Origin: Polaromonas sp.
GTDB taxonomy: Bacteria > Pseudomonadota > Gammaproteobacteria > Burkholderiales > Burkholderiaceae_C
Assembly: GCA_026786065.1 (NCBI GenBank)
Contig: JAJAYS010000289.1
Location: 1-13,058, forward strand
Reading direction: 5' to 3'
DNA: 13,058 nucleotides
Part shown: piece after piece, positions 1 through 13,058 of the stretch
How positions within the stretch are numbered: position 1 is the stretch's first letter
Layout of the letters: each line of letters opens with the position of its first letter
Program-made: the position numbers and the translations under genes
Notes under the pieces: model-generated
The model's database searches: none
What the model was told of the DNA's origin: nothing
What the model saw: only the letters and a program-made list of their open reading frames with translations

Positions 1-1111
1 CAAACAGCGCATCCACCAGCACTACGACGGTGATTGAGGTCACCACCGACGCGGTTGTGCCCTGGCCCAGGCTCTCGGTGTTGGGCTTGACCCGCAGTCC
101 GTAATGGCAGCCGATCAGCGCAATCAGCAAACCGAAAACCACCGACTTGCTGGTTGCCAGCGTCAGGTTGTTGATGCTGACGGCAGCCGGCAAGGCGTTG
201 ATGAAGTAGGACGGCGTGATGCCCATCGTCACATCGGCCGCCAGCATTCCGCCTAGCAGCGCGGCCAGCGTCGTCCAGACGCTGATCAGCGGCATCACGA
301 TGGCGAGCGCCAGCGCCCGCGGCATCACCAGCCGGAAGCCGCGCGCAATGCCCATCACGCGCATCGCGTCCAGCTCTTCGGTGACGCGCATCACGCCGAT
401 CTGCGCGGTGATGGCCGAACCGGTGCGCCCGGCGACCAGAATCGCCGCCAGCACCGGCCCGAGTTCGCGGATCAGCGAGAGGCCCAAAATATCGACGATG
501 AAGGCGTCGGCGCCGAATTGCTGCAGTTGCCGCGACATCAGATAGGCCAGCACCACGCCAATCAGAAACCCCACCAGCGCGGTGATCGGCAGCGCCGTCG
601 CGCCCATGTTGAACAAATGGCCAGAAAAGTCGCGCCACGGGCCGTGCTGCGGCCGGCGCAGCAGCCGCAGCACGTCGAGCAGCAACTGGCCCAGCAGCCG
701 CTGCACACCGCGCAGGTGATCAAGCAGGCGCAGCAGCCGGTCGCCCAAAGCCGTAAAGGGCGCGAGCCAGCCGGGCCGGGGCAGCAGCGGCGGCGCCACC
801 GCGAATTTCTCTATCGTGTCTAGCATCGCCCGCTGGCTGGCGGTGAGTTCGATCTGCTCCGGCCACTGGCGTCCCCAGTGGTTCCACAGCACCTGAGCGC
901 CCAGGTAGTCGAGGCGTTCGAGCTGCCGCAGGTCCCAGTGGGCCGCAGCGCCCGCGCCGGTGGCCTGGCTCGAAAGCGTGTTGAGCCGGGCGGTGATGGC
1001 CGACCACGTCGCCTGCCGCGTCAGGTCGGCCGCGGTCCATGCGCCGCGTGCCAGCAGCTGGGGGCCGGTTGGGCTTTCTTCAGCGTCGATGCGGGGCGTG
1101 GACGGGTCCAT
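1..1111 (-). CDS. mlaE: MlaE/YrbE-family ABC transporter permease with N-terminal STAS-like domain, 3' end cut by window
   Basis: This is the inner-membrane permease of an Mla-type system, which moves phospholipids between the inner and outer membranes with an ATPase (MlaF) and a substrate-binding protein (MlaD). About 370 residues are visible, starting MDPSTPRIDAEESPTG at the ATG at 1111. Only a few C-terminal residues should be missing, because the last ones seen (SITVVVLVDALF) match the end of the family's last membrane segment. Residues about 15-110 look like a STAS-like domain (HWDLRQLERLDYLGAQVLW). From about 150 on comes the MlaE domain, with the family signature RELGPVLAAILVAGRTGSAI and then MRVTEELDAMRVMG, plus several hydrophobic helices. 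No strong ribosome-binding site precedes the start, and no other in-frame start lies close upstream. The STAS fusion suggests the longer YrbE type, in which regulatory and permease parts are joined. The partner genes lie outside the window. The family is certain; the lipid-transport role is inferred. Confidence 0.93.
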   Translation of the reverse strand, partial: MDPSTPRIDAEESPTGPQLLARGAWTAADLTRQATWSAITARLNTLSSQATGAGAAAHWDLRQLERLDYLGAQVLWNHWGRQWPEQIELTASQRAMLDTIEKFAVAPPLLPRPGWLAPFTALGDRLLRLLDHLRGVQRLLGQLLLDVLRLLRRPQHGPWRDFSGHLFNMGATALPITALVGFLIGVVLAYLMSRQLQQFGADAFIVDILGLSLIRELGPVLAAILVAGRTGSAITAQIGVMRVTEELDAMRVMGIARGFRLVMPRALALAIVMPLISVWTTLAALLGGMLAADVTMGITPSYFINALPAAVSINNLTLATSKSVVFGLLIALIGCHYGLRVKPNTESLGQGTTASVVTSITVVVLVDALF

Positions 1112-1150
1112 GACGGGGCATGTCGGGGAATGTGGGGGAATGTGGGGGTG
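1111..1150. repeat. Four imperfect 10-bp tandem units at the mlaE start
   Basis: Read on the plus strand the units are TGACGGGGCA, TGTCGGGGAA, TGTGGGGGAA and TGTGGGGGTG, exactly ten bases apart. The first unit touches the mlaE start codon, so the array forms the immediate leader of that gene, as a C-rich tract on the coding strand. The rest of the 279-bp divergent spacer to the GMC gene (to 1390) shows no clear promoter hexamers or terminator that I can support. Confidence 0.7.
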
Positions 1151-1390
1151 TTGCCGCAGGTGAACGGCCGCGCTGCGCGGCGCAGCGCCCAGTGCCGGAG
1201 GCAAAAAACAAATGGTAACTGCGCGAAATGCCGCCGCGCAGCAGCGTAATGCACTGTCGCTATGGTCCTACAGCGGACCGGCCAGCCTGGCTGACGACGC
1301 GATTTGCCACAATGCCGCACCAGCGCAGGCTTGCTGCGCCGGGTACTCCCGTTGCCGCCGACCTTTGCCGAACTGCGAACCCATTGCGCC

Positions 1391-3127
1391 ATGCACGACC
1401 CTTCCCTGGTTTTTGACTACATCATCATCGGCGGCGGCACCGCCGGCTGCCTGCTGGCCAACCGCCTGAGCGCCGACGCCTCCAAGCGCGTCCTGATGAT
1501 CGAGGCCGGCCGCAAAGACGACTACCACTGGATCCACATTCCGGTCGGCTACCTGCACTGCATCGGCAACCCGCGTTGCGACTGGCTTTACCAGACCGAG
1601 CCGGACGCCGGGCTGAACGGCCGCTCGCTGCGCTACCCGCGCGGCAAGACGCTGGGCGGTTCATCGAGCATCAACGGCATGATCTACATGCGCGGCCAGG
1701 CGCGCGACTACGACCGCTGGGCCGAGCTGACCGGCGACGCCGACTGGCGCTGGGACAACAGCCTGCCGCACTTCAAGCTGCACGAAGACCACTACAAGGG
1801 CGCCGACCCGATGCACGGCGCACGCGGCACCGCACCCGAGCTGATGCAAAACCCGTCCAATGCGTACCAGAAGATGCTCAGGCACCGCAATTCGGGCGGT
1901 GAATGGCGCATCGAAAAACAGCGGCTGCGCTGGGACATTCTCGACGCGTTTTCTGCGGCCGCCCAGCAGGCCGGCATTCCGGCCATCGCCGATTTCAACC
2001 GGGGCGACAACGAAGGCGTCGGCTACTTCGAGGTCAACCAGAAAAACGGCTGGCGCTGGAACACCGCCAAAGCCTTTTTGCGGCCAGCCTGCTTCGGCCG
2101 GCCAAACTTCGAACTGTGGACGCATGCGCAGGTCAGCAAACTAGTGCTCGAGAAACAGCCCGACGGCAGCCAGCGCTGCACCGGCGTCGAGGTCTGGACC
2201 GGCCGCGAGCAACTGGTGGCCCACGCCACGCGCGACCAGGGCGGCAAGCTAGGGGAGGTGCTGCTGTGCGCTGGCAGCATCGGCTCGCCGCAGATCCTGC
2301 AGCTCTCGGGCATAGGCCCCGGCGCGCTGCTGCAGCGCCACGGCATCGCGGTGCAGCAAGACCTGCCGGGGGTCGGCGAGAACCTGCAAGATCATCTGCA
2401 GATCCGCTCGGTTTACAAGGTGACCGGCGACAAGGCTTGGGGGCTGTCGCTGAATTCAATGGCCCGCTCGCTGTGGGGCAAGGCGCGCATCGGACTTGAG
2501 TACGCGTTGAAGCGCACCGGCCCGATGAGCATGGCGCCGTCGCAGCTTGGCGCCTTCACCCGCTCGTCGCCCGGGCAGCGCTGGCCGAATATCCAGTATC
2601 ACGTGCAGCCGCTGTCGCTTGAAGCGTTCGGCGAGCCGCTGCACGACTTCAACGCCTTCACCGCCAGCGTCTGCAACCTGAACCCGACCAGCCGCGGCAA
2701 GGTAGAGATCAAGACCCCGCGCTTTGAAGACGCCCCGGCGATTGCGCCCAACTACCTCAGCACCCCGCAAGACCGGCAAGTGGCCGCCGACTCGCTGCGC
2801 GTGACCCGGCGCATCGTCGGCCAGCCGGCACTGGCCCAGTACAAACCGGTGGAGTTCAAGCCCGGCGTTCAGTACGAGACCGACGACGAACTGGCGCGGC
2901 TGGCCGGCGACATCGCAACGACCATATTCCACCCGGTCGGCACCACCAAAATGGGGGCGGACGATGACCCGATGGCGGTGGTCGATTCGCACCTGCGGGT
3001 GCGCGGCGTGCGCGGTCTGCGCGTGGTCGATGCGGGGGTGATGCCGTCGATTACCAGCGGCAACACCAATTCACCGACGCTGATGATTGCCGAGAAGGCG
3101 GCGGCCTGGATTCAGGCGGGGGTGTGA
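1391..3127 (+). CDS. GMC-family FAD-dependent oxidoreductase (choline dehydrogenase/alcohol dehydrogenase type)
   Basis: A 578-residue flavoprotein of the glucose-methanol-choline family, which oxidises alcohols to aldehydes and passes electrons to a quinone or cytochrome carrier. The ADP-binding motif GGGTAG is at residues 14-19 and the acidic residue ending strand 2 follows in MIEAG (E38). The first GMC signature (PRGKTLGGSSSINGM) begins near 83 and the second (AGSIGSPQILQLSGIGP) near 293. The catalytic pair is His514 (HPVGTTKMG) and Asn558 (SGNTNSP). Their 44-residue spacing equals that of His466/Asn510 in choline oxidase. The reading frame is open further upstream, but the start at 1391 (MHDPSLVFDYIIIGGG) puts the FAD motif at the usual distance from the N-terminus. 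No signal peptide is seen, so it should be cytoplasmic or peripheral to the membrane. It is transcribed alone and divergently from mlaE. The substrate cannot be read from sequence; AlkJ-like or BetA-like activities are both possible. Confidence 0.93.
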   Translation: MHDPSLVFDYIIIGGGTAGCLLANRLSADASKRVLMIEAGRKDDYHWIHIPVGYLHCIGNPRCDWLYQTEPDAGLNGRSLRYPRGKTLGGSSSINGMIYMRGQARDYDRWAELTGDADWRWDNSLPHFKLHEDHYKGADPMHGARGTAPELMQNPSNAYQKMLRHRNSGGEWRIEKQRLRWDILDAFSAAAQQAGIPAIADFNRGDNEGVGYFEVNQKNGWRWNTAKAFLRPACFGRPNFELWTHAQVSKLVLEKQPDGSQRCTGVEVWTGREQLVAHATRDQGGKLGEVLLCAGSIGSPQILQLSGIGPGALLQRHGIAVQQDLPGVGENLQDHLQIRSVYKVTGDKAWGLSLNSMARSLWGKARIGLEYALKRTGPMSMAPSQLGAFTRSSPGQRWPNIQYHVQPLSLEAFGEPLHDFNAFTASVCNLNPTSRGKVEIKTPRFEDAPAIAPNYLSTPQDRQVAADSLRVTRRIVGQPALAQYKPVEFKPGVQYETDDELARLAGDIATTIFHPVGTTKMGADDDPMAVVDSHLRVRGVRGLRVVDAGVMPSITSGNTNSPTLMIAEKAAAWIQAGV

Positions 3128-3190
3128 AGTTTTGGACCCGTGGGCGAATGGGGTCCGTTGCGTTTTTATATCCCTGCCGATGCGTAGTGC

Positions 3191-3271
3191 TGTCATTCCT
3201 TCCACCAAGCGGCGATCTATTTTCGGCGGCCTGCACGGGCGCATGGATCCCGCGTCAGGCGCGGGATGACA
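3191..3271. repeat. Dispersed repeat bounded by TGTCATTCC and GGGATGACA
   Basis: The unit begins TGTCATTCC and ends GGGATGACA, giving near-inverted termini. Inside its right half is a perfect 7-bp stem, TCCCGCG / CGCGGGA (3248-3254 and 3260-3266, loop TCAGG). It is similar in wording to the GTCATTCC-type intergenic repeat at 12828. Such elements are common between genes of Burkholderiales. There is no T tract, so it is not an obvious intrinsic terminator for the GMC gene. Confidence 0.6.
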
Positions 3272-3386
3272 TGTACAGGCCGATGGCTTTGAGCGCAGCG
3301 CGACGGGCGTTGTAGCCCAGCAGCGTTTCCAGCTCACGGGCGTCGATGCAGGATTCAGGCGGCGCCGCAGTCGCTATATATTTCAT
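3255..3386 (-). pseudogene. Remnant resembling the N-terminus of a MarR-family regulator
   Basis: A 43-codon frame on the minus strand starts ATG AAA TAT ATA GCG and contains ESCIDARELE followed by TLLGYNARRAALKAIGLYM, then stops. The core resembles the first helix of MarR-family regulators (LLGYxxRRAxxxI). Everything that should follow, including the winged helix-turn-helix, is missing, because the frame runs into the TGTCATTCC repeat and stops inside it. The start codon and first residues come from the palindromic repeat at 3373, so both ends are bounded by mobile-looking repeats. I read this as the remains of a regulator gene, not a functional protein. The MarR resemblance is from memory of the family and covers only about 30 residues, so the assignment is tentative. 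Confidence 0.4.
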
Positions 3387-3421
3387 AGCTGTTTACGCCC
3401 GTATTTATTCGGCTTGAAGCC
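3373..3421 (+). repeat. Dispersed palindromic element, copy A
   Basis: The copy begins with the palindrome GCTAT-ATATTTC-ATAGC (3373-3389), followed by TGTTTACGCCCG and a tail ending GGCTTGAAGCC. The same layout occurs at 10439 (inside gatA) and 12916. The shared pattern is GCTAT, about 7 bases, ATAGCTG, YTTRCGCC, then a variable arm ending in a GGCT block. I recall this element as frequent in Comamonadaceae genomes. Confidence 0.75.
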
Positions 3422-3622
3422 TTTCTCGCTTCAAAATCGTAACCACTCAGTTTGCCGGATATGGTGATTCCGCCTTGCGCCCTCTCCCCCTAGGGACAGG
3501 GGGAAAGGCTTGCAAGCACAGCCACCCAGGAACCGGCTCCTGGATGCCGACGCAAAGCCCAGTCCGGCGCAAGGCGGGCCACGGGAAACTCCTGATAAGC
3601 CGGTGCAGTCCCGGGCCTTACA

Positions 3623-3658
3623 GTTGCACCGTGCAACGAAGCGAAAGCGCTTCGTTGC
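3623..3658 (+). other. Two overlapping, mutually exclusive hairpins
   Basis: GTTGCAC (3623-3629) can pair with GTGCAAC (3631-3637). The sequence GCAACGAAGCG (3633-3643) forms a perfect 11-bp stem with CGCTTCGTTGC (3648-3658) around the loop AAAG. The GCAAC bases are shared, so only one structure can form at once. The 11-bp stem should win thermodynamically, since the first palindrome has only one base between its arms. Confidence 0.6.
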
Positions 3659-3740
3659 GAGGAGCCGAGGAGACACGAGAGAGACCGAAAAAAACAAAAC
3701 CGATTCCGAAGAAGCCGTTTACAAAAGCAGTTTTTTCCTC

Positions 3741-3769
3741 AAAGCGCTGGCAACCCCAGCGCTTTTTTT
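3741..3769 (+). terminator. Rho-independent terminator, plus strand
   Basis: A perfect 10-bp stem, AAAGCGCTGG / CCAGCGCTTT, with loop CAACC runs straight into further T residues, giving seven Ts in a row (3763-3769). In the minus direction the stem is followed by GAGG, so the terminator works well only on the plus strand. It would keep rightward transcription from running antisense into mrdA, whose stop lies at 3843. Confidence 0.88.
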
Positions 3770-3842
3770 GTTTCCGCTTACCGATTGCTTCCCGGGTGCT
3801 GCGTGATGCGGCGCCAGGCGTGCCAGCTACCGCGCCGGGCCC

Positions 3843-6119
3843 TCAATTGGCCAGACGAGGCTGCCCCGCATCGGCCGCTGCCGAGGTGCGTGGTACCGCC
3901 GGCCCGGCCGTGGCAGCCGTGGCAGCGGTCTGGCCGCGTCCGGTTGTGGGCTCGCTTGCCGCGGCCTTGGCTGGGGCCGCGACTGTGGCGAGCGACGCCT
4001 GGCGCGGGGCCGGTGCACTGGCCGTGCTGGCTGGCTTGCTTGCGGCAGCGACCGCAGCGCTCGGCGCCGACGCCTTCGCTGCCGGCTTTGCCTTGTCCGG
4101 CAGCGCCGCAGCCTGCGTGTCAGCGGGCATGACTTCACCGGCCAACGCCGCGCTGGCTGACCCAGCCTGGGGACTGAGCAGCTTCAGTGCCGGCACCTCA
4201 TTGGCCAGCAGCGGCTTGCCTATAGGCGCTGCAGCAGTGCCCTTGCGCACTGCCGCCATGTCTTCGTCGTTCGGATACTGGCCCAGCAAGGCGTAGTCGA
4301 ACACGCGCCGCGCAAGCGGCGCGGCCACCCCGGCACCCCAGCCGGCGTTTTCGACGATGACCGCAAGCGCGATGGTCGGCTTGTCCGCCGGCGCAAACGC
4401 CATGTACAGCGCATGGTCGCGCTGGAACTCTTCCATTTTGGAGCCGTTGTACTTGTCTTTCTGTCCGATGGTGACGGCCTGCGCGGTGCCGGTCTTGCCG
4501 CCCGACACATAACCGGCACCGGCAAAGACCCGGGTGGAGGTGCCCTCTTGGGTCACCCCGACCAGCGCCCGGCGGATCACTGCACTGTGCTCGGGCTTGT
4601 AGCCAAGGTCTTCGGGCGGTTCAGCCTTCAGGGGCCGCAGGTCGTTGGTCAGCGGATCCTGCGTGCCGATGATCAGCCGCGGCCGGTGCTTGACGCCGTT
4701 GTTGGCCAGCACCGCCGTGGCCTGCGCCAGTTGCAGCATCGTGAAGGTGTTGTAGCCCTGGCCAATGCCCAGCGAGATGGTTTCACCGGCATACCACTTC
4801 TGCTGGTCGGCCCGCTTGTAGGCTTTTTTCTTCCAGTCCTGGCTGGGCAGCAGGCCGCGTACCTCGCCAAAAATATCGATGCCGGTAATCTGCCCAAAGC
4901 CCAGCGGCTTCATGAAGTCGTGCATGGCATCCACCCCCAGCTCGTTGGCAAGCGAGTAGTAATAGACGTTGCTCGACTTGACGATGGACTTGTACATGTC
5001 GACCGCCCCGAGGCCGTGGTCGCCGTGGCTGCGAAAGGTGTGGCCGCCAAAGGTGTAGTTGGCGTTGTCCTGGATCACGGTACTGGCCGCGCGCTTGCCG
5101 GTCTGCAGCGCCGCCATCGCCATGAAGGGTTTGTAGGTCGAGCCTGGCGGGTAGGTGCCGCGCAGCGCCCGGTTCAGCAGGGGCTTGTCGAGCGACTCGC
5201 TCAGTGCGGTCCAGCTTTCGCTGTCGATGCCATCGACGAACAGATTCGGGTCGAACGTGGGTTTGCTGACAAACGCCAGCACGTCGCCGGTACTGGGGTC
5301 CAGCGCCACCAGCGCGCCTCGCCGGTCGCCGAACATGTCTTCGACCAGCTTTTGCAGACGGATGTCGAGCGACAGCATGACGGTGTCGCCAGGCGTTGCG
5401 GCGTGCGTGGCCAGCTTGCGCACGGCGCGCCCGCCGGCCGAAGTCTCGACCCGCTCGAAACCGGTGATGCCATGCAGCTTGGCCTCGAAGCTTTGCTCCA
5501 CGCCCAGCTTGCCGATGTAGTCGGTGCCCCGGTAGTTGCCTTCGTTCTCACCCGCTTCGATGATTTCTTTTTCGCTCTGGTTGATGCGGCCTATGTATCC
5601 GACAACATGGCTGGCAAGCTCTCCGTGCGGGTAGCTGCGAAAAAGCCGCGCCTTGATATCCACACCCGGAAAACGAAAACGCTGCGCGGCAAAGCGGGCC
5701 ACCTCGGTGTCGGTCAGGCGGGTGCGGATCGGCAGCGACTCGAAGTTTTTCATCTCTTCGCGCAGCCGCTTGAAGCGCTTGCGGTCGCGCGCCGAGATTT
5801 CGACGACCTGCTCGAGTGCGGTGATGGTTTCTTCGACATTGGCCACCCGCGTTGGGGTGATCTCCAGCGTGTAGGCAGAGTAGTTCGACGCCAGCACGAC
5901 GCCGTTGCGGTCCAGGATCAATCCGCGATTCGGCACGATAGGCACGACGGCCGTGCGGTTGCTTTCGGCCTGCTCGCTGAGCTCTTCGTGACGGTACACC
6001 TGCAGGTAGGTCAGTCGCGCAGCGAGGATCGAAAAAGCCCCCAGCACGATCAGGCTGGCCACCAGCACGCGGGCGCGAAAGCGCGAGAGATCGGCTTCGA
6101 CGTTTCGGAGTTCGGTCAT
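3843..6119 (-). CDS. mrdA: Penicillin-binding protein 2, elongasome transpeptidase
   Basis: PBP2 is the D,D-transpeptidase that cross-links new lateral-wall peptidoglycan together with RodA and MreBCD. This one has 758 residues. A short cytoplasmic head is followed by one membrane anchor (about residues 17-36, VLVASLIVLGAFSILAA), the pedestal domain to about 240, and the transpeptidase domain. The active-site motifs are intact: SxxK with nucleophile Ser327 (STYK), SxN at 382-384 (SSN) and KTG at 542-544. After about residue 640 comes an Ala/Pro/Lys/Thr-rich tail of roughly 110 residues without recognisable domain, making the protein about 100 residues longer than usual. The start is the ATG at 6119, with a weak GGTGG upstream. 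It is the last visible gene of the mreBCD-mrdA operon, 321 bp after mreD. rodA, which often follows mrdA, is absent from the next position. Confidence 0.97.
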   Translation of the reverse strand: MTELRNVEADLSRFRARVLVASLIVLGAFSILAARLTYLQVYRHEELSEQAESNRTAVVPIVPNRGLILDRNGVVLASNYSAYTLEITPTRVANVEETITALEQVVEISARDRKRFKRLREEMKNFESLPIRTRLTDTEVARFAAQRFRFPGVDIKARLFRSYPHGELASHVVGYIGRINQSEKEIIEAGENEGNYRGTDYIGKLGVEQSFEAKLHGITGFERVETSAGGRAVRKLATHAATPGDTVMLSLDIRLQKLVEDMFGDRRGALVALDPSTGDVLAFVSKPTFDPNLFVDGIDSESWTALSESLDKPLLNRALRGTYPPGSTYKPFMAMAALQTGKRAASTVIQDNANYTFGGHTFRSHGDHGLGAVDMYKSIVKSSNVYYYSLANELGVDAMHDFMKPLGFGQITGIDIFGEVRGLLPSQDWKKKAYKRADQQKWYAGETISLGIGQGYNTFTMLQLAQATAVLANNGVKHRPRLIIGTQDPLTNDLRPLKAEPPEDLGYKPEHSAVIRRALVGVTQEGTSTRVFAGAGYVSGGKTGTAQAVTIGQKDKYNGSKMEEFQRDHALYMAFAPADKPTIALAVIVENAGWGAGVAAPLARRVFDYALLGQYPNDEDMAAVRKGTAAAPIGKPLLANEVPALKLLSPQAGSASAALAGEVMPADTQAAALPDKAKPAAKASAPSAAVAAASKPASTASAPAPRQASLATVAAPAKAAASEPTTGRGQTAATAATAGPAVPRTSAAADAGQPRLAN

Positions 6120-6156
6120 GGCGATGCCACCGTTTCGTCAGGCACCCGGCCAGGGT

Positions 6157-6230
6157 TTTTCCGCTGGACGGACCCAAGGAAAACGGATCCCCTCGGGTTC
6201 GCCCTTGGATACCTCAGCGTGAGCGGAAAA
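6157..6230. repeat. Nested inverted repeat in the mreD-mrdA spacer
   Basis: TTTTCCGCT (6157-6165) is matched by AGCGGAAAA (6222-6230). Inside this, CCAAGG is matched by CCTTGG around a CCCCTCGGG loop region. In the operon mRNA this would form a two-stage stem-loop a short distance upstream of the mrdA start at 6119. It may affect mRNA stability or access to mrdA. There is no T-run placed as in a terminator. Confidence 0.5.
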
Positions 6231-6276
6231 TTGCGGGCGCGCGGGGACTCGTCCCCCAACCAGCAGGGGCCGCAGA

Positions 6277-6291
6277 CCTGGCTTCGCCAGG
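6277..6291. repeat. Small perfect hairpin CCTGGC-TTC-GCCAGG
   Basis: A 6-bp stem with a three-base loop lies just beside repeat copy 1 of the mreD-mrdA spacer. A second small palindrome, GGGGAC-TC-GTCCCC, lies nearby at about 6243-6256. Together with the 47-bp repeats they make the whole 6120-6440 spacer stem-rich. No gene is visible in that spacer. Confidence 0.5.
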
Positions 6292-6306
6292 CCGCAGGCG
6301 CAGCAG

Positions 6307-6353
6307 CCCCCTCGGGGGGCAGCGCAGAACGCGAAGCGACAAGCGTGGGGGCC
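6307..6353. repeat. 47-bp spacer repeat, copy 1
   Basis: The unit runs CCCCCTCGGGGGGCAGCGCA, then GAACGCGAAGCGACAAGCG and TGGGGGCC. It is repeated directly at 6391-6437 with one mismatch (GAAC against GTAC). The CCCC-CTCG-GGGG core is a tight hairpin and ACGC/GCGT flank the next loop. I recall this wording as a widespread intergenic repeat of Comamonadaceae. Confidence 0.8.
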
Positions 6354-6390
6354 GTGGTTTCCCCGCCGGGCCGCCCCAAGGGAAAATGCG

Positions 6391-6437
6391 CCCCCTCGGG
6401 GGGCAGCGCAGTACGCGAAGCGACAAGCGTGGGGGCC
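6391..6437. repeat. 47-bp spacer repeat, copy 2
   Basis: This is a direct repeat of 6307-6353, offset by 84 bp, with a single substitution. It ends three bases past the mreD stop codon, so in the operon transcript it begins immediately after mreD. That position suits a role as a 3'-end stabiliser or processing site between mreD and mrdA, but this is inference. Confidence 0.8.
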
Positions 6438-6440
6438 ATA

Positions 6441-6959
6441 TCAAAGCGGCCTATTGTCGTCCTGATCGGGCGCCCGGCGCTGTGGCGCGAGTAACACAAT
6501 GCTCGCAACCGGCCACAAAACGGCCTCCAGAACCGGCGCCAGAAGCAGCATCCATCCCGGGAACACGGCGCCGCCCATCAGCCGCACGGCCAGCTCCAGC
6601 GCATGCGCCGCCATCAGCAGTGGCAGCACCTGCACCGCTTGGGACGGCACCGAGAACCACAGCAGGCGGCGCTGCATCAGCGCGGCCAGAAAACTCAGGG
6701 CGCTGTACGACAGGGCATGCTGGCCGAGCAACGCCGATTGGTGCACGTCCATTGCCAGGCCGAACGCAAAGGCCACGCCAATCCCGACGCGCAAGGGTTG
6801 ATGGACGTTCCAGAAAACCAACACCAGCGCGAGGAAGTCGGGCATCCAGGGCACCCGGCCAAACGGCAAAAAGTTGAGCAGCAGCGCGCCGAGCAGGCTC
6901 GCGGCAATGAACAGCGGGCTGGCCGGCAGCAGCAATTGCTGACCGCTGCGCATGATCAT
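6441..6959 (-). CDS. mreD: Rod shape-determining protein MreD
   Basis: A 172-residue, strongly hydrophobic inner-membrane protein of the elongasome that links MreC and MreB to wall synthesis. The sequence shows about five or six membrane helices, for example LFIAASLLGALLLNFLPF and FLALVLVFWNV, and the family-like motif FAFGLAMDVHQSALLGQHALSYS near residues 63-85. The C-terminus is short and polar (APQRRAPDQDDNRPL). The ATG at 6959 overlaps the mreC stop as ATGA, indicating translational coupling; a second ATG two codons later (6953) is a possible alternative start. Length is ordinary for the family. Its stop abuts the spacer repeat at 6391-6437. Confidence 0.95.
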   Translation of the reverse strand: MIMRSGQQLLLPASPLFIAASLLGALLLNFLPFGRVPWMPDFLALVLVFWNVHQPLRVGIGVAFAFGLAMDVHQSALLGQHALSYSALSFLAALMQRRLLWFSVPSQAVQVLPLLMAAHALELAVRLMGGAVFPGWMLLLAPVLEAVLWPVASIVLLAPQRRAPDQDDNRPL

Positions 6960-7876
6960 TTGCTGGCCTTTTTGCGGACTGGCGCGACTGGTGCGGCCGC
7001 TGCGGGCCGGGCCGGAATCTGCCCGGAACCCGGTTGAACCACCATCACATGCCGCGCCGCGCCGACCTGGGCCTGCGGCGTGCAGGCAATCTTGGCAAAG
7101 GCCGACTCGGCCCGCCGTTCGATGCTGCTGATCCGGGCTACCGGCAAGCCCGGCGGGTACACCCCATCGACGCCACTGGTGGTTAACAGGTCACCGACCT
7201 GCAGGTCTGAATTGCTGCCCATGAAACGCAGTTCGAGCCCGCTGCCCCCCGCCAGCGGATCGCCGTAGGCCACGCTGCGCCCGCCGGTGCGCACGTTGAG
7301 CACCGGAATAGCCAGATCGCGGTCTATCAGCAAGGTGACCTCGCTGACCAGTGGATGCACCCGCGTGACTTGTCCGAGCACGCCCGACTCATCGACCACC
7401 GGCGAACCGGCCTCAACGCCCTGGGCCAGTCCCTTGTCGATGATGACCTTGCGCGTGTAAGGATCGGCGGCGTCGTAGAGCACCTCTGCGGCGATCACCG
7501 GCGCAGTGATCTGCTCGCGCAACTCCAGCAACTTGCGCAGGCGCTGGTTTTCTTGCGCCAGCTGCTCCACCTGGCTGGCCCGCAGCGACTGCAGCGCGAG
7601 CTTTTTGCTGGCCTCGTCGCGGCCCTGCAGCGCCTCGTCGAGTCCAATGAAATACTTGCCGGCACCGCGCACCGCATTGACCGGCTGCAGGGCCAGCCAC
7701 TGCACTGGAAACAGCGCGGTGGCGATCGCCGAGCGCAAGGGTGGGGTGAGGTTGAAACGCGCGTCGGCGACCATCAAAAATACCGACAGCGCGCTGCAGA
7801 AAATCAGCTTGGACAACGCCGACGGCCCCTGCCTGAAGAAGGGCGGCGGAGTTCGATCCAGGGTTCCTAGTGGCAC
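6956..7876 (-). CDS. mreC: Rod shape-determining protein MreC
   Basis: A 306-residue bitopic protein that forms periplasmic filaments and activates PBP2/RodA. Residues about 24-40 (LIFCSALSVFLMVADAR) form the single membrane helix. Residues about 75-120 form a coiled coil (SLRASQVEQLAQENQRLRKLLELREQ region). The beta-rich core follows, with VIIDKGLAQGV, SGVLGQVTRVHPLVSEVTLLID and VGDLLTTSGVDGVYPPGLPVA. The end is a short Ala/Pro/Lys tail. The start is a GTG at 7876, chosen because MPLGTLDRTPPPFFRQGPSALSKL is the usual opening of the protein in related Burkholderiales. The ribosome-binding site is weak. It lies 74 bp after mreB and overlaps mreD by four bases. Confidence 0.95.
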   Translation of the reverse strand: MPLGTLDRTPPPFFRQGPSALSKLIFCSALSVFLMVADARFNLTPPLRSAIATALFPVQWLALQPVNAVRGAGKYFIGLDEALQGRDEASKKLALQSLRASQVEQLAQENQRLRKLLELREQITAPVIAAEVLYDAADPYTRKVIIDKGLAQGVEAGSPVVDESGVLGQVTRVHPLVSEVTLLIDRDLAIPVLNVRTGGRSVAYGDPLAGGSGLELRFMGSNSDLQVGDLLTTSGVDGVYPPGLPVARISSIERRAESAFAKIACTPQAQVGAARHVMVVQPGSGQIPARPAAAAPVAPVRKKASK

Positions 7877-7950
7877 GGGTGTCGTTCGGTTCTTGGTGGG
7901 CTGTGGGCCACCAGAGCGGCAAGGCTAGGCCAGCAAACGAAAGAAAAGAC

Positions 7951-9368
<1,418 letters not shown>

Positions 9369-9668
9369 ATGGCCCTGACTCCCCAAGACATCGTCCGCGT
9401 CGCCGAACTCGCGCGGCTTGAGTTGCGCCCCGATGAAAGCGGCCACACGCTCGGCCAGATCAACGATTTCTTCAAGCTCGTTGAGCAGATGGCGGCCGTG
9501 AACACGGACGGCGTCGAGCCGCTGGCCCACCCGGCCGCGCTGCTGGGTGCGGTGGCGCTGCGACTGCGCGACGATGTCGTCAGCGAGACCGACCAGCGCG
9601 AAGCCACCCAGCGCAGTGCGCCGGCGGTTGAGCGCGGCCTGTTTCTGGTGCCGAAGGTGATCGAATGA
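9369..9668 (+). CDS. gatC: Asp-tRNA(Asn)/Glu-tRNA(Gln) amidotransferase subunit C
   Basis: The small subunit that wraps around GatA and GatB and stabilises the GatCAB complex. The 99 residues are the normal length. The opening [19 protein letters not shown] and the helix that follows ([28 protein letters not shown]) are typical of the family, as is the [11 protein letters not shown] segment near residue 60. The ATG at 9369 has no clear Shine-Dalgarno sequence, so translation may start on a short leader. It is the first gene of the gatCAB operon, and its stop overlaps the gatA start as ATGA at 9665-9668. It has no catalytic residues of its own. Confidence 0.96.
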
Positions 9669-11184
9669 GCGCGGCCCCAGGCAAGGCGCAGCGCGGCCAC
9701 GAACTGCACCAGCTTGGTGTGGCCGCGCTGGCGCAGCGGCTTGCGGCGCGCGAGGTTTCCAGCGTCGAGGTGACGCAGCATTTCCTGGCGCGCATTGAGG
9801 CGCAGCAAAACCTGGGCGCGTTTCTGGCGCTGGACGCCGAGGTGTCGCTGGCGCAGGCCCACGCCGCCGACGCCCGGCTGGCTGCCGGCGAGCGCGCGCC
9901 GCTGCTCGGCGTGCCGCTGGCGCACAAGGACGTGTTCGTCACCCGCGACTTCCCGACGACTGCCGGCTCGAAGATGCTGGCCAACTACCGCAGCCCCTTC
10001 GATGCCACCGTGGTGTCGAATCTGGCTGCAGCCGGCACGGTGACGCTGGGCAAACTGAACTGCGACGAGTTCGCGATGGGTTCAGCCAATGAAAACAGCG
10101 CCTACTCGCCGGTGCGCAACCCTTGGGACATCTCGAGGGTGCCCGGCGGCTCATCGGGCGGCTCGGCCGCCGCGGTGGCCGCTGGCTTGGTGCCCGCCGC
10201 CACCGGCACCGACACCGGCGGCTCGATTCGCCAGCCCGCTTCGCTGTGCGGCATCACCGGCATCAAGCCGACCTACGGGCGCTGCTCGCGCTACGGCATG
10301 GTGGCCTTTGCGTCCAGCCTTGACCAGGCCGGGCCGATGGCGGCGAGCGCGCTCGACTGCGCACTGCTGCTGTCAAGCATGGCCGGGCCGGACCCGGACC
10401 GCGACTCGACCTCGCTGGACCTGCCAGTCGTTGATTACGCTACTAATTTAATAGCTGCTTGCGCCCGCTCAGACTGGGCTTCAGGGCTAAAAGGCTTGAG
10501 AATTGGGCTGCCAAAGCAATTTTTCGGTGCGGGCTGCGCGGCCGACGTGCTGGCCGCCGTGCGCGCTGCACTGGCCGAGTTCGAGCGGCTGGGCGCGGAG
10601 CTTGTCGAGGTCGATTTGCCTTTGACCGAGCTGTCGATACCGGTGTATTACGTCATTGCGCCGGCCGAGGCCAGCAGCAACCTGAGCCGCTTCGACGGCG
10701 TGCGTTACGGACACCGGGCCGCCAGCTACAGCAACCTGAACGACATGTACCGCAACTCGCGCTCCGAGGGTTTCGGTGACGAGGTGACGCGCCGCATCAT
10801 GATCGGCACCTACGTGCTGTCGCACGGCTACTACGACGCCTACTACCTGAAGGCGCAAAAAATCCGCCGGCTGATCGCCGAGGACTTCCAGAAGGCCTTC
10901 ACCCAATGCGACATCATTGCCGGCCCGGTGTCGCCCACGGTCGCGTGGAAGCTCGGCGAAAAGTCGGGCGACCCGGTCGCCAGTTACCTGGCCGACATCT
11001 ACACACTGTCGTCGAGTCTGGCCGGGCTACCTGGCATGAGCCTGCCGGCCGGTTTTGGCGCGCACCGCATGCCGGTCGGGCTGCAACTGATTGGCAACTA
11101 CTTTCAGGAAGCGCAATTGCTGGGCGCGGCGCACCGGTTTCAGTTGGCGACCGACTGGCATCTGCGCACACCGGAGGCTGCAGC

Positions 11185-11188
<4 letters not shown>
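9665..11188 (+). CDS. gatA: Asp-tRNA(Asn)/Glu-tRNA(Gln) amidotransferase subunit A
   Basis: GatA is the amidase that releases ammonia from glutamine and channels it to GatB. The Ser-cisSer-Lys triad is intact: Lys88 (PLAHKDVF), cis-Ser163 in GGSSGGS (161-167) and Ser187 in [12 protein letters not shown]. The spacings of 75 and 24 residues equal those of the known K79/S154/S178 enzyme. The 507 residues are slightly more than usual. The surplus lies at about 258-275 ([17 protein letters not shown]), which is encoded by a dispersed palindromic element rather than ordinary gatA sequence. The frame continues unbroken into the conserved [14 protein letters not shown]. The insert falls between the amidase-signature core and the next conserved strand, probably in a surface loop. 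The start at 9665 overlaps gatC, with GAAGGTG upstream as a ribosome-binding site. Confidence 0.97.
10439..10494 (+). repeat. Dispersed palindromic element, copy B, inside gatA
   Basis: The copy starts GCTACT-AATTTA-ATAGC (10439-10455), one substitution away from the perfect palindrome, and continues CTGCTTGCGCCCGC. A second small stem, GCCC / GGGC, follows, and it ends in GGGCTAAAAGGCTT. It matches copies A (3373) and C (12916) in order and spacing. It is read in frame as [16 protein letters not shown]. Codons such as CTA, AAA and AGA at its right edge are unlike the GC-rich codons of the rest of gatA. Confidence 0.8.
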
Positions 11189-12726
<1,538 letters not shown>

Positions 12727-12756
12727 CAACGGGACGGGGCGGAGAAGGCCTCGACG

Positions 12757-12777
12757 CCGGCCTGTCAGTCGGGCCGG
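12757..12777 (+). other. Hairpin downstream of gatB
   Basis: CCGGCC (12757-12762) pairs with GGCCGG (12772-12777) over a nine-base loop, 31 bases after the gatB stop. There is no T tract, so it is at best a Rho-assisted end or a 3' stabiliser for the gatCAB mRNA. Confidence 0.4.
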
Positions 12778-12827
12778 TCGCTCGGACCCGTTAATCCAGC
12801 CGGTTACCCAGTCCCACCTCCCAACCT

Positions 12828-12853
12828 GTCATTCCGGCGAAGGCCGGAATCCA
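12828..12853. repeat. GTCATTCCGGC-type hairpin repeat
   Basis: ATTCCGGC (12831-12838) and GCCGGAAT (12843-12850) form a perfect 8-bp stem with the tetraloop GAAG, preceded by GTC and followed by CCA. This GTCATTCC...GGAATCCA wording is widespread between proteobacterial genes. It is related to the element at 3191-3271. Confidence 0.75.
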
Positions 12854-12915
12854 TCGGACTCTGCGCAACGAGGCCTCCCGCTACGCTCACATGCGCTCCC
12901 GATGCAGCCCCAGTT

Positions 12916-12963
12916 GCTATTATTTCAATAGCTGCTTACGCCGTTTTTTAGAAGGCTACAGCC
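12916..12963 (+). repeat. Dispersed palindromic element, copy C
   Basis: GCTAT-TATTTCA-ATAGC (12916-12932) is followed by TGCTTACGCCG, a T-run and AGAAGGCTACAGCC. The order and spacing match copies A and B. Here it is intergenic, downstream of gatB. The remainder of the window, 12964-13058, is GC-rich and may hold the edge of a further gene, but all frames are too short to judge. Confidence 0.75.
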
Positions 12964-13058
12964 AGATTTAACTTAAAAATTACGGCCTTGTGGCGTTTTT
13001 TCCCGCTGATGTGGCCGTCCCCGCCGGCCCACCCGCCAGCGCCCACAGCGGCTTGAGC

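Follow-up and report, generated by a model that had tools for sequence, protein, structure and literature searches.

We analyzed a window of 13,058 nucleotides, the whole stretch of DNA under study, which is one contig of a 2.93-Mb draft genome of Polaromonas sp. The GatA protein encoded in the window has its nearest named matches in Polaromonas (84-85%), and the label "Polaromonas-type" used below rests on these GatA matches. The features that concern us are the following.

9665..11188, + strand: gatA, an open frame of 507 amino acids (Amidase, PF01425)
10439..10511, + strand: full-length copy of a dispersed element inside gatA (profile match 10438-10511), read on the sense strand in the element's first reading frame
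10439..10486, + strand: well-defined 48-bp part of the gatA copy, encoding GatA residues 259-274
10487..10511, + strand: low-information tail of the gatA copy, overlapping the conserved GatA motif LKGLRIG and containing the rare codons CTA and AGA
3373..3440, + strand: element copy 3' of a long reading frame ending at 3127 (right end approximate)
12916..12985, + strand: element copy downstream of gatB, whose frame ends at 12726 (right end approximate)

The frame ending at 3127 is, by eye, presumably a GMC-type oxidoreductase. The first-pass annotation had placed element copies at 3373, 10439 and 12916, and a listing of repeats confirmed all three. It had the gatA copy at the right location but ending at 10494, short of the profile match. 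Its claim that a dispersed element is read in frame inside an essential betaproteobacterial enzyme holds, with gatA open throughout. The catalytic Lys-Ser-Ser triad was said to be untouched; the element does lie away in sequence from the invariant alignment columns K88, S163/S164 and S187, which hold the triad. Elsewhere in the window, the gatB stretch 12240-12599 has a GC content of 0.51-0.54, against 0.58-0.68 over most of the remaining gene, and a second, GC-rich dispersed repeat is present at 6306-6353 and 6390-6437.

Derived without the gatA copy, the consensus of the element is approximately CAGTC-GCTATTATTTTAATAGCTGCTTACGCCCGTATTTATTGGGCTAAAGGCC followed by a weak tail. The element is AT-rich and about 50-75 bp long. 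Its pattern matched the genome 221 times (at most three mismatches), compared with 0 for the reversed pattern. Since this pattern was derived from the window's own copies, a held-out profile provides the real test. From the 221 matches we collected 96 in 80 fetched stretches, chosen from the listed matches with the fewest mismatches first, together with the window; one place (L167) matched on both strands, so that the 96 matches represent 95 places. No long reading frame spans 66 of the 96, and frames of at least 130 codons cross the other 30. The profile was trained on 64 of the 66 frame-free matches (two were too short), with gatA excluded. With it the gatA copy scored 45.7 bits, an E of 2.1e-11 at genome scale, and none of the other 29 frame-crossed matches had an E above 0.0013. 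Reversal of the 310,711 bases searched, which preserves composition but not codon structure, served as a control and gave 0 matches. With a second profile, from which gatA was also left out, the gatA copy scored 50.5 bits over 73 bp without gaps. Across the family, matches with at most two mismatches came from 86 of 299 genomes, representing 47 of 141 genera, and the control gave 0.

The element had been described as palindromic. It has short invariant arms, GCTA/TAGC and GCC/GGC, but none of the seven predicted pairs showed compensatory changes in 20 chosen aligned copies, and covariation support for hairpins was thus not found. Folding z-scores were -3.6 for the consensus, -0.8 for the gatA copy, -1.6 for the copy at 3373 and -0.75 for the copy at 12916. 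The palindromic nature of the element is modest.

We compared the linker of 30 Polaromonas-type gatA genes (26 loci, L009-L034, and four named Polaromonas, L039-L042) with that of 80 other gatA genes. A gatA-excluded profile matched the linker in 11 of the 30 clade genes at E<0.01 and in 17 at E<0.1. It matched the linker in 0 of the 80 others, where two chance matches fell elsewhere (E>5). Judged by this profile, no copy is better preserved than the window's; training on copies from the source genome biases the profile in its favor. For the 13 clade genes that had no match at E<0.1, the case for descent from the element is made by position, by residues and by traces in the codons. Rare codons mark this place: in the 30 clade genes, residues 259-280 use ATA for 25 of 53 isoleucines (17 of 473 elsewhere in gatA), TTA or CTA for 35 of 97 leucines (21 of 1461) and AGA for 12 of 39 arginines (10 of 733).

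In a quick tree of 110 gatA rows with the linker masked, the 30 Polaromonas-type genes were monophyletic (SH-aLRT 99), and in a more careful tree of 49 of these rows, 12 of the 30 grouped together at 100/99. Three divergent genomes (L035-L037) that carry the same genus label are without the insert and group with short-linker genera. Two further genomes of the genus have a long linker with traces of the element, at 12.7 bits (E 0.003) and at 6.1 bits (E 0.36, not significant). Of the element-bearing genomes outside the clade, 28 were compared, and each gatA among them has a short linker without the element there. We saw no empty gatA site within the clade, so the event itself is not readable. 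One gatA of another genus (L358) has a weak element match near its start on the opposite strand (18.9 bits, E 3.5e-5), a different place from that in Polaromonas.

The first-pass annotation had the element adding 10-15 residues to GatA, and this was not supported. The linker stretch is 32-39 residues long in the 30 clade members, and 35 in 21 of them. The same stretch is also 35 residues in Hydrogenophaga, Tepidimonas, Tepidicella and Serpentinimonas, where it is encoded by GC-rich codons without the element, and the linker is likewise long in Roseateles-type and several Burkholderia-type GatA. In Rhodoferax, Variovorax, Acidovorax, Comamonas and Limnohabitans it is 26 residues, and relative to these short-linker relatives the gain is nine residues; the five best solved GatA chains are also about nine residues shorter here. 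The clade is sister to the long-linker genera (SH-aLRT 97 with 110 rows, 100/97 with 49 rows). Forcing Polaromonas together with the short-linker genera cost 19.5 log units (p-AU 0.10), which is not a formal rejection. As the four sister genera have the same length without the element, there is no clear gain of residues, and the element probably occupies a linker that was already long. The first-pass annotation stated that distant, element-free GatA proteins sharing both length and residues at this place would reduce the DNA similarity to chance. The four sister-genus sequences share the length but not the residues, and because the trace is common to the 30-gene clade and absent at this place from the 80 other genes, the likeness is not one of chance.

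A structural model of GatA (mean pLDDT 77, pTM 0.85) agrees in fold with the solved GatA chains. It places a helix at residues 259-267, followed by a loop to a strand at 279-283, and blocks of residues 251-280 have pLDDT values of 85, 67 and 81. The stretches below 50 are 1-11, 136-140, 212-218, 333-354, 365-371 and 377-391.

The element also lies inside other coding regions. The 96 matches are crossed by 33 distinct frames, of which 30, at least one per match, were scanned against Pfam (second frames at L176, L178 and L198 were left out). Counting only frames with a Pfam match, 14 of the 96 matches lie inside Pfam-supported proteins, in the following thirteen genes.

GatA: one copy
PutA (L145, 41-3250): two copies in opposite orientations, both matched in congeners too
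MoeA: copies in two paralogs
Squalene/phytoene synthase: one copy
Photolyase-related protein (DPRP): one copy
Uracil-DNA-glycosylase-type protein: one copy
DRL/SAF oxidoreductase: one copy
Double ABC ATPase: one copy
AceE: one copy
UvrD-type helicase: one copy
PD-(D/E)XK protein: one copy
Transglutaminase-type protein: one copy, with weak Pfam support (20.7 bits)

These genes have no relationship to one another, and their copies include both orientations and several reading frames. HisD and Lnt were excluded from the 14 because their element matches, near the N-terminus, precede the Pfam domain and may precede the start of the protein, which is uncertain. Taken together, these 16 matches have a median of 35.3 bits against 51.9 bits for the other 80, a gap widened by the 64 training copies among the 80.

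We then compared six coding sites in five genes besides gatA with their orthologs in 41 genomes of the genus. Counts refer to the matches listed (at most 30 loci per site) that cover the whole site with at least 60% identity, other loci being left out, and an ortholog was scored as bearing the element when it matched at E<0.01. The element was present in 3 to 16 listed orthologs at each site, and at every site some orthologs had no match. At PutA site 1, 8 of 16 listed orthologs bear the element and the length is identical in all 16; a comparable A-I-x-x-I run is present in the solved chain 3haz, which is one residue shorter. At the DRL/SAF site, 6 of 20 listed orthologs bear it and the length is identical in all 20. 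Element-free orthologs at these two sites thus have equal length, and their residues are already similar. These data indicate that here the element lies over native sequence with protein length unchanged, and GatA is probably a third length-neutral site of this kind.

Other sites vary in length. The element is present in 10 of 18 listed orthologs at PutA site 2 (length 41-45 in bearers against 33-54) and in 8 of 30 at the AceE site (36-44 in bearers against 28-40). At the MoeA site it is present in 16 of 30, and 12 of the bearers are 37 long; the 14 listed orthologs without a match span lengths of 21-54, with six at 21-29. Measured over the same MoeA stretch, three congeners (L316-L318) have 30 residues and most bearers 46, a difference of 16 residues or 48 bp. 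The source genome has 54 residues against 30 in the three shortest congeners (24 residues, 72 bp). These lengths indicate that the element was inserted at MoeA. For DPRP, the 3 bearers among 19 listed orthologs are 39-57 long. Of the 16 orthologs without a match, 12 are 26-30 long and four are 39-59; those four may be decayed copies.

The element is already in print as an unnamed statistical motif of Polaromonas naphthalenivorans CJ2. The motif pair ATAGCT(N)22CAAAAG was reported in 125 copies, of which 101 are intergenic, 18 lie in genes and 6 lie over gene ends; the part of that report available to us names no host genes for the 18 and says nothing of their reading frames or descent (PMC5217627). 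The genus is the same, and our profile consensus, compared by eye with the published motif, reads ATAGCT, 22 bases and CTAAAG, agreeing at five of the last six letters. Its in-gene share of 18 of 125 and our 14 of 96 in Pfam-supported genes are not strictly comparable, since our sample was listed best match first.

Repeats read in frame within genes are a known kind, as described for Rickettsia and for REPs. Rickettsia palindromic elements are dispersed between genes and also lie in frame inside conserved protein genes that stay open, with published lengths of 105-146 or about 150 bp (PMC2229807, PMC10969869). Our element resembles them in having copies both between genes (66 of 96 frame-free) and in frame in conserved genes. 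It differs from the printed accounts in its length of about 50-75 bp, outside their 105-150 bp, in its short arms and in leaving protein length unchanged at two well-sampled sites. On the Rickettsia trait of a stem-loop built from terminal inverted repeats, the observations here are the folding z-scores and the lack of compensatory changes given above.

Thauera is a betaproteobacterium. GTAG/CGTC-tagged REPs of 20-40 bp have in-gene copies in several species including Thauera, with hosts such as a DNA-photoreactivating enzyme gene (Thauera), recBCD and UvrD/REP helicase genes; the main text of that report names no Polaromonas, Comamonad- or Acidovorax (PMC3733652). The element similarly matches photolyase-related, UvrD-type and PD-(D/E)XK genes. 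However, it is longer, and by eye its majority consensus contains neither GTAG nor CGTC on either strand, although the ends of the element are not fixed. In a search for RAYT transposase genes, with which REPs are associated, Y1_Tnp genes were present in 15 of 16 genomes, and the element matched at E<1 in 3 of 8 listed Y1_Tnp loci, as well as in L141, which had been selected for its element.

The beta-proteobacterial repeat element BRE is likewise dispersed in the Comamonadaceae, including Polaromonas, with some copies wholly within coding sequences (PMC3110155). Its printed description for Bordetella (about 90 bp, 69% GC) sets it apart from our AT-rich element, and we set it aside as the element's identity on size and composition. 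MITEs cited for Polaromonas sp. JS666 (PMC10969869) are possibly the same element or another repeat of the genus. We found no paper containing the element's letters in the open-licence literature, and the accessible part of PMC2755013 holds nothing on it. As far as that literature shows, the gatA case, the genus-wide inheritance, the comparison of the proteins with relatives and the length-neutral sites are new.

How did the element come to lie in gatA? Here we observe the identity of the element, a position shared across the clade, its absence at the linker elsewhere and an open frame. Very probably, the gatA sequence descends from the repeat and has been inherited in the clade. A dispersed repeat of about 50-75 bp would have come to fill an existing, length-variable GatA linker in the Polaromonas-type common ancestor, presumably arriving by copying or mobility of the repeat. 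The frame of entry would be one that the repeat keeps open, reading A-x-x-x-I-A-A-x-A-R, and the linker, a short helix plus loop leading into the conserved LKGLRIG strand, would tolerate it. The old linker residues may have disappeared with this event or shortly afterwards, the element-bearing enzyme presumably works, and the copy would have been passed down the clade from then on, its DNA likeness fading at differing rates. The zero net length change counts against this explanation, as it is unlike the remnant of a clean 48-75 bp insertion.

Element-free orthologs of equal length at gatA, PutA site 1 and the DRL/SAF site lead us to propose, tentatively, that besides plain insertion the repeat also gets into genes by replacing a resident coding stretch of the same length. 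Such overwriting might, with the same reserve, be a copying process akin to conversion or template switching, with short similarity as its guide, and these three sites would be its products.

Alternatively, a clean in-frame insertion of the Rickettsia kind could have lengthened a short GatA linker that was later trimmed to its present length. We consider this rather unlikely: the sister genera share the GatA length without the element, and PutA site 1 and the DRL/SAF site have a single length whether the element is present or absent, although the nine residues gained over short-linker relatives, the 16 to 24 residues that MoeA received and the longer DPRP bearers are what insertion would leave. 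The preferred explanation and clean insertion overlap in their odds, because both share descent from the repeat and differ only in length history.

Selection could instead maintain the motif for a DNA or RNA function such as rare-codon pausing, protein binding, or an uptake or recombination signal. Recognizable copies at the same codons in several species, in gatA and six other sites, would fit this idea; matches in Pfam-supported genes nonetheless score lower, with the gap widened as noted above. Some orthologs lack a match at every sampled site (half of those listed at PutA site 1), the host genes are unrelated, the copies vary in orientation and frame, and no Rfam family reaches its cut-off within the window. 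We regard selection as improbable, and it is equally improbable that the coding copies are maintained sites rather than relics. Finally, a run of AT-rich codons could resemble the element by chance, as the lack of strict conservation in the gatA residues and the weakly defined tail might suggest; we reject this as negligibly probable on the strength of the match by a profile blind to gatA, the empty reversed control and the traces at the same codons across the clade.

Under the preferred explanation, descent of the gatA sequence from the repeat, repeat DNA that strayed into genes seems to have ended up as protein sequence while leaving the genes unbroken. These results indicate that the Polaromonas-type genus carries repeat DNA in the frames of core enzymes (GatA, PutA, AceE and MoeA), common to many species. 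The length-neutral copies offer a natural test of spread by insertion against copying over existing sequence, and the MoeA loop, which apparently takes two different repeats, presents filled and empty sites side by side.

Two minor observations concern these genes and involve loci L307, L315 and L193. By eye, the GC-rich repeat of the window resembles in-frame MoeA DNA of two congeners, and this DNA sits at the MoeA loop where the source genome has the AT-rich element. In AceE, residues ~61-118 of the source genome are absent from congeners and match at least 19 other places in the genome.
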